A stretch of DNA of 64,000 nucleotides from Streptomyces sp. NBC_00271 (GTDB lineage Bacteria; Actinomycetota; Actinomycetes; Streptomycetales; Streptomycetaceae), in NCBI RefSeq assembly GCF_036178845.1, contig NZ_CP108070.1, positions 124,001 to 188,000 of the forward strand, read 5' to 3'. Of this stretch, positions 1-64,000 are shown one piece after another. Position 1 is the first letter of the stretch; every line of letters starts with the position of its first letter. The notes beneath the pieces were generated by a model. It was not told the DNA's origin and did no database searches. It saw nothing but the letters and a program-made list of their open reading frames with translations. A program made the position numbers and the translations under genes.

Positions 1-178
1 GCCCGGAGCGCTCACCGCCGGCAGGGCCTGAACCATGGGCAGGTGCGCCGCCGCAACGACTGCCGCGCCCTGGACGGTCGCGGCTCCATGTCGGCTGCAT
101 CACCGCCCGAGGTCGGTTACGTTGATAAAGCACCTGGTCACAGGGGGGTAACAAGCCGTAACCCACCCGGGACACTCC

Positions 179-1765
179 ATGACCGGCCTGACCGTCATCC
201 TGCTGCTCGTGGTTCTGGCCACCGCCGTGGCGACCGGTGCCCGACGCTGGAGCTTGCCCGCCCCCTCGCTCCTCGTAGTTGCCGGTCTGGTCGTGGGGCT
301 GATGCCCTGGGTTCCAGAGGTGAGCCTGCCGCCTCACGTGATCAACGTGCTGGTGCTGCCACCGCTGCTCTACGCCGCGGCCGGAGAAATCTCCGTCCGC
401 GACCTGCGCACCGTGTGGCGGCCGGTGACCGGCCTGGTCTTCGGCCTGGTCCTCGCCTCGGCCATCGCCGTCGGGTACGTGGCCCACGCGATCACCCCGC
501 TCACGGCCGCGACCGCGTTCATCCTCGGCTCTGTCCTGGCCAGCACCGACCCCGTGGCCGTGACCGCGCTTGGCCGGCGCCTGTCTCTCCCACCGCGCGT
601 GTTGGCCATGGTGCAGGCGGAAAGCCTGTTCAACGATGCCACCTCACTGGTCCTGTACAAGGTCGCCGTGGCCACCGCGGTGTCCGGCAGCGCCATCAGT
701 GTGCCCGGGACCGTTGAGCAGTTCCTGATCCTTGCAGGCGGAGGAGGCCTCATCGGCGCGGCGGTCGCCGCAGTGGTGGCCCTGATCCGCAGACGGACCG
801 AGGACCCCATGCTGGAGACCGTCATCGCATTGGTCACGCCGTACGCCTCTTACGTCATCGCGGAGCAATCGCACACCTCCGGCGTGACCGCCGTCATCGT
901 GTCCGGGGTCGTCCTCGGCAGCACCGGCCACAAGCTCAGCAACGCCCCCGTCCGCCTCCAGGTCCACGCCGTCTACGACACCGTGACCTTCCTGCTGGAG
1001 AGCGTCGTCTTCGCCCTGATCGGCCTCGAGCTCCCCTCGGCCGTCCGTCATCTCGCGCGCGACGAGCACGGCTGGCCGCTGTGGGTGCCGGTGATCGCCT
1101 TCACTCTGCTGGCGATCCGCCTGCTGTGGATCTTCCCGCTGTCCGCCCTGATCCATCACCGGCACGGGGAGGGCGACAACCGCCTCTCCTGGCGCGTCCC
1201 GGCTGTCCTGTCCTGGGCGGGCACCCGAGGCGTCATGCCGCTGGCAGCCGCGCTCTCCATCCCCCTGGTCACCCACACAGGGGCGCCGCTGCCGCACCGG
1301 GCGCTCATTCTCACGCTCACCACCGGGACCATCGCGCTCACTCTGATCTTCCAGGGTTTCACCCTGGTCCCCGTCGTCCGCCGCTCCGGCATCGCTCTGG
1401 AACCGGAGCGCACCGCCCGTGAGGAGGCCCGGACCCGCCGACACATTGCAAACGCCGCTCTCGAAGAGCTCAAACAGCTTGGCGATCTGGATCAGCTCGC
1501 TGATCTGGGTGCCGCCGCCGAGGCCGCCTTGAAACAGGCCCGTCGTCATCTGGAAGCGCGCATCCACCAGGTTGAAGACGCCCACTACAGCGACCCGGAC
1601 GCCCGTCCTGCCGACGCCTACCGCGAGATACGCCGGACACTCATCGCCATCGAGGCGGCCGAGCTCCAGCGCCTCTACGAAGCGAACAAGATCAGCAACG
1701 CCACCCGGCGCCGGATCCAGCACGAACTCGACCTCGAAGAAGCCAGCCTCCGTGACCGCGGCTGA
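179..1765 (+). CDS. CPA1-family Na+/H+ antiporter
   Basis: A 528-residue multi-spanning membrane protein, expected to exchange Na+ (or K+) for H+ across the cytoplasmic membrane for pH and salt homeostasis. The first ~400 residues are a run of hydrophobic helices. The family motifs are visible: STDPVAV at residues 122-128 and ESLFNDATSLVL at 148-159, the latter carrying the N-D pair expected in the ion-binding core. Residues ~400-528 form a charged, helical cytosolic tail, common in bacterial NhaP/YjcE-like members and probably regulatory. The ATG at 179 begins directly at the first membrane helix; the Shine-Dalgarno is weak. The gene stands alone and is followed at once by a minus-strand IS481-type transposase, so neighbours say nothing about its role. 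Ion specificity cannot be read from sequence. Confidence 0.9.
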   Translation: MTGLTVILLLVVLATAVATGARRWSLPAPSLLVVAGLVVGLMPWVPEVSLPPHVINVLVLPPLLYAAAGEISVRDLRTVWRPVTGLVFGLVLASAIAVGYVAHAITPLTAATAFILGSVLASTDPVAVTALGRRLSLPPRVLAMVQAESLFNDATSLVLYKVAVATAVSGSAISVPGTVEQFLILAGGGGLIGAAVAAVVALIRRRTEDPMLETVIALVTPYASYVIAEQSHTSGVTAVIVSGVVLGSTGHKLSNAPVRLQVHAVYDTVTFLLESVVFALIGLELPSAVRHLARDEHGWPLWVPVIAFTLLAIRLLWIFPLSALIHHRHGEGDNRLSWRVPAVLSWAGTRGVMPLAAALSIPLVTHTGAPLPHRALILTLTTGTIALTLIFQGFTLVPVVRRSGIALEPERTAREEARTRRHIANAALEELKQLGDLDQLADLGAAAEAALKQARRHLEARIHQVEDAHYSDPDARPADAYREIRRTLIAIEAAELQRLYEANKISNATRRRIQHELDLEEASLRDRG

Positions 1766-1784
1766 CTGCCAGTCCCGGTAACCC

Positions 1785-2786
1785 CTAGGTGTACGAGGCC
1801 ACGACGTTGGTGACGCCGTCACGTAGTCGGGCAGCTGGCGGTTGCCCTCCCGCGCCGCTGTGGGGCCGGTGGTAGTTGTAGTGGATGTTCCACATGTCGA
1901 GCGCCTGGCTTCGTTGGTCTTCGGATTGCCAGGTCCTGGCGTAGAGGAACTCCTCGGCAAGGATCCGGTTGTATCGCTCTACCTTGCCGTTGTGGCGGGG
2001 CGTGTATGGAGCGATCCGCTGGTGCCGTGACCCGAGGAGAGCCCGAGTGAAGGCGTCGGCTCGGTAGCAGGAGCCGTTGTCGGTGACGATCCGCTCGATG
2101 CGAGTGATGCCGTGCGCCGCGAACCAGGCTCGCGCTCTGTGCATGAACGCAATGGCGGTGCTGGCCTTCTCATCGCTCAGCGATTCGGTGTAGGCGAGTC
2201 GGCTGTACCCATCGACGGCCGAGTGCAGGTAGGCGTATCCGGCACGCCGGCCCTTCCGCTTCCGACGCTCGGCAGCCTTGGCTTGAGCGCTCCCTCGGCC
2301 ATGGACTCGCCAACCGCCGCCGTCGGGTATCCGCCCGACCTTCTTCACGTCGATGTGGACCATGTGTCCGGGCCGGCGGGCTGTGATCCGCCGTGGCTCG
2401 CGGTTGGATTCTCCGTTCGGGTCGAGGAACCGGCGATGGTTCAGCCCGAGCGTGTGCAGGTACCGCGAGACGGTACGGCGGCTGATCTGCCAGCCGTCTT
2501 CTTGAAGCTCAAAGGCGATTCGGGAGGCGGACCACTTGTTCCTGCGTCGCAGGTCCTCGATCTGCGCAACGACGTCTGCGTTGATTGCGGTCGGCTGGCG
2601 GGACGGAGTCGAGGATCGGTCGAACAATCCGAGGTCCCCGTGTTGGCGATAGCGGTTAACCCACTTTGAGGCGCACGCCCGGGAGATACCCATCTCGGCG
2701 GCGACGTGCGCGATCGGCCGGGTGCGGCAGCGTTCGATCAGGCGACGGCGACCTTCGATGGACAGTGGCGCATTGCGGTGAACCAT
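1785..2786 (-). CDS. IS481-family DDE transposase
   Basis: A 333-residue transposase with an N-terminal helix-turn-helix (residues ~10-60, 'RPIAHVAAEMGISRACASKW') followed by an rve/integrase core. Catalytic residues can be placed: Asp in 'HIDVKK', Asp in 'VTDNGSCY' and Glu in 'NGKVERYNR', followed by the usual 'YNYHRPH' tail. Length is normal for the family and the frame is open, so the protein may be active. The ATG lies only 5 bp beyond the stop codon of the NmrA-like gene upstream. This leaves almost no room for a terminal inverted repeat, and I could not find matching repeats at both ends, so the element may have lost its ends. Confidence 0.9.
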   Translation of the reverse strand: MVHRNAPLSIEGRRRLIERCRTRPIAHVAAEMGISRACASKWVNRYRQHGDLGLFDRSSTPSRQPTAINADVVAQIEDLRRRNKWSASRIAFELQEDGWQISRRTVSRYLHTLGLNHRRFLDPNGESNREPRRITARRPGHMVHIDVKKVGRIPDGGGWRVHGRGSAQAKAAERRKRKGRRAGYAYLHSAVDGYSRLAYTESLSDEKASTAIAFMHRARAWFAAHGITRIERIVTDNGSCYRADAFTRALLGSRHQRIAPYTPRHNGKVERYNRILAEEFLYARTWQSEDQRSQALDMWNIHYNYHRPHSGAGGQPPAARLRDGVTNVVASYT

Positions 2787-2791
2787 CCGCG

Positions 2792-3607
2792 TCAGCTGGC
2801 GTCGGGGCGCATCGCGGCCGCGGTGTCCGTGGCGACGGTGAGCGGGTCGGTGATCGGTCGGCCGAGTAGTTGGGCGAGGTCGGGGCCGGTGGTGCTGAGG
2901 AACCCGTGGCGGACACTGGTCGCGATCGAGGCGAGCATCGGCGGCTGGAACGGCAGTAGCGTGTCGTCAGCGAGGAGTTGGGCCCGGTACTCCCCGAGCC
3001 CAATGGTCCGGTGCGCGACTCCGAGGGATTCGGCGATGCCGACGGCGGTGATCGGTTCGCCGACCAGGTCATAGGTCTTGCCGGCGTGCGCGGTCGGATT
3101 GCCGGCCACGACGGCTGCGGCCGCGGCCAGGTCCGCCCGCGCCACAGCGACGAGCGCTCCGTCGCCGAACGCCGATTCCACACCGTCAGCGGTCCAGGTC
3201 AGGAGCGCCCCGAAGAGTTCGGCGTAGAGCCCGTTGCGCAGGACCGTCCACCCAAGTCCACTGGACTTGATCAGATGCTCGGTGGCCCGATGGGCGAGGG
3301 CGAAGCCAAGGTGGTCACCGTCGCCAGCCAGGCTGGTGTACACCACGTGGCTCACGCCATTGCGCACCGCAGCGTCTACAGCTGCCTGGTGCCGGGTGAT
3401 GACCTGATCGTCCTCGGCGTACCCCGCCGAGACGAGGACCAGCGTAGAAACGCCGGTGAGGTCGAGGCTCGCGGGGTCGTCGAAGTCGAGTCGCCGCTGC
3501 CCTTCTGCGGGCGATCGAGTGCCGCCCAGGGCGGGCACGTGGCGCTCAGCCAACTCCTGGAGCGTGAGAGAGGCGAGCTGTCCGTTCGCGCCGGTCACCA
3601 TGATCAT
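2792..3607 (-). CDS. NmrA/QorB-like NAD(P)-binding oxidoreductase
   Basis: A 271-residue atypical short-chain dehydrogenase of the NmrA/QorB type, probably a cytosolic NAD(P)H-dependent quinone or carbonyl reductase, or a redox sensor. The dinucleotide-binding motif 'VTGANGQLA' is at the extreme N-terminus, followed by 'STLVLVSAG' and the conserved 'VVYTSLAGD' strand and 'GLGWTVLRNGLYAE' segment of the family. The ATG at 3607 has a GGAG 11 nt upstream; an in-frame ATG at 3601 is too far from it. It is divergent from the HxlR gene at 3695, the classical arrangement in which an HxlR repressor controls a stress-inducible NmrA-like enzyme. Substrate unknown. Confidence 0.85.
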   Translation of the reverse strand: MIMVTGANGQLASLTLQELAERHVPALGGTRSPAEGQRRLDFDDPASLDLTGVSTLVLVSAGYAEDDQVITRHQAAVDAAVRNGVSHVVYTSLAGDGDHLGFALAHRATEHLIKSSGLGWTVLRNGLYAELFGALLTWTADGVESAFGDGALVAVARADLAAAAAVVAGNPTAHAGKTYDLVGEPITAVGIAESLGVAHRTIGLGEYRAQLLADDTLLPFQPPMLASIATSVRHGFLSTTGPDLAQLLGRPITDPLTVATDTAAAMRPDAS

Positions 3608-3623
3608 TGTGGTTCTGTCTCCT

Positions 3624-3650
3624 ACCGTGGTTCTCTTCAGTAACTACGGT
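3624..3650. promoter_or_regulatory. Inverted repeat, probable HxlR operator
   Basis: ACCGTGGTT (3624-3632) and AACTACGGT (3642-3650) form an inverted repeat with one mismatch in nine, centred in the 87-bp gap between the divergent oxidoreductase and HxlR genes. A dimeric winged-helix repressor would bind such a site. That HxlR is the binder is inference from position. Confidence 0.5.
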
Positions 3651-3694
3651 GAGATCTTCAACCGGCCCAGGTCGACCCACAAGGAGGCAGTTTC

Positions 3695-4117
3695 GTGTCA
3701 GTGACGCACACCGAGGTAACCGCTGAACCCGCTGAACTCGAACCCTGCGGACAGCAGGACCACCCCGACTGCGGGATCCGCGACGTCCTCGACCGGGTCG
3801 GTGACAAGTGGTCGGTCCTCGTCATCGTCGAGCTCGCCAACGGCCCGCGACGCTTCCGGCAACTTCAGCGCGCCATCGATGGGATCTCCCAACGCATGCT
3901 GACCCTTACGGTGCGCCGACTGGAGCGAGACGGCCTGGTCCTTCGGACCGTGTATCCGACCGTGCCGGCCCAGGTCGACTACCGGCTCACCGAGACGGGC
4001 GCGAGCCTGACACACCTCGTCAAGGCACTTGCCGACTGGTCACTCGAACACCGGGCCCGCATCGCCCGCGCCCGTGAGACCTACGACAGCGAGCACCCCG
4101 ACAACGAGATCCGCTGA
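3695..4117 (+). CDS. HxlR-family transcriptional regulator
   Basis: A 140-residue winged-helix protein. The family core is clear: 'CGIRDVLDRVGDKWSVLVIVELANGPRRFRQLQRAIDGISQRMLTLTVRRLERDGLVLRTVYPTVPAQVDYRLTE' split here as helix, wing and dimer segments across residues ~28-115. A Cys pair near residues 21-28 ('EPCGQQ', 'DCGI') matches the redox- or aldehyde-sensing cysteines of the family, although ligand is unknown. It is divergent from the NmrA-like gene at 2792-3607 and probably represses both genes from the shared inverted repeat. An IS982-like element begins 36 bp beyond its stop codon. A second HxlR/NmrA pair of the same layout is at 29.3-30.7 kb. Confidence 0.9.
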   Translation: MSVTHTEVTAEPAELEPCGQQDHPDCGIRDVLDRVGDKWSVLVIVELANGPRRFRQLQRAIDGISQRMLTLTVRRLERDGLVLRTVYPTVPAQVDYRLTETGASLTHLVKALADWSLEHRARIARARETYDSEHPDNEIR

Positions 4118-4233
4118 TCAGCGAAACGTCATCAACCTCCTGACCCGCAACACCTAGACGAGCAAGTCCTATGTGCTCAGTGATCAAATGCGATGAGGGA
4201 GCGCATGATGGGTGCTCCGGCCTTGTGGTTGTG

Positions 4234-5070
4234 TCAGATCGTGGCGGCCATGGCGAGGATGCGCTGGGCGACGCGGACGGCAACACCCTCGTGAGTGCGG
4301 CCGCCGTGCTGTTCCAGGCCCAACTGTCCCTTGAGCGTGTCGTTCACAGACTCGATCAGCTGGCGTACGGACTTGAGCAGTCTCTCGCCCTTGCGCTTCT
4401 TCTCCCGCTTGAACGACGGCCTCAGCAGCTCGATGCCCCGCATCGCGAGATCGTTCTCGAACTCCTTGGAGGCGAAGCCCTTGTCGGAGATCAGGAGGAG
4501 TCCGGGCCTGTCTGTGACCAGGTCGGCCTCGACGTCAAGCATGGACTGCAGTACTTCACGCTCATCCATCTTCGGGTTCGCAAGGGCCCACAGGATTGGC
4601 ATGCCAACCGGCGTGCAAACCAGGTACAGGCGTAGGCCCCAGAAGAACCGGGAGTGGGACGCGCAATACCCATATCCGGCCCAGCCCACCATCTCTGAAC
4701 GTATCGCTGTCGGCCGGGACATCCCACACGGCACTGGTGTCGAGTCGACGATCCAGTGGTTGTCGAACCAGAAGTCCGTGTCCACGGCGAGCATCCGTAT
4801 CGCCTTCTTCACCAGTGGCAATGCCGCCTTGAGGCGCTTGTTGTACCCGGACTGCTGCGGCAGGTACGGGAACATCGCGGCCAAGTGCGTGTGCGCGTAC
4901 CGCAACCAGCGCGTCTCGGAATGGAAGCCGAGCAGCGCCTGCGCGACCGCGAGGGTGACCAGCTCGGCATCGGTCAGCTGCGGCGGCCTACCCATCCAAC
5001 GGCTGGCTTCCAGCTCATCATCGACCTTCACGTACAGCGCGGTCAGCAGAGTGTCCAGGTCATTCGTCAC
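4234..5070 (-). CDS. IS982-like transposase, C-terminally truncated by a stop
   Basis: DDE transposase of the IS982 type that begins at a GTG (5070, 'VTNDLDTLL'), the same start as in copy 2. Recognisable blocks are 'PPQLTDAELVTLAVAQALLG' (N-terminal), 'HWIVDSTPVPCG' and 'LLLISDKGFASKEF' (catalytic aspartates) and 'VRQLIESVNDTLKGQLGLEQHGG' near the end. The reading frame stops at ATC-TGA; copy 2 has ATC-TGG here and continues for another 22 residues. The present stop is therefore probably a Trp-to-stop mutation in the C-terminal helix. Activity is doubtful. Confidence 0.85.
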   Translation of the reverse strand: MTNDLDTLLTALYVKVDDELEASRWMGRPPQLTDAELVTLAVAQALLGFHSETRWLRYAHTHLAAMFPYLPQQSGYNKRLKAALPLVKKAIRMLAVDTDFWFDNHWIVDSTPVPCGMSRPTAIRSEMVGWAGYGYCASHSRFFWGLRLYLVCTPVGMPILWALANPKMDEREVLQSMLDVEADLVTDRPGLLLISDKGFASKEFENDLAMRGIELLRPSFKREKKRKGERLLKSVRQLIESVNDTLKGQLGLEQHGGRTHEGVAVRVAQRILAMAATI

Positions 5071-5137
5071 GCAACGATCTTGGACACCCTCTGTGTGTTC
5101 CCGAACGCACCGCCAACCTGATACGGCTGGGGCGGAC

Positions 5138-5518
5138 TCAATGCCTGACCAGCCACAACACCCGGTCCCACGACAGAAGGTGGTACACGACCAGCACACC
5201 GGCGAGCATCACGGCGAGAGTGCGGGATCCCGCCGCGTACAACGCCGCCGCACCGCCGAAGAACACAGCCAGCTCCAGCAGGAACCGCAGCGGACCAGGT
5301 GTCGCAATCACCGTCCCCCCGGACCGGGATGCATCGTCTGGGGTGGCGAAGACTCCCCACAGCACGGCCACGATCAGGGGAACGGCAACCACGCAGACAT
5401 ACCGCAGGGAACCAGGCACGACAGCCCATGCCCAGAGCCCGAAGCACCCCAGAGCCACCAGCTCCAACACGAACCTCACACCGAGAGACAACGGGTGAAA
5501 GCCATACCCGGACGACAT
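5138..5518 (-). CDS. YrdB/DUF2568-family small membrane protein (IS passenger, copy 1)
   Basis: A 126-residue integral membrane protein with about four hydrophobic helices. It has the DUF2568 pattern: 'LELVALGCFGLWAWA', 'VAVLWGVFATPDDASRSGG', 'PGPLRFLLELAVFFGGAAALYAAG'. Family function is not established; members are typically short, lone inner-membrane proteins. It lies inside the inverted repeats of the IS982-like element, directly upstream of and co-oriented with the transposase, and the same gene occupies the same place in copy 2 (22381-22761) with roughly 90% identical residues by eye. Both passenger copies are intact while both transposases are damaged. Confidence 0.85.
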   Translation of the reverse strand: MSSGYGFHPLSLGVRFVLELVALGCFGLWAWAVVPGSLRYVCVVAVPLIVAVLWGVFATPDDASRSGGTVIATPGPLRFLLELAVFFGGAAALYAAGSRTLAVMLAGVLVVYHLLSWDRVLWLVRH

Positions 5519-5725
5519 ACGCGCAGTTCCCTCCGTCGTAGTCCCTCCAGGATCACAGACCGCCGCACGGGAAGTTCAAGAACCACCAGATCAGACATCG
5601 GACTTATTCGTCTAGGTGACCCGGCATCGCGGGCCTGCTCTGCCTCGCCAGGCGCCGGGCCGATGTCCTCTTCGCGATGCTCCGCGACGGGACCTTCTAC
5701 GAGCCGCCACCACGGGCGGTGGAGC

Positions 5726-6136
5726 CTAGGAGGAAGTCGCGTCTCCGGCAGGCAAGTGAGCAGCCACGTCATAGTTGGCGATGCGTACCGCCAACACCCG
5801 CGGGCTCATGCCATGGCCGTTGTCTCGGTCAGGGTCGGCACCGGCCTCCAGCAGCAGCCGGATCGTCGCGCCCTCGCCCTGTGAACAGAACACCGCCCTC
5901 CACAACGGCGTATTGCCATGACGATCCGCGGTATCAACCGCCGCACCCGCGGCCAGGAGAACCTCGACAACCGATGGGGCTTGAGCCTGAGCCGCGAAAT
6001 GCAGCGGCGTCCAGCCCGCATCGTCGACTGCCTCCGCGGCGGCACCTCCGGCCAAGAGCACCCTCAGGCCATCCGCGTCCCCATCGGCAGCCGCATAGTG
6101 CACCGCCGTCCGCCCCAACCGATCCCGATCCGTCAT
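5726..6136 (-). CDS. Ankyrin-repeat protein
   Basis: A 136-residue soluble protein built almost entirely of ankyrin repeats: 'LGRTAVHYAAADGDADGLRVLL', 'AGWTPLHFAAQAQAPSVVEVLL', 'HGNTPLWRAVFCSQGEGATIRLLL' and a last half repeat 'HGMSPRVLAVRIANYDVAAHL'. Such proteins mediate protein-protein contacts; the partner is unknown. The start ATG at 6136 ('MTDRDRLG') puts the first repeat at residue 7; an in-frame ATG at 6145 is possible. It stands alone beyond the IS982-like element. Confidence 0.8.
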   Translation of the reverse strand: MTDRDRLGRTAVHYAAADGDADGLRVLLAGGAAAEAVDDAGWTPLHFAAQAQAPSVVEVLLAAGAAVDTADRHGNTPLWRAVFCSQGEGATIRLLLEAGADPDRDNGHGMSPRVLAVRIANYDVAAHLPAGDATSS

Positions 6137-6197
6137 GCCGACCATCCTCACCCGGCTTGACCAAACAGATAGGGGCACCCCCCAATCGGCGCCTCCA

Positions 6198-6322
6198 CCT
6201 GGACACCCAAGGAGCGCGAGGCCTACGCCAACGACCTGGACGACCTGGACGACCCGCGCGCGCTCATCGCGGTCTCCGCTGCCTCCAGCCGCCAGCCCAT
6301 CACCATCACCCTCGCCCGCTGA
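6198..6322 (+). pseudogene. HNH (DUF1524-like) endonuclease remnant
   Basis: One reading frame encodes 'TWTPKEREAYANDL' ... 'PRALIAVSAASSRQ' and then a stop. This matches the C-terminal half of secreted HNH nucleases with the DUF1524 core ('REAYANDL.DPRALVAV.D..N.SKGD'). The 'N-SKGD' that should follow is lost, and the histidine-bearing core upstream is absent, so only a ~42-codon scrap remains. Confidence 0.55.
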
Positions 6323-6435
6323 ACACACAAGGCCAGGCCCGCCACTACGGGGAAATCGGTGGGCCCGGATTCCGCATCCAGCCTTCTGCTGGCGAGTCGC
6401 AGACTGCCTGGCCTGCCCGACGGCCCCAAGACGTC

Positions 6436-7818
6436 CTAGGTCATTTTCGGTATCGCCGGCACGCACAGCCACGCGAGGCCTGCGGCGGCCAGGTAGGCGA
6501 GCGCGCCGATGGCCATGCTGGTGCGCAGCCCGGTGTTGTAGTCGGTGGCTGTGGCGAGCAGGCTGCCGCCGAGCGCGACGCCGGTGGCGCTGCCGATCTG
6601 GCGGGTGGTGTTGAACAGGGCGGAGGCGGCGCCTGAGTACGCCGAAGGCGCGGCACCCATCACGGTGGCGGTTGAACCGGTGAGGGCGAAGGAGGTACCG
6701 AATCCCGCGGCCATCATCGGGGCCAGCAGCAGCGGGTAGGCGGGGTCGGCTCCCGCCGCGGCCCAGCCGGCCAGCCCCAGGGCAGCCAGGAGCATGCCGG
6801 AGATCACCAGTGGACGGTCGCCGGTGCGGCGGGTCAGCCGCCCGGACAGGACGGAGGCGAACATGGTCATCGCCACCGTCGGGAACAGCGCCAGCCCGGT
6901 GCCGAGGGCGCTGAAGCCGCGCTGGTGCTGGAATTCCAGACTGGCGGTGAACAGCATGCCGTAGAAGCCGAAGTTGAACAGCAGGCCGATGACGGCTCCA
7001 CCGCTCATCGTACGAGAGCACAGCAGGCTCGGCGGAAGGACAGGAGAGCGGGCCAGCCGCTCGCGCACCGCGAACGCCGCGGCGGCCAGCACGGCCAGGC
7101 CCACCCCAGCGAGAACAGCCGGATCGGACCAGCCCCGCCGCCCGGCCTCGTTGAGCGCCGCGGTCAGCAGCGCCACCGCCGCCACCACCGCGCACTGCGC
7201 CGGCCAGTCCAGGGCCCGGGCGGCGCGCCGGGGCGAGCGTGCCACATGCCGCAGCGTCAGCACCAGGCAGGCCACACCGACGGGCAGGTTGATGAGGAAC
7301 ACCCAGCGCCAGCCCATCGTGGAGACGAGCAGCCCACCCAGCAGCGGACCAGCAGCGGCCGCGATGCCCGCCATCGAACCCCACAGTCCGAAAGCCCGCG
7401 AGCGTGCGGCCGGCGCCGAGTAGGCCTGCTGGAGCAGGGCCAGGGAACCGGGCACGATCAGAGCCGCACCGAGCCCCTCCACCAACCGGGCCGCAACCAG
7501 GGACGGGGCGCCCGGCGCGAGCGCGCACGCGGCCGAGGACAGAGTGAACACCGCCACGCCCGTGCAGAAGACCCGACGGTTGCCCAGCCGGTCACCGAGC
7601 GCGCCACCGGTCAGCAGGAACCCGGCGAAGACCAGGGTGTACCCATCGGTGATCCACTGGATGCCGGTGAGCGAGGCCGACAGTTCGCGGCCGATCACCG
7701 GCACGGCGACGTTGATGGCCGTCACATCCAGGATCACCATGAAATACCCGGCGCACACCGCCAGCAGCGGTGCCCAGAACCGTCGCTCGGACTCCGGGGC
7801 CGGCTCGGGAGAGGGCAT
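6436..7818 (-). CDS. DHA2-type MFS drug exporter
   Basis: About 460 residues and 12-14 membrane helices: a proton-coupled exporter of the 14-TMS DHA2 class, typically exporting drugs or secondary metabolites. Motif C-type glycines ('GSMAGIAAAAGPLLGGLL'), motif A ('GALGDRLGNRRVF') and the N-terminal 'VILDVTAINVAVPVIGREL', with the aspartate found in DHA2 helix 1, are visible. The start at 7818 ('MPSPEPAPESERRFW') puts the first helix ~15 residues in; the frame stays open upstream into transposase-derived DNA, which is not expected to be translated. No adjacent regulator is visible; the upstream DNA is a broken transposase, so the native promoter may have been replaced. Confidence 0.85.
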   Translation of the reverse strand: MPSPEPAPESERRFWAPLLAVCAGYFMVILDVTAINVAVPVIGRELSASLTGIQWITDGYTLVFAGFLLTGGALGDRLGNRRVFCTGVAVFTLSSAACALAPGAPSLVAARLVEGLGAALIVPGSLALLQQAYSAPAARSRAFGLWGSMAGIAAAAGPLLGGLLVSTMGWRWVFLINLPVGVACLVLTLRHVARSPRRAARALDWPAQCAVVAAVALLTAALNEAGRRGWSDPAVLAGVGLAVLAAAAFAVRERLARSPVLPPSLLCSRTMSGGAVIGLLFNFGFYGMLFTASLEFQHQRGFSALGTGLALFPTVAMTMFASVLSGRLTRRTGDRPLVISGMLLAALGLAGWAAAGADPAYPLLLAPMMAAGFGTSFALTGSTATVMGAAPSAYSGAASALFNTTRQIGSATGVALGGSLLATATDYNTGLRTSMAIGALAYLAAAGLAWLCVPAIPKMT

Positions 7819-7945
7819 CGACTCACCACCGCCGGCCGACTCCGCGAACGCCACGGCCCAACTCCGTCCCATCCGCCGAGACACGACATCAAAAGCCACA
7901 ATAAGGGACATATGCGGGACTGCGAGATCACCCGGTGGCAGCTCA

Positions 7946-8858
7946 ACCTCTCGAACCCGCGTAGCGCGTGGAGCAGGTGGTGTTGGTTCCGGATCAGGGT
8001 GCGGTCCAACAGCTCGCGCCGGCAGGTCGGCACCCACCGTTCCATGATCGAGTTCATGCGAGGCATCCGTACTCCGCTGAGTACTACCTCGATCCCCGCA
8101 TCGTTGAGGACGGCGTCGAACAGGCCGGGAAACTTCCCGTCCCGGTCCCGGATCAGCAACCTGGCCCGGCAGCCGGCGTCTTCGAGGTTCATGACAAGGT
8201 TCTTCGCGGCTTGCGTCACCCACCTGGCGGTGGGGTGCGCGGTGGCGCCGAGGATCCGGATCCGGTGGCTGGCGTGCTCGATCACCGCGAACACATACAT
8301 GCGCGCCCCGGGCAAGGTGACCGTTTCCAGGAAGTCACACGCCAGCAGGGCGTCGGCCTGGGAGCGCCGGAAGTCCGCCCCCGTGCTCGTAGCACGCTCG
8401 GGTGCCGGATCGATCCCGGCTTCCTGGAGGATCTCCCAGACGGTGGAGGCTGCCACCCCGACGCCCAGAACGAGGAGTTCGCCGTGGATACGGCGATATC
8501 CCCAGTTGGAGTTCTCGCGGGCGAGCCGCAGCACCAGCAGCCGGACGGAGCGCACGGTCCGCGGCCTCCCCGGCCGCTTGGGCCGGGAGCGCGCAGCGTG
8601 GCGGCGCGCGACCAGATCACGGTGCCGGCGCAGCACCGTGTCCGGACGCACCACCAGCCGAATCCTGCGCAGCACCTCCGAGGGCAGGCCGTGCAGCAAC
8701 GCTGCCAGGAACGCGCGATCGCCTGGAGAGAACCGGATCCTCTCGCCACCGAGTTGGCGCTCCAGCACCGTGATCTGATGGCGCAGGGCGAGGATCTCTG
8801 TGTGCTTGTCCCGATCGCTCATGGGCAGCAGGCGCAGCACGGCGAACGCTTTCGCCAC
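7946..8858 (-). pseudogene. Integrase-core transposase, 3' end lost
   Basis: Codes for ~304 residues of an integrase-core transposase with 'ILALRHQITVLERQL' at the N-terminus, then 'NSNWGYRRIHGELLVLG', catalytic Asp in 'LLACDFLETV', Asp in 'LIRDRDGKF' and Glu in 'NSIMERWV'. Homology stops abruptly after 'HHLLHALRGFE', before the 'YN.HRPH' segment expected next; beyond it the frame runs into unrelated DNA in front of the exporter gene. The element has therefore been cut at about 7946. Confidence 0.8.
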
Positions 8859-9240
8859 GGTCAGGCAAGCCAGTCACAGCAGCACGACCGGCGATCATGC
8901 CGGGGTGATCGCAGGCCGCGCGAGAGTACCAATCCGAGCATCCGCGCACGCGGCCTTCCAGCGTCTCGCACACCGACTTCCACCTGAGCGGATGAGGTTT
9001 TCGGCAAGGGCAGCGTCGGCCGCGGGAGAGCCGAGCGGTGATGTCGGACGACATCCCCGATGCGCAGGTCGCGGCGCAGGCGGCGCCTGATCCCGGCGGC
9101 TCCCGGCGCGCGCTTGGCGTCGGCGCCCCGGGTCCCGGGTGCCCGTTCCTGCGGGTCGGGCCGGGCGCCCGCCGCCTCGGCCGTCGTCGCCCTGCTCGTG
9201 GCATTCGACCCCTCCGACGTGCTGTGATGAGCCTCACCGT
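8859..9240. other. No gene recognised
   Basis: Between the truncated transposase and the operator-bearing promoter of secreted protein A. The left part is probably the 5' end of the transposase element. The open frames here are high-GC shadows. The last ~20 bp (near 9222-9240) match the promoter of secreted protein B at 35346-35370. Confidence 0.5.
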
Positions 9241-9299
9241 AAACATGAGGGCCCCCTCGAGTACGCTGGGCAACGCCGAACATGAGGACCCCCTCCGGA
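9241..9299 (+). promoter_or_regulatory. Two operator copies upstream of secreted protein A
   Basis: Two copies of a shared motif, AACATGAGG-nn-CCCCTC, at 9242-9260 and 9279-9297, 37 bp apart. The core is the palindrome GAGG-N4-CCTC. The promoter of secreted protein B carries the same pair at nearly the same spacing, and each TetR gene (A and B) has one copy 10 bp before its start. Probable binding sites of TetR A and/or B. Confidence 0.65.
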
Positions 9300-9400
9300 T
9301 GATCCTCGCAGTTCGGCACCCGGCCGATCCGGATTCCCCGGATCACGGACAGGACGGCCGCCCGGTCAACGGAATCGCGGCACATCACAAGGAGATGACC

Positions 9401-9790
9401 ATGAACAAGTGGATCAAGCGCGTCTCGACCGCTGTCGCTTCCACGGCGCTGGCAGGCGGAGCCCTTCTCGGAGTCAGCGGCACGGCGTCAGCAGCGACGG
9501 CCTCGGCGCCCGGGACGCACACGCAGACCGCGATCACCGCCTTCACCACCGGCGGCGACCGCACGAACGGATACCAGAGCACTCACCACGACGCACAGAA
9601 CGACAGCTGGGGCGCACCCCGCGGCTGGTACACGAACGACCACCGTCAGGGCCACTACGGGGAAGAGCGCTGGAACGGTAGCCACCTGTACGTCTGGGAC
9701 GGGTACCGCTGGGAGGAGGCGACGACGTACCGCGTCAGCACCGAGCGCTGGTACCTGGACCAGGTCGCGTGGTACGCGGACCAGCGCTGA
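9401..9790 (+). CDS. Small secreted protein A (paralogue of 34810-35181)
   Basis: A 129-residue exported protein of unknown function. Signal peptide: 'MNKWIKRV' charged start, hydrophobic 'ASTALAGGALLGVSG', then an Ala-X-Ala site at 'ASA-ATASA' near residue 31. The ~98-residue mature part is rich in Tyr, Trp, His, Asp and Gly and ends in 'ERWYLDQVAWYADQR'; the motif RWYxDQVxW also closes secreted protein B. The start ATG at 9401 is set by GGAG six bases upstream and by alignment with protein B. Two operator motifs lie ~100 bp upstream. A long hairpin follows the stop. I recognise no domain, but the paralogy and shared operators indicate a real, regulated gene. Confidence 0.8.
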   Translation: MNKWIKRVSTAVASTALAGGALLGVSGTASAATASAPGTHTQTAITAFTTGGDRTNGYQSTHHDAQNDSWGAPRGWYTNDHRQGHYGEERWNGSHLYVWDGYRWEEATTYRVSTERWYLDQVAWYADQR

Positions 9791-9808
9791 TGCGGCCGCA
9801 GGCCAGCA

Positions 9809-9875
9809 CGGTCGGTTTGACCGGCCGCAACGACGCGGCTTTGGGATGCGCCGTTGCGACTCGTCAAACCGACCG
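9809..9875 (+). terminator. Long stem-loop after secreted protein A
   Basis: CGGTCGGTTTGAC (9809-9821) and GTCAAACCGACCG (9863-9875) are a perfect 13-bp inverted repeat, with a further GCAACG/CGTTGC pair inside. It lies just after the stop codon of the secreted protein gene. No T-tract. Confidence 0.55.
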
Positions 9876-10070
9876 CTCGCCGAGCCGACATCGGGCGCAA
9901 GCCGGTGAAATCGCCCCCCGGGCGAACAAGGACAACACGCGGGAACCGCGTGGGCTGCTCCCGCCTACCGGCGCTTCCGATCGCGCCGGCGGTACCGCCA
10001 CCCCCGCGCCTCGAAGCACACAGGGAGCCATCGCAGTGCCGGGCGAGCGGGGACATGAAAGTGAGGGACA

Positions 10071-10493
10071 GTGAGATCGGTCAGAACCGTGGCACACGAG
10101 CTGCCCGTGCGGCTCGTCTTGTCGCACGACCTGTCGGTGTCGATACCTGCAGCACTGCAGTACGACGCGGATGACCCCTATGCCGTGCGTGCCGTCTTCC
10201 ACCCCCTGGACCAGAGCGGAACGGTCGAGTGGTTCCTCAGCCGCGACATGGTGGCTCAGGCTCTGAGCGAGCACACCGGGCACGCAGACGTGCGCATGTG
10301 GCCGACCAGTGACTCGGGACGCGATGTGGTGCGCATGGTTCTCAGTTCGCCTGCAGGATCAGCCCTGCTCGAATTCCCCGCGCAGAGCGTGGAATCCTTC
10401 CTGCGCGAAACGCGGTCCGCGGTGCCGCCGGGGACCGAATCCAGCCGGTTCGACCTGGACGCCGAACTGGCACAGCTGCTGGCGGAAAACTGA
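10071..10493 (+). CDS. SsgA-like sporulation/cell division regulator (SALP)
   Basis: A 140-residue member of the SsgA family, found only in sporulating actinomycetes, where members guide septum placement and spore-wall assembly (for example by helping recruit FtsZ). The family pattern is visible: 'ELPVRLVLSHDLSVSIPAALQYDADDPYAVRAVFHP' at the N-terminus, 'VEWFLSRDMVAQAL' and 'DVRMWPTSD' in the middle, and an acidic C-terminus. Start is GTG 10071 behind GAGGGA. An IS3 element lies in the final codons: its terminal TGA supplies the present stop, and the native continuation right of the element (AAC-TGA at 11814-11819) shows that the same last residue and stop existed before insertion. The protein is therefore unchanged, but any downstream co-transcription is cut. 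Confidence 0.9.
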   Translation: MRSVRTVAHELPVRLVLSHDLSVSIPAALQYDADDPYAVRAVFHPLDQSGTVEWFLSRDMVAQALSEHTGHADVRMWPTSDSGRDVVRMVLSSPAGSALLEFPAQSVESFLRETRSAVPPGTESSRFDLDAELAQLLAEN

Positions 10494-10559
10494 GGTTCCC
10501 CCGAGATGCGGAGTGTATTGACAGAGGGTCAGATGGGACTCATGAGAGGAACATCGACC

Positions 10560-10868
10560 ATGGCCGCTCCCAGAAAGTACTCGCTGGAGTTGCGTGAGCG
10601 TGCGGTACGGATGTACCGCACCTCCGACCCCAAGCCGCAGATCAAGAAGCTCGCCGTCGACCTCGGCGTCCACCCCGAGGCCCTGCGCGGCTGGATCCGC
10701 CAGGCCGAGGCGGACGCCGGCGAGCGCGACGACCGGCTGACCACCGATGAACGCGCCGAGCTCGCCGCGCTGCGCAAGGAGAACGTCCAGCTCAAGCGGG
10801 CCAACGAGGTCCTGCGGACGGCCTCGGCTTTTTTCGCGGCGCAGCTCGACCCGACCCGGCCCAGGTGA
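10560..10868 (+). CDS. IS3 OrfA (helix-turn-helix protein)
   Basis: A 102-residue DNA-binding subunit of IS3 transposase. N-terminal helix-turn-helix ('KKLAVDLGVHPEALRGWIRQ') is followed by a leucine-zipper-like helix ('ELAALRKENVQLKRANEVLRTASAFF'). The start ATG at 10560 follows AGAGGA; a TTGACA -35-like hexamer is at 10518. The T6 run at about 10829-10834 near the 3' end allows a -1 shift into the orfB frame with no stop in between, producing the usual OrfAB transposase. Confidence 0.9.
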   Translation: MAAPRKYSLELRERAVRMYRTSDPKPQIKKLAVDLGVHPEALRGWIRQAEADAGERDDRLTTDERAELAALRKENVQLKRANEVLRTASAFFAAQLDPTRPR

Positions 10869-11782
10869 CGGCGCTCGTTGACGAGCACCCGCACCTGGGA
10901 GTCGAGTGCGTACTCCGGGAACTCTCCATCGCCTCCTCGACGTACTACCGCTGGCGTCGTGCCGAGCGCGAGCCGTGCGAACGCCGGCGCCGCGACGTGG
11001 AACTCACCGAGCAGATCAAGGAGATCCACGCCGACTCGGGCGGGATCTACGGCTCGCCGCGCGTGCACGCCCTGCTCAAGCGCGAGGGCGTCCACGTGGG
11101 CCGCAAACGGGTCGAGCGCCTGATGCGCGAGGCCGAGATCGCGGGCATCAGCCCACGCCGAAGCGCCTTCACACGCCGCGATCCCAAGGCCACACTCGCC
11201 CCGGACCTGGTCGAGCGGGACTTCACCGCACCCGCGCCGAACCGGCTGTGGGTCACCGACCTCACCATGATCACCACCGGTGAGGGGCCCTTGTGGCTCT
11301 CGGCGATCCGGGACGCGTTCTCCCGCCGGGTGGTCGCCTGGGAGACCTCCGCCCGCGCGGACGCCGACCTGGTCCTGACCACCCTCGAGTACGCCCTCGC
11401 CTCCCGCGAGGTCGAGCCCGGCACGCTCGTCCACCACGCCGACCACGGCTGTCAGTACACGTCCGTGAAGCTGACAACTCGCTTGGTGCGAGCGGGAGTT
11501 CACGCGTCCATGGGCTCAGTCGGGGACTCTTACGACAACGCCCTCGCGGAGAACCTGTGGATGATCATCAAGACGGAGTGCATCCGCGGGCGCGTCTTCG
11601 CCACCCGCGCCGAGGCGAATCTCGCTCTGTTCGAGTACATCGACGGCTTCTATAACTCCCGGCGCATCCAGAAGCGGCTCGGCTACCTCAGCCCGATCGA
11701 GTTCAAGGAGAAGCACTACGCCGACCAGGCAACGGCCGAACGAACGAGCCTGAAACCCCGTCAACCCGCCCTGACCAGCTGA
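10865..11782 (+). CDS. IS3 OrfB (DDE integrase core)
   Basis: Catalytic part of the IS3 transposase, 305 residues, read mainly as a frameshifted OrfAB fusion; a GTG at 10865 overlaps the orfA stop by four bases. An HTH_21-type segment ('IYGSPRVHALLKREGVHVGRKRVERLMRE') precedes the rve core. The catalytic triad is visible: Asp in 'LWVTDLTMI', Asp in 'HHADHGCQY' and Glu in 'NALAENLWMIIKTE'; the family tail 'YIDGFYNSRRIQKRLGYLSPIEFKE' is complete. Probably functional. Confidence 0.9.
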   Translation: MTALVDEHPHLGVECVLRELSIASSTYYRWRRAEREPCERRRRDVELTEQIKEIHADSGGIYGSPRVHALLKREGVHVGRKRVERLMREAEIAGISPRRSAFTRRDPKATLAPDLVERDFTAPAPNRLWVTDLTMITTGEGPLWLSAIRDAFSRRVVAWETSARADADLVLTTLEYALASREVEPGTLVHHADHGCQYTSVKLTTRLVRAGVHASMGSVGDSYDNALAENLWMIIKTECIRGRVFATRAEANLALFEYIDGFYNSRRIQKRLGYLSPIEFKEKHYADQATAERTSLKPRQPALTS

Positions 11783-11938
11783 TCAGCACCTCCCGCACAC
11801 CGGGGGAACCCCAAACTGAACACCATCCCCCTGGACGGTGACGCCCCCGTGGGACTGAGGGCCCGGATGCCGACGGCGGCACCGGGCCCGCCGCATGTCC
11901 CGCTGCATGCCGTGTTGCACGACCTCGTCAGCCGCGGC

Positions 11939-12643
11939 TCATGCCTCCTCACGGCACTCGCGGCACTCCTCTTCGGGGCACTCGAGAGTGGTGAGGGTCT
12001 GCGCGAACTGCTGAGGGGTCAGCGGGGGTTCGGGCAGTTCGTGGGCACACTCGGCGCGGAAGGCGTCGAGCAGCAGGTGGAGATGGCGGCGCCAGGCGTG
12101 GGGAGCGACGGCACGGGTGGCCTGGATGATCCCGACCTGGGACCAGATCACGAAAGCGACGTCCTCCGGAGTGACATCGTCACGCAGGACGCCCTGCTCC
12201 TGGGCGTTCCGGAAGATCTGAGCGACCCATTCCTCCGTGCGCTCGAACATTCCCCTGCCGAGCGCGTGGACGGGCAGGCGGGCCGAGACCAGGTCGTTGA
12301 AGGCCCGGTCACAGGCCTGCAGTTCACAGAGCTTTTCCAGGTAGGAGCAGAACCCCTCCCAGGCGTCGTCCATGGCCGCGGCATCTTCGGCCGCAGCGAG
12401 CAGATCCGTGAACTTCGCGGTGAAGAGCTCCTCGACCAGGTCGAGCCGGCGCGGGAAGTGCCGGTAGACCGTGCCGATCGCGACACCCGCCTCGCGGGCA
12501 ACACCCTCCAGGGAAGCGTCCAGCCCCTGCTCGGCGAAAGCCTTGCGGGCAGCGGCCACGATCGCGTCCCTGTTGCGCTGCGCGTCGCGGCGCAGCGGTT
12601 TGGCCGGCGCCTGGGGCGCGGACAGGACGTGCTGGTGACTCAT
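11939..12643 (-). CDS. TetR-family regulator A
   Basis: A 234-residue TetR repressor. The helix-turn-helix is at residues ~20-65 ('RDAIVAAARKAFAEQGLDASLEGVAREAGVAIGTVYRHFPRRLDLVEELF'-type sequence, with the diagnostic 'TVYRHFP'). The all-helical ligand and dimer domain follows and ends in a Cys/Glu-rich tail. It is about three-quarters identical by eye to TetR B (35444-36139), including the tail 'LECPEEECRE' versus 'LECTEEDCRE'. One copy of the shared operator lies 10 bp before its start, so autoregulation is likely. The secreted-protein gene 2.1 kb away carries two copies. Between them sit the ssgA-like gene and the IS3 element. Confidence 0.9.
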   Translation of the reverse strand: MSHQHVLSAPQAPAKPLRRDAQRNRDAIVAAARKAFAEQGLDASLEGVAREAGVAIGTVYRHFPRRLDLVEELFTAKFTDLLAAAEDAAAMDDAWEGFCSYLEKLCELQACDRAFNDLVSARLPVHALGRGMFERTEEWVAQIFRNAQEQGVLRDDVTPEDVAFVIWSQVGIIQATRAVAPHAWRRHLHLLLDAFRAECAHELPEPPLTPQQFAQTLTTLECPEEECRECREEA

Positions 12644-12653
12644 ACATCAAGAC

Positions 12654-12677
12654 TAACATGAGGGACCCCTCGAATTA
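12654..12677 (-). promoter_or_regulatory. Operator copy at tetR A
   Basis: TAACATGAGGGACCCCTCGA (12654-12673, followed by ATTA) ends 10 bp before the TetR A start, exactly as the matching site does at TetR B (35411-35433). Core GAGG-N4-CCTC. Confidence 0.65.
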
Positions 12678-12773
12678 GGCTGTGATCGTGCTCACGGTAC
12701 GGACGGAACGTGGTCCAGAAGCACGCACGCAGGGCGCGCCGAAGACGACGAGACTCCGGCACAGGCCGCTGGT

Positions 12774-12803
12774 GTGATGCGCCTGAATTTGCAGGCGCAT
12801 CAC
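12774..12803 (-). terminator. Perfect 12-bp hairpin after hypothetical gene
   Basis: GTGATGCGCCTG (12774-12785) and CAGGCGCATCAC (12792-12803) with a 6-nt loop, directly after the stop of the gene at 12805-13461. Probably its terminator. Confidence 0.65.
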
Positions 12804-12804
12804 G

Positions 12805-13461
12805 CTAGTAGGCGAAGTCGTAGGCGATGAAGGCGAGGCAGACGACCGTTCCGTCCTCCTCCAGTGCCTCGTAGCCGTCTCGTTCCTCCTCATTGACCGG
12901 GAAGAACAGGGCGTTGCCACCGCGGTCCGGATCGGTGACGATCTCGGCGTAGTTGACCCGGCGGCCCTGGCCGTCGCCGGCCGCGATGATCCGCTCGGCC
13001 TCGCGGAGATCGGCCTCGGCATCGCGGCCGTCGACGTGCAGCGGATCGAACGGATCGCCGCACAGGACGGCGTATCCGTCCAGCGCCGCCGGTTCGTAGC
13101 CGTTGTATCCGTCGGTCCAGTCGGCCGCGACGATCCGGGCGGGATCCGCCAGCGGCAGGACGACCATGCTGACCCGGGCCACCGCCGGTTCGTCGCCCAC
13201 CTGAGACCAGTAGAAGCCCGCGTACACCGGAGCCCTGCTGGGGTCGGAGAGCAGGCCGCCATGACCCCATCGACCGGTGGTCGCCATCCCGTACCAGGTG
13301 ACGTACTCCGCGAGTTCCAACTCTCCGACGCACGCGAACCATTCCGGCCGCGTCATTCCCTTCTCACCGTTCCGATTGACGTGATCCACCCACCGCCATA
13401 ACAGGGCGTCCATGGTGGCCGTTGGGGTGGCGGAAGCGGGCGAATCCTTGGCTGCTGTCAT
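12805..13461 (-). CDS. Hypothetical soluble protein
   Basis: A 218-residue acidic, Trp/Tyr-rich cytosolic protein with no signal peptide or membrane segment. Visible features are 'RWVDHVNRNGEKGMTRPEWFACVGELELAEYVTWYGMATTGRWGHGG' (split over residues ~22-68), a strand-rich centre ('ARVSMVVLPLADPARIVAADW') and 'GGNALFFPVNEEERDGYEALEEDGTVVCLAFIAYDF' at the end. I do not recognise a family. It ends at a perfect hairpin and is alone between TetR A and an IS remnant. Start ATG 13461 was kept because it gives the longest frame; ATG 13413 is an alternative. Confidence 0.6.
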   Translation of the reverse strand: MTAAKDSPASATPTATMDALLWRWVDHVNRNGEKGMTRPEWFACVGELELAEYVTWYGMATTGRWGHGGLLSDPSRAPVYAGFYWSQVGDEPAVARVSMVVLPLADPARIVAADWTDGYNGYEPAALDGYAVLCGDPFDPLHVDGRDAEADLREAERIIAAGDGQGRRVNYAEIVTDPDRGGNALFFPVNEEERDGYEALEEDGTVVCLAFIAYDFAY

Positions 13462-13629
13462 GGGTCACAGCATGGCAGGGAGGTGTGACAGTCCCGCCGC
13501 GTCCAGGCAGGTGGCCGACGACAAGTCGCAGCTGTGCGTGCCACACCCCGCGTGTGTGCGCGATCGGCCGGACAGGTCCTGGACGTGCCCCGGGTCGGCG
13601 CGGCTCACTGATGCTGGACCGGCGGGCAG

Positions 13630-14075
13630 TTGCCGGTCTCCCGATGGTGTTGATGTCGGCGCTGGACCGTGAGTCCCCCGCGTTCGCGGCGATCTGGCGC
13701 TGGGCGATCACGGTCCGGCAGGCGTGGAGTGCGGAGGCGAGCAGGTGGACGGCTGCGCCGTCGGTGCGGGGTCCTCGCACGGTCTTGCCGTCGACGGCCA
13801 GACCGACCAGGGTGTCACCGGGTTCGTCGACCGGTGGCGGCGTACCGGGCGAGCCAGGCGCCCACGGCGTCGTCCAGGGCGTCGCCGTCCAAGCGGGCCA
13901 GAAGTCGTCCCAGCGTGGAGGCGTTCGGCGTGCTGGAGGTCAGTCCGAGTTGTCCGCGCAGGTCGGAGTCGGTATCGGCGGCGAAGCGGGCGATGGCCGC
14001 CAGGGACGTGGCTCCGCCGAGGACGGCGACCATGCACAGCGCGGGCAGGGAGCCCAGACACCTCACGTTGCTCAC
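13630..14075 (-). pseudogene. ISAs1-family transposase remnant
   Basis: Two frames together encode the N-terminal half of an ISAs1 (H-repeat-associated) transposase: 'CLGSLPALCMVAVLGGATSLAAIARFAAD' ... 'STLGRLLARLDGDALDDAVGAWLARYAA', then after a frameshift near 13820 'DTLVGLAVDGKTVRGPRTDGAAVHLLASALHACRTVIAQRQIAANAGD'-type sequence. The 'VDGKTVRG' motif is diagnostic. The catalytic C-terminal half is missing. Confidence 0.75.
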
Positions 14076-14131
14076 TCGTCAAGTCGTCGGGATGAGACCT
14101 TCGAACACCGTTTGGTGACCGACCAGGTGAC

Positions 14132-14668
14132 TTACTCCAGATGGAGAGCGGCCAAGCGTGGCAGGCGGCGGGTCATCTCTCCTCGGTCGTCGAAGTCGAA
14201 GTCCCAGGCAGGGTCTAGCTCCGGGTATCGGATCGTCAATGCGTCGGCAGGGAGCTGCTCACCAGTCGCCATGTTGTGGGCGTTCCAGGCGATGCTCAGC
14301 ACTTCCTCACCGTCCAGGTCCAGGCCGTCGGCCGCCGAGGCTTGCACGATGGGCAGTTGTGCGAGGGCGTCAGGCTCAGAGACTATGCGCTCGAAGACCT
14401 CACACCCCTGTGCGATCAGCCAACCGCGGAAGTAGTCGAAGCCGTCGTCGGAGCAGCCGCCGTTGATGACGTAGGCAGCGGCCCACAAAGGGTTCGTGTA
14501 GGAGTCGGCCATCAGGTCCCACAACACCTGCTGGGCGGCGACGATCTCCTCGGCCGGACGGGTGGCAAGCAGTGAGGTTGCCTCGCGAGCGACCGTCCCG
14601 CTCTCATTCGGGTCGAGCGCCTGGTTGCGTGCTGCCGCGATGAGCTGCCAGAACTGCTGTTTGTTCAT
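14132..14668 (-). CDS. DUF4240 domain protein
   Basis: A 178-residue cytosolic protein with the DUF4240 pattern throughout: 'MNKQQFWQLIAAARN' at the start, 'LWAAAYVINGGCSDDGFDYFRGWLIAQGCEVFERIVSEPDALAQL' in the middle (residues ~68-115), and 'EEVLSIAWNAH' later. The family function is unknown; members are common in Streptomyces and often lie in toxin/immunity or accessory regions. The ATG at 14668 is chosen because the family conservation starts there, although the frame continues upstream. Confidence 0.85.
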   Translation of the reverse strand: MNKQQFWQLIAAARNQALDPNESGTVAREATSLLATRPAEEIVAAQQVLWDLMADSYTNPLWAAAYVINGGCSDDGFDYFRGWLIAQGCEVFERIVSEPDALAQLPIVQASAADGLDLDGEEVLSIAWNAHNMATGEQLPADALTIRYPELDPAWDFDFDDRGEMTRRLPRLAALHLE

Positions 14669-15191
14669 GATGGCAGAGCATGTCACCCGATACTGACAGC
14701 GCATTCGGTCCCGCTGATCGGATGTCACGCTGCCGCTGTCTCCATCTCCTGGCCGGAGGCATCGCAGCCCCGTGCTCGAACATCCCGAGCAGCATCCGCT
14801 CCATCGGCACGTCCTCAACTACGGATTAGGCGGTAGCGGCGGCCCCGGACCCGGCGGGGACCGGGGTATCCGGCCCAACACGTCCGCCAGGCAGGTGAGC
14901 TGTGACGGTTCCGGGCAGGGGAATCGGTGTCCGCGCAGTTTCGAGAAGCTTGCTCATCAGGGGTCGCGTCTCTCGTTGCCGAACTGGGCGAACCGACCAC
15001 GGCGGCACGTACGCAGGCGATCAGCTCATCTCGCCGAATCAGAGCGCATCAGCTCTGCCCCTCGACCGCTGCCAAGCGGGTCGTCTGTAGGAAGATTGGC
15101 ACGGTGCCCACATGAGCCATGGCGACGTACTGCGGAACACGAGCACCACAGGATGGCGTTGAAGCAATGACGGTGAGGGGATCAGAGAGTC
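14669..15191. other. No gene recognised
   Basis: About 520 bp between the DUF4240 and AraC genes. All open frames look like high-GC shadows with no family resemblance. It should contain the promoters of both flanking genes; I see no clear -10/-35 or palindrome. Confidence 0.5.
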
Positions 15192-16226
15192 ATGCACAGT
15201 ACTGGAGCGGGGGTCGACGGCGCGCGCGGGGTGCTCGCAGTGGACTCGACCGCCCCGGACGCCGCACCGTGGGGACTCGACGCCTTCCGGCGCGGGTGGC
15301 AGACGCAGATCGGCGACGATGTCTTCCAACTGCCGGCCTTCAGCCCGGACACGATCGGTGACTTCCGGGTCAAGGGCAACGTGGCCAAGGTGCACGGCGC
15401 GGCGATCGCCGATCTTCACGCCGCGTCGGCAACCCGGACCGCGGACGCCCCAGGCGGCGATCAGGATCTGGTGGCCATGTACGTAGTGCAGCGCGGCGCA
15501 TGGACGCTGGGCGGGCCGCCCGGTCGCGGCGAGCAGACCGTATCGGCCGGGCAGTTCCTCGTCCGGCACGTCGGGCGCCTGACGGCCTTCGAAACGTCGG
15601 CGCACCTCACGGCGAAGTTCTTAGTCCTGCCCCCCGGCGAGCTCAAACCCCTGCTCGGGAACCGGGTCATCACCGGGCCGGCGGACTCGGCCGAGATACG
15701 CCTGCTGACGGCCCTCACGGACATGATCCACACAACTGTGGCCGACCTCGGCCCAGCCGGTGTGGAAGCCACCCACGGCGCCCTGATCGAGCTGGCCAAG
15801 GCGGTGGCGAAGGGCCGGTTCGACGACGTAGAACCCCGGCTGGCTCCCGCGCTCACCCAGGCAGCCAAGGACCTCGCGGACCGCCGGCTCGCTGATCCCG
15901 AACTTTCTCCTGCGATGCTTGCGCGTGAACTCAACATCTCCGTCCGTACGCTGCACCGGGCATTCGCCGCGGTGGGAGAACAGGTGGCCACCTACATCCG
16001 CCACCGGCGACTGCAAGAGGCCCGGCTCGCCCTCACCGCGCCGTCAGGTCGCCTGAGTATCTCGGAACTCGCCGCACACTGGCAGTTCGCGGACAGCAGC
16101 CACTTCACCCGGACCTTCAAGAACCACTACGGTCAGACTCCCACCGAGTACGCCCGCTCGACCGGAGCAGCCTCGCTCTCGCCGAACAGGCACCTGCCGG
16201 GCCACGGGCCGGCCGAAAGCGCGTGA
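15192..16226 (+). CDS. AraC-family regulator with TTA codon
   Basis: A 344-residue transcription activator. The N-terminal ~170 residues form an AraC-binding-like cupin sensor ('DLVAMYVVQRGAWTLGG', 'VSAGQFLVRHVGRL'). The C-terminal ~100 residues are the double helix-turn-helix of the family ('LSPAMLARELNISVRTLHRAF', 'SISELAAHWQFADSSHFTRTFKNHYGQTPTEY'). Codon 144 (15621-15623) is TTA, the rarest codon in Streptomyces, so translation should depend on the bldA tRNA and be delayed to development. Targets are unknown; the nearest enzyme gene is the convergent GMC oxidoreductase at 16576. Confidence 0.9.
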   Translation: MHSTGAGVDGARGVLAVDSTAPDAAPWGLDAFRRGWQTQIGDDVFQLPAFSPDTIGDFRVKGNVAKVHGAAIADLHAASATRTADAPGGDQDLVAMYVVQRGAWTLGGPPGRGEQTVSAGQFLVRHVGRLTAFETSAHLTAKFLVLPPGELKPLLGNRVITGPADSAEIRLLTALTDMIHTTVADLGPAGVEATHGALIELAKAVAKGRFDDVEPRLAPALTQAAKDLADRRLADPELSPAMLARELNISVRTLHRAFAAVGEQVATYIRHRRLQEARLALTAPSGRLSISELAAHWQFADSSHFTRTFKNHYGQTPTEYARSTGAASLSPNRHLPGHGPAESA

Positions 16227-16575
16227 CCAAAGGTACGACCGCAGTTCAGCGGATGCCGCCAACTCGTGTCCCGGGCAAGGCAGGCCGGCGCTGTGGGCGG
16301 CCTGGGCATGTGACCTGGGCGAGATGCTGCCGATGAGGGCGCGGATCTGGGTGACCTCGCCGGCGGTGCCCGCGTGGCCCTCGGACTTCAGGAACTCGGC
16401 GCTTCCCGGCGACTGAGAGGTGATCCACCGCCCCGCGGCTCACCATTGGGTGGTGCTTGCTGCCCGCCTCGGCAAGCAGGATGCCGGCAGCTGGTCGAAG
16501 ACTCCGACCAGCTGCCGGCGGTCCAGGCGTCGGGGATGAGCGCGTTGTGGAAGCGCCGTGGGCGCTGAAGAAGGC
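16227..16575. other. No gene recognised
   Basis: About 350 bp between convergent AraC and GMC genes. No family resemblance in any frame and no obvious terminator hairpin. Confidence 0.45.
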
Positions 16576-18081
16576 TCAGTCGATCAGTTCGGCAGCCCGT
16601 TCGGCGATGGCGTAGACGGTCGCGTTGGTGTTGGCCGAGGGAATGGACGGCATCACCGAGGCATCGGCGACCCGCAGTCCGGCTATCCCGTGCACGCGAA
16701 GGTTCGCAGGGTCGACGACGGCATCGGCGTCGGTTCCCATGCGGCAGGTGCCGGTGAAGTGGAAGTAGGGGCCGGTGGCCTTGCGGATGAACTCGTCCAC
16801 GGATTCGCCGCTCGTCCCGGAACCCGGCACCGCTTCCTGCTTGCGCCAGTCGGCGAACGCGTCGGCCTCCCCGATGCGGCGTGCCAGGGCCAAGCCCTTG
16901 CGCATGACCTCCAGATCACGGTCGTCGCTCAGGTAGCCGGGGTCGACGACGGGAGCGCTGCCGGGATCGGCGTCCGCCAGGCGCACGGTGCCGCTGCTGT
17001 GCGGAGCCATCGCGGAGAAAGCAATGGAGTAGCCGTTGGCTGGCGGCTGCCCCCATGCCGACGGGAGCGGTGCGGCGACGATGTAGACCTGAAGGTCCGG
17101 CCGGGCCGCGGCATGGTCGCTGTACAGCAGGCCCATCATTTCGGCCGGCGGGTTGGCAGGAACGAACGGTACGGGCTGGATGGCCTCGTACACCACGCCC
17201 GCCATCGGATGGTCCTGCAGATGGGAGCCCACTCCCGGCAGGTCGGCGACGACGTCGATACCGTGTTCCTCAAGGTGCTGTGCCGGGCCGATCCCTGACA
17301 GCATCAGGAGGTGTGCGGAACCGATGGCCCCCGCGGTCAGTACCACCTCGGCGCCATCGACGGACAGGTGCTCCCCACCAATGGTGTACTCGACGCCGGT
17401 GCAGCGGCCCGCGGTGGTGCGCAGCCGCTGCACGGTCGCGTCCGTGACGACGTCCAGGTTCGGCCGGTCGAGGAACGGACGGATGTAGGCGTCGGCCGCG
17501 CTCTGGCGGGCACCGCCGGGCAGATTCATGTCACTCCACCCGAACCCGATCTCCAGCCCGCCGCCGATGTCATCGACGCATGCGAACCCAGCCTCCACCG
17601 CGGCGTCGACGCCCGCCGTGGCCAGGGGATGGGGTTCCAGGACCGGGGCGACCACGACCGGCCCGTCCGTGCCCCGCACGGAGGCATCACGGCTGCGAGC
17701 GCTCTCGCTGCGGCGGAAATAGGGCAGCAGATCGTCGAAACCCCAGCCCTGAGCACCGAGGCCGGGCCATTCGTCGTAACCGGAGCGGTGCCCCCGCAGG
17801 TGGTAGAGGCCGTTGATGCTCGACGATCCCCCGAGCGCTTTGCCGCGCAGCACGTCAGCGGCCCTGCCTGTACCGGCCTGCACGGTCGAGGCGCCCAGCC
17901 AGAGGGATGACGGGTCGAACCCCAGGAAGCCCCAAGGAGATGCCATCGTCTCGGTTGCGTCCCGGGCTCCGGCCTCCAGCAGCAACACCCTCACACCGGG
18001 GCGTTCCGAAAGTCGGGAGGCAATCACGCATCCCGCTGTCCCCGCTCCCACCACGACATAGTCATAAGGACTCTTGCCCAT
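16576..18081 (-). CDS. GMC-family FAD-dependent oxidoreductase
   Basis: About 501 residues; a flavoprotein alcohol/choline dehydrogenase-type enzyme. The FAD-binding 'YVVVGAGTAGCVIASRLSE' is at the N-terminus, followed by GMC signature 1 ('GKALGGSSSINGLYHLRGH') and signature 2 ('LTAGAIGSAHLLMLSGIGP'). The C-terminal active site has 'HFTGTCRMG' with the conserved His, and 'PSIPSANTNATVYAIAERAAELI' with the conserved Asn. No signal peptide is visible. Start: GGAG precedes two adjacent ATGs (18084 and 18081); 18081 has the better spacing. Substrate (choline, sugar or aryl alcohol) cannot be told. An 11-bp perfect inverted repeat 50 bp upstream may be its operator. Confidence 0.88.
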   Translation of the reverse strand: MGKSPYDYVVVGAGTAGCVIASRLSERPGVRVLLLEAGARDATETMASPWGFLGFDPSSLWLGASTVQAGTGRAADVLRGKALGGSSSINGLYHLRGHRSGYDEWPGLGAQGWGFDDLLPYFRRSESARSRDASVRGTDGPVVVAPVLEPHPLATAGVDAAVEAGFACVDDIGGGLEIGFGWSDMNLPGGARQSAADAYIRPFLDRPNLDVVTDATVQRLRTTAGRCTGVEYTIGGEHLSVDGAEVVLTAGAIGSAHLLMLSGIGPAQHLEEHGIDVVADLPGVGSHLQDHPMAGVVYEAIQPVPFVPANPPAEMMGLLYSDHAAARPDLQVYIVAAPLPSAWGQPPANGYSIAFSAMAPHSSGTVRLADADPGSAPVVDPGYLSDDRDLEVMRKGLALARRIGEADAFADWRKQEAVPGSGTSGESVDEFIRKATGPYFHFTGTCRMGTDADAVVDPANLRVHGIAGLRVADASVMPSIPSANTNATVYAIAERAAELID

Positions 18082-18130
18082 CATGTCTCCGCTTTCCACG
18101 GCAGCCTTGTCCGACCACCGGATTTCAGAA

Positions 18131-18161
18131 AATCAGCTCCTCGACGATCAAGGAGCTGATT
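18131..18161. promoter_or_regulatory. Perfect 11-bp inverted repeat upstream of GMC gene
   Basis: AATCAGCTCCT (18131-18141) and AGGAGCTGATT (18151-18161), 9-nt spacer, in an unusually AT-rich stretch 50 bp upstream of the GMC start. Its position suggests an operator; a terminator for something to the right is less likely because no gene ends there. Confidence 0.45.
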
Positions 18162-18913
18162 ACGCTTTTGTACTAAAGGGGTCTAAAAGTGAGGATGGCT
18201 GTCTTTGCGTCAGACCTATGGGTCGCCCAGCCGCGTCCGGGCTCGGTGCGCAGAAGGCGTGGAACCGGCTGATCAGCAGCGAGCGGGCTCCAGTGGAGCG
18301 CGGCTGTCCGGATGGTGGCCCGCCACGCGCCCCTGCTGGTCTGGGCGTTGTTGGTGCTGACGAACACCGAGGTGACCCGGTGACAAACGATCACCTTGAT
18401 CCGGCGGCCCTGGGCACGCCCGATCCGCACACGGCCGATCACCCCGTTGGGGCTGTCCATGTCGGCGCCGGTACCTGCGATGACGGCCACGCGGCCGGAA
18501 TTCTCTTGGTTCACGAGCTTCTCGTCTTTGATGTTTACCCGTCCAGGAACAGCCCGGGTGTTCCCTCTGCCGTCGAAGCTTAGGAAAACCGACACAGCTC
18601 GCACTTGAACCACCGCGACGTCCGTTCGGAACCTGAGCGCCATAGGCAACGTGGGAGCGCGCGCGGCCGGGCTCACGGTGGAGTACATCGACGAGCGGCC
18701 GGACGAACCGGCGATGTGGAGGTGCCTCTACCGGCTGTGGCAGCCTCACGAAGCGGAGCCGCGCCGGGAGTTCGGTGATGACCAGGCGGCGCGGGAGGCC
18801 GGACTGGTCCTGCCCCGGTTGGCGACGCGCGAGGCCTTGGCCGTGACGCTGAGGAGGCCTTCGGGTGGCGGACAGGGTCACCGGGGTCAGGGCTCGCGAG
18901 GTGGATGGGGTGT
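18162..18913. other. No gene recognised; one uncertain ORF
   Basis: About 750 bp. The minus strand is open from 18688 to 18173 (171 codons, with segments such as 'KLVNQENSGRVAVIAGTGADMDSPNG') but resembles no family and has no ribosome site, so I do not call it a gene. Confidence 0.4.
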
Positions 18914-19060
18914 CGGGTGGCTCGGGTTGCGGTGCTCTCCGCAGGGTCGTGGGGGACGACGCTGGCGAAGGTGTTCGCCGACGCCGGCAGCGACGTCACG
19001 ATCCACGCCAGACGGCCTGAGGTCGTCGCCGAGAGGAAGTCGGAGTCGCCCGCGACGCTG
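18914..19060 (+). pseudogene. gpsA-like glycerol-3-phosphate dehydrogenase fragment
   Basis: One frame reads 'ARVAVLSAGSWGTTLAKVFADAG', then 'SDVTIHARRPEVVAE', the N-terminal NAD(P)-binding segment of glycerol-3-phosphate dehydrogenase (GxGxWG type). Homology ends after ~45 residues and the catalytic domain is absent. It is a remnant of a rearranged gene copy. Confidence 0.65.
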
Positions 19061-19161
19061 CCGGTCGGTGGCGCCACCCCGCACGCTGGCACCGCGCCCG
19101 CGCCGGCCTCTCCCCCGCCGACGTCCCGCGCACCACGATGCCCGCGTGATCGATACGCAAG

Positions 19162-19195
19162 CAGCCCCGGCCGGGACGGAACCCGGCCGGGGCTG
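19162..19195. terminator. Perfect 14-bp GC hairpin
   Basis: CAGCCCCGGCCGGG (19162-19175) and CCCGGCCGGGGCTG (19182-19195), 6-nt loop. A strong terminator-type hairpin, now orphaned between gene fragments. Confidence 0.6.
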
Positions 19196-19661
19196 TCGAC
19201 GTGCGTGGTCGTGAAGGGCGGTCGCCTACGCGGCGAAAGACGGCTTCCTCTCCCGCGACATGGTCGGCCTGGGCATCACCCACGTCGAGACGGCCATCGT
19301 CAGCCGCACCGCCAAACGCACCCCGCGCCAGTCCAGCCAGCGCCGTCGATTGACGGCCCGCCACCGGGTCTGTGCTGATTCGATGAGTGGCTTTGTTCAC
19401 GAGAACGGGCTCTGGCTCTCGTTGTGTGGAGCGTGCCGCTGCGTACACGACGTCGTGGGCAGCGCAAGACTGTTGATGTCGCCGGGAGCCGCCGATACCT
19501 AGTGGTCGCCGGACATCTGCGCAGTTCAGCGATGGTCTCGGTCGTTGAGACACGTGAGGCACGTCCTCATGCGGTCCGAGGCAAACCGTGGGCGAGGCCC
19601 GGGGCTATAGTCTGCGGCGAGAAGCGGGAGCGCGAGAGATCGCGTCGGGAGTGGGGGACTC
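19196..19661. other. No gene recognised
   Basis: About 465 bp upstream of the lipoprotein gene. A short plus-strand frame (about 19227-19345, 'AAKDGFLSRDMVGLGITHVE') reads like real protein but is unidentified and has no start; it may be another gene scrap. Confidence 0.4.
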
Positions 19662-20303
19662 ATGACCTTCGGCTACGGACGGGCCGCGGCCACCGCCGCA
19701 CTGGCACTCACAGCCTGTTCGGGCCTGGCGGCCTGCAACGACGGTTCCGGCTCGGCAGCGAGTGCGAGCGCCGCGGCTACGGCTGCCCGCAGTGCGTCGG
19801 GATCCGCAACGTCCTCGGCCTCGCCCACACCGACGGACTCGCAGACAGTGACGGCATCCGTCAGCCCGACCGCGGTGGCGAGCACCTCTCCGGCCCCCAC
19901 CGCCAAAGCGATAGCCGGCGCCTCCCGGCCGACGGCAACGCCGAGCGCCGCCGCTGCAGTCTCTGCCGCGTGTAAGAACCTGGCGGTCCACGCCGACGTG
20001 AAGTCTGCAGTGACCCGAACCTGGGAGCACGCCAAGGGGGCCAGCCACATCCAGCCGAAGCCCGGCAACTTCTACTACGGCAGCTGCGGCACCACGCTAT
20101 ATGCAGCCGTGCGCTTCGAAGCTGGTGCCGGCGCGACAGGCGACGACCGGGTCCAACTCCAGGACGAGGGCTCGGGCCTGCAGTTCTTCCGGTTCACCCC
20201 CAGCAACGGGTGGTGGTTCGTCGGCTCCGACGCTTATCCGGCCACCGATGGCTGCTCGCGGTTCGCGCCCGTCGCCCTGGCACGCCAGTGGAACTGCTCC
20301 TGA
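19662..20303 (+). CDS. Secreted lipoprotein, unknown function
   Basis: A 213-residue exported protein. The signal peptide ends in the lipobox 'LAAC' with the lipidated Cys at residue 24. A low-complexity Ala/Ser/Thr/Pro linker (~residues 30-100) follows and would span the cell wall. The globular C-terminal ~105 residues start at 'SAACKNLAVHADVKSAVTRTWEHAKG' and include 'FYYGSCGTTLYAAVRFEAGAG' and 'DGCSRFAPVALARQWNCS'. The four cysteines probably form disulphides outside the cell. Start ATG 19662 follows GGAGTGGGGG. I do not recognise the C-terminal domain beyond Streptomyces lipoproteins of this layout. Confidence 0.8.
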   Translation: MTFGYGRAAATAALALTACSGLAACNDGSGSAASASAAATAARSASGSATSSASPTPTDSQTVTASVSPTAVASTSPAPTAKAIAGASRPTATPSAAAAVSAACKNLAVHADVKSAVTRTWEHAKGASHIQPKPGNFYYGSCGTTLYAAVRFEAGAGATGDDRVQLQDEGSGLQFFRFTPSNGWWFVGSDAYPATDGCSRFAPVALARQWNCS

Positions 20304-20584
20304 GCGGAGCCTCACCCGGCGGCCGAGCAGTGCGGCCCTGGCGGGGGTGCAGTTCTTCTTGACGGAGTCAGCCCAGGCGATCGCAACCTCGGGATGTTTG
20401 AGGCGGAGCCGGGGCTCTGGTCCCACTTGTGTGGTGCGCTCACACCCGGTGGCGACCGAGATTGAGTCAGGGGTCTGACAAGGGCTTGTTGATGCCCCTC
20501 CTTGGACCTCTCTTACGGATCACTGACAGAGAGATCTCAGGACCTGCTGGTGGCGACGGAACTGTTGCCTGCGACGATGCGCCT

Positions 20585-20935
20585 GTGAGCTACGACCTTG
20601 CTGTGTGGGACGGCGACCGTCCATTCGACAACCGTGCTGCGAGCTCGATGTATGACGAGCTCTACGAGCGCTATCTGGAGTCGGACGATGTCGTCGTGCC
20701 TCCGGCGCCGCGCATCGTGGCGTACGTGGAAGCTCTCGTCGCGCGATACCCGGACGACGTCGACCACAGTGTCGTGGGGGCGTCGCCCCCGGTCATCGAT
20801 GAGGCATCGGGTCCGATCGTGTACCTGCTCATGTCCTACAGCAAAGGTGAGGAAGTATCCGAATACGCCGCTGCACTGGCCCGCGAGCACGGCCTCTTCT
20901 GCTTCGATCCGCAGGGAGAGTGCCTCCGGCCGTGA
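20585..20935 (+). CDS. Hypothetical cytosolic protein
   Basis: A 116-residue acidic protein beginning at GTG 20585 with 'SYDLAVWDGDRPFDNRAASSMYDELYERYL'. This is a pattern I know only from unnamed Streptomyces proteins that often sit near toxin or immunity genes. The centre has 'APRIVAYVEALVARYPDDVDH'; the C-terminus 'GLFCFDPQGECLRP'. No membrane segment. Function unknown. The longer upstream frame starts in unrelated DNA. Confidence 0.65.
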   Translation: MSYDLAVWDGDRPFDNRAASSMYDELYERYLESDDVVVPPAPRIVAYVEALVARYPDDVDHSVVGASPPVIDEASGPIVYLLMSYSKGEEVSEYAAALAREHGLFCFDPQGECLRP

Positions 20936-20947
20936 GCTGCCTGCTCT

Positions 20948-21190
20948 TCAGCGGGCGAACCAAAGGAAGATGCCCGCGATGAGGAGACCGGCGCGGTAGA
21001 CCGTGGCGGTCTTCTCGTAGCGAGTGGCCAGGCCGCGCCATTGTTTGAGGCGGTTGATACAACTTTCGACGGTATTGCGCTGCTTGTAGGCATCACGGTC
21101 GAATCTGGGCGGGCGCCCGCCGCCGCGACCCTTGCGCTTGCGGTTGGCGATCTGGTCGGCAGGCTGCGGGATCACAGCTCGCACTCCACT
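20948..21190 (-). pseudogene. IS5-family transposase, C-terminal fragment
   Basis: Encodes 'GVRAVIPQPADQIANRKRKG' ... 'FDRDAYKQRNTVESCINRLKQWRGLATRYEKTATVYRAGLLIAGIFLW'-type sequence, the last ~80 residues of a DDE_Tnp_1 IS5 transposase. Upstream of about 21190 homology ends, so the N-terminus and first catalytic Asp are gone. Confidence 0.8.
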
Positions 21191-21565
21191 CAGGATGAGC
21201 TTCTTCTTGTCGGCCCGAGTGAACTCGTCGGCCTCCTCGCCCCGGCCCCGCCGCAGACCGACGGCGCCCTGCACCCAGCCGTCCAGGTGTCCGGCGACCG
21301 GCCGGTCCGGCTCTCCTCCCGTCGGACGACCTCGCTGTCGATTTCCCTACGGAGCGATCATTCGCAATTCCTCATGGGCAGCCGAGTCGTCGTCGGGCGG
21401 CCAATCAACGGAAGCCACAAGCGGCAGAACCTTGAGAGCCACACCCGACGCCCCTGGATGGGCCAGCCATACGAAGGGCCCGCACGGTCCCGCAGACAAC
21501 GCAGGGAACCTTGACGGGTCTCACCGATTCTTGACCGGCGCGCCAGAAGGTCTCCGCCGGCTGGG
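21191..21565. other. No gene recognised
   Basis: About 375 bp between the IS5 fragment and the DUF6584 gene, with no family resemblance in any frame. Probably IS-derived or intergenic debris. Confidence 0.4.
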
Positions 21566-22078
21566 TCAGTTGAAGAGGGCGATGAGCCCGTTCACCCAGA
21601 TCGCCAGCATCCCAAGGAGCACCACCAGGCATCCGACCCCCGCCAGGGAGCCGGTGAACGACCTTTTCCCGGAGCCCGGCTCGTCGTCCTGAGCCGAGGA
21701 CACCGTGTCCCAGTCGATGGGGCGCCCCAGGGCGTCGGAGCAGGCCGTCCTTACCGCCGCCAGTTGCTTCACGGCAAAGGCGGAACGGGCCAGCGACTCG
21801 GGTCCGCTCCACGCAAGTGCCCCCATGCGCTGTTGGGGCGTCTGGTATCTCGCCTGGAAAGCGGAGGTCTCGTCGGCCTTTTGGTCCTCTTCGAGGTACA
21901 TCCAGCGACCCGCTTCCGCAGGCTCGTCGTACAGCCGGTACACCTCAGCCAAGCGCCGGCGAAGCGGCAGGTCGTTGGGGAAGGACGAAACCAGTCCGCG
22001 CAGACGCTGGCGTGCCATGGGCACCCGGCCGGCGGCCAAGTCTGCGTCGACTCGGGCGAGGGTGTCTATCAGTGGCAT
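21566..22078 (-). CDS. DUF6584-type protein with C-terminal membrane anchor
   Basis: A 170-residue protein starting at ATG 22078, 'MPLIDTLARVDADLAAGRVPMARQRLRGLVSSFPNDLPLRRRLAEVYR' (written here as the N-terminal repeat helix block). It resembles Streptomyces DUF6584 proteins, which read like a short tetratricopeptide-type helical repeat ('LYDEPAEAGRWMYLEEDQKADETSAFQARY'). A single C-terminal transmembrane helix ('SLAGVGCLVVLLGMLAIWVNGLIALF') anchors it facing the cytosol. Function unknown. The frame upstream of 22078 is not coding. Confidence 0.75.
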   Translation of the reverse strand: MPLIDTLARVDADLAAGRVPMARQRLRGLVSSFPNDLPLRRRLAEVYRLYDEPAEAGRWMYLEEDQKADETSAFQARYQTPQQRMGALAWSGPESLARSAFAVKQLAAVRTACSDALGRPIDWDTVSSAQDDEPGSGKRSFTGSLAGVGCLVVLLGMLAIWVNGLIALFN

Positions 22079-22380
22079 GAGCTCATGATCGACTGGCGCA
22101 GCACAAGGTGTCGACCTGTTTTCGCCGCTCACGCCTTGCTGTTCTGCTGCTGCGCTGATCAAAGTTCGATGAGATCGGTCGAGGTTCAGTGAGACGGGGC
22201 AACACGCGAGGCGACAGGCACGAGACTCGCTGTCCGCTGTCATCCAACCGAGGCGTTTGACAGCGAACCCGGTCGTTTCGGCTTCCTTGCCAGCAAACCT
22301 AGACGAGCAAGTCCGATGTCTGGTCTTCCCGTTCGCCGGTCTGTGATCATGGAGGGGCTGCGACGGAGGGAATTGCGCGT

Positions 22381-22761
22381 ATGTCGTTCGGGTATGGCTT
22401 TCGCCCGTTGGCTCTTGGTGTGAGGTTCGTGTTTGAGCTGGTGGCACTGGTGTGCTTCGGGCTCTGGGCATGGGCTGCCGCGCCTGCTTCCCTGCGGTAC
22501 GTCTCCGTTGTAGCCGTTCCGCTGGCCGTGGCTGTGCTGTGGGGAGTGTTTGCCACCCCAGACGATGCATCCCGGTCCGGGGGGACGGTGATTGCGACAC
22601 CTGGACCGCTGCGGTTCCTGCTGGAGCTGACTGTGTTCTTCGGCGGTGCGGCGGCGTTGTACGCGGCGGGATCCCGCACTCTCGCCGTGATCCTTGCCGG
22701 TGCGCTGGTCGTGTACCACCTGCTGTCGTGGGACCGGGTTCTGTGGCTGCTCAGGCATTGA
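22381..22761 (+). CDS. YrdB/DUF2568-family small membrane protein (IS passenger, copy 2)
   Basis: A 126-residue membrane protein with the same length and layout as the one at 5138-5518: 'MSFGYGFRPLALGVRFVFEL', 'VLWGVFATPDDASRSGG', 'TPGPLRFLLELTVFFGGAAALY', and C-terminal 'VVYHLLSWDRVLWLLRH'. It is open and undamaged although the adjacent transposase is frameshifted. Its start is ~80 bp inside the left inverted repeat, so its promoter must also lie within the element. Family function is unknown. Confidence 0.85.
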   Translation: MSFGYGFRPLALGVRFVFELVALVCFGLWAWAAAPASLRYVSVVAVPLAVAVLWGVFATPDDASRSGGTVIATPGPLRFLLELTVFFGGAAALYAAGSRTLAVILAGALVVYHLLSWDRVLWLLRH

Positions 22762-22827
22762 GTCCGCCCCGGGGGTATCAGAGGGCGGTGCGTCCGGGAA
22801 CGTGAACGGGGTGTCCATGATCGTTGT

Positions 22828-23714
22828 GTGACGAACGATCTGGACACCCTGCTGACGGCGCTGTACGCGAAGATCGATGACGAGCTGGAGGTGGAGCGAT
22901 GGATGGGCTGTCCACCGCAGTTGAGCGATGCCGAGCTGGTCACGCTCGCCGTGGCCCAGGCGCTGCTCGGCTTCCACTCCGAGGCCCGGTGGCTGCGGTA
23001 CGCCCGCAAGCACCTCACCGCGATGTTCCCGTACCTGCCGCAGCAGTCCGGGTACAACAAACGTCTCAAGGCCGCGTTGCCTTTGGTCAAGTACGAATGC
23101 TCGCGGTGGACACGGACTTCTGGTTTGACAACCACTGGATCGTGGACTCGACACCCGTGGAGTGCGGGCGTTCGCGTCCGACGGTGAAGCGGTCGGAGAT
23201 GGCCGGCTGGGCCGGATACGGGTACTGCGCCTCGCACTCGCGGTTCTTCTGGGGGCTTCGCCTGTACCTGGTCTGCACCCCGACCGGGATGCCCATCGTT
23301 TGGGCGCTCGCGAACCCGAAGCTGGACGAACGCGAGGTGCTCCAGGCCATGCTCGACGTCGAGGAAGACCTGGTGGCAGACCGGCCCGGCCTGCTGCTGA
23401 TCGCGGACAAGGGCTTCGCCTCCAAGGAGTTCGAGATCGACCTGGCCATGCGCGGGATCGATCTACTGCGGCCCTCGTTCAAACGGGAGAAGAAGCGCAA
23501 AGGCGAGTCCCTCCTCAAGTCGGTGCGCCAGCTGATCGAGTCCGTAAACGACACACTCAAGGGCCAGTTGGACCTGGAACAACACGGCGGCCGCACCTTC
23601 GAGGGCGTCACCGTCCGCGTCGCCCAGCGCGTCCTCGCCATGGCCGCCGCGATCTGGCGCAACCACAAGACCGGGCAGCCAGTCCTTCGATCCCTGACCG
23701 CATTCGATCACTGA
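22828..23714 (+). pseudogene. IS982-like transposase, frameshifted
   Basis: The frame from GTG 22828 runs to 'LKAALPLVK' (about 23091) and is then broken; homology resumes at 'MLAVDTDFWFDNHWIVDSTPVECG' in the next frame and continues to 'VLRSLTAFDH' and TGA at 23714. Alignment with copy 1 shows a 7-nt deletion at about 23091-23096. The C-terminus retains the residues that copy 1 has lost to a stop codon. Confidence 0.88.
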
Positions 23715-23733
23715 ACACATCGGACTTATTCGT

Positions 23734-24621
23734 CTAGTCGGACTCCAAAATGCGGTCGAGTGTCCGGCGCCCCATTCTGCTCATCGTCGGATTGCTCTCG
23801 ACGTAGTACCAGACAACACCCATGGCCTGTTCGAACGCCCATGCCTTGCCGCGCTCCCACTCCAGATCGTCACAGGCCAGTGTCTGCCGGAGCACTTCCC
23901 GCGGGCCTGGCTGCAACAGGTGCCAGGCACTGACCAGATCCAGCGCGGGGTCGGCCGGGCCGAAGCCGCCGGTGTCGAGTACGCCGCTGAGCCGGTCTCC
24001 CGCGACCAGTACGTTGCCGGGAATCAGGTCACCATGGCTCATCACGTCGGCAGCCGTGCGTGGCAACTCCCGGAGGTGCCTCCACACTTGGCGCAGCCGG
24101 GGCACGTCGAGCAGCCCCTTGCTCTCCTCGAAGCACTTCGCCATCCAGTCGTCGTGGTGAGCGAGAACGCCGCCACGGTTCTCGCCGCTGAAACGCCGCC
24201 CCCGCGTCTCGGCGTCCCGCAGGGCTGCGATGAAGGCCGCAAGGTCCTCGGCGAAAGCGTCCGACCCACTCGGGTCGGCATCGAAGGCGACCGTTCCCGG
24301 CAGCCATGTCTGGATCGACCACGGCATGGGGTAACCCGCTCCAGGCTTTCCCAGGGCGACGGGTTCCGGAACGGGGAACCGAGACACCTGTGCCAGCTCC
24401 GCGCTCGCCTGGGCTTCCCGTTCCAGAACCGCCTGCGCCTCCGCGGCATCGGTCAGACGCAGCGGGAAACGCGCGGAGAGGTCGTCCCCGATGCGGAAGA
24501 TGGAGTGGACCGTCCCGGTCGACGACAGGAGTTGGATCGCCTTGCCGCTCCACTGAGGGAACTGTTCTTGGATCAAGGTCGCAACGATGTCGGTGGTCAC
24601 GTCCACTTGGTCATCGTGCAT
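23734..24621 (-). CDS. Aminoglycoside phosphotransferase-family kinase (APH)
   Basis: A 295-residue protein-kinase-like small-molecule kinase. The catalytic loop 'VMSHGDLIPGNVLV' (HGDxxPxN) and the Mg-binding 'GVLDTGGFGPADPALDL' (Asp of the DxG) are in place. The N-terminal lobe has 'LLSSTGTVHSIFRIGDDLSARFPLR' with a candidate ATP-site region, and Brenner-type 'AWHLL' helices follow. It may phosphorylate an aminoglycoside, macrolide or primary metabolite; the sequence does not tell which. Start ATG 24621 ('MHDDQVDV'); a GTG at 24645 is possible. Its stop (TAG) is formed by the terminal CTAG of the convergent IS982-like element, so a few native C-terminal residues may be missing. Confidence 0.85.
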   Translation of the reverse strand: MHDDQVDVTTDIVATLIQEQFPQWSGKAIQLLSSTGTVHSIFRIGDDLSARFPLRLTDAAEAQAVLEREAQASAELAQVSRFPVPEPVALGKPGAGYPMPWSIQTWLPGTVAFDADPSGSDAFAEDLAAFIAALRDAETRGRRFSGENRGGVLAHHDDWMAKCFEESKGLLDVPRLRQVWRHLRELPRTAADVMSHGDLIPGNVLVAGDRLSGVLDTGGFGPADPALDLVSAWHLLQPGPREVLRQTLACDDLEWERGKAWAFEQAMGVVWYYVESNPTMSRMGRRTLDRILESD

Positions 24622-24645
24622 GGTCAATCTCGCAGGCCCTTCCAC

Positions 24646-24915
24646 TAATCCAGTTCGAAACGACGGAAGCAGTCCAGATCAACTGAGACGACAGCCAGTA
24701 TTCAGACGCCAGGTTCCAGATCAACTGAGATTTTTTCGGCCACCCAGGTGTCTCAACCGTTCTGGTCGCCCCAGGTCACAGCCGCGGCTTCGGACCAGAT
24801 CACTGAGACGGAACATGAGAGGCACCCACCGAGAGCGATCGTTTGCCATCGAACCTAGTCGCTCAAGGTCAGGGCATCGCAACCGACTAACTTCGCTGTC
24901 AAAGGACACTCGCGG
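24646..24915. repeat. Three copies of CCAGATCAACTGAGAC-type repeat
   Basis: CCAGATCAACTGAGAC/T occurs at 24674-24689 and 24716-24731, and a shortened form CCAGATCACTGAGAC at 24795-24809. Repeated short boxes of this kind are typical of the ends of some transposons (IS21-like), but no transposase is attached. No gene recognised in this stretch. Confidence 0.5.
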
Positions 24916-25030
24916 TCTGTCTCAACGGACCCTGGCCGCGGCGGCCGAGCACCTCAGCGCCGACCACTACGACGACCGCTTCGCCTACAGCGTCGAGCTG
25001 ATCCTCACCGGCCGCTCCGGCAGCACGTGA
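24916..25030 (+). pseudogene. Possible TetR-regulator C-terminal remnant
   Basis: One frame reads 'RTLAAAAEHLSADHYDDRFAYSVELILTGRSGST' and stop, like the last helix of TetR repressors of the 'FAFGLELLLDGI' type. No helix-turn-helix lies upstream. Its position next to an MFS gene with a TetR-type palindrome makes a lost cognate repressor plausible. Confidence 0.4.
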
Positions 25031-25216
25031 CCGCGGCTCAGGTGCCTCTGCCGGACGGTGCGACGCGGATCGCCCGGTACAAAGGCGGTCTCGGTGGGGG
25101 GTTCGGGCAGCGGGGGAAGCAGGCCGGGGCCGGCACCCTGTTGTTCACCACCGGCGCCGGTTCGAGGGGCCGTCCACCCGGGGTGCGGGGCTTCGCTGCC
25201 CCGATGCACGCGACCG

Positions 25217-25253
25217 CGGAGACGGCCGGCCCGTTCACGGCCGGCCGGCTCCG
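25217..25253 (-). terminator. GC-rich hairpin after MFS gene
   Basis: Complementary arms built from GGAG-ac-GGCCGG and GGCCGG-cc-GGCTCC just past the MFS stop codon; probable terminator. Confidence 0.5.
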
Positions 25254-25260
25254 CGTCCGG

Positions 25261-26967
25261 TCACTCCTCGGCGGCGGCGAGGGCGGCCAGTTCGCGGTCG
25301 ACCGCCAGCTGGTGCGCCTCGGCGTCCTCACGCGCCTTCTTCGGGCTCCAGCGACCTGCCATCACGAAGACGAAGGGCAGGAAGAGCACCTGGCCGCCGA
25401 CGCAGATCCACCACCAGTTGCGCCACTCGCCGGGCCCGTCCTTCGACGCCTTCTGGACCTCGGGGCCGTACTCCTGCAGCAGCTTCAGCTGCGGCGCCGC
25501 CTTCTGCACGACACCCAGGTCCTCCGCACCGACCTCCTTGACGGCGCGGGCGCCCAGCGCGGGCGGCACCGTGGTCGGGGTGTACTTGTTCAGCTCGGCG
25601 AAGAGCTGAGGGTGCGCGTTGACGATGGCCAGCGCGGGCGCAGCCTGCACCGAGGCGGCCTTGACCTCGGCGCCGTGCTCCACGAGCGGGGTCACGGAAG
25701 TCACCAGCACCGGGATGAAGGCCGCGGAGACGGCGACCACGATGCGCACCGTCCAGCCCCACACCGCCAGGCCCGCCGCGGTTGCCGCCGGGTTGTGCTT
25801 CTCCACGGTCTCGGTGAAGCTCGCCATCCAGGGCGCGTAGGCGATGCCGCTGAAGACGCCGATGCCTATGAACAGCCAGGCGAAGGTGTAGTAGTCGGTC
25901 GTCAGGTGGGTGGCGCGGGTGGCGAAGATCGCGGTCACCACGACGGAGCCGACCGCGCCGACGATCATGAAGGGCTTGCGTACCTTCAGCCGGTCCGAGA
26001 GCAGGCCGACCAGGACCAGGGCGATGGCGTTCGCCCCCCAGTACCAGTTGGCCAGCGCGTTGGTGCGCTGCTCGCTGTAGCCGAAGGTGGTCGCGAAGTA
26101 GACGACGAAGTTGCCGACCGCCGCGTAGTACAGCAGCAGGAACACGGCGATGGCGAAGGCCGAGCCCAGCACGTCCAGGCGCATCATCTGCCGCCACTCG
26201 CCGCGGCGCACCGCCTCGGTGTCCAGTCCCTTGGCGCGTGCCTCGACCAGTGCCCGGTCCCGCAGCGACACCATGGTCTGGTCGCGCAGCGCCGGGGACA
26301 GCTCGCGCAGCGCGAAGATCGCGACGACGAAGACGACGAACCCGGCGATTGCCGAATAGCGCAGCTCGTCCTGCCAGGTGGCGCTGTCGAGGGTGTTGCT
26401 GGTGACGGTGGTGACCACCAGGGAGCCGATGACCGGGCCCATCGTCCAGTACCCCATCGCGGTGGCCCGGCCGAGCTGTGGGGAGAAGTCCCTGATCAGG
26501 GCTGGGGTGGCGACCAGCACGATGCCCTCGACGAAGCTGACGAGCGCGAAGAGCACCAGATAGGCGGTCTTGTTCGCCGCGTTCGGCAGCCCGAAGAAGA
26601 CCAGCAGCGCGGCGATCAGCAGTCCGTAGACCACCAGATTCGCCCGGCCCCAGCGGTCCGCAAGACCGGCCACGAGCGAGGCGAAGGCCCCGATCGCGTT
26701 GCCGATCACCGAGACCCAGACGAAGTAGCGGTACGTCATGTCGAAGTGCGTGATGATCGACGTCGCCACCGCGTACTGGATGTACAGCATGTAGTACAGG
26801 ACGACGGTGGTGATGACCACAATCGCGAGATACGCCATACGGCGACCGGTGGGCGGGTAGTCCGCCAGGTCGCGGCGGTACAGCCGGGCCAGCGGGCCGC
26901 GGGCGTCCACGGCGGGCCCATCGGGCGTGGGTCTGCCGGCGTCGAACGCCGTCGGAGTGGCGGACAT
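25261..26967 (-). CDS. MFS transporter with long periplasmic-type insert
   Basis: A 568-residue major facilitator. Twelve hydrophobic helices are visible, with motif A-like 'LVAGLADRWGRANLVVYG' between helices 2 and 3 and 'VLVGLLSDRLKVRKPFMI' in the second half. Between the last two helices is a ~100-residue hydrophilic insert ('SVTPLVEHGAEVKAASVQAAPALAIVNAHPQLFAELNKYTPTTVP' region). This is seen in a set of actinobacterial MFS proteins probably carrying organic acids or metabolites; the substrate is unknown. A perfect 18-bp palindrome lies 91 bp upstream, typical of a TetR operator, but no intact TetR gene is adjacent (see the remnant at 24916). Confidence 0.85.
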   Translation of the reverse strand: MSATPTAFDAGRPTPDGPAVDARGPLARLYRRDLADYPPTGRRMAYLAIVVITTVVLYYMLYIQYAVATSIITHFDMTYRYFVWVSVIGNAIGAFASLVAGLADRWGRANLVVYGLLIAALLVFFGLPNAANKTAYLVLFALVSFVEGIVLVATPALIRDFSPQLGRATAMGYWTMGPVIGSLVVTTVTSNTLDSATWQDELRYSAIAGFVVFVVAIFALRELSPALRDQTMVSLRDRALVEARAKGLDTEAVRRGEWRQMMRLDVLGSAFAIAVFLLLYYAAVGNFVVYFATTFGYSEQRTNALANWYWGANAIALVLVGLLSDRLKVRKPFMIVGAVGSVVVTAIFATRATHLTTDYYTFAWLFIGIGVFSGIAYAPWMASFTETVEKHNPAATAAGLAVWGWTVRIVVAVSAAFIPVLVTSVTPLVEHGAEVKAASVQAAPALAIVNAHPQLFAELNKYTPTTVPPALGARAVKEVGAEDLGVVQKAAPQLKLLQEYGPEVQKASKDGPGEWRNWWWICVGGQVLFLPFVFVMAGRWSPKKAREDAEAHQLAVDRELAALAAAEE

Positions 26968-27057
26968 ACGGTTCCTCCTGGGATACGGAAACCGGGTGTT
27001 GGTGTCGGGGCGACGGGAGCGCGCTGCGCCCGGCTCCGAGAGCGTGGCCAGAGGCTA

Positions 27058-27075
27058 GTACCGACTAGTCGGTAC
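27058..27075 (-). promoter_or_regulatory. 18-bp perfect palindrome, TetR-type operator
   Basis: GTACCGACTAGTCGGTAC, symmetric throughout, 91 bp before the MFS start. The ACCGACTAGTCGGT form is a common TetR-family operator. The cognate repressor is not in the immediate neighbourhood. Confidence 0.7.
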
Positions 27076-27118
27076 GCCTAGGGTCTGCGCAAGGTTATTC
27101 ACCCCGTTCCTCACCCGG

Positions 27119-27255
27119 CCGCCGACGGACCCCAGCGAAGCCGTCCAGAGCGACGAGCAGATCCGCAGCCGCACCATGACCCTGCTCATCGCCGGCCACG
27201 ACACCACCGCCGGCGCTCCGGCCCGGGCCCTGCACCAGCTCGAACGTGACGGGCA
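27119..27255 (+). pseudogene. Cytochrome P450 I-helix fragment
   Basis: Encodes 'TMTLLIAGHDTTAGAPARALHQLERD', the oxygen-binding I helix (A-G-x-D-T-T) of a cytochrome P450, preceded by ~20 residues of plausible P450 sequence. The haem-binding Cys region and the rest of the enzyme are missing. Confidence 0.75.
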
Positions 27256-27724
27256 CCATCCATGGGACGTCAGTCCCGCCAGCCAGGGCGACCGTTCCTT
27301 CGCCTTCTCGGTGCGCTCCGACCGGTTGTGCTCGACGGGCCTGCCCAGCACCGTCGCCCGCCGCGCCTCAGCCGGGCTCTTGCCCGCGTCCAGGCGCTCG
27401 CGCCCGATCCGGTCGGCGTCCGGGTGCCGGCCTTCCCCCAGCGGCAGTTCGGCCTGCCGCTCGGTCACCACGTCCCCGGCCGCGAGACCGACTGCGGCCA
27501 GCCCCCGGCCCGTCCAGAAGCCGACTTTTGCAGCCGTGCGCCCGACGTTCCGCGCCGGTCGTCGCCCTCCACCGTCGGCGGCATGGGCCCGGCGGCCCCC
27601 GGCCAGTGAACCCCACCTGCGTTTCGCTGCTGCGCTACGGACGGTGCGCTTCGCACCGCCGGCCAGCCGCGTAGAAGCGGGCCGGTGTTCCGCATCCTCG
27701 ACTGACCGCGCGCGGTCGCATCGG
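27256..27724. other. No gene recognised
   Basis: About 470 bp between the P450 scrap and the right end of the TnpB element. All six frames are largely open because of GC content, and none resembles a known protein. Confidence 0.4.
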
Positions 27725-27769
27725 GTGGACGTTGAATCCTCCCCCTCGTAAGCGAGGGGGATTCCTAGC

Positions 27770-28971
27770 TCACGCTGCCTGCCGCCCCGGCGGGGTGTCA
27801 GGTCTTCTACGATCAGCACTAGCCGGGTTGAGACCAGCCCGGACGAGCATCACGCGGGCGGAGTTCTTGTCCCTGGGGGATGAGATTCCGCACGCGGTGC
27901 AGGTGTAGGTGCGTTCCGACAGTGGCAGTGCGTGCTTGGCTCTCGCTCCGCAGTGCGCGCAGTCCATGGTGGTGTGCGCGGGGCGCACGAGCCGGAGGTC
28001 CCGATCGTGCTTACGCGCCATGTTGATCAGCTCCGCCTTGGTGGCGGAGATCGCCGCGTCGGCCGCCTTGCGGGCCATGGTGGACTTGGCGAGAAACTTC
28101 GGGCGGAAGTCTTCGACGGCGATGGTGTCATGATCGCGGACGACCTGCTTGGCCCATTTTCGGCCGGTGTCCTGGCGCTGCCGGGCGACCTTCTTGTACA
28201 GCTTCGCCGTCAGCTTCTTCGCTGTCCGGTAGCCCTTGGAGGCGGCCTGCCCGGCCTTGGGCTTACGGCGGGCCATCATCCGCTGATACCCGGTGAGTTT
28301 CGCGGCGGCCTTCCGCCCGTGCTCGACGTGAGGAAGGTCGTGGGTGTCGCTGGTGGTGGTCGCGGTCTGCTTCACCCCCCAGTCGATACCCAGCACGTTG
28401 CCGGTCTCCGGCAGCGGCTGGACCTCGGCTGCCACGACGAACGAGGCGTACCAGTGGCCGAGGCTGTCGCGGTGGACACGCACGGACGACGGGTCGCCAG
28501 GAAGGTCGCGCGACCACACCACCGTCACGCCGATGCCGCCCGCGAGGTGCAGGCGCCCGTCCTTGAGCCGGAAACCGTTGCGGTTGTAGTTCAGGCTCGG
28601 GTCGGCCAGGGACTTCTTCTTGTACTTCGGCATCCCCGCCCGCTGCCGCATCGGCAGCCGGTCCTTGATGTCCTTCAACGCCCTGGCACGGGACTTGCCG
28701 AAGTCCCGGATGATCTGCTGCTGCGGAACACTGCTGCCCTCACGCAGCCACGCATTGCGGGTGCGGGCCTCGGTCAGCATCTTGTCCAGCCGCGCCGGAC
28801 CGCCTTCTCCTCGTCCCGGCGGGCCTTCTTGGACCGGGCGCAGCATTCGTTCCAGATCCACCGGCACCGGTCCCACTCGCCCAGCAGCGCCGTGAGCGCG
28901 GTGGATGACACCCGAAGCCGGTAGGTGTACCGGGCGTGCCCGGCCTCCCCGACTTCCAATGGTGCCGTCAT
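27770..28971 (-). pseudogene. TnpB (RNA-guided nuclease) with N-terminal frameshift
   Basis: TnpB, ancestor of Cas12, with all active-site parts: RuvC-I Asp in 'VLGIDWGVKQTA', RuvC-II Glu in 'TIAVEDFRPK', zinc ribbon 'MDCAHCGARA...YTCTACG' and RuvC-III Asp in 'SPRDKNSARVM'. The natural start is ATG 28971 ('MTAPLEVGEAGHARYTYRLRVS'), but the frame shifts near 28800 between 'ARRDEEKA' and 'GPARLDKMLTEARTRN'. Unless this is a sequencing error, only a truncated protein from within can be made. The 3' end and the right-end hairpin would encode the guide (omega/re) RNA. Confidence 0.85.
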
Positions 28972-28991
28972 GGTGTGCCAGCGTAGCGACC

Positions 28992-29207
28992 ATGGACGAC
29001 GGGATACGCATAACTGCCAGGATCCCCACCGCACTTCATGCCCGCCGGACTGCCCACGCCAAGCGCGAGCGGCGGTCACTCAACGCCGATCTCATCTACC
29101 CCCTGGAAGGCGTCCTCGGCACTTCCGCAGTGGACGCCGAATCGCCCGGCGGCGACTCGGCTACCCCTGCCCCGCTACGCGGGAAGCCGGATTCCTCCCC
29201 GGCCTAA
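28992..29207 (+). CDS. Arc-like ribbon-helix-helix protein
   Basis: A 71-residue protein starting 'MDDGIRITARIPTALHARRTAHAKRERRSLNADLIYPLEGVL', the strand-helix-helix of Arc/MetJ-type DNA-binding dimers ('RITARIPTALH' strand, 'RRSLNADLIYPLE' second helix). It begins 20 bp from the tnpB start on the opposite strand and ends inside the element's terminal hairpin, so it belongs to the mobile element. It may repress tnpB from the shared 20-bp promoter. The last ~25 residues are low-complexity and dictated by the element end. Confidence 0.65.
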   Translation: MDDGIRITARIPTALHARRTAHAKRERRSLNADLIYPLEGVLGTSAVDAESPGGDSATPAPLRGKPDSSPA

Positions 29208-29334
29208 AGGCCAGGGCATCCTCCGGTTATCCGGTGAACGTCGTTCTGGCTGGTGGCGGGAGGTGGCGCTGCGGGGTCGCCCCGTGCGGCCGTAGTCGCA
29301 CGAAGCTGCCCGGGCGCTTCAGCTGAGTTGTGCC

Positions 29335-30174
29335 TCAGCGGAAAGCGGCGATGCTACGGGCGACCCAGTTGCTGAAGGGGCTCGGGGCGCGGCCGAGGAC
29401 TCGTTCCACGTCCGAACTGATCCGTAGTTCGGCGGGGTTCGGGGCGGCGATGATGTCCAGGGTGTCGTCGGCGAGTTCCGGCGGCACGAACTGGGTCATT
29501 GCGGCCTTGGCCTCCTCGCGGGTGAGTTCGTGGAACCGCACTGGCGAGCCGAGCGCGGCGGCGACGGCTTCCGTCTGCTGACGCGGCGTGATCACCTCGG
29601 GCCCGGTCAGCTCGAAGACTCCGCCGGTGTGCCGGTCGTCCAGCAGACAGGCCGCCGCGACCTCGGCGATGTCCGCCGGGTCGACGATCGGAACCCCGAC
29701 GTCGCCGAAGGGTGCGGCGACCATCCCTTGCGTGCGGACGGACTCCGCCCAGGCCAAGGCGTTGGAGGCGAAGCCGCCCGGTCGCAGGACGGCCCAGTCC
29801 AGGCCGGACTCTCTCAACGCGTCCTCCACCGCGCGCATCGCGATCCGCGACGGGCCGAGCGGCCTGGTCGCCACGCCCTGCGAAGACAGCAGGACGACCC
29901 GGCCGACCCCGCTGGCCGCGGCCAGGTCGATGATGTCGGTCGGCCTGGCTTCGGGGGCGTGCAGGTCGCCGGACAGCAGGAGGAACAGCGCCTTCGCCCC
30001 GTCCAACGCGGGAGTGAGACCCTGCGGCTCGGCCAAGTCAGCCGGCACGTGCCGGACCCCGTCCGGCACCGCCGCCGCGTGCCGCGACACCGCTGTCACC
30101 TGCTCGCCCGCTTCGGCCAAGGCCTGCGTCAAAGGCCGGCCCACATTCCCGGTAGCCCCGGTCACCACGATCAT
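29335..30174 (-). CDS. NmrA-like NAD(P)-binding oxidoreductase (second locus)
   Basis: A 279-residue NmrA/SDR_a-type protein. N-terminal 'IVVTGATGNVGRPLTQAL' binds the dinucleotide; 'GVGRVVLLSSQG' and 'SGLDWAVLRPGGFASNALAW' are the conserved following segments; 'VDPADIAEVAAACL' and 'FELTGPEVIT' are typical of the family's C-terminal part. Probably a cytosolic NAD(P)H-dependent reductase or sensor. Divergent from the HxlR gene at 30267 across 92 bp, mirroring the 2.8-4.1 kb locus, although the two oxidoreductases are only distantly alike. Confidence 0.88.
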   Translation of the reverse strand: MIVVTGATGNVGRPLTQALAEAGEQVTAVSRHAAAVPDGVRHVPADLAEPQGLTPALDGAKALFLLLSGDLHAPEARPTDIIDLAAASGVGRVVLLSSQGVATRPLGPSRIAMRAVEDALRESGLDWAVLRPGGFASNALAWAESVRTQGMVAAPFGDVGVPIVDPADIAEVAAACLLDDRHTGGVFELTGPEVITPRQQTEAVAAALGSPVRFHELTREEAKAAMTQFVPPELADDTLDIIAAPNPAELRISSDVERVLGRAPSPFSNWVARSIAAFR

Positions 30175-30225
30175 GTTCAGCTCCTAGTCCGTTGTGCACT
30201 GCGGCAATTGACGCTAGGAGTCGGG

Positions 30226-30240
30226 CTTACTTTCCGTAAG
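30226..30240. promoter_or_regulatory. Short inverted repeat in HxlR/NmrA intergenic region
   Basis: CTTAC (30226-30230) and GTAAG (30236-30240), with a further GGTAAG copy at 30252-30257 just before the regulator start. Candidate HxlR operator by position; weak on sequence alone. Confidence 0.35.
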
Positions 30241-30266
30241 AACATACCCAGAGGTAAGCTCCGGAC

Positions 30267-30695
30267 ATGGGGGAAGGCGCGCAGCTGACGCAGGCCGAGG
30301 CGGGCAATCGGTATGAGGTGTTTCACACCGACTGCCCTGCGCGCGACGTGGTCGACCACGTGACCAGCAGGTGGGGTATCTGGGTGCTGATCTCCTTACG
30401 GAGCAACGACCTTCGGTTTTACGAGCTGCGTGACAGCATCCAGGGCATCAGCGAGAAGATGCTCGCTCAGACACTGCGCGCACTGGTCCAGGACGGCCTG
30501 GTCTGGCGGGAGGTCGAGCCGACGACGCCGCCCCAAGTCACCTACGGGCTGACCGAGTTCGGTCAGGACGTCGGCGAGCCGCTGACGGACTTGTTCGACC
30601 GGATCACACAGCGACTGCCACCCAGCGGAACGTCCGCCGCGGAGCGGCTGAGCGCAACAGGTCGAGCGAAGCAGCTGACCACCCCAGATCCTTAA
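30267..30695 (+). CDS. HxlR-family regulator (second locus), TTA codon
   Basis: A 142-residue winged-helix regulator: 'CPARDVVDHVTSRWGIWVLISL', 'RFYELRDSIQGISEKMLAQTLRALVQDGLVWREVEPTTPPQVTYGLTEFG' (blocks typical of HxlR helices and wing), with a Cys ('TDCPARD') at the family's sensing position. Codon 44 (30396-30398) is TTA, implying bldA-dependent translation; the HxlR at 3695 was not seen to share this. Probably controls itself and the divergent oxidoreductase. Confidence 0.9.
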   Translation: MGEGAQLTQAEAGNRYEVFHTDCPARDVVDHVTSRWGIWVLISLRSNDLRFYELRDSIQGISEKMLAQTLRALVQDGLVWREVEPTTPPQVTYGLTEFGQDVGEPLTDLFDRITQRLPPSGTSAAERLSATGRAKQLTTPDP

Positions 30696-30816
30696 CAACT
30701 TCACCATCTCTACGACGGACACTGATCGTGACGGCAGAAAGGTTCATGCGTACTCCCAGCACGGAGCCAATCTGAGATCCCACAGCTGGTAGTGCTCCGG
30801 GCCCCGGAGGTGTGCC

Positions 30817-31528
30817 ATGCCCGCGAGCATCTTCAACGGCGCTATCTCATTCGGGCTCGTCAGCGTCCCGATCACGGTCCTGAGCGCGACCGAAGACCAT
30901 GCCGCGCGCTTCCGCCAGATCCACACCGCCGACCACGGCCTGGTGCGCAACCACCACTGGTGCGAGGCGGAGGACCGCGAGGTCACATTCGCAGAGATCG
31001 GGCGCGGCTGTGAACTGCCGGACGGCCGGGTCGTCCCGGTCACGGACGAAGAGCTGCGGGCCCTGCCGCTGCCCAAGGCGCGTGCCATCGAGCTGATCGC
31101 GTTCGTCCCGGCCGCTGTGGTCCCCCCTCCGGTCACCCTGGGCGAAGACGAGATCGACGAGGCCATGGCGCTGATCGAGGCCATGACCCGCGACGACCTC
31201 ACCGGCCCCGAGTTCACCGACCGGTACACCGAAGTCCTGCACGCGGTGATCGAGGCCAAGCAGGCAGACCGCCCGCCGCCGGAGGCCCCCGAGCCGACGG
31301 CCCTGCCGGGACAGCTGGTGGAACCTGATGGCCACGCTGCAGGAGTCGGTCCACAAGGCCCGGGCGGCGCGCGGCGAGACGGATGCGCCCAAGGTGCCGG
31401 CCAAGCCCGCGAAGAAGGCACCCTCCCGAAGGGCTTCCTCAAAGAACCCCGGGCGCACGGGAGGTCGGCCAGGTACGCCAGCGCGCTGGCCTGCTGTGGT
31501 CGGGGTCATGGGGTGTCCGCCACCGTAG
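30817..31528 (+). pseudogene. Ku (NHEJ) gene with central deletion and frameshift
   Basis: Start ATG 30817 behind GGAGG gives 'SIFNGAISFGLVSVPITVLSATEDH', an unmistakable bacterial Ku N-terminus, and the frame runs through 'VVPVTDEELRALPLPKARAIELIAFVPAA'. It then jumps directly to 'LGEDEIDEAMALIEAM' and 'FTDRYTEVLHAVIEAK' of the C-terminal part. About 75-80 residues that form the DNA-encircling barrel are missing in frame. One extra base near 31325 then shifts the reading away from 'LMATLQESVHKARAARGE' and the Lys/Ala/Pro-rich tail, which continue in the next frame to 31528. The protein cannot form a normal Ku ring. No LigD is in the window. Confidence 0.88.
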
Positions 31529-31664
31529 TCGGGCCTGCGTGGGAGGTGGGGTGCGTCACGTGGGTGCCCGCCCCCGACGTGCGGGGGTGCGTCATGTGGA
31601 TGCCGGACCCCCGACGTGCCGCGTGGGGCGGGCGGAGTCTGTCCGCCCGCCCCACACCTCGGCG

Positions 31665-32417
31665 TCAGTCGGTCCGGCGGTCGTTGAGTCCTTCGCGCAC
31701 GACCCAGTACGGGTAGCCGAACCGCTCACCGAGAGCGACGAACCTGCCGTACGTCTCCCCGTCGGCCGGCACCGGCACGAAGTAGGCCTTCACCGCGCGC
31801 AGGAAGAGCCGGTAGCCGAGGTCGGCGCACGCCTCGGTGACCACCCGCTCCAGCGCGGGGACCAGGCCGGTCACCGGAACCCCGTACGGGGGCTGCTCCG
31901 AGGCGAGGCGCAATGGCTCCGCGACCGTGTGGATCACCTGGATCACCGCCCGCCGCAGCTCCTCGTCGACCACTGGCTGTGGTGGCGGAGGCGCGAACGC
32001 CGGATCGTCCTGGTGCACGCGGGCCAGCCACGCCTCCTCGATCCGCCGCAGCCAGGTACGGGCCGTCATGCCGTGCTCGTGCGGGTCGAGGATGCCGTGG
32101 GTGGCGGCGAGCCACACCGTACGGATCGTCTCGTCCGGCAGCGGTGAGCGCAGCAGTCGCTGCACGTCCTGGCCCAGTTGGGCGGCCTTGGAGCGGTCGA
32201 ACTGGTCGACCGATGAGTCCGCCAGCATGAGCCACACCGTGACGGGGCCGGGGTCCACGGCACGGGACGGGAAGTGCTCCCTGTAGAACTCTTCCAGCAC
32301 CTCCCATCGAGAGGCCAGCCAGGTCAGCCCGAGGTCCGTCACGTAGATGTCTTCGATGAATTCGGCCTCGACGAAATCGTCCTCGACATCGCTCTCATGC
32401 TCGTGGGCCACGGTCAC
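31665..32417 (-). CDS. Probable immunity protein for the adjacent toxin
   Basis: A 250-residue acidic, soluble protein I do not recognise. It starts at GTG 32417, overlapping the TGA of the upstream toxin frame in the sequence GTGA, so it is translationally coupled to it. That arrangement, an acidic composition ('HEHESDVEDDFVEAEFIEDIYVTDLG' at the N-terminus) and the neighbouring RNase A-like C-terminal domain fit a cognate immunity protein of a polymorphic toxin. The rest is helical ('LLRSPLPDETIRTVWLAATHGILD', 'LRRAVIQVIHTVAEPLRLA'). The toxin is broken while this gene is intact, as expected of orphan immunity genes. Confidence 0.65.
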   Translation of the reverse strand: MTVAHEHESDVEDDFVEAEFIEDIYVTDLGLTWLASRWEVLEEFYREHFPSRAVDPGPVTVWLMLADSSVDQFDRSKAAQLGQDVQRLLRSPLPDETIRTVWLAATHGILDPHEHGMTARTWLRRIEEAWLARVHQDDPAFAPPPPQPVVDEELRRAVIQVIHTVAEPLRLASEQPPYGVPVTGLVPALERVVTEACADLGYRLFLRAVKAYFVPVPADGETYGRFVALGERFGYPYWVVREGLNDRRTD

Positions 32418-33045
32418 CCTTCCAGATAGGAGGTGTACACGACCCATTTGCCAAGAGGGTGCGCGCGGTTGCCCTTGCCGATGTATTTCAGATGGACGAT
32501 GACCCACTTGGAGGTCACCGCGCTCTTTTCGGCGGTAGTTCCGTCCTTGACCCACTTGTAGCCTATCGGTCCGCCCCTGGTTTCGACGTCCCTCACCTCC
32601 CAGCGGATCTTCTTGAGATTCAGCAGCTTCCCCTTGGCCTTTCTCTGCGCCTGCTCGTTCTGCCATTTGACGAGCTGTTGCAGGTGGTCCGGATCGTGTT
32701 CGAGCCACTGGGTGACGGCCTTGTCGACGGCCTCTCGGGCGATGTCGAGACTGGCCCAGCGCGTGGCGATGCCCCGGTTCTCGGGTCGAGGGCCTTCGCC
32801 TCCATGACGTCGTCGTCCGGGGTCCCGTGGTCGCCGATGGTGTGCGCCCCTTCGACATCCTCGTCGACGACGAGGTCCTGGCAGTTGTGGACGAGGAGGT
32901 TCTGCGGGTGGGCACCTTCGGTGCTGACGTAGAACGTGTGGATACCGTCGACCGTCAGGTCGTAGACCTCGCGGGATGCCAGACCGGCCCGGTCCTCGAC
33001 GGCCATCACGGTCCGGAAGGTGCTCCCGCGTCCGGCCGCCCTCAT
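32414..33045 (-). pseudogene. HINT + RNase A-like polymorphic toxin tail, frameshifted
   Basis: C-terminal end of a large secreted toxin. The first frame gives a HINT (intein-like) domain end: 'REVYDLTVDGIHTFYVSTEGAHPQNLLVHNC'-type sequence with the terminal His-Asn-Cys, then 'GAHTIGDHGTPDD'. After a frameshift near 32783 the other frame gives 'ATRWASLDIAREAVDKAVTQWL' and ends 'KWVVYTSYLEG'. These blocks (HTI..H, A..W.S...A, YTSYP-like end) match the bacterial CdiA-CT RNase A-like domain. The N-terminal delivery part is missing. Pairing with the immunity-like gene at 31665 supports the reading. Confidence 0.7.
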
Positions 33046-33402
33046 CCACCGGCCGCCCGGCGCGGCTCTCCGCCGTGCGCAGTTCCCCCGCCCGTCGGCG
33101 GTGAACCGGGGAGCACAGACGAAGAAGAAGCGCGCCGCAGCGACCGAGTAAAGGACGGCGGGTGCTGCATCGCGGAAGCAACGCGCTGCGGCCTGTGACG
33201 TGTTCAGCAGGACCAGTTGACCTCGGATGTCGGCCCCTCAGAACACTGCGCCCCTGCCCGCCTCGACCTGGATCTGACCGCCTGCGCCGCCGTGCCCGCG
33301 CCGGAAACTCGGATGCGGGTGCCGCACGGCCGCCCCTAGGCTGCGCCCGCGCGGAGGGCGAGTCGCCGTGTCGACCGTCGATGGATCGGAGATGCACGGG
33401 GT
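33046..33402. other. No gene recognised
   Basis: About 355 bp between the toxin remnant and the VOC gene. Presumably the deletion scar of the large toxin gene plus the VOC promoter. Confidence 0.4.
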
Positions 33403-34125
33403 ATGACCAGTCAACTGTTCGCGATCTGCTTCAACGCGACCCGGCCGTCGGGCCTGGCGCGCTTCTGGTCCGGGGTCCTGGGCTGGGAGTTGGCCGACGG
33501 TCCGGACGACGGCGTCGCGATCCTGCCCCCTGATGCCGACGGGTTCCGCATCCGTTTCCTGCCGAGCCAGGAGCCGAAGACCGGCCAGAACCGGGCACAC
33601 TTCGACCTGACGAGCACCTCCCCGGAGGACCAGCAGCAGACGGTGGCCAGGGCACTGGAACTCGGCGGGACACACATCGACGTGGGCCAACTCCCGGAAG
33701 AAGGACATGTGGTGCTCGCCGATCCGGACGGCAACGAGTTCTGCGTGATCGAGGCGGGCAACAAGTTCCTCGCCGACACCGGTGTCATCGGAGCGCTGGC
33801 CTGCGACGGTACGCAGGAGGTCGGCTACTTCTGGAGCAAGGCGCTGCGGTGGCCGCTGGTCTGGGACCAGGACCAGGAGACCGCGATCCAATCGCCGGAC
33901 GGCGGTACGAAGATCACCTGGGGTGGTCCTCCGGTGGCGCCGAAGACAGGCACGAACAGGCTGTACTTGGAGCTGGCGCTCCCCGCCGACGCCGACGGGG
34001 AGGCGGAGGTCGAGCGCCTGATCTCGCTCGGTGCGACGCGCACCGGCATCGGCGCGGGCGACGGCGTCCGGGTGCTGATGCTCGACCCCGACGGCAACGA
34101 GTTCTCCGTACAAAGGCCCCGGTAG
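33403..34125 (+). CDS. VOC-family protein with two glyoxalase-like domains
   Basis: A 240-residue cytosolic protein with two tandem vicinal-oxygen-chelate modules, each ending in the same strand: 'VVLADPDGNEFCVIEAG' (residue ~115) and 'VLMLDPDGNEFSVQRPR' (C-terminus). Each starts with the beta-alpha segment seen in 'LARFWSGVLGWELAD' and 'VGYFWSKALRWPLVW'. Members bind a metal and act in dioxygenation, isomerisation or drug sequestration (bleomycin-type resistance); the reaction here is unknown. Isolated gene; start ATG 33403. Confidence 0.88.
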   Translation: MTSQLFAICFNATRPSGLARFWSGVLGWELADGPDDGVAILPPDADGFRIRFLPSQEPKTGQNRAHFDLTSTSPEDQQQTVARALELGGTHIDVGQLPEEGHVVLADPDGNEFCVIEAGNKFLADTGVIGALACDGTQEVGYFWSKALRWPLVWDQDQETAIQSPDGGTKITWGGPPVAPKTGTNRLYLELALPADADGEAEVERLISLGATRTGIGAGDGVRVLMLDPDGNEFSVQRPR

Positions 34126-34809
34126 CGGGGCCGGGCACGGTCGCTGAGCAGTTCGGCGGCCGCGCTGAGGGCCTGGTGGAGATCGACGTGTGGTCCGCGG
34201 CAAGACCGACGGGACCGGTTCGGTCACCGCGGGCGCGTGGCGCGCCCGCGCCTCGACGTGCCCGGAGTCCGTCGGCACCGCACGATGGCGAGCCGATCAC
34301 CGCGAACGATCCGGCCGGCCGCGCGAGCAGTCCTGCTGACCGCTTCGGCGTCCGGGGCTCCCCCGGCTCGCTGCAACCGGAGCAAGGAACTGCCGGCCAT
34401 GCGTACGGCTGCACGTCGTCGGCAGACTCATCGGGCACGTCTGTGACCACTGCGGCCCCGGATCCGGCCCGGCCGGTCGATCGCCCTGGGGTGGTGTTCT
34501 GGGCGTTCGCGTCGGGTGACTGTCCCGGCGTGGAGTGGACCTGCCCGGTCCGGCGGGGTGTCACGGCGTGTGGGGAAGCGATCGGCAAGAAAGGCGGTCG
34601 ACGGGGTTCATGTGTCGGTGCGGGCCTGGCCGTGGTCGGCGTGGCGGGCGCTGAGGGCCAGAGTGCCTTCGCCTTGCGTGTGGCGTTCGTCTCCATGCGG
34701 GCGCGGACCGCCGTGGGGCGCGCGATCCGGGATCCTGGCCGGCCGGGGTGCGGCCGTGTTGCTGTGTGGGCAGGCGCCGGCGTTCCGGAGTGGGGCGGCT
34801 CGGGCCGCG
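34126..34809. other. No gene recognised
   Basis: About 680 bp between the VOC and secreted protein B genes. The long open frames here are shadows. It should hold the terminators of both neighbours; I see no convincing gene. Confidence 0.45.
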
Positions 34810-35181
34810 TCAGCTGTGGTTCAGGGACCACATGACCTGGTCCTCGTACCAGCGGGCGGCGCTGACACCGTGCCACGAGGCCGCTTCGTCGACCTGGTCC
34901 TGGTACCAGCGGGCGGCGCTGACGCCGCGCCACGAGACCGCTTCGCCCTCGTGGTCCGCAGTCCGTACGTAGCGCACGGTGTCCTGCCCACGGTGGTCGT
35001 CGTCCGTGTGGCGGCCGGCTTGCTCGCTGCTGGTCGCGGAGGTGGCGGACACGTACTGCGTGTGCTGCACGGGCACCGAAGCCGTGGCTGCCGACGCCGA
35101 GCCGCCGGCTCCGAGAAGGGCTCCGCCGGCCAGTGCCGTGGAGGCGAGTGCCATCGAGACGCGCTTGGTCATGCTGTTCAT
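34810..35181 (-). CDS. Small secreted protein B (paralogue of 9401-9790)
   Basis: A 123-residue exported protein. Signal peptide 'MNSMTKRVSMALASTALAGGALLGAGGSASA' is nearly the same as in protein A, with cleavage before 'ATASV'. The mature part is short, charged and polar, and its end is an internal duplication: 'GVSAARWYQDQV' followed 20 residues later by 'GVSAARWYEDQVMW'. Protein A ends in one such unit ('ERWYLDQVAW'). Start ATG 35181 has AAGGGA upstream and aligns with protein A. It is divergent from TetR B, and two operator copies lie ~110 bp before its start. Function unknown. Confidence 0.8.
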   Translation of the reverse strand: MNSMTKRVSMALASTALAGGALLGAGGSASAATASVPVQHTQYVSATSATSSEQAGRHTDDDHRGQDTVRYVRTADHEGEAVSWRGVSAARWYQDQVDEAASWHGVSAARWYEDQVMWSLNHS

Positions 35182-35288
35182 GGTCATTTCCCTTGCGAGA
35201 CTGCCGCGGTTCCGCCGAACTGGCGGCCGCCGCTTCTGTGTGAACCGAGATCCGGAAATCCCGGGTCAGTCGGCTTGCCGCAAGGTCA

Positions 35289-35346
35289 TCCGGAGGGGTG
35301 CCTCACGTTCGGCTCTGCCACCGTACCCGAGGGGTGCCTCATGTTT
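35289..35346 (-). promoter_or_regulatory. Two operator copies upstream of secreted protein B
   Basis: On the minus strand AACATGAGG-CA-CCCCTCG (35326-35345) and AACGTGAGG-CA-CCCCTCC (about 35291-35309), 36 bp apart, matching the pair at 9241-9299. The ~20 bp upstream (35346-35370) also match the A promoter, so the whole promoter is homologous. Confidence 0.65.
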
Positions 35347-35410
35347 GCAGTGAGGCTCATCACAGCACGTCAGAAGGGCAAGATTGCGATCGGAAACATG
35401 ACAACACCCG

Positions 35411-35433
35411 AATTCGAGGGGGGCCTCATGTTA
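35411..35433 (+). promoter_or_regulatory. Operator copy at tetR B
   Basis: Complement of TAACATGAGG-CC-CCCCTCGA followed by ATT; ends 10 bp before the TetR B start, the same distance as at TetR A. Confidence 0.65.
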
Positions 35434-35443
35434 CGCTCGAGTC

Positions 35444-36139
35444 ATGAGCCACCAGCACGCCCCGTCCGCGAGGGAGACACCGGCGAAACCCCTGCGCCGT
35501 GACGCACAGCGCAACAGGGACGCGATCATGGCCGCCGCCCGCGCGGCCTTCTCCGAGCAGGGCCTCGGGGCGTCCCTGGAGGGCGTCGCCCGCGAGGCCG
35601 GCGTCGCGATCGGCACGCTCTACCGCCACTTCCCCACCCGGCTCGACCTGGTCGAAACACTCTTCAACGCGAAGTACACGGAACTGCTCACCACCGCGGA
35701 AGAAGCCGCGGCCATGGACGACGCCTGGGAGGGGTTCTGCCGCTACCTGGAGAAACTCTGCCAGCTGCAGGCCTGCGACCGCGCCTTCAACGACCTGGTC
35801 TCGGCACGGCTGCCCCTTCACGTGGCCGGCCGCGAGATGTACGAACGCGCCAAGGAACTCTGCATCCAGATCATGCGCAACGCCCAGGAACAGGGCGTCC
35901 TGCGCGGCGACGTCACCGCGCAGGACATCGCCTTCGTGATCTGGTCCCAGGCCGGGATCATCCGGGCCACACGCACCATCGCCCCCCAGGCCTGGCGCCG
36001 CCACCTCCACCTGATGCTCGACGCCTTCCGCACCGAGGGCGCCCACGAACTGCCCGAACCTCCTCTGACCAGCCAGCAGGTCGACCAGACCCTCGTCACT
36101 CTCGAGTGCACCGAAGAGGACTGCCGCGAGCAGTCCTGA
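35444..36139 (+). CDS. TetR-family regulator B
   Basis: A 231-residue TetR repressor, close paralogue of TetR A. The DNA-binding domain includes 'LEGVAREAGVAIGTLYRHFPTRLDLVETLF'; recognition-helix residues are essentially those of TetR A, consistent with binding the same operator. The ligand domain keeps 'FNDLVSARLPLHVAGREMYERAKEL' and ends in the acidic Cys-containing tail 'LECTEEDCREQS'. It is divergent from secreted protein B, with three operators between the two genes. Ligand unknown. Confidence 0.92.
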   Translation: MSHQHAPSARETPAKPLRRDAQRNRDAIMAAARAAFSEQGLGASLEGVAREAGVAIGTLYRHFPTRLDLVETLFNAKYTELLTTAEEAAAMDDAWEGFCRYLEKLCQLQACDRAFNDLVSARLPLHVAGREMYERAKELCIQIMRNAQEQGVLRGDVTAQDIAFVIWSQAGIIRATRTIAPQAWRRHLHLMLDAFRTEGAHELPEPPLTSQQVDQTLVTLECTEEDCREQS

Positions 36140-36593
36140 CCACACGAGGGACAGCGCTCCGGGCGGCAGGGGGTCGTCCGACCGCCGTCCTCCGGCCGCC
36201 CCGGCCCGTGCCGTCACACGCCGCCCACCTCACAGGGCATCCGCAGACGCCGGTGACTGAGGGCGCCTTCCCCGTTCATGGGATCAGCGACGCGATGGCC
36301 GCGGATGCGTCGGCCTGGGACCAAGTCGATCCGGGAGTCGGCGTAGGCACCGGTGGCTCACGTGAAGAGTTGTTCGTCTGCCACGACGTATCCGAAGCCG
36401 TGGAGCATGTGCGCGAGAGCACGCGGGCAGCAGTCGCTGGCGTTCAGCATCTCTCAGCATCGGAGAGACACGGCAAGTGGCGGGCAGCGGCGAAGGCCGC
36501 CCACGGCGACGCAGTCGGCCTGCTGCCTTGCTGACTGCGGAAGTCCGTCGGCAGCGGTCGTGGCCGCCCCCTCGGCTCCGGCGACCGGCGGCG
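36140..36593. other. No gene recognised
   Basis: About 450 bp between convergent TetR B and the end of the ternary operon. An open plus-strand frame (to 36534) has no family resemblance. No strong hairpin seen. Confidence 0.4.
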
Positions 36594-39500
36594 TCAGCGT
36601 TCGCGCATCCTGCCCATCACTGCCGTGAAGGAAGCCGTGCCGCCGTCGAAAGCCTCGATGCCGCGGATACCGGCGCGGAAAGTCCATGAACCCGATTCGT
36701 CGCGCACGAACTCCGCGACCGTGACCGCCGTCGCCTCCAGGACGCCGCTGAAGTCGTCCTCGTCCAGGACCGTGTATCCCTCGCGGATGCGCAGGGCCGG
36801 GTTGAGCACGCCGGCGAAGGTGCGGTGCACGGGACGCTGCTGGATGACGACGCCGACCACCACGCGCGCATACCGGTCGGCGAGCCGGCCGAGCTCCAGG
36901 GTCATCACCTCATCCCATCCGAAGCCCGCGCCGTCGTTGCTGGTCCGGTTCAAGTGCATCGTGCTGTCCGGGGAGCGGCTGCCGAAGTGCACCGCGTACA
37001 CCGGATCACCATACGGATCGCCCGCCGCGTAAGCCGCCGCGACGAGGTCCAGGTTGGTGGGCGGTTGTCCTGCGGGACTCGGGTCCCACTTGATGGTGAC
37101 TTCGACCTTCTGGATTCCCTTCGAGAGACCGCTCCCGGCGCTCTCCCGACCCCGGGACGGGGACAGGGCGTTCACAGAACCACCAGGGCTGCCCCCCGGC
37201 CCGGCCAGGGCCCGCAGCTGATCAGGGCGGAGAACCTCGATGCGGCGCCGGCCGGTTGTCACGATGTTCCGCTCGCGCAGTTCTCTGAGCAGCCGCTGCG
37301 TCGTCTCCCTGCTCGCGCCTACGGACCCGGCCAGTTCCTGGGTCGTGAGGGGCAGGGCAAGCTCGATGCCTTCCTCCGTACGGCGTCCGTGTGTCCGCGC
37401 CAGGTCCAGCAGCAGCGAGGCGAAGCGCTCACGCACGGACATCGAGGCCAGCTCCAGACGGCGGCGGTCCGCCGCCTGTGCCCGGTCGGACGTGAGTCCG
37501 AGCAGGTGGTAGGACACGTCGGGATGCCGCTGCAGGAAGCCCATGAACAGCTCGCCCGGCACGGCCCTGGCCCTGACCGGTTCCAGCGCTGTGACCGTCG
37601 TGCTCCTGGGGCGTCCGGTGAGCACCGCTTCCTCACCCACCAGGTCGCCCGACCCGCGCAGGCTCAGCAGGGCCTCGTAGCCGGATGCGGTGGCAGCGGT
37701 CACCTTGGTCCAGCCCGAAAGGATGATCAGGATGTGGTTGCTCGGTTCGTGCTGACGGAGAAGCGGAGTACGGGCGTTGTAGGTGATTTCGCTGCCGAGG
37801 GCGAGCAGGTCGGCTCGATCCTGCTGTTCGAGCCGGGCCAGGAAAGGAATTCGGTCGTCAAGTCCGTCATCCCCCCACTGCGTGGTGCCGCGCCGTCCCA
37901 CGGACTCCCCTTCGGGTTGCCGGTCCTGGGACGGCTGCTGGGGCGCCCTCCCCCGCGCGGCGTCGATCCGCCGGCCGGTCACCAGCGTCAGGCCGGCGTC
38001 CGTGACGCTCGTGACCACCCCGGCGATGTATCCGCGCTCGTCGAGCACGGGAGCCCCCGTCACCGTGCGGGTCGTCCAGGGCGCCGAGGACTGCGGCTTG
38101 AGGGTGTCGGGGGCGACCACCGTGGTGTCGAGGAAATCGCAGGCCGCCGGCGCGACGGACGGCTCCGGTGGCCGGCCCACCACGGTAAAGCGCTGCCCCG
38201 GGACCGGGTCGGTCCGGCTGAGAGCGGCGATGTCGCTCGAGACCTGCGGCCAGCGCACGTCCGTCACAGAGACGAGTGCCAGTCCGGTGACCTCGTCGAC
38301 CCAGTCGATCCCCGCCTCGTACAGGGCGACCGCCGGGTCCCCCGCGCGGGAGACCCGCAGCCGGGACACCGGCTCGCCCAAGGGGCCGGCCGGTGCCGTG
38401 ACAAGTGCAGGACCGAGCAGCACGCCCGAGCACAGCGGGCGGTCCTGGTCCCACAGGCACACGGCCGAGCTGCTGGGGGGTGGTCCCAATCGCTTGGTGG
38501 GCCACTGCGGCAACGTGAGTCCGAGTTGCCGGGCGGACTGGATCACGGCCGCCAGGTCGAGGCGGGACGCATGGTTGCCGAGCGCCCGCAGGAGCGAGGG
38601 CCGCCGGAGCGCGGTCGGGTGCACGGCCAGCATGTTCAGCGCCACGTCATGCGCGAAGTAGACCATCTCGTCACGGCCCAGGTGCGTTGCCAGCAAGGGA
38701 ATGCCTCCCACGACAGGGGCGGTGGCGCGCTCAAGGGCCTGGAGCAGCTCGATGTCGCCGTCTGCCGGGCCTGACAGGTAGTCCCTGGCCGCATGCACCA
38801 GCACCCGGGCGGGCAACGGCGCCCGACAGCCCAGGGACCGCGCGCCCACGGCTGCGTCGACCAGGACCCGGACCATCTCATCGGCGTTCTCGTAGGCGTC
38901 GAGGAACGCCGGGCCGGCCGTCAGTCCTTCGAAACCACCGCCGTGCCCCGCCAGTTCCAGTACGGCGTCGAGAACGGGGTGGCCGGAGCCGGCCCAGGCG
39001 GAGCGCGCGCGCTCGACCTCGGCGGCGGTCAGGGCGTGCGGGACGTGGATCACCGTGGCCCCCTTCCAAGCGGGGTCCTGGTGCGTCCTCTCCCAGTGCT
39101 CCGGCCGCACGGTGGCGAGCACGAGCCGTGGCGCGCCCGTGGACCGAAGAAGTGTTTCGACGGCCGGGAATCGCTCCAGACCGTCGAGCCACAGCACGGT
39201 CTCGGGACCCACGCGCCACACGGCGTCCTGACCGCTCGTGCCGCCGTCCGGCGTGCACACCTGCCAGCCGGGGAGGAGGGCCCGGATCGCTTCCCAGGCG
39301 GAGCGTGTCTTGCCTGACAGCGCCCCGCCGACCAGGACGACACGCGCTCGGTCCCCGGAGGCGGCACGCCGCACGGCCGTACGCAGGCGGGCGTCGTGGT
39401 CCCGCTCCACGTAGTCCGGGAGGGGGCGGGCCCGGTCCGTGAAGACGACCGGGTGGACCCCCAGGGCCATCGCGTCGGTCTGCCCCACCGGGGTCACGTG

Positions 39501-41081
39501 CCGCGGAGCGCCGATGGACTCGGCGAACGGTACGGCGCCCGCCCCCACCGCCCGGCCGCGGCCCGCGCCGTTGGCCGGCTCGCCCGGTCCTACTCGCACC
39601 GCCGTGAAGTCGGTGCCGGGACCCGTCGCACGGCGTTCAAGATGACGGCCCATCCTGCGGCGCACCAGCTCCTGCACGGCCGTCACGTCATGGCGGAGCT
39701 GCGCCCCGAGCAGTGCCTCGCGCACTCCGGGCAGGAAGTCGAAGGCGAACACGGACATGTCGTCGGGCCGGTCGCCCGCCTGCTCCCAGGGGAGAAGCAG
39801 TCCGCCCAGCGCCACCTCGGCGAGATGTCCGTGCTCCGCGTGGGGCAGCATGACCCGGCGGACGAGGGTCATCACGGGCAGGGTGAGCGGCACCGCCGAC
39901 AGGTAGCCGGCCAGTTCCAGAGCCAGGGGGGACGCGGTCTCGTGGAAGCGTCGCAGAGCGGCGGGGCCGGACAGGGCGGGAGCTGGTGCGGGTGGCTCTT
40001 CCACGGGTGCGTGGGCTCGGGGGACCGCCAGACAGGACGTCCGGTGCCAGCGCCCGCCTCCGGTGACGATCGAGGCGAGGGAACCCAGCCCCGGCGCAGT
40101 GGCTTCGACGACGGGAACAGCGATCGTCCCGGCCGGCTCCGGTGGCCATGGGCTGCCCTGCCGGGGCTCGGAGCGCCGCCGACGGGCGCGGGCCGGCAGC
40201 AGGCGCCAGGACGCGTTGGGGGCGGCCGGCTGACTCGCCTGCACCAGCATGCCGGTCGTCGGCAACGACGTGCTGCCCCACAGCCGGCGTGGCAGTACCT
40301 GCACCATGCAGAGCGGGCTGTGCACGGCCCAGTGGCGCAGCACGTCGTGCAGGGCACCGCTGCCCCAGCCGGGCGCCACTCCGTCCGTCAGGACCACGGT
40401 GAGCCGGTGCCCCGTCGGATCGGCGACCTCCTGGGGACTGCGGGCCTCACCGCCGCGTGCGGACGCGATCCGGGGAGGGGAGGTGCCGTCGGTGCCGCTG
40501 AGGAACCAGGTGCGTACGTCCCGGAAGACCCCGGCTCGCTGGACGGTTCTGGACAGCTCCGTGACCAGGTCGTGCCAGAGCAGCATCGAGTGGTGGGTGT
40601 CCACGACCAGGGCGAGGTCGATCCACCGGCTGCGGCGCGGGGTGAGGACCGGCACCGCCACGCGCTGTTCGACGCTGGCGGCCACGGTGCGTTCTTCGTC
40701 CAGCTCGGTGCCGGTCACCCCGGGAACGGTCCGCTTGGCCAGGGGGCGCAGGGCTCGCATGAGGGCGAGCGGGTCGGCGAGGTCCGGCGCGCGCCGCACC
40801 TGGACCGGCCTGCCTCGCGGTAGGTCACGGGGTCGGCCGCCAGGTGAGGCGGAGGCGTAGTGGCGTACCGTGCCGGCGGAAGGCGTGGGGGTGTCACTCG
40901 GCGGCGGGGAAGCCGTCGGCGTCCGCTCGCCGAGGGGCGGCGGCCGCTCGGGCTCCTCGTCCCCGCGTGGTCGGCGGTGGGCGCCCGTTCGGCTCGCGAG
41001 CCAGAGGATGTCAGCCAGTTCCTCTGGTCCGGCCTCGACTCCGGCTGCCAGCAGCGCCGCACGCAGTTCCGCCAGCATCAC
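36594..41081 (-). CDS. 1,495-residue SAV_2336/vWA - P-loop - pseudo-trypsin - CRP - TerD fusion protein
   Basis: Last gene of a coupled four-gene operon; probably the scaffold and sensor of a vWA-MoxR-VMAP type conflict system. Modules in order: N-terminal effector-associated helical domain (~1-30) and SAV_2336-like region; a vWA-like domain (~150-300) with a degenerate metal motif 'VVDTHHSML'; a P-loop NTPase (~540-800) with Walker A 'GGALSGKTR' (585-593) and Walker B-like 'VLWLDGLE' (629-636); a trypsin-like fold (~870-1040) whose His, Asp and Ser positions are all replaced ('TAPAG', 'TGLAL', 'VTGAPVLD'); a CRP/FNR cyclic-nucleotide-binding domain (~1078-1180) with its helix-turn-helix ('TTQELAGSVGASRETTQRLLREL', ~1245-1267); and a TerD domain (~1318-1488, 'GLSKGIQKVEVTIKW' to 'GSWTFRAGIRGI'). 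The GTG start (41081) overlaps the moxR stop; ATG 41078 is equally placed. The frame is uninterrupted across 4.5 kb. Confidence 0.85.
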   Translation of the reverse strand: MMLAELRAALLAAGVEAGPEELADILWLASRTGAHRRPRGDEEPERPPPLGERTPTASPPPSDTPTPSAGTVRHYASASPGGRPRDLPRGRPVQVRRAPDLADPLALMRALRPLAKRTVPGVTGTELDEERTVAASVEQRVAVPVLTPRRSRWIDLALVVDTHHSMLLWHDLVTELSRTVQRAGVFRDVRTWFLSGTDGTSPPRIASARGGEARSPQEVADPTGHRLTVVLTDGVAPGWGSGALHDVLRHWAVHSPLCMVQVLPRRLWGSTSLPTTGMLVQASQPAAPNASWRLLPARARRRRSEPRQGSPWPPEPAGTIAVPVVEATAPGLGSLASIVTGGGRWHRTSCLAVPRAHAPVEEPPAPAPALSGPAALRRFHETASPLALELAGYLSAVPLTLPVMTLVRRVMLPHAEHGHLAEVALGGLLLPWEQAGDRPDDMSVFAFDFLPGVREALLGAQLRHDVTAVQELVRRRMGRHLERRATGPGTDFTAVRVGPGEPANGAGRGRAVGAGAVPFAESIGAPRHVTPVGQTDAMALGVHPVVFTDRARPLPDYVERDHDARLRTAVRRAASGDRARVVLVGGALSGKTRSAWEAIRALLPGWQVCTPDGGTSGQDAVWRVGPETVLWLDGLERFPAVETLLRSTGAPRLVLATVRPEHWERTHQDPAWKGATVIHVPHALTAAEVERARSAWAGSGHPVLDAVLELAGHGGGFEGLTAGPAFLDAYENADEMVRVLVDAAVGARSLGCRAPLPARVLVHAARDYLSGPADGDIELLQALERATAPVVGGIPLLATHLGRDEMVYFAHDVALNMLAVHPTALRRPSLLRALGNHASRLDLAAVIQSARQLGLTLPQWPTKRLGPPPSSSAVCLWDQDRPLCSGVLLGPALVTAPAGPLGEPVSRLRVSRAGDPAVALYEAGIDWVDEVTGLALVSVTDVRWPQVSSDIAALSRTDPVPGQRFTVVGRPPEPSVAPAACDFLDTTVVAPDTLKPQSSAPWTTRTVTGAPVLDERGYIAGVVTSVTDAGLTLVTGRRIDAARGRAPQQPSQDRQPEGESVGRRGTTQWGDDGLDDRIPFLARLEQQDRADLLALGSEITYNARTPLLRQHEPSNHILIILSGWTKVTAATASGYEALLSLRGSGDLVGEEAVLTGRPRSTTVTALEPVRARAVPGELFMGFLQRHPDVSYHLLGLTSDRAQAADRRRLELASMSVRERFASLLLDLARTHGRRTEEGIELALPLTTQELAGSVGASRETTQRLLRELRERNIVTTGRRRIEVLRPDQLRALAGPGGSPGGSVNALSPSRGRESAGSGLSKGIQKVEVTIKWDPSPAGQPPTNLDLVAAAYAAGDPYGDPVYAVHFGSRSPDSTMHLNRTSNDGAGFGWDEVMTLELGRLADRYARVVVGVVIQQRPVHRTFAGVLNPALRIREGYTVLDEDDFSGVLEATAVTVAEFVRDESGSWTFRAGIRGIEAFDGGTASFTAVMGRMRER

Positions 41082-42130
41082 AAGGGTCCCTGACCGGTGG
41101 TGGGACCGGTGAGGCGTTGCAGGACCGCGTCGAGGAACTCCCCCTCGCCGGCGGTGTCGGGCCAGGCCCCGCGCAGCCGCAGCTGTACGGCGTTGAGGAG
41201 CTGGTCGGTGGCGAGATCGCCGTCGAGTCGCCGTTGCAGGAACTGCTCGACGAGCCCTCGCTGGCGGTCGGCCTCAGCGGTGTCCAGCCTCAGGCGCCGC
41301 CGGACGATCTGCACCAGTTTCTCCTCGCCGGGCTGTTCCATGTAGAGCCGGATGCAGCGGCGCAGGAACGGTGGCGGGAAATCCCGTTCCCCGTTGCTGG
41401 TGAGGACGATGACGGGGAACGACCGGCACCGTACGAGGCCCCGCCGTACGTGGACCCGAGCCTCGGGGTCGTCGTGCGTGCCGACCCGCACCTCGGGTTC
41501 CTGACCGGCGACCCGGGCCAGCTCGGGAATGTCGTAGGTGCCTTCTTCGAAGACGGTCAGCAGGTCACCGGGCAGGTCGATGTCGCTCTTGTCGATCTCG
41601 TCCACGAGCAGCACCCGGGGCTGCTCGCGAGGCAGCAGGGCGGTGCCCAGGGGGCCGAGGCGGAGGTAGGGCGCGATCGAGGGGCCCTCGCCGTCGGGGT
41701 CCGGGTTCTGCCCCCGCAGATGCCGCAGGTTGGCCTCGTGGAGCCGTCCGATGGCGTCGTACTGGTAGAGCCCGTCGCGCAGCGTGCTCCGGCTGGTGAT
41801 GGGCCAGTGCAGCACGGGGCCGAGCCCCAGATCCGCGGCGATGCTGTAGGCGAGGGAGGACTTCCCCACTCCCGGTTTTCCGGTCACCAGCAGCGGACGG
41901 CGCAGATACAGAGCGGTGTTGACCGCGTTCGCCTCCGCCGTGTCCGGAACGTGGTCGGCTCCCCGCCGTAGGGTCTCCCTCCAGGCCGCGCTGTCGCGGT
42001 CCGGGAAGTCGTACCCGGGATCCGTCTCGCCGTCGAAGGTGCGCCAAGGAGGACACTCGGCCGCGAGCTTCGCCCGCCGGTCGTCACGGGCTCCAGGGCC
42101 TCGGTAGATCCACCAGTCCTCCGCCGTCAT
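41078..42130 (-). CDS. MoxR-type AAA+ ATPase
   Basis: A 350-residue AAA+ protein. Walker A 'GKPGVGKSS' (84-92), Walker B 'VLLVDEID' (173-180) with the catalytic Glu, sensor-1 'VIVLTSNGERDFPPPFLRRC' (~240-260), and the arginine-finger region 'FLRRCIRLYMEQP'. This is the MoxR type used with vWA proteins to remodel a target or partner. Its ATG overlaps the stop of the caspase gene in the sequence ATGA, and its own stop overlaps the start of the giant gene, so the three are made in fixed proportion. By analogy with ternary conflict systems it would be the ATP-driven switch between sensor and effector. Confidence 0.9.
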   Translation of the reverse strand: MTAEDWWIYRGPGARDDRRAKLAAECPPWRTFDGETDPGYDFPDRDSAAWRETLRRGADHVPDTAEANAVNTALYLRRPLLVTGKPGVGKSSLAYSIAADLGLGPVLHWPITSRSTLRDGLYQYDAIGRLHEANLRHLRGQNPDPDGEGPSIAPYLRLGPLGTALLPREQPRVLLVDEIDKSDIDLPGDLLTVFEEGTYDIPELARVAGQEPEVRVGTHDDPEARVHVRRGLVRCRSFPVIVLTSNGERDFPPPFLRRCIRLYMEQPGEEKLVQIVRRRLRLDTAEADRQRGLVEQFLQRRLDGDLATDQLLNAVQLRLRGAWPDTAGEGEFLDAVLQRLTGPTTGQGPL

Positions 42131-44100
42131 GACAATGCCCGCCTTTCGGGTACACGTTCAGGGTCGTCCCACATCAACGCAAGACGGGCGGCGGACGTAC
42201 GTCCTGTCCGCGCGGTGGAAGCCGCGTTCGGGATCCTGGACTGCCACACCAGGAAGGGCAGCCGTCGGACGTTCAGTTCCTCCGGGTCCCACTGTTCGGC
42301 GAGGATCGCGGCGATGCGACCGGGTTCACCGCCGTCCCGGTGCCACACGGCGATCGGAACGCCGGCGTCGAGCACTGCTTCGATCGTCTCCGTCAGACGC
42401 GGCCCGGAGACGTCGGCCAGTACACAGACGGGGGACTCGGCGGCCTGGAGTATGGTGCCGAGTTCCACGGACACGCCCTCGTCCCGCAGTTCCCTCACCG
42501 CCTGCGGATCCGTTCCGCCATGAGCCTTCAGCCACTGCCACTTGCGAAGCCAGAGCGCCCCGGCCAGGCCGTCCCGCTCTTGCGGGCAACGCACCACGAC
42601 CTCGAACGTCTGGCCGAGCTCGACGGGTTTGCGGCGCCTGCCGATGGGCAGCCGCCAGGATTCGAACGGCTCGGCCAGCAGACCGAGCGGTACATGGAAC
42701 TCGATACGTCGCACGTCGCACGCGTGCGTCTCGTCCAGGAGACGGGCCAGCGCCCGCCGGGTCCCGGCCGGGTCCAGTGGCTGGTCCGACTCCCAGAGCG
42801 TCTCGAAACCCTCGTTGCGGTAGAGCCACATCCGCACCCAGTAGGCGCCATCCCGTTCTGTGTCCTCCTCGAACCGCACATGCAGGCCGACCTGCTCGGG
42901 GTCGGCTCGGGGAGGGACCGGGACCGGGGACATGCCCAGCCGCGTACGGGCCGACTCGATCCAGACGAGGACCTGCTGCGCCCACACGCTGTCCGTGCAG
43001 TGGGCGGCGAGATACCTCATGAACGGCAGCACCAGGGGCATGCCCGGTCGGCCCTGGCGTGCATCGAGGTCGTGCGTGATGCCCGCCAACTCGGCGGTCG
43101 GCAGGCCACGTCGGGCGGGATGGGCGCAGTCGGTGATCTCGAACGCCCAGCGGTAGGCGTCGTACGTGTGGGAGGGAAGGCGGGGCAGGTGGAGCAGCGG
43201 CGCCAATTCGTCCCACGCTCGCTGGTCGAGGCAGGCTGCGCTGTGTGTCGGCGTGCCGCCCGTCGGCCGGTCGTCCGTGTGCCGGCTGTCGCCGAGGAAG
43301 GTGGAGCCGGTCCAGTCCCGGTCGACGACGAACTGGGGCTGCTGCCACGCCAGTCCGCGGGAGCGCATCTCCAAGAGGTCGGCCTGCACGGTCCGGACGA
43401 TCGGAACGAGCTCACGCACGCTCGTCTGCGGCGAGGTCTCCCGGAGCCGGCGGATGAGCGCGTCGGTGAACTGCCCGGCTCCGCTGTCCGGCAGATTCTG
43501 GGCGAGTTCGCCGACCCGGGAGGCGTACAGCGTGAACTGGAGCCGGTCAGGGTCCGGGGGACGGGCGCCGTACTCCGCCACCCCGAAGGAGAGCTTCCGG
43601 GCGAGACGGGCGTCCACTCGGCACGCGTCGCCGATCGCTATCTGCCGGCGGAAGCGGGCCGCCATGGGACCCGATCCCTTCCACCAGCGAAGCGCGGCCT
43701 CGAGATTGAGATGGGACGTCCAGTCCCGGGTGGCGTCGGCGTACGGCAGGAGCAGTTGGTGGGCGTGGTCCAGGTAGCCGTGTCCGGCCCAGTAGATCCA
43801 CAGCAGGTCCCCGTCGCACGCGGGCAGTTCCTTGAACAGCAGACGCTCGACGTGATCGCGTGTCGGCGCCGGGCCGTCGGAGTCCGGCAGGCCCGCCGCG
43901 GTCCGGTCCAGGGGAGACACCAGGACATGGACCTGCTCCTCGGGCACGCCGCCGGCCGTCAGCCAGTCCGCGAAGCGCACGGCGTCCCGCGCCGCGCCGG
44001 GCAGATCCCACCTGTGGCTGATCGCGTAGGACTCGATGCCGACCACCAGGGCGAACATCCTGCGCGGATCGACTGGTTCCATGACATCGGCCGTGCTCAC
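42127..44100 (-). CDS. Caspase-like protease with VMAP-C domain
   Basis: A 657-residue protein. N-terminal caspase (peptidase C14) domain: strand 'RMFALVVGIESYA', catalytic His in 'IYWAGHGYLD' (His107) and catalytic Cys in 'IAIGDACRVDA' (Cys160), so the dyad is intact. The remaining ~450 residues look like the VMAP-C region of vWA-MoxR-associated proteins: an alpha-helical linker followed by the strand-rich 'GLHVRFEEDTERDGAYWVRMWLYRNEGFETLWESD' segment and 'RIEFHVPLGLLAEPFESWRLP'. It starts at GTG 44100, overlapping the hydrolase stop (GTGA). As the likely effector, activated cleavage could kill or arrest the cell. Confidence 0.85.
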   Translation of the reverse strand: MSTADVMEPVDPRRMFALVVGIESYAISHRWDLPGAARDAVRFADWLTAGGVPEEQVHVLVSPLDRTAAGLPDSDGPAPTRDHVERLLFKELPACDGDLLWIYWAGHGYLDHAHQLLLPYADATRDWTSHLNLEAALRWWKGSGPMAARFRRQIAIGDACRVDARLARKLSFGVAEYGARPPDPDRLQFTLYASRVGELAQNLPDSGAGQFTDALIRRLRETSPQTSVRELVPIVRTVQADLLEMRSRGLAWQQPQFVVDRDWTGSTFLGDSRHTDDRPTGGTPTHSAACLDQRAWDELAPLLHLPRLPSHTYDAYRWAFEITDCAHPARRGLPTAELAGITHDLDARQGRPGMPLVLPFMRYLAAHCTDSVWAQQVLVWIESARTRLGMSPVPVPPRADPEQVGLHVRFEEDTERDGAYWVRMWLYRNEGFETLWESDQPLDPAGTRRALARLLDETHACDVRRIEFHVPLGLLAEPFESWRLPIGRRRKPVELGQTFEVVVRCPQERDGLAGALWLRKWQWLKAHGGTDPQAVRELRDEGVSVELGTILQAAESPVCVLADVSGPRLTETIEAVLDAGVPIAVWHRDGGEPGRIAAILAEQWDPEELNVRRLPFLVWQSRIPNAASTARTGRTSAARLALMWDDPERVPERRALS

Positions 44101-45344
44101 CGCGATGCCTCGATCTCCTTGACGATCCGGTCGTACACCGCGTCGAGTTTCCAGTAGGCGCTGTGGCTGAGCGGAAACGGTTGGCGGCTGCTCACCTCGT
44201 GGTCGGTCACCCGGGAGTCGTCGGTGAATACCGGTTCCGCCCGGTAGGCCAGCAGGTCCCTGCGGTCGTAGACGTTGAGCCAGCGCGGGAACCCCGGGGG
44301 CAGACCGGCCGACGGCGGCAGACCGGTGAGCGCGCCGAGTTCGTGCAGGAACGGTGCCTGAGAGCCCACGGTGACCAGCAACTGGGGCTGTGGCAGAGCC
44401 GTCTGTCCGATCGCGGCCAGTGCGCACGAGTCCACCAGTGCGATGCCCCCGAGACTGTGGCCGATGACGACTGTCGGCCCGTCCTGGGAGACGATCGTCT
44501 GCTCCAGGCGGTCGCGCAGCGGCCCGCCCCTGGCCTGGTAGCGCAGGATGTCGCCGAGTGCGGGGACCGCGCCGGTGGTCAGCGGCGTGCGCCAGCGGTC
44601 CAGCACGGGCTGTGTCGTCAGGCGCAGCGCCAGGGTGCCCAGCACGGCTCCGACCCGCTCGCCCGGGAACCGTCCCGTGCCGCCGAGACGGGCGGAGACG
44701 AGGTCGACGAGGCGGTCTCGTTCGTCCCCCGTGCAGACCACCTCGTCGCCGACGGCGGCCAGTGCATGCGCGACGACCGCTCGTGCCGTCGAGGTCACCA
44801 GTTCCCGCACGGCCGGCGCGTCCACGGCGGTATCGCAGGCGTCACCGAACTCCGGAGCGGACGCCACTGCTTGCGCTGCCGCGAGGACGTTCGCCATTCC
44901 TCCCGCCGCCTGCGCGATCCCGCTCGCGGGCGGGTCGGCGGACAAAGCCGCCGGTAAGGCCTCCAGGGCGCGGGCGACTTGGCGCCCCTCGGCGAGTACG
45001 CCGGGTGCCCCGATGTCGTCGTCCTGTAAGCCGCACTCGGCCAACACCCGCAGTTCGCAGAGCGGATCGACGAGCAGAAGCCCCCATACCGCGGCCTCCT
45101 CGTCCAAGGGGGTGGCGTCCGACGGGCCACGGGCCCGGCCCCTGCGGGGGATCGAGACGCCGCCCGCTCCGAGGGAAGCGCCGTGCGCGTCACCCCAGTA
45201 GACGGCGGACACCTCGGCCTGGGGAAGGCGCGACCCCAGGTTGTCGAGGACCAAGTCCGACAGACGCGCGAACCGCTCCCGGCGTACTCCGGTCCCGTGA
45301 ACGAAGATGACGCGCAGCCGCTCACCGCTGGGCAGGTCCGCCAC
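44097..45344 (-). CDS. Alpha/beta-hydrolase (lipase-like), first gene of ternary operon
   Basis: A ~415-residue hydrolase. N-terminal 'LRVIFVHGTGVRRERF' is the oxyanion-hole strand; 'TVVIGHSLGGIALVDSCAL' is the nucleophile elbow (Ser of GHSLGG); the C-terminal 'PLSHSAYWKLDAVYDRIV' can supply the catalytic His. Between them is a long helical lid-like insertion (residues ~100-260). Such genes sometimes accompany caspase-type systems as a second effector acting on lipids or esters. Start GTG 45344 follows GGGGGAGG; a longer frame begins at 45398. Its stop overlaps the next start, so it leads the coupled operon. Confidence 0.75.
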   Translation of the reverse strand: MADLPSGERLRVIFVHGTGVRRERFARLSDLVLDNLGSRLPQAEVSAVYWGDAHGASLGAGGVSIPRRGRARGPSDATPLDEEAAVWGLLLVDPLCELRVLAECGLQDDDIGAPGVLAEGRQVARALEALPAALSADPPASGIAQAAGGMANVLAAAQAVASAPEFGDACDTAVDAPAVRELVTSTARAVVAHALAAVGDEVVCTGDERDRLVDLVSARLGGTGRFPGERVGAVLGTLALRLTTQPVLDRWRTPLTTGAVPALGDILRYQARGGPLRDRLEQTIVSQDGPTVVIGHSLGGIALVDSCALAAIGQTALPQPQLLVTVGSQAPFLHELGALTGLPPSAGLPPGFPRWLNVYDRRDLLAYRAEPVFTDDSRVTDHEVSSRQPFPLSHSAYWKLDAVYDRIVKEIEASR

Positions 45345-45591
45345 CCCCTCCCCCTTGGAGACCCACCCCGAAAGTGTGCACCAACTGTGCGTGGCCACGC
45401 AGGCACTCGATCAATGTGCCGCGTCCGCCCCGCCGTGCCCCGAGGCAGCGGCGTGAGCCGGCATCGTCGATGGGGGAACGTGTCTCGCCCCGGCTGCCTG
45501 GGGCCCCGCCGGCACACGCAGGCCTCCGTCCTTCGGCCCACGGGCCTTCGATCTCCGCTGCCGCGGCGGGAGTTCGGCGTGCCCGGCGGGT
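45345..45591. promoter_or_regulatory. Bidirectional promoter region, ternary operon / NACHT
   Basis: 247 bp between the divergent hydrolase and NACHT genes; the only place for the promoters of both transcription units. I see no clear palindrome matching a CRP-type site, although the operon encodes a CRP/FNR module that could act here. Confidence 0.5.
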
Positions 45592-47697
45592 ATGCAGCAA
45601 GGCATGGCGGGATTCGGGGGACGACGGGAACGGGAGCGGCGCCGGGTGGGGGTCGCGCTCGCTGCGCTCCTGCTGATGGCCAGTGCCGGATACGCGGTGT
45701 CCCAGTTGGTGCGCGGTGGGCTCGGTCCGGCTGACACCGCCGGGCTGCTGGGGCTGCCGCTCGGGGCGGCCGGACTGGTGGCCGCGGTGGCTGCGCTGCG
45801 GCGCCCCTGGCAGGGCACGGACGCCGAACTGGTACGGCAGTGGGCGGCGACGCTGGCCGTCCAGGTGCAGGAGAGCGAGCGCAAACTGCGGCACCAGTTG
45901 CTCGGCGGCGACACCCGGCGCATCGACCTGCGCTACACCCTGCGCGCGGTGCCGGGGCGCGCGGCCGAGGCCCCCGTGGCGGGACGCACCTTCCGCGGCA
46001 TCGGCGCCCCCGGCCCGGACTGTGACCCGGCCCCCGACATCGCCGGGTTCTTCCAGACCACCCGGCCCCGGCGACTGGTCATCGCGGGAGTACCCGGCTC
46101 CGGCAAGACGGTGCTGGCCCTGGAGCTCGTGCTGGCCCTGGCTTCCGACCGGGCCGACGGCGACCCGGTGCCCGTGCGTATCCCCATGGCTCAGTGGGAC
46201 ACGGCCCACACGCTGCCCGAACTGCTGGTGGACCACCTCACCCAGGCCCTCGACTGGCCCCGGGAGATGGCGGAGGGGCTGGTGGCCCACGGCATGGTGC
46301 TGCCGGTCCTCGACGGCCTGGACGAGATGGATCCGCCGCGAGCCGACGGCTCACCGGACCCGGACGCCCGCCGGGCACGAGCCGCCGTACAGCACCTCAA
46401 CGCCCACCAGCAGGGCCTGAACGCAGGCCCGCTCGTCCTCACCAGCCGGATCGCGAACTACGACGCGCTCCTCGCGCACGAGCCGCTGATCGACTCCGCG
46501 CTGGTAGTCATCTCGCCCGTGGCGTCCGCACCCGCGCTGACCTATCTGCGCGACCGCTGCCACGACCCGGCCCGCTGGCGGACCCTGCTGGACCACCTCG
46601 CCGCCCACCCCTTCGGCGTGCACGCCCAGGCGTTGTCGACCCCCTGGCGGCTCGGGCTGACCGCCACCGTCTACCGCTACCACGGCGACCCGGCGGACCT
46701 GCTTGTGCTGCACGACATCGACGCGCTCGACCGGCACCTGCTGGCCCGCTACATTCCGGCCGCCGTGGAACCGGCGGCCGGCGCCCCGGGCCCGCCCCGC
46801 TACCGGCCGGCACAGGTCCACCGGTGGCTGCATCACCTCGCCGGGCACCTGGCGGGAACCGGCGCCACCGCGTACCCGACCACCGACATCACTGTGCACG
46901 GCCTGTGGCCGCTGGCCGGGCCCCGCACGGTGCGCGTGGCGGACGCGCTGCTGACGTTCTGCCTGATCAGCGCCGTCCTGCCCGGCGCCTGGCTCACCCC
47001 TCTGGTCGGCGAGGTGGCGTCCAGCGTGCTGGCCTTGGCCGGGGCGTCCAGCCTGGCCGCCGCTCTCGCCCCCAGCCCCAGCAGACTGGACTGGCAAAAG
47101 CGGCACGTTCCCGGCCTGCGGGGCCGCTTCGTGGTGGGTCTCGTCGTCAACCCTGTCCTCGCCACCGTCGTCGGCATCGCCACCGGGCTGGCGCTCGGCG
47201 CGGCCCTTGTGGCGGCAGGACATGCCTCGGCCGCGCTTGCCGCCGGGACGGTCGTGAGCTGGGTGGCCGGGCTGGGCGCCGGCTTCCGGTTCAGCATGGC
47301 GGCCGGCCTGCGCGGGGCGCCCACGACCGCCGTCAGCCCTCCCATCGCGCTGCGCGACGACACCGTGTACGGGCTCATCTACGCGGTTTCCACCGGACTG
47401 TTCGGCGGGCTGGCGGTCGGCGGCACGGTGGCCCTGCTCCTGGATCCGAGCACGGGTCTGGTCATCGGGGCGGCCACCGCGGTCGCCTCCGGCCAGGCCT
47501 CGGGCCTCAGCGCCGCGCGCCGCTACCTGGTTTTTCTGCTGTGCTCGCGCCGGCGGCTGCCCTTCCGGCTGGGCCGCTTCTTGGACTGGGCCTGTTCCGC
47601 GGGCCTCATGCGCTACTCCGGTCCCGCCTACCAGTTCCGGCACGCCGAACTACAGCACTGGCTCGCGGCGCATCCGGCTTCCGGGGTTCTGCCTTGA
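45592..47697 (+). CDS. Membrane-anchored NACHT NTPase
   Basis: A 701-residue STAND-type NTPase. Two N-terminal transmembrane helices (~19-40 and 50-70), a cytosolic linker, then a NACHT domain with Walker A 'GVPGSGKT' (166-173) and Walker B 'MVLPVLDGLDEMDP' (~236-250). The C-terminal half (from ~450) contains roughly six hydrophobic helices ('LLTFCLISAVLPGAWL', 'GLVVNPVLATVVGIATGLALG', 'GLIYAVSTGLFGGLAVGGTVALLL') and ends 'YQFRHAELQHWLAAH', a NACHT winged-helix-like tail. NACHT NTPases sense intruders or stress in bacterial immunity; the membrane segments suggest a membrane-permeabilising or envelope-sensing role. Divergent from the ternary operon. Start ATG 45592 or ATG 45604. Confidence 0.85.
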   Translation: MQQGMAGFGGRRERERRRVGVALAALLLMASAGYAVSQLVRGGLGPADTAGLLGLPLGAAGLVAAVAALRRPWQGTDAELVRQWAATLAVQVQESERKLRHQLLGGDTRRIDLRYTLRAVPGRAAEAPVAGRTFRGIGAPGPDCDPAPDIAGFFQTTRPRRLVIAGVPGSGKTVLALELVLALASDRADGDPVPVRIPMAQWDTAHTLPELLVDHLTQALDWPREMAEGLVAHGMVLPVLDGLDEMDPPRADGSPDPDARRARAAVQHLNAHQQGLNAGPLVLTSRIANYDALLAHEPLIDSALVVISPVASAPALTYLRDRCHDPARWRTLLDHLAAHPFGVHAQALSTPWRLGLTATVYRYHGDPADLLVLHDIDALDRHLLARYIPAAVEPAAGAPGPPRYRPAQVHRWLHHLAGHLAGTGATAYPTTDITVHGLWPLAGPRTVRVADALLTFCLISAVLPGAWLTPLVGEVASSVLALAGASSLAAALAPSPSRLDWQKRHVPGLRGRFVVGLVVNPVLATVVGIATGLALGAALVAAGHASAALAAGTVVSWVAGLGAGFRFSMAAGLRGAPTTAVSPPIALRDDTVYGLIYAVSTGLFGGLAVGGTVALLLDPSTGLVIGAATAVASGQASGLSAARRYLVFLLCSRRRLPFRLGRFLDWACSAGLMRYSGPAYQFRHAELQHWLAAHPASGVLP

Positions 47698-47700
47698 GGG

Positions 47701-47826
47701 CGCATCGGAACTCCCGAGGACGTCGCCCAGGCCGTCGTCCTCGCCCTGACCAACACCTTCATGACCGGTGTCACCCTTCCTGTTGACGGCGGGCAGCCCC
47801 TCGTTCAGCCATGCCCGGCGTCATAG
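47701..47826 (+). pseudogene. SDR oxidoreductase C-terminal fragment
   Basis: Reads 'IGTPEDVAQAVVLALTNTFMTGVTLPVDGGQPLV', the last strand and cofactor-closing 'DGG' of short-chain dehydrogenases. The rest of the gene is absent; homology begins right after the NACHT stop codon. Confidence 0.8.
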
Positions 47827-47991
47827 GCGGCCGGCCCGTCAGGCCGCCGTATGGACGACTGGCAGACCACGGCGCCGGAGATCTGCCAGGAACTGGGAGA
47901 CCAGGGCGTCGGAGGGTGTCGACGTCGTCGCGACGACGCCGCGGTGTATCCGGGGTTCGAAACGTCGCACCACTCCGGCGGGACGGGCAGT

Positions 47992-48488
47992 CAGTGCGGA
48001 TGCGGGCTCCTCAACACCACGCCGGTGGTGGGCGGGGTCGTCCAGGACCAGCTGGCAGATCCGGAATCGGCCAGGCCCTGGCAGCGGGTTCACGGCGGCA
48101 GCGGCACCCCGGACGAGCACCGACACCTCCTGCAGGCGCGCGATGCCCTGCAGAGCGTGGTGTGCGCGCTACCCGGCCGGCCGCGTCGCTCGCCCCGCTC
48201 CTCAAGGACGTCACCTCCCACCCGCACCTCTCCCCCACCGGGGTGTCCTGGGAGATCGACGCCCCGCAAGAGCGCCGGATGGCGGTGGAGGCCGTCCTGG
48301 CCTGGAGCACACTGCAGGAGACGATGCCCGGCCGCCTGCGGCCGTGTGCCAACCCGGAATGCCGGCGGTTCCTCCTCGACCGCAGCAAGGCCAACAAGGC
48401 CCGCTGGTGCTCGATGGCCGTCTGCGGCAACAGGATGAAGGCCAGGCGCCACTACCAGCGCACCCGCGACGACGGCGCCGCCGAGTAA
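47992..48488 (+). pseudogene. CGNR zinc-finger protein, frameshifted
   Basis: The 3' part encodes 'RLRPCANPECRRFLLDRSKANKARWCSMAVCGNRMKARRHYQR', the CGNR zinc finger typical of ABATE-type stress regulators, ending at TAA 48488. The N-terminal part ('LLNTTPVVGGVVQDQLADPES', 'HRHLLQARDALQSVV') lies in another frame, and the shift is near 48165. The true start cannot be found, so the gene is decayed. Confidence 0.8.
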
Positions 48489-48639
48489 CGAGTCAGCACG
48501 CGGTAGCGGCGGCTGGACCGTGACATGACGGTGGCCGCGACGGGTTGGTGATGTTGTGACGCATTACCGGGCCCGTGCGGCCTTGTCCCATCGCGCCTCC
48601 TGCGGCCTTGACCGTGCACATCTCGGCGTTTAGATCGAT

Positions 48640-49261
48640 GAGTTGACCAGCGCGTGGATGGCCCGGTGCGAGTCCGAGCTGCGCGAGCGTCGCGGCGGAG
48701 AACGCAAGCGGGCCGCCGGAGCCGGGCCGAACCACAAGCTGGTCTTCACTACAGCTGCCACACGCAGCACTGACCGAGTTGTACGGGGTCACCCGGCCCA
48801 CCGTCACCCGCGCCATCCACGAGATCGGCCGCTACTGGCCGCCCGCGGCTTCGCTGCCCCCCGGTCGGCCCGGCATCCGGCTGCACACGCCGGCCCACTA
48901 CGTCCTCGCCTCCGCCCGGGCCGAAGGCGTCGAGCTTCGTATCGACGGCACCCAGACGCAGGTCCGACGTCCCAAGGCCGACCGACCCGGCCGCAAGGTG
49001 TTCGTCTCCGGCAAGAAGAAGCAGCACACCGCCAAGACCACCACCGTCAGTGACGGTTCGGGGCGCCTGCTGTGGCCCGGGGCCGACCGGCCCGGCCGGA
49101 TGCACGACCAGGCCGCGCTGCGCACCGAAGGCATCGCCGAGCAGCTGCGGACACCTCCGCAGGTCACTGTGATGGTCGACGAGGGCCACCGGGGTCTGGC
49201 CAACGACTTCCCCGAACCCACCAGCCGACCGCCACGCAAGCACACCGTTCCTGGGCAGTGA
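48640..49261 (+). pseudogene. IS5-type transposase, frameshifted and truncated
   Basis: Begins with 'CESELRERRGGERKRAAGAGPNHKLVFT', shifts frame near 48750 to 'LTELYGVTRPTVTRAIHEIGRYW', then 'GVELRIDGTQTQVRRPKADRPGRKVFVSGKKKQHTAKTTTVSD' and 'GRMHDQAAL', 'VMVDEGHRGLANDFPE'. This is the helix-turn-helix/DDE_Tnp_4 kind of IS5 transposase. The last ~60 residues with the catalytic Glu are missing where the IS605-type element begins. Confidence 0.8.
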
Positions 49262-49506
49262 GCAGGAGTGAGTCCCGGCTCGCCGGTACGCCCCGAACGG
49301 TCCTTGGGCGCATTGGTCCTCCGCTTTCGCGTCCCGGGGCCGGCAACGCATGTTCTGTATGCGCTCCGTCCCAGGCGGGCGGAATCCCTACGGCTTGGCC
49401 ATCCCTTGCTCTTCGCAGGGAATCCCGGCCTTGAGGCCGGGCGGGAATGCGGTCCTCGGTCTGGAGGCGCGAAGTGCCGGGGTTCTCTGCGTCTGTGTGG
49501 TGACGG

Positions 49507-49936
49507 TCAGGCTGGCCGCTTCTGGCTGTCGATGTAGTCCTTGACGATGCTCAGTGGTGCGCCGCCGCAGGAGCCCGCGAAGTAGGACGGGGACCAGAAC
49601 ACCGAGCCCGTGCCGATTCGGTTCATCCGGCCGGTGTACTCCGCGCGCAGGTAGCGGGAGCTGACGCCCTTGAGGGAGTTGACGAGTTTGGACAGGGCGA
49701 TTTTCGGCGGGTAGTGGACGAGCAGGTGGACGTGGTCGCCTTCGCCGTTGAACTCCCGCAGCTGTGCGCCGAAGCTCTCGCACACGTCCCGCGTGATCGT
49801 CTCGCAGCGCGTCAGCATCTCGCTGTTGGAGATCTCACGCCGGTACTTGGTGACGAACCACCAAGTGTGCATGGAGGTTGTGGATGACCTGGTTTCCCCG
49901 ACGGATATCGGGATCTGGTTCCCAGCGTGATGACAT
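49507..49936 (-). pseudogene. IS200/IS605 TnpA (Y1 HUH transposase), frameshifted
   Basis: The main frame encodes 'FVTKYRREISNSEMLTRCETITRDVCESFGAQLREFNGEGDHVHLLVHYPPK', with the HUH motif HVH, 'LSKLVNSLKGVSSRYLRAEY', and the catalytic Tyr in 'IVKDYIDSQKRPA'. The expected N-terminus, 'MSSRWEPDPDIRRG', then 'VIHNLHAHLV', is one frame away from ATG 49936; one extra base near 49855 breaks the gene. The ATG at 49872 would give a protein lacking the first strand. Confidence 0.85.
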
Positions 49937-51023
49937 ACGCCAAATGTGCAAATGTATTAGGATTGGGTGAAATCGACGGGAGGGGGCGGGTGTTGGGGTG
50001 ATACGTGCGTACAAGTTCCTCATGCGGCCCACCGTCCGGCAGGGTCAGGCGCTGTCCGAGATGCTGCGGGATCACTGCTCCCTCTACAACGGGGCGTTGC
50101 AGGAACGCCGTGACGCCTACCGGCATGTCTCGAAGACGAGCGTCAGATACGGGATGCAGTCCGCGCAGCTCAAGGACATCCGGGCGTTCGACCCGGAGCG
50201 TCAGGGCCGCTGGTCGTTCTCCTCCCAGCAGGCCACCTTGCGCCGCCTCGACAAGGCGATGCAGGCGTTTTTCCGCCGGGTCAAGTCCGGTGAGACGCCC
50301 GGCTATCCGCGTTTCCGCGGGGTGACCTGGTTCGACACGGTGGAGTTCCCCAAGGACGGGGACGGCTGCCGGTGGGACTCCACCCCGCACGACCCCGTTA
50401 CCCGCGTCCGCTTCCAGGGCGTCGGCCACGTCAGGGTCCACCAGCACCGCGCCGTGGCCGGGCGGGTCAAGACCGTGTCGGTCAAGCGGGAGGGCCGTAA
50501 GTGGTTCGTCGTGCTCACCACCGAGCAGGACCAGCCCGAACCGCTGCCCGCGACCGGCAGCGTGGTCGGCATCGACCTGGGCATCGCGAACTTCCTCGCC
50601 GACTCGAACGGCGGGTTCGTGCCCAACCCGCGCCACGGCCGCCGAGCAGCCCAGAAGCTCCAGGCAGCGCAGCAGGAACTGTCCCGGTTCCCGCGCCGCA
50701 AGGCGAAGGACCGCACCGCCAACCACCAGCGCGCGGTGGAGAAGGTCGCCCGGCTCCACGGCAAGGTGCGCCGCCAGCGGCTCGACCACGCACACAAGAC
50801 CGCGCTCGGTCTGGTCCGCGCACATGACGTCATCGCGCACGAAGACCTCAAGATCCGCAACATGAGCAGGGCCCCCGCACCGAAGCCCGACCCCGGCCGG
50901 CCGGGCACCTTCCTGCCCAACGGGGCCGCCGCGAAGGCCGGGCTCAACACGTCGATCAACGATGCCGGATGGGGGGTGTTCCTGACGATCCTGCACGCCA
51001 AGACACCTCACGGAGCTAAGTCG

Positions 51024-52250
51024 TCAAGCAGCTTCGAGAAGTTGTGTGGGGAAGGCGAGGTTCTCGTCGAACAGGATGTGCTTCTGGAGGCAGTGGTAGA
51101 GCTGGCCGATCATCTTGTTGAAGAGGTTTCTCTGAGCGGCGGCGTGCCAGTCCCCGGCCTCGCGGCGGCGGTCGTAGTGGGCCTTTGCGCCCGGTGAGTG
51201 GGTCAGTGAGGCGAAGGCCCACAGGTAGCCGGTGTGGTTGAGCCGGTCGTTCTTCACCCAGCGTCTGGTGATGCTGGACTTCTTGCCGGACGCCCTGGTG
51301 ATGGGGGACGCACCGGCGTAGGCCTTCATTCCGCGGGCAGTGGCGAAGCGGGCGTGGTCGTCCCCGATCTCAGCGAGGATCCGGGCGCCGAGCTGGGTGC
51401 CGAGCCCGGGGAGGCTCAGGATGATCTCGGCGTCCGGATGCTGAGGGAAAACCTCTTCAACCGCCTCGGCGAGCTGGTCGGCGGCCGTGCAGGCGGCTTC
51501 GAGCTGCCGCAGCAGAGCGAGCATCTGCTTGCCGAGCGCGTCCTCGACCAGTAGCGGCTGGTGCGCGTATTCGGCCCGCAGGACCTCGCGGATGCGCTCG
51601 GCGTCGGCATCGATCCGGCGCTGGCGGCCGGCGCGCTTGAGCGCCGAGCGCAGTTGCGCGAGCGACAGCCGGGCCGCCCGCGAGGGCGTGGGGGCGAGTT
51701 CCAGCAGGACGCGGGTCTCAGGGCGGCAGAGACCGTTCTGCCAGTGCAGGTAGGCGTCGAGGGCGGCGGGGAAGTACTCGCGCAGGAGCGAGCGGAGCTG
51801 GTTGGCGAGCTGCTGCCGGTTCCAAACGGCGTCCTGCTGGGCGCGGGCGAGGACGGCGATGGCGCGGGCGAGATCGCTGTCCTGGGGCAATGGCCGGTGG
51901 GCGTGCATATCGGTGCGGAGGATGTTCGCCAGGACGAGGGCGTCGCCGGGGTCGGACTTCTTCCGTGTGACCGCGTGGCGGTCGCGGTAGCGTGCGGCGG
52001 CCATCGGGTTGATGGCGTAGACCTGGCGCTTCCCGGTGCGCAGGACCGCGACGAGCAGACCGCGGGAGGTCTCGATGGCGACCGGGATCGGGTTGTCCTC
52101 GGTGTCGCCGTGCTCGGCGAGCAGATCCAGCAGGATCTTGTAGCCGGTCGCGTCGTCTGTGATGTGGCGCTTGGCCAGGAGCGTGCCGTCGTCGTCGACC
52201 AGGGCGACGTCGTGCGTCTTCTCGGCCCAGTCGATGCCGCAGTAGATCAA
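51024..52250 (-). CDS. IS110-family DEDD transposase (bridge-RNA recombinase)
   Basis: A 408-residue recombinase. The N-terminal RuvC-like DEDD domain has Asp in 'YCGIDWAEKTHDVALVDDDG', Glu in 'VAIETSRGLLVAVL' and the 'KKSDPGDALVLANILRTD' block with the last two Asp. The C-terminal Transposase_20 domain has 'ILSLPGLGTQLGARILAEIGDDHARF' and 'MKAYAGASPITRASGKKSSITRRW', with the catalytic Ser region 'AGASPITRASGK'. The frame is complete; start ATG 52250. Members of the family cut and rejoin DNA guided by a bridge RNA encoded in the element's own non-coding end; both guide loops are recognisable here. Confidence 0.93.
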   Translation of the reverse strand: MIYCGIDWAEKTHDVALVDDDGTLLAKRHITDDATGYKILLDLLAEHGDTEDNPIPVAIETSRGLLVAVLRTGKRQVYAINPMAAARYRDRHAVTRKKSDPGDALVLANILRTDMHAHRPLPQDSDLARAIAVLARAQQDAVWNRQQLANQLRSLLREYFPAALDAYLHWQNGLCRPETRVLLELAPTPSRAARLSLAQLRSALKRAGRQRRIDADAERIREVLRAEYAHQPLLVEDALGKQMLALLRQLEAACTAADQLAEAVEEVFPQHPDAEIILSLPGLGTQLGARILAEIGDDHARFATARGMKAYAGASPITRASGKKSSITRRWVKNDRLNHTGYLWAFASLTHSPGAKAHYDRRREAGDWHAAAQRNLFNKMIGQLYHCLQKHILFDENLAFPTQLLEAA

Positions 52251-52301
52251 CTTTCCCTCCTCGAAGTGCGGGTGTTTGCGCTGGTCACGAGCGCATGCGG
52301 G

Positions 52302-52572
52302 GCCACGCAGCGACCTAATTCCAGGCCTCGATCAAGGAACGGGCCGACACCTCACAAGCCGTTCGTGGCACCAGCTCACCGCACGGGCCCCGGTCTGTTC
52401 CCAGAGCTCAGACGGCTCGGGGAATGCAAGAGATCACCGTGCGACGGGCTCGCACCACCAACTCCAACGAGTGATCAAGCAAACAGTGTTGACGCCGCTG
52501 GTGGCCGTGAAGGCGCCGAACGCCGCCGATCTTGGCGGAGACATGATGGCCGGGCTGAAAGAAGGCGTGCGT
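52302..52572 (-). ncRNA. Predicted IS110 bridge RNA (target and donor loops)
   Basis: In transposase sense (minus strand) two stem-bounded internal loops follow each other, target loop first. Target loop: outer stem 52520-52527 with 52564-52572 (8 bp, one bulge). Inside, 52553-52561 carries the same nine bases as the right flank of the insertion (52835-52843, GGCTGAAAG), and 52531-52537 (CTTGGCG) is the exact complement of the left flank (50996-51002, CGCCAAG). Donor loop: outer stem GCCACG/CGTGGC (52302-52307, 52364-52369) and inner hairpin GGCC/GGCC (52324-52327, 52342-52345). Inside, GACACCTCAC (52346-52355) equals the right end of the element plus core (51002-51011), and CTAATTCC (52315-52322) is the complement of the other end plus core (52828-52835). 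RNA ends are not known; limits given are the outer stems. Confidence 0.85.
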
Positions 52573-53077
52573 CCGGAGCCCACACAACCGCCAGCAGCGT
52601 CAGTGCTGGGTGGGTGGCGGCCACGAGAGCACCGGATGGCGCCGCTCTCTGGGAAGGCATCTTGGCCGTGACGTTGAGAGGTATCCACCGGCACTCACGA
52701 GACCACCACCCGCCAGCTGGGTTGCGCAGCCGTGCTCGTCGCAGACCTGCGGCCCGGCGGGGTGCAAGCGTCACAACCCGTTCGAACCACCTCACCGACC
52801 GGCGAGGGCCGGTGAGCTGGTTACACGGGAATTAGGCTGAAAGCGCCGGACGGGAAGTGATCGCCGTGGACCCCCGCAACACCTCCCGCACCTGCCCCGC
52901 ATGCGGGCACACCGCGAAGGAGAACCGGCCCACACAGGAGAAATTCCACTGCGTCGCCTGCGGCCACCACGCGCACGCCGACACAGTGGCAGCCACCAAC
53001 GTTCTACGGGCCGGGCTGGCCCGTCGCAACGCCAACCCGGCATAGCGAGAAGCCCCGTCCTTCAGGACGGGGAGGAG

Positions 53078-53632
53078 TCACTCCACGCTGCGTACTCCGT
53101 CGACCAGCACCACGACCGCGTCGGTCGCGGCCAGTTTCTCGGCCCGGTGCAGGATGTCGTTCTCGTCGGTGGCGTCCGTACGGGCCACCACCAGGTCCTG
53201 CCGGGTCGCCAGTACCATCTCCAGCTTGGCGAGGTACTCGGACAGCGGCAGCACCTGCTTGCCGTCGGCGTGCCCGCACCGGCGCGGGCGCTTCTGGTCC
53301 TCCAGGATCACCCCCGACGCCCCGATCCGCTCCAGTCCCTCCACGACATGGCAGGCGACCTCAGGGTCGACGTATCGGTCGTCGATGTCCACCAGGAGGT
53401 GGTGGCGCGGGAATGCGCCCCGCAGCCGCTGGACGAACGCCACCATGTCCGGCCAGGCGATGAAGCCGATGTCCGGCAGCCCGTAGTACGAGGCCGCGAA
53501 ACCGAAGCCGGAGACGAACATCCCGTCGTAGTGCTCGGCCGCGCTCGACGCCGAGTACATGTCATACACGCCGATCAGCGGAGTGGTCTCCGGCCCGGCG
53601 ATCTGTTCCCTCAGCTTCTTCCCGTAGGTCAA
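53078..53632 (-). pseudogene. Isocitrate lyase/PEP mutase-superfamily gene, truncated by IS605
   Basis: 184 codons of a TIM-barrel lyase: 'TTPLIGVYDMYSASSAAEHYDGMFVSGFGFAAS', metal ligands in 'HHLLVDIDDRYVD', and the active-site loop 'VILEDQKRPRRCGHADGKQVLP'. The K/R-R-CGH motif is that of (methyl)isocitrate lyases and relatives rather than PEP mutase, which has N-S there. Homologues are ~280-300 residues; here the frame ends in a TGA formed at the junction with the IS605-type right end, losing the last third of the barrel. The missing part is not found beyond the element's left end. Confidence 0.8.
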
Positions 53633-54034
53633 CGTCCGGTTCCTCTCGTGGGGTTGGACACGTCGCGCGGAGAGGGCCGTCGCAACACGACTGCCCTTTG
53701 CCAGAACAAGAGGATCCCTATAGCGACGGACTCTCTCCTTGGAAGGGCTTTGCTCACCTCAATGGCGCAAGCAGTTCACCGGCGAAACGTCACTGGTCCT
53801 CCGTCCGGGCCGCCCGGTTGATCCCGCCGTGCGGACGGGCGCGGAAGCCGGGGTGCGCGCAGGCGGGCGGGGCGGGGCCGAGGGGGTGAACGAGACCCGG
53901 CCGAATGTCCTGTTCCTGGCACCAGACCAGCGGGGGGGGCGCCCGTGCCGCCACCGGGGTTCGGCGACTCGTCGGCGACGCTGTCGTCCGGCTGCCCGGG
54001 AGGTCTCCTGGCGGCGCTGCGGTCCCCGGCGTTC
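53633..54034. other. No gene recognised
   Basis: About 400 bp upstream of the truncated lyase gene; presumably its promoter region. All frames are open by composition only. Confidence 0.4.
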
Positions 54035-54075
54035 AAAAAAGCAGCCCCGCCTCCGGGAGACCGGAGGCGAGGCTG
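54035..54075 (-). terminator. Intrinsic terminator of the tRNA-like gene
   Basis: Stem 54042-54056 with 54061-54075 (15 bp, one mismatch), GAGA loop, followed on the minus strand by six T (54040-54035). It starts three bases past the CCA end of the tRNA-like gene. T-tract terminators are uncommon in this GC-rich DNA, so it is likely real. Confidence 0.85.
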
Positions 54076-54077
54076 TG

Positions 54078-54150
54078 TGGAGCGCCGGGCAGGCCTTGCA
54101 CCTGCATCTCCCCGCAGGAAGCGGGGCGTCTTTCCTTGGACCACCAACGC
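54078..54150 (-). tRNA. Atypical tRNA-Gly(UCC)-like gene, CCA encoded
   Basis: 73 nt that fold as a cloverleaf. Acceptor stem GCGTTGG/CCGGCGC (7 bp, two G-U), D arm with only 3 bp (GTC/GAC) and an 8-nt loop containing GG, anticodon stem CCCCG/CGGGG with loop CTTCCTG (U33, anticodon UCC), 4-nt variable loop, T stem GCAGG/CCTGC with loop TGCAAGG, discriminator T and encoded CCA. Oddities: short D stem, G55 instead of U55, and a pyrimidine at position 37. It has its own terminator. It could be a specialised glycine tRNA, for example for a non-ribosomal use or decoding a restricted codon set, or a decayed copy. Confidence 0.75.
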
Positions 54151-54280
54151 GAGGCCGGCCGCCGGAAGTTCGGCGGCTTGCTCAAGATCAATGATAGCGC
54201 AGTCCCAGCGTCCCGGATCACACGGCGGCGCAGGAACCGGACCGGCTGCCTGGCGGGGCAGCGTCCGGGTTCTCGGGTGT

Positions 54281-55783
54281 TCAGGTCAGGGGAATGGTGA
54301 CTTCGTCCTCGACCGGTGGGTCGAGTTCCTGCGCGCGGTTTCCGGTGGCCGCGAAGCAGCGCAGCCGGACCGCCTCCGGGGTGACGTCCAGGCGCAGGAA
54401 GCACTTGAAGAAGGGCGGGCTGTAGGTCGCCGAGCCCGGTGAGAAGAGCTGGGTGTAGATCTTCCGTACGGGCAGGCGGAAGCGCGAGGTGCGGTCGGGG
54501 CGGCCGCCCGCGCCCAGCAGGTTCGCGATGAGACGGGTGCGCCGGGTGACGCGGGCGGGCGGGCCCTGGGTGCGGGTCGGCGGGATGCCGAGGCGCTCGG
54601 CGACGACGGCTGTCGCCTCGGCCTCGGTGAGGGTGAACAGGCGGCGCAGGCGGAGCCGGTGTCCGTAGAGCCTGCTGTAGAAGGCGAGGGAGTCGCCGCG
54701 CAGCGGGTAGCAGCGGAACTCCTGCTCGGTGACGTTCGCGACACAGACGCGGGGGATGGTGTGGGTGGCGTGCATGAAGGCTCCGCCGCCGCCCGACACC
54801 ACGTACTGGATGGTGCGGCCGTCGACCTGCACCGGGTAGCGCTGGTAGTTGTGGATGTCGCCGCCTATGGCCGCGAGGTAGCGGTGGTCCGGGTCGCGGA
54901 CGAGGTCGTCGACGGTGCCGCCGCCTTCGATGGGGCAAGGGTGGTGTTCGCCGTCCACGTACAGGGGCGAGCCGGTGACGAGGATCTTGGGGAGGGGGCC
55001 CTTGGACACCTCGCGCAGCCATGCGCCCTGTTCGGCGTCGATGGTTCCCAGCAGTCCCGTGTCGATGCCTATGATCCGCACCGGACCGGCGTCGATGGCC
55101 CAGTACGGGCCCGGCTGGACGGCCTGTTGGGCCGGTGAGGAGCGCAACTTGCGTGCTTCGGTGAGGTGTTGTCCGTCGGCCGGGTGCGGCCGGTGCCACA
55201 GCAGTGACCGCAGCCAGGCCCGTGAGAGGGGGCGCGGCGCGGGCTGTGGGGCGAGTGGCGGGGCGTCGTCGCAGAAGACGCGCATGAAGCCGCCGAGGTC
55301 TTCGTACCAGTCGTGGTTGCCGGGTATCGCGTATATGGGTGCCTGGTAGTCCTGGTAGGGGCGGAAGAACTTCGTGCCGTAGTCGTCCGTCCGGCCGACG
55401 GGGTAGATCACGTCGCTGGCGATGACGGCGAATTTCGTTTCCTGACTGGCTTTCAGGAAGCCGGGGACGACGGCGTATTGGGGATCGTCGCCCTCGCCGG
55501 TGTCTCCGATGACCATGAAGGAGAAGTGGTCCGGGTCGTCGCGCCGGATCACCTTGGTGGCGGGTGCTCCGGCGGCCGTCCGCTGTGCCACCCAGCGGCT
55601 GCGGGTGCGGCCCGTGGGATCCCCGAACCAGGAGGCCAGTACGCCGTTGCGTGCGGCCCACAGGGTCTTCGGGTTGAGCCATGAGAGCTTGTCGACCTGG
55701 TGCGGCATGAGGTGCTTGTACTCGCCGTGTTCCAGGGTTCCCCAGCCGGCGCCTTCGGCGGTATCGCGTGAAGAGTCAGACAC
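54281..55783 (-). CDS. Calcineurin-like metallophosphoesterase
   Basis: A 500-residue phosphoesterase with the metal-binding blocks in order: 'FMVIGDTGEGDD' (GDxG), 'VIASDVIYPVG' (usual GDxxY with Ser for Gly), 'PIYAIPGNHDWYEDL' (GNHD), 'LVTGSPLYVDG' and 'AAIGGDIHNYQRY' (GDxHxY). An N-terminal ~70-residue extension precedes the core, and a ~120-residue C-terminal domain follows. No signal peptide, so it is probably cytosolic. Start GTG 55783 ('VSDSSRDTAEG'); the frame is open further upstream. Substrate unknown. It shares orientation with the collagenase gene upstream of it, but the 149-bp gap argues for separate transcription. Confidence 0.85.
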   Translation of the reverse strand: MSDSSRDTAEGAGWGTLEHGEYKHLMPHQVDKLSWLNPKTLWAARNGVLASWFGDPTGRTRSRWVAQRTAAGAPATKVIRRDDPDHFSFMVIGDTGEGDDPQYAVVPGFLKASQETKFAVIASDVIYPVGRTDDYGTKFFRPYQDYQAPIYAIPGNHDWYEDLGGFMRVFCDDAPPLAPQPAPRPLSRAWLRSLLWHRPHPADGQHLTEARKLRSSPAQQAVQPGPYWAIDAGPVRIIGIDTGLLGTIDAEQGAWLREVSKGPLPKILVTGSPLYVDGEHHPCPIEGGGTVDDLVRDPDHRYLAAIGGDIHNYQRYPVQVDGRTIQYVVSGGGGAFMHATHTIPRVCVANVTEQEFRCYPLRGDSLAFYSRLYGHRLRLRRLFTLTEAEATAVVAERLGIPPTRTQGPPARVTRRTRLIANLLGAGGRPDRTSRFRLPVRKIYTQLFSPGSATYSPPFFKCFLRLDVTPEAVRLRCFAATGNRAQELDPPVEDEVTIPLT

Positions 55784-55932
55784 CGGTGAACCGTAGCAAC
55801 GATCACGGACGGGCCGGGGAAGGGGTGCGTGGCGACGCTGCCGTCTCACCCCGCCGCCTTGTCGGGCCGCGGGGTGACAGGGAGAGGCACGGGCAGGGGC
55901 AGGCGGCGGCCGGTTCGGCCGTCAGTGCTCGG

Positions 55933-57951
55933 TCAGCTGCTGCTCCCCCGGCAGGCGCCGGCCGCGCACGTGTCGAGCCAGGCGTCGAAGTCCGCGTCGT
56001 AACGGGTGCCGATGCCGGTGTTGTAGACCGCGTAGGCTCCGGCGTAGTCGCCGGTGCGGAACTTGGTGAGCATGGCCTGCACGTCGTCCGGGTGGTTCTC
56101 AAGCATGTAGCGGACGGCCAGGTAGCCCCAGGGGTAGGTGCGGGTCAGGTCGGAGTTGGCGTACGTGCTCTGCCACAGGGTGCTCAGGGCGTAGGTGTGC
56201 TTCCCGGCATCGAAGAGCGCCTCGGTGTCGGGCATGCCCCGGTAGCTGTACGAGACGTACTCGGCGAAGCCCTCGATCCACCAGATGTCCGGGACCGTCT
56301 GGCCCGCGGAGAAGTCGCCGTAGGTGTCGTAGCGGCCGTCGAGGTAGTGGGTGTACTCGTGGTTCAGGTTCCAGATGTCCGCCGGGAAGCCGTCGCCCAC
56401 GCTCTTCACGTAGGCGACGAAGCGGGCCTGGTTGTCGGGGTCGGCGGGGTTGCCCTCCAGGTATTCGCCGCCGTTGTCGGTGCTGTTGCCGAAGATCCAG
56501 CCTGAGTAGGTCCGGTAGTCCCTGGGGCTCGCGAAGACGACGATCTGGATGGTGGTGTTGCGGTCGTCGGCGACCGGGCCGCTGTCTTTGACGATGCCGT
56601 GGAAGTAGGCGTCCTGTCCCTGCACGCTCTTGCAGGCCTCGGCGAGCGCCGGGCCGGTCAGGGACTGGGCCAGGAACGTGTGCCCGTCATCGCACCTGTA
56701 GGTGATGGGGAGTGCCGCCGCGGTGAGCTGGGACGTCAGGTCGCAGGTGTCGTAGTACGAGCATTGGGCCGCGTCGTGCGCGGAGGTCATCTCGGCGGCG
56801 CCGACCCACAGCGCAGCGGTCGGGCCGGTGATCGAGGAGGCGCCGAGCAGGCCCTTCACCATCGGCCGCACCTTGTCCTTGAGCCCGGCCGTGTCGAGGA
56901 AGCGTGCCGTCTCCGTTCCGGCGTTGGAGGCCATGAAGTACCAGGTCCCGCTCAGCATCGACAGGTGGTTCAGGGTGAACGAGTTCAGCGTGTCGATGAT
57001 GCTCGGGTCGGCGGTGACCGCGCTGATGAACGCGGGGTTGAAGTGGCCGCGGAAGAGCGGGGTGAAGACGTCGTTGACGGCCGTGTCCATGCTCCAGTAG
57101 GCGTCGTAGGAGCTGTCGTAGGCGTTCAGCACTCGCTGGTACGTGTCCAGGTAGCGGGCCTGCTCGTTGGCGCTGTCCGTCAGGATGATGACGTCGCCCA
57201 GGATGTTGCCGTGTTCCGAACTGACGTCCATGAAGTGGGAGTTGGCGGTGAACGTGTCCAGTCCGCATTCGATGGCCGCGGCCAGGGTCGGGCCGTAGTC
57301 GCCGACGTCGGCCGAGTCGTTGTACTGCACGTAGTAGCCGGCGCGCAGGAACAGCACGAGCTGCCACACGTGGGTGGAGTTGTCGCCGGGGTACGTCTGC
57401 GACGCGTCCTGGAAGGCGCCTGCGACGGTCACCATCTGCGCCTCGCGGAACACGTTGCGGGCGTCGGTGCCGGTGATGCCGAACAGCGTATTGATGCAGT
57501 CGGTGGTCGAGTCCTTGATGTATGCGACCAGTTCGGATCCGGTGCGGGTGCCGAAGTCGGCCGGGGTGCACGACGCGGCCGCCGCATCTTTCGTGGCCTT
57601 GGGAGGCCGTACGGCCTTCGAGGATGAGGAGGTCTGCGGCAACTGCGGGCTGAGCGGCCGGACATGGGCGGCGGCCAGTCGCCCGCTCTGGACGTCTGCC
57701 TGCTCGGACGCAGCGGTGTTCGCGCCGAGCGGCGACAGCGCGCGCGGCTCGGGCCTGGTCACGGCGGGGGTTGTGGGAGCAGCTGTCGCGGCGGTCTTCG
57801 GTCCGGCTGCTGCGAGGGCCGGTGCGGCCGGCAGGCCTGCCATCAGGGCGCTGGCCGCCAGGCTGACGGCCAGGAATCTGGGCGCGAATCTGGACGTGAA
57901 TCTGGACGGACTTCCGGGATGGAATCGGGGCAGGGCAGGTCGACGACGCAT
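55933..57951 (-). CDS. Secreted M9-family collagenase
   Basis: A 672-residue extracellular zinc protease. Signal peptide: Arg-rich start ('MRRRPALPRFHPG'), then hydrophobic 'FLAVSLAASALMAGLPAAPALA' with an Ala-X-Ala site near residue 45. A ~130-residue Ala/Pro/Ser-rich pro-region follows. The activator domain of M9 collagenases (helical; 'CINTLFGITGTDARNVF', 'VWQLVLFLRAGYYVQY') precedes the catalytic domain with the zinc motif HEYTH (57-bp region near 56347-56361) and the downstream Glu in 'WWIEGFAEYVSY'. No PKD or collagen-binding domains follow, so it is a minimal form. Start ATG 57951 is set by AAGGAG. Confidence 0.92.
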   Translation of the reverse strand: MRRRPALPRFHPGSPSRFTSRFAPRFLAVSLAASALMAGLPAAPALAAAGPKTAATAAPTTPAVTRPEPRALSPLGANTAASEQADVQSGRLAAAHVRPLSPQLPQTSSSSKAVRPPKATKDAAAASCTPADFGTRTGSELVAYIKDSTTDCINTLFGITGTDARNVFREAQMVTVAGAFQDASQTYPGDNSTHVWQLVLFLRAGYYVQYNDSADVGDYGPTLAAAIECGLDTFTANSHFMDVSSEHGNILGDVIILTDSANEQARYLDTYQRVLNAYDSSYDAYWSMDTAVNDVFTPLFRGHFNPAFISAVTADPSIIDTLNSFTLNHLSMLSGTWYFMASNAGTETARFLDTAGLKDKVRPMVKGLLGASSITGPTAALWVGAAEMTSAHDAAQCSYYDTCDLTSQLTAAALPITYRCDDGHTFLAQSLTGPALAEACKSVQGQDAYFHGIVKDSGPVADDRNTTIQIVVFASPRDYRTYSGWIFGNSTDNGGEYLEGNPADPDNQARFVAYVKSVGDGFPADIWNLNHEYTHYLDGRYDTYGDFSAGQTVPDIWWIEGFAEYVSYSYRGMPDTEALFDAGKHTYALSTLWQSTYANSDLTRTYPWGYLAVRYMLENHPDDVQAMLTKFRTGDYAGAYAVYNTGIGTRYDADFDAWLDTCAAGACRGSSS

Positions 57952-58200
57952 CAATGCTCCTTCGGGAGTGGGGGGTCGCTTCGAGCACGAGCGGCGAGGC
58001 GTGGGGGGAACGTCCCACCCACCGTGGCCAATGACAACGGACCGAGGGATACGACAATGGAGGGGCGGGCCATAACATCCGTGCCCGCAGAGGCAGTTGA
58101 CGGTCCAGGCGGGACGCCGAGCAGGTCTTCGCCCCGTGTTATGCGTGCGGCGGGAAAACGGTATGGGGCGGGGCGGCCCCCTGCTCCCTACGATCCCGGC

Positions 58201-59634
58201 ATGACGACGAAGAAGCCGCTCCACACCGGTTCGCACGACCTTCCGGTCTCCTCAGCGCTCGCCGAGTTCCTCATGGGGAACTGGGAGTCTTCGCCGCGAG
58301 CCGATCCGCCCCCGCAGTCGATCGCACCGTGGGCGGCCAAGCGGCGCGACCGGCTGTCCGCGCGCTTCCCCGGCGAACGGCTCGTCGTTCCCTCAGGCGT
58401 CCTCAAGGTGCGCAGCAACGACTGCGACTACCGGTTCCGGCCGCACACCGCGTTCTCGTACCTGACGGGTGGGACCGAGCCGGGCAGCGTCCTGATCCTC
58501 GAACCGACCGCCTCTGGTCACGAGGCGGTGCTGCACGTCCGTCCGCGATCCCCGCGCGACACCGGGGAGTTCTACCGCGACCGCCGCTACGGCGAGATCT
58601 GGGTCGGCCGCCGCGCCACCCTCGACGAGGCCTCCGCACTGCTCGGCGTGGCGACCCAGGGTCTCGACGACGTGCCCGCCCGGCTGAAGGGCGCGCGGCC
58701 GGCCCGCTTGCTGCGCGGCGTCGACCCGGAGATCGACGCGCTCCTCGACAGCACCGGCCGCGAAGAGGCCGACCTCGAATTCGCCTCGTTCCTGTCCGAG
58801 ATGCGCCTGGTCAAGGACGAGTGGGAGGTCGAGCAGCTGCAGATCGCGGTGGACGCCACGGTGGCCGGATTCACCGACGTCGTGCGCGCACTGCCCGAGG
58901 CCGTCCGCCATCCGCGCGGCGAACGCTGGGTCGAGGGCGTCTTCGGCCTGCGCGCCCGCCTCGAGGGCAACGGCCTCGGCTACGAGACGATCGCCGCCGC
59001 CGGAGTGCACGCGTGCGTACTGCACTGGATCGCCAACGACGGTCCGGTCCGTCCCGGTGACCTGCTGCTGCTCGACGCCGGCGTCGAGTCGGACACGCTC
59101 TACACCGCCGACATCACGCGCACCCTTCCGGTGAGCGGCACCTTCACCGCCGCGCAGCGCGACCTCTACGACCTCGTGCTCGCCGCGCAGGACGCCGGTA
59201 TCGCGGCGGTCCGGCCGGGCGCGCGTTTTCGTGACTTCCACCTCGCCGCGATGCGGGTCATCGCCGAGGGGCTGCACTCCTGGGGCCTGCTCCCGGTGAC
59301 GCCGGACGAGGCCCTTGAGCCCGGGAGCGGTCTGTTCCGCCGCTACACGTGGTGCAGCAGCGGCCACATGCTGGGCATGGACGTCCACGACTGCGCCGCG
59401 GCCCGTGCCGAGCAGTACCTGGACGGCGTCCTGGAGGCGGGCCATGTCCTGACCGTCGAGCCGGGCCTGTATCTCCAGCCGGACGACCTGACGCTGCCGC
59501 CGGAGCTGCGCGGCGTCGGCGTGCGCATCGAGGACGATCTGGTCGTCACCCAGGACGGCGCCCGCCTCATGTCGTCGGCGCTGCCGCGCACCGCGTCGGC
59601 GATCGAGGCGTGGATGGGCGAGCTCCTGGCCTGA
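58201..59634 (+). CDS. pepP: Xaa-Pro aminopeptidase (M24B)
   Basis: A 477-residue dinuclear metallopeptidase that removes the residue before a penultimate proline. The N-terminal AMP_N domain ('RRDRLSARFPGERLVVPSG', 'NDCDYRFRPHTAFSYLTGG') is followed by the pita-bread catalytic domain. Metal ligands are all visible: Asp in 'LLLDAGVESDTLYTADITRT' (two Asp), His in 'SSGHMLGMDVHD', Glu in 'TVEPGLYL' and Glu in 'GVRIEDDLVV'. It is divergent from the secreted collagenase across 249 bp; collagen degradation releases Pro-rich peptides that this cytosolic enzyme could finish, a plausible but inferred link. It ends at a bidirectional hairpin. Confidence 0.93.
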   Translation: MTTKKPLHTGSHDLPVSSALAEFLMGNWESSPRADPPPQSIAPWAAKRRDRLSARFPGERLVVPSGVLKVRSNDCDYRFRPHTAFSYLTGGTEPGSVLILEPTASGHEAVLHVRPRSPRDTGEFYRDRRYGEIWVGRRATLDEASALLGVATQGLDDVPARLKGARPARLLRGVDPEIDALLDSTGREEADLEFASFLSEMRLVKDEWEVEQLQIAVDATVAGFTDVVRALPEAVRHPRGERWVEGVFGLRARLEGNGLGYETIAAAGVHACVLHWIANDGPVRPGDLLLLDAGVESDTLYTADITRTLPVSGTFTAAQRDLYDLVLAAQDAGIAAVRPGARFRDFHLAAMRVIAEGLHSWGLLPVTPDEALEPGSGLFRRYTWCSSGHMLGMDVHDCAAARAEQYLDGVLEAGHVLTVEPGLYLQPDDLTLPPELRGVGVRIEDDLVVTQDGARLMSSALPRTASAIEAWMGELLA

Positions 59635-59635
59635 C

Positions 59636-59655
59636 CCCGCGCCCCGGGGCGCGGG
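59636..59655. terminator. 20-bp perfect GC palindrome, bidirectional terminator
   Basis: CCCGCGCCCCGGGGCGCGGG between the convergent pepP and LysR genes, one base after the pepP stop codon. Confidence 0.7.
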
Positions 59656-59672
59656 CGCCGCCGTAACCGGCC

Positions 59673-60632
59673 CTAGGAATAGGGCAGATGGAACGTCTGC
59701 GCCGCCCACGCCTGGAAGTGCGCCGACCGCGTGATGAGGTCGCGGTAGGACGCGTGCGCGGAGCTGAACAGTGTCTCCGTGATGTCCTCCGTGACCTGGT
59801 CGCGGCGCCATGCGAGCAGGTAGCGGGTCCACAGCGGTGTGCCGGTCAGCGGTTTGACGATCACGCCCTGGTCCGGCCGGGTCGTAGCCTGCACGATGGA
59901 GACGCCGAGTCCCTCGGCGATCATGTCCTGGAGCTGGAGCCGGTCACCGAGGTACTCGTGGACGGCCGCGGGCGTGAACCCGGCTGCCGCGCAGGCCGCG
60001 TAGAACACGCCCGGCCAGCCGGCACCGTCGTCGGGGGTCAGGAACCAGGCCTCGTCGGCGAGTTCGGCGAGGGGGACCTCCATGCGGTGCTTGAGCCGGT
60101 GACCGGCGGGCAGGGCTACGAAGGCGGGTTCGTTGACGATCTCGCGATGCGCCACGGCCGCGGAGTGCCGCAGCTCCATTCCGGGGTAGTCCGCGGCGAT
60201 CGCGGCGTCCAGCTCGCCCTTCTCCAAGTGCTCGACTATCTCCGACGACGGGTAGACGCTGCTCACCGTCAGCGTGAGATCGGGCCTCCGGCTGCGTATA
60301 CGGACGACCATGCCGGACAGGACGGGCGAGTTGGTCGCCGCAAGGCGCAGGACCCGGGGTGCTTTGACGCCGCCCGCCGCCGGACGGCGCCTGATGGCAT
60401 CCGCACGGGCCAGAATGTCGCGCGCCTGGGTCAGGACCTCAAGGCCGTACTGGGTCGGTTCGACTCCCGACGCGGTACGCACGAACAAGTCCTCGCCGAA
60501 GAGGCGCTCGATCCGGCGCAGTTGGGTGCTCATCGCCGGCTGCGAGTACTTCAGGAGTGCCGCGGCGCGCCCCAGACTCCCGGCGTCGGCGATCGCACAC
60601 AAGGTCCGCAGATGCCGAAGCTCCAGGTCCAT
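59673..60632 (-). CDS. LysR-family transcriptional regulator
   Basis: A 319-residue LysR regulator. The N-terminal winged helix-turn-helix 'MDLELRHLRTLCAIADAGSLGRAAALLKYSQPAMSTQLRRIER' (as helix blocks) is typical. The effector-binding domain (~95-300) has 'VLRLAATNSPVLSGMVVRIRSRRPDLTLTV' and 'LGDRLQLQDMIAEGLGVSIVQATT'. It points away from the MFS-isochorismatase gene at 61177, with 544 bp between them, so it could regulate that gene from the operator-like repeat at 61073-61107; this is inference from position. Start ATG 60632. Confidence 0.92.
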   Translation of the reverse strand: MDLELRHLRTLCAIADAGSLGRAAALLKYSQPAMSTQLRRIERLFGEDLFVRTASGVEPTQYGLEVLTQARDILARADAIRRRPAAGGVKAPRVLRLAATNSPVLSGMVVRIRSRRPDLTLTVSSVYPSSEIVEHLEKGELDAAIAADYPGMELRHSAAVAHREIVNEPAFVALPAGHRLKHRMEVPLAELADEAWFLTPDDGAGWPGVFYAACAAAGFTPAAVHEYLGDRLQLQDMIAEGLGVSIVQATTRPDQGVIVKPLTGTPLWTRYLLAWRRDQVTEDITETLFSSAHASYRDLITRSAHFQAWAAQTFHLPYS

Positions 60633-61072
60633 CGTCCGGGCTCCTCGTCTCGACGCCCCTGCCGTCCGCGGTCACCGGGCGACTCTAGCGGTGGTTCGTC
60701 AGGGGGTCAGCAGGCGGAGGGTGGAGCCGGACACGTCGATGCCGGACGGACACACAGGCACGTGGAGGAGTTCGGCCGGCCGGGGGTGAACTGCGAGGCC
60801 GTCGTCGCCTGTCCGGGGACCCGCGTGTGCGGGGACTTCTGGTCCTCCGGTTCTGGCCGGGGCTGCGTCTCCCCCGGTTCACCGGCGTCGCCGCGTGAGG
60901 GGCGTGGTGGTGGGGCCGTGCCGTCCGTGGTGCGCGTCGGCGGTGATCGCAGAGGGGGCGGGCGCAGAGGAAGCGGTCGCGTTGCCGTGTTCGTCGCCGT
61001 CCGGGGTGCGGGGCCCGGCGGGCTGCGCCGGGACCGTTCTGCGGCCGGGGTGGACGGCCCCGGTGGAGATAG
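60633..61072. other. Intergenic, no gene recognised
   Basis: About 440 bp between LysR and the operator of the MFS-isochorismatase gene. No family resemblance in any frame. Confidence 0.45.
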
Positions 61073-61107
61073 GCAGGCTGCCTGTTAATATTTGTCAGGT
61101 GGCCTGC
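61073..61107 (+). promoter_or_regulatory. Imperfect 12-bp inverted repeat around an AT-rich core
   Basis: GCAGGCTGCCTG (61073-61084) and CAGGTGGCCTGC (61096-61107), 10 of 12 positions complementary, around TTAATATTTGT, the only AT-rich patch here. It lies 70 bp before the MFS-isochorismatase start. Probable operator overlapping the promoter. Confidence 0.6.
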
Positions 61108-61176
61108 TCATCTCCGCCGGGATCTCCCCAGCAGGCCTGCCCCGTAGCGGAAGGTCCCGGAGGAAGGAGCCGCGCC

Positions 61177-63309
61177 GTGCCGTCTGCCGGTGACACCCGC
61201 ACTCCGGAGCGGATATCCGAGGCCGGAGCGCCCCGTGGCAATCCCTTCGGTGCGCGCTTTGTGGCGCCGCTGTACCTGGGGGCCTCGCTCAACCCGGTCA
61301 ACAGCTCGATCATCGCGACGGCGCTGGTCGCCATCGCCGCGGCCCTGCACATCCCCGTCGGGGACACCGCGATCCTGATCTCCAGCCTCTATCTCACCAG
61401 CGCGCTGGCCCAGCCCGCCGCCGGGCGTCTCGCCGAGGAGTTCGGGCCCCGGCGGATCTTCGTGGCCGGTATCACGCTGGTGCTCGCGGCCGGGATCGTC
61501 GGCTCGCTGGCCCACTCGCTGACGGCACTGATCGTGGCGCGGGTACTGATCGGCGCGGGCACCTCGGCGGGCTACCCGGCGGCGATGCTGCTGATCCGCC
61601 GCCGCGCCGAACAGGCCGGCCACGCGGCCCCGCCGCGCGAGGTGCTCGGCGGTCTGTCGATCACCGGTGCCGCCACCGTCGCCGTCGGCCCCGCCATCGG
61701 CGGACTGCTGATCGGCTGGGCGGGCTGGCGCGCCGCCTTCTGGATCAACATCCCGGTCGCCGCCGTCGCCCTGGTCCTGGCGCTGGCCGGGGTCGCCCGG
61801 GACCCCGAACCGGTGCGCTTCGGCTCGCCCCGCGCGCTCGCCTCCCGCATCGACCTGCTCGGCATGCTGGGCTTCGGCGGCTCGCTCACCGCGCTGATGG
61901 TCTTCCTCGACGCGCTGCCGCGCCTGGAGTGGCCCGCGCTCGCCGCCGCCCTGGTCCTCGCCGCCGCCCTGGTCGGCTGGGAACTGCGCGCCGCCCAGCC
62001 CTTCCTCGACGTACGGCTGCTCGTCGCCAACGGCGCCCTGACCCGCACCTACCTGCGCAACGGCCTGACCCTGATGGGCACCTACGTGATCCTGTACGGG
62101 CTCACCCAGTGGCTGGAGGTGGCCCGCGGCCTGTCCGCCTACCAGGCCGGGCTGATGCTGATGCCGATGGGTGTGCTGACCGCCCTGGCCGCCCGGGTGG
62201 TGTCGCGGCGGGCGGTGGTGCGGTGGCCGCTGATCGCCTGCGCGGTCCTGCTGCTCGTCGGCGCGGTGGCCACGCTGTTCGTGGGCAGCGGCACCCCGAT
62301 CGCGGCGGTCATCTGTGTCACCGCGGTCTTCGGCCTGACCTCCGGCGCCGGGACGGTCGCCAACCAGACCGTCCTCTACCAGGAGGCCCCCGCCGCCGCG
62401 CTGGGCACCGCTTCCGGACTGCTGCGCACCTTCGGCTACATCGGGTCCATCGCCTCGGCGGCGATCACCGGCACCGCCTTCCACCGCGGCGTGAGCGACA
62501 GCGGCCTGCACTCCATAGCGTGGGTGCTGGTCGCGATCTCCGCTCTCGTCCTCGTCATGACCGTCCTCGACCGGCAGTTGGCCCGCGCCGACCGGCACCA
62601 CACGAACCAGCCCCCGGCCGGGGCCCGGAATCCGGGCCCCGCGCCCAGCACAGAACCCACTCACACAGAACCCCCTCGCACAGAAAGCCGATCCGCCGAC
62701 ATGACCACTGGTACGCACACCGCCCCCGCCCTCGACCCGGCCCGCACCGCGCTGCTGCTGATGGACTTCCAGCCCGTCGTGCTCGGCGCCGTGCCCGACC
62801 CGCAGGGCGTGCTCGCCCGCGCGGGCGAGGCACTGGCCTGGGCCCGCGCCCACGGGGCGCACGTCGTCTTCGTACGCGTCGCGCTCGCGGAGAAGGACGC
62901 CGCCGCCGTGCCCGCCCACAACAAGACGTTCTCCCAGGCCGTCGCGGCCGGGTACCTCACCGACGGCACCGCGGCGACGGCCGTGCACGAGTCCCTGAAG
63001 GCCGGGGAGGACGATCTGACCGTGCGCAAGACACGCATCAGCGCCTTCGCCAGCGACACCGACCTGCGCGCCGAACTCCGCGCCCGCGGCGTGGACACCC
63101 TGGTCCTCGCCGGGCTGTCCACCAGCGGCGTGGTGCTGACCACCCTGCGGCAGGCGGCCGATGAGGACTACCGCCTGTTCCTCCTGGCCGACGCCACCGC
63201 CGACCCCGATCCGGAGGTGCACCGGGTGCTCATGGAGAAGGTCTTCCCCCACCAGGCCGAGATCATCAGCACCGCGGACCTCGCCGCCCTGAGCACGGCA
63301 GCGGCGTAA
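61177..63309 (+). CDS. MFS exporter fused to isochorismatase-family hydrolase
   Basis: A single 710-codon frame. Residues ~20-470 are a DHA2-like MFS transporter ('SLNPVNSSIIATALVAIAAAL', 'SALAQPAAGRLAEEFGPRRIFVAG', 'WRAAFWINIPVAAVALVLAL'). A ~40-residue Pro/Thr/Ser linker leads into an isochorismatase/cysteine-hydrolase domain with Asp in 'ALLLMDFQPVVLG', Lys in 'TVRKTRISAFASDTDL' and the nucleophile position in 'LVLAGLSTSGVVLTTLRQA', where Ser replaces the usual Cys. GTG 61177 follows AAGGAG. An internal ATG at 62701 could start the hydrolase alone, but no Shine-Dalgarno precedes it. Confidence 0.82.
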   Translation: MPSAGDTRTPERISEAGAPRGNPFGARFVAPLYLGASLNPVNSSIIATALVAIAAALHIPVGDTAILISSLYLTSALAQPAAGRLAEEFGPRRIFVAGITLVLAAGIVGSLAHSLTALIVARVLIGAGTSAGYPAAMLLIRRRAEQAGHAAPPREVLGGLSITGAATVAVGPAIGGLLIGWAGWRAAFWINIPVAAVALVLALAGVARDPEPVRFGSPRALASRIDLLGMLGFGGSLTALMVFLDALPRLEWPALAAALVLAAALVGWELRAAQPFLDVRLLVANGALTRTYLRNGLTLMGTYVILYGLTQWLEVARGLSAYQAGLMLMPMGVLTALAARVVSRRAVVRWPLIACAVLLLVGAVATLFVGSGTPIAAVICVTAVFGLTSGAGTVANQTVLYQEAPAAALGTASGLLRTFGYIGSIASAAITGTAFHRGVSDSGLHSIAWVLVAISALVLVMTVLDRQLARADRHHTNQPPAGARNPGPAPSTEPTHTEPPRTESRSADMTTGTHTAPALDPARTALLLMDFQPVVLGAVPDPQGVLARAGEALAWARAHGAHVVFVRVALAEKDAAAVPAHNKTFSQAVAAGYLTDGTAATAVHESLKAGEDDLTVRKTRISAFASDTDLRAELRARGVDTLVLAGLSTSGVVLTTLRQAADEDYRLFLLADATADPDPEVHRVLMEKVFPHQAEIISTADLAALSTAAA

Positions 63310-63446
63310 CCGGCACGACGCCGGGCGGCCCTCGGTACTGGTGGGGTCTCGTATTCAACTGCCGCCAGATCTCTGCGGGGCTCAGTCTCGGCTGTCACCG
63401 TCAGTGATATCGGGCAACAGTGTGGTTCGAGCCGCGCCCGGGTGTC

Positions 63447-63845
63447 TCAGCAGTTGGCGCTGTAGCGGATACACCCGGGCGAGGGGGCGTGGTCGGTATC
63501 CCACTGGTGCTGTGTGGCCCCCAGTATCAGGCCAGCCAGGAGAGCCACCAGCAGGTGTGCGATCGCCGTCCAGGGGGCACGGAACAGTCCCGCGAGTACT
63601 GCCACGATGAGTACGGCGACCAACAGCACCCACACCCGATTGATGTGCGCGAGGGTTGCCGCGTCGACCTGCGCCTTGTCGCCTTGCGCCGCCCATACCT
63701 CCATGCCGAGGCCGAACATCCAGTCCAGCACCAGCCACGCGGTCTCCAGTAGGGACAGCGGTACCGCGAGGGCAAGGTCCGCGCCCCGGCGTGTTCGGTG
63801 CGCCCAGGGGCGCCAGCGATTCGGCGCTGGAAGGGGATTCGTCAT
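63447..63845 (-). CDS. Small membrane protein (possibly DUF6234-like)
   Basis: A 132-residue protein with three hydrophobic helices ('ADLALAVPLSLLETAWLVLDWMFGL', 'VWVLLVAVLIVAVLAGLF', 'AHLLVALLAGLILGA') and an extracytoplasmic C-terminus with two Cys ('SPGCIRYSANC'). It resembles small Streptomyces membrane proteins I would place near DUF6234, but the match is weak. Start ATG 63845 ('MTNPLPAPNRW'). Function unknown. The remaining 155 bp to the window end hold nothing recognisable. Confidence 0.6.
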   Translation of the reverse strand: MTNPLPAPNRWRPWAHRTRRGADLALAVPLSLLETAWLVLDWMFGLGMEVWAAQGDKAQVDAATLAHINRVWVLLVAVLIVAVLAGLFRAPWTAIAHLLVALLAGLILGATQHQWDTDHAPSPGCIRYSANC

Positions 63846-64000
63846 GGCTGCAGGGTGCCGAGCCTGGTGTTGACACGCATGAGTACGCGTACCCAATTCC
63901 GCGTCGACGGCGGCGAGCGGCAGGAGCGCCGATCACGCGAGGGAAGGGCTGTGCGGATGGCTGCCTTCGCGAAGGCCGCAGCCGGATGGCGACGGCATTT

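Follow-up and report, generated by a model that had tools for sequence, protein, structure and literature searches.

A probable tandem array of target-binding hairpins in the bridge RNA of an IS110-group element of Streptomyces

The left end of an IS110-group element in Streptomyces sp. NBC_00271 very probably encodes a bridge RNA in which target-binding hairpins are arrayed in tandem and followed by a constant linker and one donor-binding loop. The array appears to hold two clear hairpins and one probable hairpin in this element and up to four hairpins in its relatives. The element lies in the window, by which we mean the whole stretch of 64,000 nucleotides analyzed here (contig NZ_CP108070.1, positions 124,001 to 188,000), and coordinates refer to the window throughout. 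The sequence shows the array, its covarying fold and that copies sharing one array occupy sites to which different hairpins correspond; transcription, the fate of the RNA (kept entire or processed into units), its binding by protein and the activity of each hairpin are inferred.

The whole element spans 51002..52835 on the minus strand (1834 bp from core C to core C), with limits placed where copies cease to agree, and is numbered here from e1 (52835) to e1834 (51002). It is inserted in a tnpB gene whose front part (49998..51001, plus strand) matches OrfB_IS605 and whose rear part (52857..53045, plus strand) matches Cas12f1-like_TNB. A Y1 transposase gene adjoins the interrupted tnpB, and just past the rear part a frame on the minus strand (53078-53632) has PEP_mutase and isocitrate-lyase domain matches. 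The core reads CT on the minus strand and AG on the plus strand, at 52834-52835 and 51001-51002. The recombinase gene (51024..52250, minus strand, 408 aa) has Pfam matches to DEDD_Tnp_IS110 (9e-37) and Transposase_20 (4e-15); the left end of the element is 585 nt long and the right end lies ~22 nt past the stop codon. Of the features of IS110-group membership, the DEDD and Transposase_20 domains, a long non-coding left end, a short right end and guides that match target and element ends across the core are present. Uninterrupted tnpB sites joined at the core, as a first-pass annotation of this DNA had expected of the empty site, occur in 9 of 121 genomes of the genus at up to two mismatches and are exact in five of the nine; the own genome has no such uninterrupted site, either exact or with up to two mismatches.

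Three copies of the element, identical over 1834 bp, are present in the own genome, two of them in tnpB sites and the third (L001) at another site. A search of the same genome (G000) with the IS110 recombinase gave 43 matches with E values up to 0.001, a good part of which are diverged or broken. Related stretches were seen in 38 plasmid records, 36 of them from Streptomyces, with at least 80% of the element covered in only one, and in 10 phage records, every one at less than 60% identity. An Rfam search of positions 48000-56000 returned five matches, each under its gathering score.

All four guide matches that the first-pass annotation had read in the left end are present as it described them. 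In the target hairpin nearest the donor loop (hairpin 3; 52485..52602, minus strand; 96 bits with a covariance model that had this hairpin in its training set), which was used for the tnpB insertion, the left target guide (LTG) CTTTCAGCC (52553..52561, minus strand, e275) matches the left tnpB flank at 8/8 positions plus core C, and the right target guide (RTG) CGCCAAG (52531..52537, minus strand, e299) is the complement of core CT plus the right flank TGGCG. In the donor loop, the left donor guide (LDG) GTGAGGTGTC (52346..52355, minus strand, e481) has the same bases as the element's right end with core C at 51002-51011, and the right donor guide (RDG) GGAATTAG (52315..52322, minus strand, e514) is complementary to CT together with the element's left end, CTAATTCC. 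When the entire left end was scanned at guide-like spacing and compared with 3000 dinucleotide shuffles, the tnpB site was matched at 16/16 positions and the donor (joined ends) at 18/18, each reached by 0/3000 shuffles, which agrees with the earlier judgment that a chance origin is unlikely. The IS621-type layout proposed there also stands: the target loop precedes the donor loop, left guides are same-sense and right guides antisense, and all lie upstream of the transposase gene. What did not survive is the view that this one target loop and one donor loop, set apart by a longer spacer only, make up the complete guide logic, as further target hairpins lie upstream of the interval on which that view was based.

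These upstream hairpins bear on the second site in the own genome. L001 is inserted at GTCAACATC-CT-CTGGGCC, in what we take, by eye, to be part of an IS110-type transposase gene, and its target-loop bases are the same as in the tnpB copies. A 91% identical element of S. acidiscabies is found at the same pair of sites, in tnpB (L017, L018) and in GTCAACGTC-CT-CTGGGCC (L016), again with unchanged target-loop bases. The first-pass annotation had named identical target-loop bases at different sites as the observation that would speak against it, and precisely this is seen in L001 and, outside the own genome, in L016 and L093; the four guide matches nevertheless hold, and the conflict is resolved because the guides of upstream hairpin 2 match that site. 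Hairpin 2 (52601..52717, minus strand) has a left target guide TCAACGTCA (52669..52677, minus strand), which agrees at 7/8 positions with the L001 flank and 8/8 with that of L016, and a right target guide CCCAGAG (52647..52653, minus strand), the complement of CTCTGGG (5/5 plus core). Its overall score is 12/13 against the L001 site and 13/13 against those of L016 and L093. In a scan blind to the hairpins, the L001 flank reached 14/16, equaled by 16/3000 shuffles, and the L016/L093 flank 15/16, equaled by 1/3000; since 16/3000 shuffles reach the L001 match, this single copy is weaker evidence than the whole set of relatives. A covariance-model search of the genome found hairpins 2 and 3, both of which were in the training set, in all three own copies, with hairpin 2 at 85.7 bits; when the search was confined to the window, hairpin 3 was listed but hairpin 2 was absent.

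A probable, weak hairpin 1 lies further upstream (52719..52779, approximate limits, minus strand). It folds as a hairpin and has candidate guides CACCCCGCC (52756-52764, minus strand) and CGACGAG (52735-52741, minus strand), for which the predicted site would be CACCCCGC-CT-CGTCG. The window copy of hairpin 1 gave no match by profile or covariance model, its counterpart in L016 and L018 has a profile match at 1e-4, and no insertion through it was seen.

The folding with covariation that the first-pass annotation proposed as a check supports the hairpin structure. The fold recurs across 218 hairpins (192 distinct): the outer stem is long, the apical stem short, and the internal loop between them has the left guide in its 5′ strand and the right guide in its 3′ strand. 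In 24 diverse hairpins, 91% of cells pair and 27/36 pairs have changed on both sides, figures favored by the fact that the structure was derived from the same alignment on which it was tested; 0/500 shuffles reach any of the five measures, and sliding the pairing partners by 1-3 columns lowers pairing to 34-53%. The guide columns are the most variable, with entropies of 1.75 and 1.89 bits vs 1.15 for the remaining hairpin. Of 147 genomes searched across the order, 24 contain covariance-model matches. For the window left end, the computed RNA fold has -301 kcal/mol (z -4.8), and its dot-bracket can be read as a 5′ hairpin, three target hairpins and a donor part.

Further evidence for the array comes from comparing hairpins with occupied sites among relatives. 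Because relatives share descent, all insertion counts given here are loci, not events. A near right end was present in 47 elements; six near-identical copies and two truncated elements were set aside, and the other 39 formed a first set. When only the hairpin nearest the donor loop was compared with the real site, 14 elements scored 12-13/13, two scored 10 and 23 scored 7 or less; L086, which has a one-base register shift, scores 12 in this comparison. A search of the whole left end located matching guide pairs further upstream in low-scoring elements. A hairpin profile then recognized one to four hairpins per left end plus a few weak matches, and 36/39 insertions were matched by an own hairpin at 10/13 or better. 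The other three are L057, which has two left-end starts 72 bp apart, of which its guides fit the outer one only (13/13); L086, with its register shift; and L089, which no own hairpin explains. L083, whose left flank matches one own hairpin (8/8) and whose right flank matches another (4/5), looks as if it were a recombinant of two copies.

For a wider set, 392 genomes of the genus were searched; relatives occur in 81 at E 1e-150, and 100 of the 117 places listed were taken. The first-set profile was kept, and a one-base register shift was allowed for observed and null comparisons alike if at least 7/8 positions match. Both ends could be placed for 125 of 192 loci, giving 108 distinct insertions; the other 67 were dropped for low identity or truncation (42), lack of a left end (16) or lack of a right end (9). 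The 108 elements carry no hairpin (1), one (27), two (52), three (25) or four (3; L025, L098 and L121), and their left ends, by motif count, one donor loop in 99 cases, two in five and none in four. An own hairpin explains 95/108 insertions, leaving 13 without explanation. Outside the first set the count is 59/71, or 51/63 after removal of insertions whose array and site both recur in the first set on one element.

Among these elements, 79 usable ones have at least two hairpins (sites with N excluded). Exactly one own hairpin matched the site at 10/13 or better in 74 of them, two hairpins never did so, and five insertions were unexplained. The hairpin used was the one nearest the donor loop in 30 of these 74 insertions and an upstream one in 44. 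Used hairpins scored 10-13 and unused ones 1-8 (mean 4.3). The result changes little when identical combinations of array and site are collapsed (70/75 explained; 26 nearest the donor loop, 44 upstream) or when only elements outside the first set are counted (45/49, or 38/42 without those sharing array and site). Random sites drawn with matching column composition score 10 or more in 135 of 39500 draws and never score 12, which real sites do in 58/79 cases. Comparisons between elements reach 10 in 139/9956 pairs, and 118 pairs reach 11 or more; in the 60 of these that were listed, an unused hairpin of one element matches a site occupied by another. The site GAGCC[GT]TC-CT-GGAT[AG] is occupied by L040, L044, L054, L066, L073, L075, L088, L133 and L136, and the second hairpin of L037, which went unused there, predicts this site too. 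A distant relative (47-48% identity, three copies) has a short left end with, by eye, one target loop, which would fit the array as a derived state.

Copies of one array were placed through different hairpins in 23 element pairs belonging to eight array types, with a shared array defined as up to three differing guide bases per hairpin. These types are the window family; L028/L041; L033/L034; L059 with L072 and L090; L107/L108; L126/L127; L141/L143; and L149 and L152 with L153 and L160. Five cases fall within a single genome each (the window copies, L016-L018, L033/L034, L107/L108 and L126/L127). A sister group (60-65% identity) with another donor sequence behaves similarly: L166 and L167, from the same genome, have left ends that differ by 1 mismatch in 448 and sites matched 15/15 by two different loops, and 14/25 elements score 14-15/15 vs 13/504 cross comparisons.

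These placements speak against a reading in which the hairpin next to the donor loop is the sole one still working and copies at other sites date from the reign of an older hairpin, with newer hairpins gained, or existing ones rewritten, afterward. Where arrays are shared in part, the 5′-most hairpin is indeed the one kept most often (37 vs 11 in two-hairpin pairs; 29, 10 and 7 in three-hairpin pairs, with pairs non-independent in both counts), as if new hairpins were added beside the donor loop. However, the own-genome copies, fully identical over 1834 bp, occupy one site that fits hairpin 2 and others that fit hairpin 3, and with seven further array types behaving alike, retired guides would require later homogenization of the copies. 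We consider this account unlikely. It is very unlikely, in turn, that guides act in trans, with bridge RNAs of other elements sharing the same donor ends directing the insertions and the upstream hairpins as bystanders. Donor loops are similar enough among relatives to make this possible, and it could cover some of the unexplained insertions, but the matching upstream guides are in the same element in 44/74 cases, and a search of the own genome for an exact alternative guide pair, with a pattern that demanded exact letters, returned 0. Hardly tenable is the version of the first-pass annotation, a longer IS621-type RNA with one target and one donor loop ~180 nt apart, in which the last hairpin and the donor loop alone do account for the window insertion, but which leaves 23/39 elements at scores of 7 or less, most of them resolved by upstream hairpins.

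Under the array reading, it is natural to ask what the individual hairpins address. A division of labor in which first hairpins lead to chromosomal sites and later hairpins to transposase genes was considered and rejected, as it is a trend only: counting one fragment per site, transposase-type Pfam matches were found at 4/26 first-hairpin vs 10/28 later-hairpin sites (Fisher p 0.12). Restricting the comparison post hoc to sites with any Pfam match gives 4/19 vs 10/16 (p 0.018), and including the L001 site as a transposase gene, a by-eye reading, raises the first-hairpin count to 5/26 (p 0.23). A coding-frame test, which is insensitive, found no difference between first and later hairpin sites (4/27 vs 6/28, p 0.73). 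Of ten fragments picked by eye, eight were of transposase type, a ratio that is no estimate.

Joining of the ends in a circle would create a putative promoter. A proposed -35 box, TTGACG (51022..51027, minus strand), would pair with a TCTAAT formed across the joined ends, which read TTGAC-N18-TCTAAT with a spacer of 18 in 98/108 elements. TTGAC and CTAAT or CTGAT were required in picking the ends of the 108, making the spacing the only free evidence there; TTGAC is present in 39/39 first-set elements, where it was not a requirement. The right end follows the stop codon at a distance of 380-2490 nt in 38 elements, and TTGAC is still found at the right end. Six of the 38 have a transposase frame with an early stop, and the other 32 (of 108 distinct) hold extra DNA, including L041, L044, L045, L052, L068, L072, L081 and L131. 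The idea that the extra genes are immunity genes was dropped, with 1/10 proteins tested (of 12 picked) matching an immunity family; the ten gave Imm21, DUF4240 and Inhibitor_I36 once each, plus weak matches.

The closest known system is IS621, which has a 177 nt RNA with one target and one donor loop (Durrant 2024 PMC11208160; Hiraizumi 2024 PMC11208158). Shared with it are the CT core, the order of target loop before donor loop, same-sense left and antisense right guides, an RNA that precedes the gene and lies in the left end, and a DEDD recombinase; a junction promoter would be a further parallel. It differs in that at least two target hairpins per donor loop are found here, on an RNA of probably ~540 nt, and with this number of target hairpins the window element does not conform to the IS621-type two-loop bridge RNA. 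Membership of the IS1111 group was rejected as well, since the guides lie upstream of the gene and the bridge RNA of that group comes after the gene, in the right end, and so was TIGR-Tas, as the array stands beside an IS110 recombinase, not a Tas protein. The seekRNAs of IS1111 and IS110 types are likewise RNAs of a non-coding region with guides for both target strands, and natural guide change between relatives has been reported for them; an RNA with several targets was not found in the accessible text of that study, in contrast to the several target units per element seen here (Siddiquee 2024 PMC11187229). TIGR-Tas arrays share tandem units with two short guides each for opposite DNA strands, whereas the units here are hairpins, each ~95-120 nt long, that accompany a donor loop and an IS110 recombinase; the Discussion of the same paper treats IS110 bridge RNAs as a single two-stem unit (PMC12045711). 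In an engineered split bridge RNA of ISCro4, splitting the loops is reported, according to a digest, to raise activity (PMC13264000). It shows that target and donor loops can work as separate RNAs, which makes an array mechanically plausible, although it has a single target loop and is not a natural array. The literature searched, which includes few subscription papers and preprints, yielded no natural bridge RNA with several target loops.

The following course of events would be consistent with the array. Excision to a circle would join the ends and form the promoter, and the array would be transcribed from it. Because a junction promoter is described as driving the bridge RNA in IS621, a transcript of ~540 nt from the circle junction, spanning the hairpins and the donor loop, may be expected. 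By analogy with IS621 work, one recombinase dimer could then take the donor loop and another any single target hairpin. The donor loop could serve any loaded hairpin, because the target and donor loops of one IS621 complex are thought to derive from two RNA molecules and splitting is reported to raise activity in ISCro4. The circle would insert at the CT of the site matched by the loaded target hairpin, so that each excised circle might have as many addresses as hairpins.

If so, the element seems able to choose among several destinations. A natural array would mean that one donor loop can serve several target loops and, if true, would be a ready-made multiplex design for RNA-guided insertion. 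It would also offer a related case for what the TIGR paper calls an "enigma", namely how guide arrays arise, persist and grow (PMC12045711). Since the targets are known here, the gain, loss and swapping of guides can be traced, and an array could explain how one conserved address is kept while another guide changes fast. More broadly, and as a tentative proposal that may well prove too general, IS110 bridge RNAs of Streptomycetales could be true guide arrays, with interchangeable target units gained, lost and swapped between elements, so that a single element could address lasting sites on the chromosome as well as transposase genes carried by other mobile elements, an IS110 counterpart of TIGR arrays whose natural targets could be read from the insertion sites.
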